In this document: positions 1-7,137 of the stretch, piece after piece
How the letters are laid out: each line of letters starts with the position of its first letter
Numbering within the stretch: position 1 is the first letter of the stretch
Assembly: GCA_001412365.1 (NCBI GenBank)
Contig: LKUE01000136.1
Coordinates: 1 to 7,137 of the forward strand
DNA length: 7,137 bases
Origin: Desulfuromonas sp. SDB
GTDB taxonomy: Bacteria; SDB-A
Direction: 5' to 3'
Program-made: the position numbers and the translations under genes
The notes under the pieces: model-generated
Databases searched by the model: none
The model's input: only the letters and a program-made list of their open reading frames with translations
Told to the model about the DNA's origin: nothing

Positions 1-25
1 CGGGTTTGTGGGATGGGTGTAGGGC

Positions 26-45
26 TCTGTGTTCATCTGTGGTTT
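26..45. repeat. possible dispersed repeat word at gene end
   Basis: The word TCTGTGTTCATCTGTGGTT contains a 6-base direct repeat, TCTGTG, spaced 10 bases apart (26-31 and 36-41). From memory, very similar words (reverse complement AACCACAGATGAACACAGA) occur as dispersed intergenic repeats in many environmental bacterial genomes. Only one copy is visible here, so calling it a repeat rests on recognition and not on the window. It overlaps the last codons and the TGA stop (33-35) of the CPBP gene, so the protein's final residues NHR come from this word. The 25 bases to its left hold nothing I can identify. Confidence 0.4.
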
Positions 46-902
46 ATTATTTCTCGAGGGGAGGAGGAAATTTTCATATAAACCAAAGAAGCAATAGCTA
101 GAATTCCAGTCAATATTAGCATGGGATAGTTCCCAAAAACAATATTGAATCTCTGAGGTTCATTGGCAATTTCACCAGTTGATTTATTTATAAAAAAACC
201 AGGCAGAAATACAAAATTAAAGCTGAGATGAAGCGCCCAGGAATAAACAATTTTTCCAGTCTTTAAGATCAGAACATTTCTCAATACACCCACAAAAAAC
301 AGCGAGAATAAGGTAAGCAAAGTTAAAGAAGTTTTAAACTGCATCGAACTAAATACATACAATGCCTGATGCATCAAACTGAAAAACAGGGCAATGGAAA
401 CAGCAATTATTGTTGGATTCAATTTTTTTATACTTCTTTGCAAACCAAGTAGTAAAAACGCTCCCACCAGGATTTCCTCATTGAAAGTTTCCGGAAAGAA
501 GTAAATATAACCGGCAATTATCTGATGAAAGGGAGTAGAAACTGAATAGAAACTCTTATAATTAAGTAATTCCGGTTTAAAGGAATAATGGCTGATTTCC
601 GATAAATGATAAATCAGAATATAAGATCCGATAACCAGCAATACAGTTACCACAAGAAATTTAAGAAGATCCATCTTTTGTAAACAAATACCCAGATTCT
701 TTTTCCAGGAATCAGGATCTCTAAATTTCATGATAATAATAATCAGAACTGAAGCCAGTAATGATAAAATCCAGCCCCAGTGGGGAGAAGAATTTTCAAA
801 ACTCAACTGGGGATTGTAGTTCAGGAATAACCAAATCAGATAAACTAAAATGATTAATCCGAACCTTTTCAGCAAATAACTGATTTTCGGGTATGTTTTC
901 AA
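33..902 (-). CDS. CPBP-family intramembrane protease-like membrane protein
   Basis: This is a 289-residue polytopic membrane protein with about seven or eight hydrophobic segments. It carries the three signature motifs of the CPBP (Rce1/CaaX protease, Abi) family. These are a Glu-Glu pair at E142-E143 (NEEILVGAF), FxxxH at F174-H178 (FFSLMH), and HxxxN at H225-N229 (HLSFN). Known members are membrane proteases or, in bacteria, bacteriocin-immunity and maturation proteins; the substrate here is unknown. The first motif is normally EExxxR, but glycine replaces the arginine (G147). The glutamates and histidines expected to be catalytic are kept, so activity remains possible. The start is a TTG at 902. 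An in-frame stop, which is the TAA of the preceding gene, blocks any upstream extension, and the next Met is at residue 59. No good Shine-Dalgarno site precedes it, so translation may be coupled to the gene 15 bases upstream. It is the last gene of the leftward operon. The family call is firm; the function is not. Confidence 0.85.
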   Translation of the reverse strand: MKTYPKISYLLKRFGLIILVYLIWLFLNYNPQLSFENSSPHWGWILSLLASVLIIIIMKFRDPDSWKKNLGICLQKMDLLKFLVVTVLLVIGSYILIYHLSEISHYSFKPELLNYKSFYSVSTPFHQIIAGYIYFFPETFNEEILVGAFLLLGLQRSIKKLNPTIIAVSIALFFSLMHQALYVFSSMQFKTSLTLLTLFSLFFVGVLRNVLILKTGKIVYSWALHLSFNFVFLPGFFINKSTGEIANEPQRFNIVFGNYPMLILTGILAIASLVYMKISSSPREIINHR

Positions 903-917
903 ATTATAAAATTTGAA

Positions 918-1115
918 TTAATTCTTTTTTTCCAAAAATAGTTTGCCTAGAGGAAGCCAAATTATAATAAAATGACAGGCTACCCCTCCTGTTATTATTG
1001 ATATGACATTATCTTTATAAGGAGTGCCTTTTAAAACCCAAGCAGATCCCACCATCACCAATCCCCAGATAATTGCGCTGGCTATGATCAGATATCCCGC
1101 TTTGCCTTTATTCAA
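918..1115 (-). CDS. small two-helix membrane protein, unknown function
   Basis: This encodes a 65-residue protein that I do not recognise. It has two hydrophobic segments, about residues 7-28 (GYLIIASAIIWGLVMVGSAW) and 37-55, joined by a short polar loop containing KGTPYKDN. The C-terminus is lysine-rich (LEKKN). A two-helix hairpin in the inner membrane is the likely topology. The start codon is TTG at 1115. It is strongly supported by a consensus AGGAGG five bases upstream, with no competing ATG nearby. The gene lies 21 bases after the acetyltransferase and 15 before the CPBP gene, so it is almost certainly co-transcribed with both. It might act as a partner of the membrane protease, but only adjacency suggests this. 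Confidence 0.75.
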   Translation of the reverse strand: MNKGKAGYLIIASAIIWGLVMVGSAWVLKGTPYKDNVISIITGGVACHFIIIWLPLGKLFLEKKN

Positions 1116-1120
1116 TTTAC

Positions 1121-1126
1121 CCTCCT
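1121..1126 (-). promoter_or_regulatory. Shine-Dalgarno site that fixes a TTG start
   Basis: The minus strand reads AGGAGG followed by GTAAA and then TTG at 1115. A full consensus site at five-base spacing shows that the 65-residue membrane protein begins at TTG, with no ATG available. Confidence 0.75.
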
Positions 1127-1136
1127 TTGTATTTAT

Positions 1137-1667
1137 TCAATTCTTCAAAATCATCAGATACTCCGGTTCAGCCTCATCAGGTATCTTAACTGTTTTCCAG
1201 TAAGAGAAACCAGCTTTCTGATAGGCTTTAATTGCAGCTTTATTAGCCAGCTCCGGTCCGATAATGCATTTTTCAACATCAAATATTTTAAACACAACTT
1301 CATTTAAAAATTTCTTTATTATTTCCGGCCCCAGTCCCCGATGGAGGTAATTCTCATCTCCGATAAACAAGTCCATCCCTGCTGAATTGTTATCTGCTTG
1401 TATGTGCTTATTGTAATCAGGATAATCGGTGATTTTATAAGTTTGAATATAACCGATAGAATTCTGATCAATATAAATTATAAACGCTTTGGTAGAACAA
1501 ATATCTCTGGTCCGGGGTAGATAATGATCTTCTACATTCCGGTAAAATTGATAATTTCTACCCTTACCGTACCATTTAGCAACATGATCTAAATTAAGCC
1601 ATTTATACAACAAGTTGAGATGATCTGGCTTCAATGGTATGAATTTTACTTGAAGATTATTTTGCAT
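1137..1667 (-). CDS. GNAT acetyltransferase, AAC(6')-like
   Basis: This is a 176-residue GNAT-fold N-acetyltransferase that would transfer an acetyl group from acetyl-CoA to an amine. The N-terminal part (FIPLKPDHLNLLYKWL, then KWYGKG) and the central AGMDLFIGD (residues 96-104) resemble the AAC(6')-Ib type of aminoglycoside 6'-acetyltransferase, which has RGIDQFIGEP at the same place. The acetyl-CoA pyrophosphate loop is HRGLGPE (109-115). The C-terminal helix NKAAIKAYQKAGF (142-154) is the usual end of the fold in this subfamily. Length matches the family. The same subfamily (Acetyltransf_8/RimJ-like) also includes siderophore, peptide and protein acetyltransferases, so a resistance role should not be assumed. 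The ATG at 1667 lies 23 bases after the preceding gene and has no clear ribosome binding site. Its place in an operon with a metal transporter and membrane proteins gives no specific substrate clue. The fold is confident; the aminoglycoside substrate is only possible. Confidence 0.85.
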   Translation of the reverse strand: MQNNLQVKFIPLKPDHLNLLYKWLNLDHVAKWYGKGRNYQFYRNVEDHYLPRTRDICSTKAFIIYIDQNSIGYIQTYKITDYPDYNKHIQADNNSAGMDLFIGDENYLHRGLGPEIIKKFLNEVVFKIFDVEKCIIGPELANKAAIKAYQKAGFSYWKTVKIPDEAEPEYLMILKN

Positions 1668-1690
1668 AGTCAGATAAATTTATTTTCTAA

Positions 1691-2392
1691 TCAGTATCCG
1701 TTCTGTTCCCACTGGTAATCTAAATTATAAAACTGTCTTTCCCCGGTTTGGGCATCAAAAACCTGAATGTAACTACCACCCGCTTCATCACCAACCATCA
1801 CAATTTTATCATCAATAAGATTGATATAAACTTCATTCATATACTGACTATGTCCAATCATCAGCTGAACACCCTCTCCCCGCCATATTTCCTCACCTGT
1901 CTTTGCATCCAGACAAACCAATCCTGAACCGGTGGATATGGGATGATAGATGGCAATGTACAGGTTGCTTCCATCGAGTATAACTTTCAAGTACTTCCCA
2001 TAGAACAAGGGGGGATCAGGATTATATGTCCATAGAATTTGATCATCCGGCTGGACTTTTAAACTGATTTGAGAACCGGTTATTGTATGGGATTCAGGCA
2101 TAACCGGCTCAGTCATTAGATTTCCCAGTAAACTGCCATCCTCATAATAGACCGGAAAATTTACTCCGTCCATGCCCAGTTCTGGTTGGTCCCACAGCCG
2201 GGGTTCCTGGTTTACATCCCAGACAATATTAGGATTAACTGTGTCTTCAACAGACATCAATTTTAAATGATCAACATCCAAAACCCATCGGTCGAATACA
2301 ACTAACTTCGGAGGGGGATAGAGCAATCCTTCTCCGGATAACTGAGTTGCCAAGACCATCAACAGCAGTAATAATTCAATGAATTTTCTCAT
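1691..2392 (-). CDS. secreted PQQ-repeat-like protein, paralogue A
   Basis: This 233-residue exported protein has no function I recognise. A Sec signal peptide covers about residues 1-20 (basic MRK, then a leucine-rich core), with no lipobox cysteine, so it is probably periplasmic. The middle (38-70) is rich in W and D (FDRWVLDVDHLKL, VWDV, LWDQPEL). The C-terminal half has two blade-like units of the PQQ/beta-propeller type: 143-170, ending GLVCLDAKTGEEIW, and 195-221, ending VFDAQTGER. Two units are too few for a closed propeller, so the protein may be a partial propeller or may multimerise. It is clearly a paralogue of the protein encoded at 3262-3972, sharing GKYLK, a YIAIY..ISTG.GLVCLD block, HS-Y-NEV and a GDEA segment. 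A strong AGGGGGGAG ribosome binding site sits just before the ATG at 2392. The gene follows the ZIP transporter by 30 bases. A role linked to metal uptake is inference from position. Confidence 0.8.
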   Translation of the reverse strand: MRKFIELLLLLMVLATQLSGEGLLYPPPKLVVFDRWVLDVDHLKLMSVEDTVNPNIVWDVNQEPRLWDQPELGMDGVNFPVYYEDGSLLGNLMTEPVMPESHTITGSQISLKVQPDDQILWTYNPDPPLFYGKYLKVILDGSNLYIAIYHPISTGSGLVCLDAKTGEEIWRGEGVQLMIGHSQYMNEVYINLIDDKIVMVGDEAGGSYIQVFDAQTGERQFYNLDYQWEQNGY

Positions 2393-2394
2393 GT

Positions 2395-2403
2395 CTCCCC
2401 CCT
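2395..2403 (-). promoter_or_regulatory. strong ribosome binding site of paralogue A
   Basis: The minus strand reads AGGGGGGAG two bases before the ATG at 2392. A nearly identical AGGGGGAG precedes the paralogue at 3972, so the duplication probably included the ribosome binding site. Both exported proteins are probably translated well. Confidence 0.6.
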
Positions 2404-2422
2404 TGTTTGTTTTTCTTCACAA

Positions 2423-3232
2423 CTAAGCAAACATCAGTAAACTCAGTGCCATCACCAACATTCCCCCAATCAATCCCCCGATGGCAATATGGTGTTCTCC
2501 GTATTCTTCTGCGGTGGGCAGCAGTTCATCCAATGATATGTATATCATGATTCCGGCTACTCCGGCAAAAATCACTCCAAATGTTATTTGATTAAAAAAG
2601 GTCCTTAAGATGAAGAAACCCAACAACGCCCCTATCGGTTCAGCTAAGCCGGATAAAAAGGACAGCCAGAAAGCTTTTTTCCTGCTCCGGGTGGAATAGT
2701 AAATAGGAGCAGAAACTGCTACTCCTTCGGGAATGTTGTGGATGGCAATAGCCACCGCGATGCTGATCCCCAGGGCAGGATCGGACAATGCTCCCATAAA
2801 GGTTGCCAATCCTTCCGGAAAATTATGGATAGATATTACCAGAGCGGAAAACATTCCCATTCTCAGCAATTTTTTATTTTTATATTCATCTAGAGTTTTT
2901 TGTTCCTTGATATTCTTAATTTCATGGGGATTTTCATAAGAGGGAATTAATCTATCAATAATTGCAATCAAGGCAATCCCTCCGAAAAATGCAATTACGG
3001 TGACCCAGTATCCACCCCTGGTTCCTAACTCCGAAACAAGTGAATCCTTGGCTTTGAAAAATATCTCCACCAGGGAAATGTAAATCATTACTCCTGCGGA
3101 AAAACCCAAGGAACCTGCCAAAAACTTCGGATTAAAATTCCGGGAAAAGAAAGCCATGGTGCTGCCGATTCCAGTAGAGAGTCCGGCAAAAACAGTTAAA
3201 CCAAATGCAAAAACAATGTTTTCAATAGACAT
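2423..3232 (-). CDS. zupT: ZIP-family divalent metal transporter (ZupT-like)
   Basis: This 269-residue inner-membrane protein imports divalent metals, typically Zn(II) and, in ZupT, also Fe, Mn or Co. About eight transmembrane segments are visible. The metal-site motifs are intact: HNFPEG in TM4 (H136, N137, E140) and HNIPEG in TM5 (H165, N166, E169). They are followed by SGLAEPIGA (194-202) and the C-terminal GVAGIMIYISLDELLP block, all typical of the GufA/ZupT branch. A charged cytoplasmic loop of about residues 99-124 (lysine- and glutamate-rich, only one histidine) lies between TM3 and TM4, shorter and less histidine-rich than in many eukaryotic ZIPs. Length is normal. The start is the ATG at 3232, with no strong Shine-Dalgarno site, 29 bases after the upstream gene. 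It sits exactly between two paralogous exported proteins, suggesting they serve the same transport function. The family is very secure; which metal is carried is not visible. Confidence 0.95.
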   Translation of the reverse strand: MSIENIVFAFGLTVFAGLSTGIGSTMAFFSRNFNPKFLAGSLGFSAGVMIYISLVEIFFKAKDSLVSELGTRGGYWVTVIAFFGGIALIAIIDRLIPSYENPHEIKNIKEQKTLDEYKNKKLLRMGMFSALVISIHNFPEGLATFMGALSDPALGISIAVAIAIHNIPEGVAVSAPIYYSTRSRKKAFWLSFLSGLAEPIGALLGFFILRTFFNQITFGVIFAGVAGIMIYISLDELLPTAEEYGEHHIAIGGLIGGMLVMALSLLMFA

Positions 3233-3261
3233 ATAACAAGCTTATACAATTTATCTGAATT

Positions 3262-3972
3262 TTACCACAGCCAGTTTATTTTACTGAAAAGTCTCTCTCC
3301 GGTTTCCGCATCAAATATTTGAAGATAATATCCTGCCGCTTCATCACCGGCTAATATAACTTTATCGCCAATAACCTTGATAAAAACTTCATTTTGGTAA
3401 ATGCTGTGGGGTACCATTAATTGTTCAACATCCCCTTTCCAAATTTCTTCTCCATTCCGGACATCCAGGCAGACCAAGCCGGCTCCGGTGGATATTAGGT
3501 CATAGATTGCAATATAGATATTATTTCCCCCCAGAGGAAAAACAGCTTTTAAATATTTACCGAAGAATAAATGCAAATCTGGATCATATATCCATAAAGT
3601 ATCTTTGTTTTCTTCATCTCTCAATACAAGCTTACTTCCTACAATAACATCTTCCTGTTTTACCTCTTCAATAGTCAGTATTCCTATCAGGGAATCGGTT
3701 TCATAAGCCAGAACCTCCCTGTTTTCCCATATCTGAATTGACTGTCCCTGATGGCTTAACTCCGGATTATCCCACTTTACCGTTTCTTCACTTACATCCC
3801 AAAACACATTATGTTGATTAATTGCAGATGAATCAACAAATTCCAGTTTATCCAGGTCAAAAATCCAATCTTTAAACAATATTAATTTATCCAATTCACC
3901 AATTTCCTCATCAGCAAATAATAATGTTCCTGAATATAGAATTAGCAGCAGTACAATAATAGTTTTTATCAT
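3262..3972 (-). CDS. secreted PQQ-repeat-like protein, paralogue B
   Basis: This 236-residue exported protein is paralogous to the one encoded at 1691-2392. The signal peptide covers about residues 1-20 (MIK, hydrophobic core, likely cleavage after LLFA before DEE). It has no lipidation cysteine. The layout matches the paralogue: LFKDWIFDLDKLEF (32-45), FWDV (57-60), WDNPEL (67-72), YDPDLHLFFGKYLK (129-142), then two PQQ-like units ending GLVCLDVRNGEEIW (165-178) and IFDAETGER (219-227). One histidine, the HS pair at H189-S190, is conserved with the paralogue, as is the acidic GDEA. The start is the ATG at 3972, behind AGGGGGAG at 3-base spacing. It follows the DUF4332-like gene by 21 bases and precedes the ZIP transporter by 29. 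Possible roles are a metal-binding or envelope scaffold protein. No enzyme motif is visible, and function is unknown. Confidence 0.8.
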   Translation of the reverse strand: MIKTIIVLLLILYSGTLLFADEEIGELDKLILFKDWIFDLDKLEFVDSSAINQHNVFWDVSEETVKWDNPELSHQGQSIQIWENREVLAYETDSLIGILTIEEVKQEDVIVGSKLVLRDEENKDTLWIYDPDLHLFFGKYLKAVFPLGGNNIYIAIYDLISTGAGLVCLDVRNGEEIWKGDVEQLMVPHSIYQNEVFIKVIGDKVILAGDEAAGYYLQIFDAETGERLFSKINWLW

Positions 3973-3975
3973 GAT

Positions 3976-3983
3976 CTCCCCCT
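3976..3983 (-). promoter_or_regulatory. strong ribosome binding site of paralogue B
   Basis: The minus strand reads AGGGGGAG, then ATC, then the ATG at 3972. It supports that start and matches the site in front of the second paralogue. Confidence 0.6.
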
Positions 3984-3993
3984 GATATAGTAG

Positions 3994-4698
3994 CTATTCC
4001 TCCACAATTTTATCTAATTTACGAGCGCTTTCAATATTATGAACCAGATCACTGGGATTGGGTACCATTCCATCCCAACCTGATTCTTTGACAAACTTTA
4101 CAAAGAATTCATGCAGTTCATCCGGTTTAAATTTTGCAATTTTATCCGGTGAATCAAGTCCGGCATCGTAGTAAAGGCGGGTTAATTTAGTTTTGACATA
4201 TCCCAAACGGGTAAGATCGGATAATTTTACCAATTCCAGAATTATCTTTTCCGGAATATTCAGCTTTGTTGATAATTCTTTTCTCTGTTTACCGGTTTTT
4301 CCCTCTTGCAGCATTTGCTCAACATTCATAATACCGTAATCTTCCAGCTTTTTTACATAATTTTTATTAATTCCCATAAACTTGCAGATTGGAAATATTC
4401 TTCTGGTTTTTTCAGTTCTGCTCCGGCGTAGTCTGCTGGTGTATTTTAACAGATCATTATCTTCCTTGAATTTAAAATAATTCATCAGTACGTACAGTGT
4501 TCCTTTAGCTGATTTTTTCTCTTTTTCAGTATCATCTACATAAGCTTTTATGTCTCCTGAATTCACTTCCTGTATTTTTTTACCTCTATTTTTAATTATA
4601 TATTCATTAAATTTTTGGATAGTGCGGATATTTCGGTCAATTACACTTGATTTTTTCCCCTTTATCTTCAAAAACTTTTCAAAATTTTTTTCATTCAT
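3994..4698 (-). CDS. SAM-like (integrase N-terminal) and DUF4332-like HhH protein
   Basis: This 234-residue, basic, probably cytoplasmic protein appears to combine two DNA-binding folds. Residues 1-85 look like the SAM-like core-binding domain of tyrosine recombinases: a FLKIKGKKSSVIDRNIRTI helix, then IQEVNSGDIKAYV, then SAKGTLYVLMNYFKF. The catalytic domain with its R-H-R-Y residues is absent. A basic linker (90-101, RRSRTEKTRR) follows. Residues 105-230 resemble DUF4332 or helix-hairpin-helix repeats, with GINKNYVKKLEDYGIMNVEQML (109-130) and LGYVKTKLTRLYYDAGLDSPDKIAKF (165-190) showing the alternating 'pass the gate / slot position' pattern. The domain calls are from pattern memory. The ATG at 4698 is supported by GGAG six bases upstream. 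It is the first gene of the leftward operon, beside the divergent promoter region, so it might be a regulator or nucleoid-type DNA binder. It does not look like a decayed integrase, because the C-terminal half is a coherent different domain. Confidence 0.7.
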   Translation of the reverse strand: MNEKNFEKFLKIKGKKSSVIDRNIRTIQKFNEYIIKNRGKKIQEVNSGDIKAYVDDTEKEKKSAKGTLYVLMNYFKFKEDNDLLKYTSRLRRSRTEKTRRIFPICKFMGINKNYVKKLEDYGIMNVEQMLQEGKTGKQRKELSTKLNIPEKIILELVKLSDLTRLGYVKTKLTRLYYDAGLDSPDKIAKFKPDELHEFFVKFVKESGWDGMVPNPSDLVHNIESARKLDKIVEE

Positions 4699-4722
4699 CT
4701 TTTTCTCCAGCTAGATTTTGAG

Positions 4723-4748
4723 AATATTTTAATGGAAAATAAAATATT
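4723..4748. repeat. perfect 9-base inverted repeat, possible operator
   Basis: AATATTTTA (4723-4731) and TAAAATATT (4740-4748) are perfect reverse complements separated by eight bases. The repeat lies in the divergent intergenic region and covers the -10 element and spacer of the candidate leftward promoter, where a dimeric repressor could block transcription. It consists only of A and T in an AT-rich region, so chance is a real alternative. It does not match Fur or Zur boxes as I remember them. Confidence 0.35.
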
Positions 4749-4755
4749 TTGTATA
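4726..4755 (-). promoter_or_regulatory. weak candidate promoter for the leftward operon
   Basis: On the minus strand, TATACA (4755-4750) is followed by an 18-base spacer and TAAAAT (4731-4726). These match the sigma70 consensus at 4/6 and 5/6. Transcription would start near 4719, about 20 bases before the ATG at 4698, with the GGAG site inside the leader. The surrounding sequence is very AT-rich and other -10-like words exist. Confidence 0.3.
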
Positions 4756-4791
4756 AAATAGTTCTCTGAAAAATTCTGATATAGTTATTTC

Positions 4792-4820
4792 TTTACCTGC
4801 TTAAAGATATGCTTTACTAT
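4792..4820 (+). promoter_or_regulatory. candidate promoter for the repair-gene operon
   Basis: TTTACC (4792-4797), a 17-base spacer and TACTAT (4815-4820) form a possible sigma70 promoter, each hexamer matching 4/6 with optimal spacing. Transcription would begin near 4827, giving a leader of about 19 bases. No Shine-Dalgarno site lies before the ATG at 4846. An overlapping TATATATAA at 4818-4826 offers alternative -10 placements. Confidence 0.35.
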
Positions 4821-4845
4821 ATATAAACAAGTAAATCACATAAAT

Positions 4846-5583
4846 ATGAAAGATAATCCAGATAGATATTACATAGGCACTTCAGGTTGGAATTATACCC
4901 ACTGGAAAAATGTCTTTTACCCTCAAGAAATTTCTAACAAAGAGTGGTTTGATTTTTATTCTGAAAAATTTAAAACTGTTGAAATCAACTACTCCTTTTA
5001 CCGTTGGCCTGATAAAAAAACAGTTATGAAGTGGAAAAATCAAGCTCCAGGTAATTTCAAATTCACCTTAAAAGCTTTTAGGGGAATAACCCACTACAAA
5101 AAATTAAAAGAAGTACACCAGGATATTATTAAATTATACAAATTAGGCAACTTACTGGATAAAAACCTTGGCTGTTTCCTTTTCCAGCTTCCCCCAAGCT
5201 ATACCTGCACCAGCAATAATATTAATAAATTGGCAGATTTCATTGATATTCTGGACAGCAGAAGAAAAAATGTGATTGAGTTCAGAGATGGCAAATGGTG
5301 GAACAGCAAAATTTTCCAGATGTTGGAAAGGAAAAAAATTGCCTTCTGCAATGTTTCCGGATTGAATATGCCTAAACAAATATTCCCTACTGCTGATTTT
5401 TATTATCACCGGCTGCATGGAGAGCATTACTCCACCAAGTACTCCCCTCAGGAAATAAATAAACTTGCCCAACAAATAAAAAAACTATCTGCAAAATACT
5501 ATTACATCTATTTCAATAATGATAAAAGCGCCTATGCAGTTGAAAATGCCCGGCAATTAAGAAATGAGATTGAAAATGCCTGA
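4846..5583 (+). CDS. DUF72 family protein (YecE-like TIM barrel)
   Basis: This 245-residue protein is a full-length member of the DUF72 family, whose TIM-barrel structure is known but whose reaction is not. Every family block is present in order: IGTSGWNYTHW (10-20) and FYP (24-26), TVEINYSFYRWP (44-55), FKFTLKAFRGITHYKKL (71-87), LGCFLFQLPPSY (108-119), VIEFRDGKWW (143-152), YYHRLHG (186-192) and YIYFNNDKSAYAVENARQL (220-238). The residues that line the barrel mouth in the family (E47, H83, Q114, E145, R147, R189, H191, N224, N225) are present, so the active site looks intact. It opens the rightward transcription unit at an ATG with no visible ribosome binding site. Its TGA stop overlaps the start of the DNA glycosylase gene. 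That tight coupling to a repair enzyme suggests a nucleic-acid-related job, but this is inference. Confidence 0.93.
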   Translation: MKDNPDRYYIGTSGWNYTHWKNVFYPQEISNKEWFDFYSEKFKTVEINYSFYRWPDKKTVMKWKNQAPGNFKFTLKAFRGITHYKKLKEVHQDIIKLYKLGNLLDKNLGCFLFQLPPSYTCTSNNINKLADFIDILDSRRKNVIEFRDGKWWNSKIFQMLERKKIAFCNVSGLNMPKQIFPTADFYYHRLHGEHYSTKYSPQEINKLAQQIKKLSAKYYYIYFNNDKSAYAVENARQLRNEIENA

Positions 5584-6349
5584 GTTGCCTGAAGTTGAAG
5601 TTTACCGAAGTTATCTTGCCCATACTGTGCTGCACAAAAAAATTGAAAAGGTGCACATTTTTAAACCGGAAATATTGACTTTTTCAGCGGATAAAATAGC
5701 TAAACTTAAGGGAAAGAGTTTTCAAGATACCCATAGACACGGCAAATATTGTTTTCTAAAGATTTCTTCAGATCTTTATCTTGTTCTTCATTTCGGAATG
5801 ACCGGCAGTATTGAGTATTACCGGGGAAAAGATGATCCTTCTTACAGCGCAGTTGTTTTTTCATTTTATGAAGGTCATAAGTTTTCAGTGATAACTAAAA
5901 GAAAATTAGGAAAAATCTACTTAAGTTCGGATATAAAGGAATTTATCGAGCAGAAAAATCTGGGACCCGATGCTTACGACTTAGGTAAAAAAGAATTTAT
6001 CAATATTATAAAAGCAAAAAAGGGAAAGCTTAAATCAGCATTGATGGATCAATCTTCTATTGCCGGAATTGGCAATATTTACTCAGATGAAATACTGTAC
6101 CAATCAAATTTAAGACCAGATAAACCGGTGGAAAACTTAGATGACAAAGCTATCCGTAGAATATATGCAAAGATGCAATCAGTTTTAAAAACTTCGATTA
6201 AACATAAAACAGATTTTGATAAAATGCCCAGAAATTATCTGCTTCACCGTAGAAAACCAGGATCAGCATGTGGAAAATGCAGGGGGAGCATAGATAAAAC
6301 TGAAATCAGTGGAAGGAGTACCTATTACTGCCCTCAACACCAAAGATGA
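5576..6349 (+). CDS. mutM: Fpg/Nei-family DNA glycosylase and AP lyase
   Basis: This base-excision-repair enzyme removes oxidised bases and cuts the strand by beta/delta elimination. It is 257 residues from the chosen ATG. An ATG at 5564 would add four residues, but catalysis needs proline right after the initiator Met, and MPELPEVEV begins at 5576. Visible elements are catalytic P2 and E3, K57 in HGKYCF, HFGMTG (72-77) with the intercalating M75, the helix-two-turn-helix MDQSSIAGIGNIYSDE (157-172) with N167, and the zinc finger from 232 with R247 (SGRSTYYC). The finger is C232-C235-C252-H255, with His in place of the usual fourth Cys. The usual DPRRFG loop reads TKRKLG (107-112). The segment before the finger (213-227) is short, so the 8-oxoguanine capping loop may be missing. 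Lesion preference may therefore differ from E. coli MutM; the symbol marks the family only. It overlaps the DUF72 stop by eight bases and is followed by a DNA ligase. Confidence 0.93.
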   Translation: MPELPEVEVYRSYLAHTVLHKKIEKVHIFKPEILTFSADKIAKLKGKSFQDTHRHGKYCFLKISSDLYLVLHFGMTGSIEYYRGKDDPSYSAVVFSFYEGHKFSVITKRKLGKIYLSSDIKEFIEQKNLGPDAYDLGKKEFINIIKAKKGKLKSALMDQSSIAGIGNIYSDEILYQSNLRPDKPVENLDDKAIRRIYAKMQSVLKTSIKHKTDFDKMPRNYLLHRRKPGSACGKCRGSIDKTEISGRSTYYCPQHQR

Positions 6350-7137
6350 AACTTCTTTTCAGCATCTAATTGAATTATTTTTAAAACTGGAAAAGACCAC
6401 TTCTCATAAAAAGATTATTGACCAAATAGCATCCTATTTTGAAAAAATCAATGTCTCCGATGTCAAAAACTCAGCTTATCTAGTGTTAGGGGATATTGGA
6501 CCAAAATTTGAGGATAATGACTTGGGGATAGGAGATAAGACCGCATTAATCTCTATTGCCCAAGCATTTAGACGAAAAAAACAGGAAGTTGAAAAGATAT
6601 TTGAACAGCAAGGAGATTTGGGAGATACTGCGGCGTATTTTAATTCAAAAAAAACTGGAAAGTTAACTGTACAGAAGGTTCATAAAAAACTGGTATCCAT
6701 TGGAAAATGTTCTGGGGAAGGAAGTACCCGGAAGAAGATAGATATTTTAGCCGAACTTCTTCGAAACTCATCCATAAATCAATCTAAATATATTTTAAGA
6801 ATAACCATGGGGAATTTACGGCTGGGATTCGGTGAACAATTTCTTTTGGAAGGATTAACCAAAGCATTTACTGAAGATATTGAAAATAAATCTCTAGTCG
6901 AGGATAAGTACCAATTAAATACAGATATTGGTCTGGTTGCTGAATCTCTGGCTAAAAACGGGATCAAAGGAATTAAAAGATTTTCAATAAGCCTGGGCAG
7001 GCCCCTGCAGGCAATGCTGGCTAAAAGGATTGATAGTTTAGAAGAATTAAATAAAAGATTTCCCCAAGAAATGGCAGTTGAGGAGAAATATGATGGGGAA
7101 AGAGTTCAGATACATCTAAAAAATGAAAAAGCAGAAC
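6309..7137 (+). CDS. ATP-dependent DNA ligase, 5' part (runs off window)
   Basis: This ligase seals nicks through an adenylated lysine. About 276 residues are visible and the rest lies beyond the window. The N-terminal DNA-binding domain is of the archaeal/eukaryal Lig1 type: LIELFLKLEKTTSHKKI, then AYLVLGDIGPKF, LGIGDK, QGDLGD, SGEGSTRKK, the DNA-contacting TMGNLRLGFGE, and RPLQAMLAKR. The nucleotidyltransferase domain begins with motif I, EEKYDGERVQIH, whose lysine codon is at 7086-7088. The frame is open from 6294 to the edge, with no interruption. The start is uncertain: GTG 6309 is used here (lysine at residue 260). ATT 6324, five bases after GGAAGGAG, is an alternative. The ATG at 6346 overlapping the glycosylase stop is out of frame. 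The gene overlaps the glycosylase gene by 41 bases if GTG is right. Its presence beside Fpg/Nei points to nick sealing in repair. Bacteria normally replicate with an NAD-dependent ligase, so this one is probably accessory. Confidence 0.9.
   Translation, partial: MEGVPITALNTKDETSFQHLIELFLKLEKTTSHKKIIDQIASYFEKINVSDVKNSAYLVLGDIGPKFEDNDLGIGDKTALISIAQAFRRKKQEVEKIFEQQGDLGDTAAYFNSKKTGKLTVQKVHKKLVSIGKCSGEGSTRKKIDILAELLRNSSINQSKYILRITMGNLRLGFGEQFLLEGLTKAFTEDIENKSLVEDKYQLNTDIGLVAESLAKNGIKGIKRFSISLGRPLQAMLAKRIDSLEELNKRFPQEMAVEEKYDGERVQIHLKNEKAE

Follow-up and report, generated by a model that had tools for sequence, protein, structure and literature searches.

Genes for DUF72 proteins recur beside DNA repair genes in distant lineages, and the family quite probably has a role in DNA repair. 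In the window, i.e. the whole stretch of DNA analysed here (one whole contig of 7137 bp from a 3.14-Mb genome in 433 contigs), a DUF72 gene stands head-to-tail with genes for an Fpg/Nei-family DNA glycosylase and an ATP-dependent DNA ligase, all on the plus strand. The idea of DUF72 as a DNA repair enzyme is not new in outline, as it has already been proposed from structure, with a repair role of TM1631 predicted in 2013 (PMC3828134, PMC4939058). The present analysis adds how broadly DUF72 is linked to repair genes, for which we do not claim priority.

Gene organization of the window

The first of the three genes (4846..5583, plus strand) encodes a DUF72 family TIM-barrel protein of the short type (P0001, 245 aa). 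It is followed by a gene for an Fpg/Nei-family DNA glycosylase/AP lyase (P0002, 257 aa; 5576..6349, plus strand) and by the 5′ part of a gene for an ATP-dependent DNA ligase of the archaeal/eukaryotic ligase I type (6309..7137, plus strand), the start of which is uncertain. The sequence and its translations place an overlap of exactly 8 bases at 5576..5583 (plus strand), where both the ATG of fpg (5576) and the stop codon of DUF72 lie within ATGCCTGA. The sequence-only reading had given overlaps of 8 bases and of up to 41 bases. The former is exact, and the latter is an upper bound that assumes a GTG start of the ligase at 6309. The domain identities that it had assigned to the three products were all confirmed by Pfam. 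The 3.14-Mb genome contains one copy of each of these families, and the three genes probably form one co-transcribed unit.

Upstream of the three genes, the gene at 3994-4698 (minus strand), divergent from DUF72, encodes a possibly DNA-binding protein with a weak match to an integrase-type SAM-like N-terminus and a DUF4332 domain. Two related PQQ/BamB-like secreted proteins (1691-2392 and 3262-3972, minus strand) are encoded on either side of a ZupT-type zinc transporter gene, apparently as the result of a duplication.

The glycosylase and the ligase

P0002 matched PF01149 (3.7e-26), H2TH (PF06831; 7e-20) and zf-FPG (PF06827; 1e-4), all over the Pfam cut-offs. Like bacterial Fpg/MutM, it has all the catalytic landmarks, including the MPELPE N-terminus (P2 and E3), K57, N167 and R247 (in GRSTYYCP), and the same domain order. 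However, it scored below both NCBIfam fpg equivalog cut-offs (176.3 against 212 bits and 173.7 against 203.3 bits), and belongs to a subfamily under these cut-offs. It also differs in its fourth zinc ligand, which is a histidine (His255), and in the alphaF-beta9 loop, which about 10 residues form in Lactococcus Fpg and which is missing from P0002 in the alignment. The alphaF-beta9 loop of Fpg helps hold 8-oxoguanine. Therefore, oxidised bases other than 8-oxoguanine may be the preferred substrates of P0002, as judged from its alignment.

The ligase showed matches to the N-terminal domain PF04675 (122 bits; 3e-35) and to the start of PF01068 (33 bits), and its nearest solved structures were 3rr5, 2cfm, 4eq5 and 2hiv. 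Motif I reads KYDG (residues 260-263), in agreement with KxDG, with the catalytic lysine at K260. The reading frame stops with the contig end (7137) at residue 276, 16 residues past this lysine. The only standard in-frame start is the GTG at 6309, which gives the 41-base overlap with fpg. The ligase domain begins at codon 16 (nt 6354), past the fpg stop, and archaeal ligases start close by. A candidate alternative start is the in-frame ATT at 6324, five bases 3′ of GGAAGGAG, which doubles as coding sequence for the conserved GRSTYY of Fpg. An ATG at 6346 overlaps the fpg TGA in the typical ATGA manner and lies one base out of the ligase frame. Therefore, an assembly indel near the T-run at 6356-6359 is possible.

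DUF72-Fpg pairs in other genomes

DUF72 and the archaeal-type ligase were absent from three other genomes of the same family, one of which carries an Fpg of the ordinary kind that differs from P0002. Hence either this lineage acquired the cassette or its sisters lost it, and the cassette is not a conserved block. The exact DUF72-Fpg-ligase triplet was found nowhere else in the sampled loci. The genes of the nearest DUF72 relatives, in Cloacimonadota (L063) and Pacearchaeota (L064), do not adjoin Fpg or ligase genes, and neither do the P0002-subfamily Fpg genes of four genomes (G242, G047, G182 and G027) adjoin DUF72. No match was obtained when viral contigs were scanned with DUF72 and with Fpg. 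In Rhizobium phages of about 206 kb (L062, 5995-7252), a DUF72 gene overlaps a gene annotated as a DNA recombination-mediator protein. The Bradyrhizobium plasmid pCC829_1 (L059, 5827-9351) carries genes for DUF72, an FAD-dependent oxidoreductase and an ATP-dependent DNA ligase consecutively on one strand.

A DUF72 alignment, scanned against genomes taken one per species, yielded 80 loci. Among them, Salinimicrobium nanhaiense (L095) has an Fpg gene of the P0002 subfamily directly 5′ of DUF72, with an ATGA overlap. Across 199 genomes of Flavobacteriaceae, an Fpg/Nei match was found in 10 and DUF72 in 91, nearly all of the latter being of a longer type; the short type occurs as six copies in four genomes. 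DUF72 lies directly 3′ of Fpg/Nei in 4 of the 6 short-type copies against 0 of the 88 long-type copies, those with unread flanks being scored by match coordinates (Fisher’s exact test: p = 5e-6). The association by presence gave p = 3e-6. In three of these pairs (L095, L402 and L403) the partner is an Fpg of the P0002 subfamily (40-42% identity), and in G516 (L410) it is a quite different Nei-like gene. A P0002-type Fpg followed by DUF72 was also found in an unrelated family, f69 (G604; L441). Two other f69 genomes (G341 and G212) have a third kind of Fpg in the order Fpg-DinB-DUF72-helicase, and in G212 a gene that looks LexA-like by eye from its sequence lies 5′ of Fpg. Thus, the linkage is not confined to the genome of the window, as the pairs recur elsewhere, while the exact triplet is so far seen only here.

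Related metallo-beta-lactamase-fold genes adjoin DUF72 in Flavobacteriaceae and in G242 (L095, 6717-7402, where the gene is split over two frames; L402, 99-782; L403, 3008-3718; L182, 5680-6390). Apparent DUF72 fusions of 370-612 aa, mostly at GC-rich loci, were rejected by eye as probable upstream read-through of long open frames.

Repair genes in the neighbourhood of DUF72

DUF72 matches were found in 186 of the 386 sampled genomes, and the family also occurs in E. coli, B. subtilis and archaea. The neighbourhood survey covered 229 DUF72 loci in 203 groups at <75% identity, with up to 5-6 kb per side. All open frames around DUF72 were clustered without preselected families, and the top clusters were then identified by Pfam or, for Fpg, by homology. 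The commonest neighbour clusters were DinB, PolX, an MrfA/Hrq1-type helicase, LigD and LigA, and Ku and Fpg also recurred; most of the other recurrent clusters consisted of frames that overlap DUF72 or of common housekeeping genes. Three loci (L202, L295 and L273) gave weak PolX matches that probably reflect PHP/HHH and were discarded.

With the window excluded, 36 of the 202 groups had at least one gene of the repair set (DinB, PolX, LigD/ATP ligase, LigA, Ku, Fpg and the MrfA-type helicase) within 2.5 kb; 82% of the surveyed groups had none. At this distance, DinB was found in 15 groups, LigD/ATP ligase in 10, PolX in 9, Ku in 6, the helicase in 6, LigA in 4 and Fpg in 3, where a rough Poisson expectation, assuming one copy per 3.2 Mb, is about 0.44 groups per single-copy gene. 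In 20 groups, DUF72 and the repair gene shared a strand and were no more than 150 bp apart. Two of the 36 linked groups come from loci (G341 and G212) that were added, not blind, after their Fpg proximity was known. As controls, 39 loci of ZIP transporters drawn from that genome sample showed no linkage except for one weak helicase match, a significant difference from DUF72 albeit with a small control (Fisher’s exact test: p = 0.001, or 0.008 with the weak match counted). Restriction to the loci from the genome sample gave 25 linked groups out of 134 (p = 0.001 and 0.007, respectively). In a quick tree of the 203 DUF72 proteins with many weak forks, the 37 repair-linked rows required 32 changes. 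Therefore, the repair linkage appears to have arisen or been lost many times.

The recurrence of particular cassettes is stronger evidence than the control comparison. DinB directly adjoins DUF72 in 16 of the 18 DUF72-bearing f69 genomes, and in about half of these 16 an MrfA-type helicase lies on the other side of DUF72 within the 1.5-kb flank. In f99, the order DinB-DUF72-MrfA was found in seven of seven genomes, and extra DUF72 paralogues of this family lie beside LigD. Both of these bacterial families thus conserve the DinB-DUF72-MrfA cassette (L177, L178 and L441-L478), with the Fpg variant added in G341 and G212, and it looks like an SOS-type repair operon. At other loci (L265, L277, L257, L302, L477 and L478), DUF72 lies directly beside LigD, often near Ku, as part of end-joining loci. 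Of the three DUF72 copies of genome G367, one accompanies DinB/MrfA and the other two lie around Ku/LigD.

It was noted in 2025 that DUF72 is somewhat enriched near polB2, together with SRAP (PMC11791011). Like our survey, this is an enrichment near a damage-induced translesion polymerase. However, the partner is PolB2 in that study, Fpg and ligase in the window, and DinB, PolX, LigD, LigA, Ku and MrfA in the survey. A literature search, with most subscription journals outside its reach, found no paper tying DUF72 to ligases and no report of DUF72 with DinB, PolX, LigD, Ku, LigA, MrfA or Fpg.

Fold and conserved pocket of DUF72

P0001 matched PF01904 over profile positions 1-216 of 217 (199.4 bits against a cut-off of 25.3; 1e-58). 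Its AlphaFold2 model (pLDDT 96) is a TM1631-like barrel with the conserved pocket and matched TM1631 (1vpq) with Z 28 at 27% identity. TM1631 and EF0366 (1vpy, 1ztv) share the family, the fold and the pocket (Z 26-28; 23-27% identity). Unlike the window, however, no operon with a glycosylase and a ligase is described for them, and their function is predicted in silico only (PMC3828134, PMC4939058).

After DUF72 structures, the model matched sugar epimerases, MbnB, UVDE and endonuclease IV (Z 14-16), the epimerases (Z 15-16) scoring slightly above UVDE (14.4) and endonuclease IV (14.1). In a Foldseek search, UVDE was among the first non-DUF72 matches (E = 6e-4). The comparison with endonuclease IV and UV-endonucleases that the sequence-only reading had proposed shows a likeness, but sugar epimerases match equally closely, so the modelled fold alone does not choose between a nuclease and an epimerase. 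UVDE (3tc3, 4gle) and endonuclease IV (5zhz) share the TIM-barrel architecture with DUF72, whereas their identity to it is 9-13% and DUF72 appears to lack a conserved His set for three metals. The many His ligands of a three-zinc site were not among the invariant residues of 81 aligned DUF72 sequences. All 81 keep E46, N48, F51, Y52, K76, E145, R147, R189, H191, N225 and D226, and H83 and Q114 are kept in 80. Within this conserved set, the only possible metal ligands are H83, H191, E46, E145 and D226.

Docking and molecular dynamics, both computational, placed residues of TM1631 at the DNA phosphate (PMC3828134), and a later QM/MM study, also computational, argued for Mg ions. By alignment, the proposed phosphate residues N44, K72, Q114, R145, R191 and H79 of TM1631 correspond to N48, K76, Q114, R147, R189 and H83 of P0001, each conserved in 80-81 of the 81 sequences. 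The predicted pocket, with its invariant or nearly invariant residues, thus fits a phosphate or DNA ligand.

Possible role of DUF72

The earlier suggestion that DUF72 is a repair candidate is well supported by the Fpg pairs in Flavobacteriaceae and in the unrelated f69 and by the survey of 202 groups, in which repair genes were the most recurrent neighbours. We consider it likely that the window carries a base-excision-type operon in which DUF72 prepares the strand or end. The Fpg/Nei enzyme would remove the damaged base and nick the strand. DUF72 would use its conserved, positively charged phosphate pocket to bind DNA that is damaged or broken, and would cleave or unblock a phosphoester ahead of gap filling and sealing. 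The gap would be filled by a polymerase encoded elsewhere in the genome, and the ligase would seal the final nick. That the DUF72 step comes after incision and before sealing is a conjecture compatible with the modelled pocket, and that DUF72 performs a specific end- or lesion-processing reaction is suggested here only tentatively.

The barrel, being equally near to sugar epimerases/isomerases and to DNA nucleases, would also suit an enzyme acting off DNA, i.e. a sugar- or nucleotide-phosphate isomerase, epimerase or hydrolase that is co-expressed with repair genes and sanitises the nucleotide pool or clears up a repair by-product. Judging from strand order, E145, H191 and D226 may lie where epimerase metal ligands could be, and a NUDIX-like gene is found 5′ of DUF72 in the Pacearchaeota locus. 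However, the polymerases, ligases, glycosylases, Ku and helicase that accompany DUF72 all act on DNA, and conserved residues touch DNA in the docking and dynamics model of TM1631 (PMC3828134). We therefore regard a role off DNA as unlikely. It is quite improbable that the window merely records chance or a horizontally acquired block, with DUF72 having no functional tie to Fpg and ligase. The uniqueness of the triplet in our sample, the lack of DUF72 and ligase in related genomes and the other neighbours of most DUF72 genes are in keeping with such a history, but it has already been weakened by the DUF72-Fpg pairs that occur independently, with overlapping ends, in other lineages, and the overall enrichment of repair genes and the short overlap of coding sequence at 5576-5583 also stand against it.

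Returning to a role in repair, DUF72 may, as a possibility that we put forward with reserve, be a widespread, hitherto unrecognised family of DNA repair phosphoester enzymes and a shared module of many repair systems. Such a module could conceivably span base excision with Fpg/Nei, translesion synthesis with DinB or PolB2, gap repair with PolX and LigA, end joining with Ku and LigD, and repair with the MrfA-type helicase. The Fpg-DUF72 pairs of Flavobacteriaceae and the DinB-DUF72-MrfA cassettes of two families are test cases at hand, and the pocket shows which residues to mutate. Should DUF72 prove to be a repair enzyme of general use, a basic component of DNA repair in bacteria and archaea would have been overlooked.
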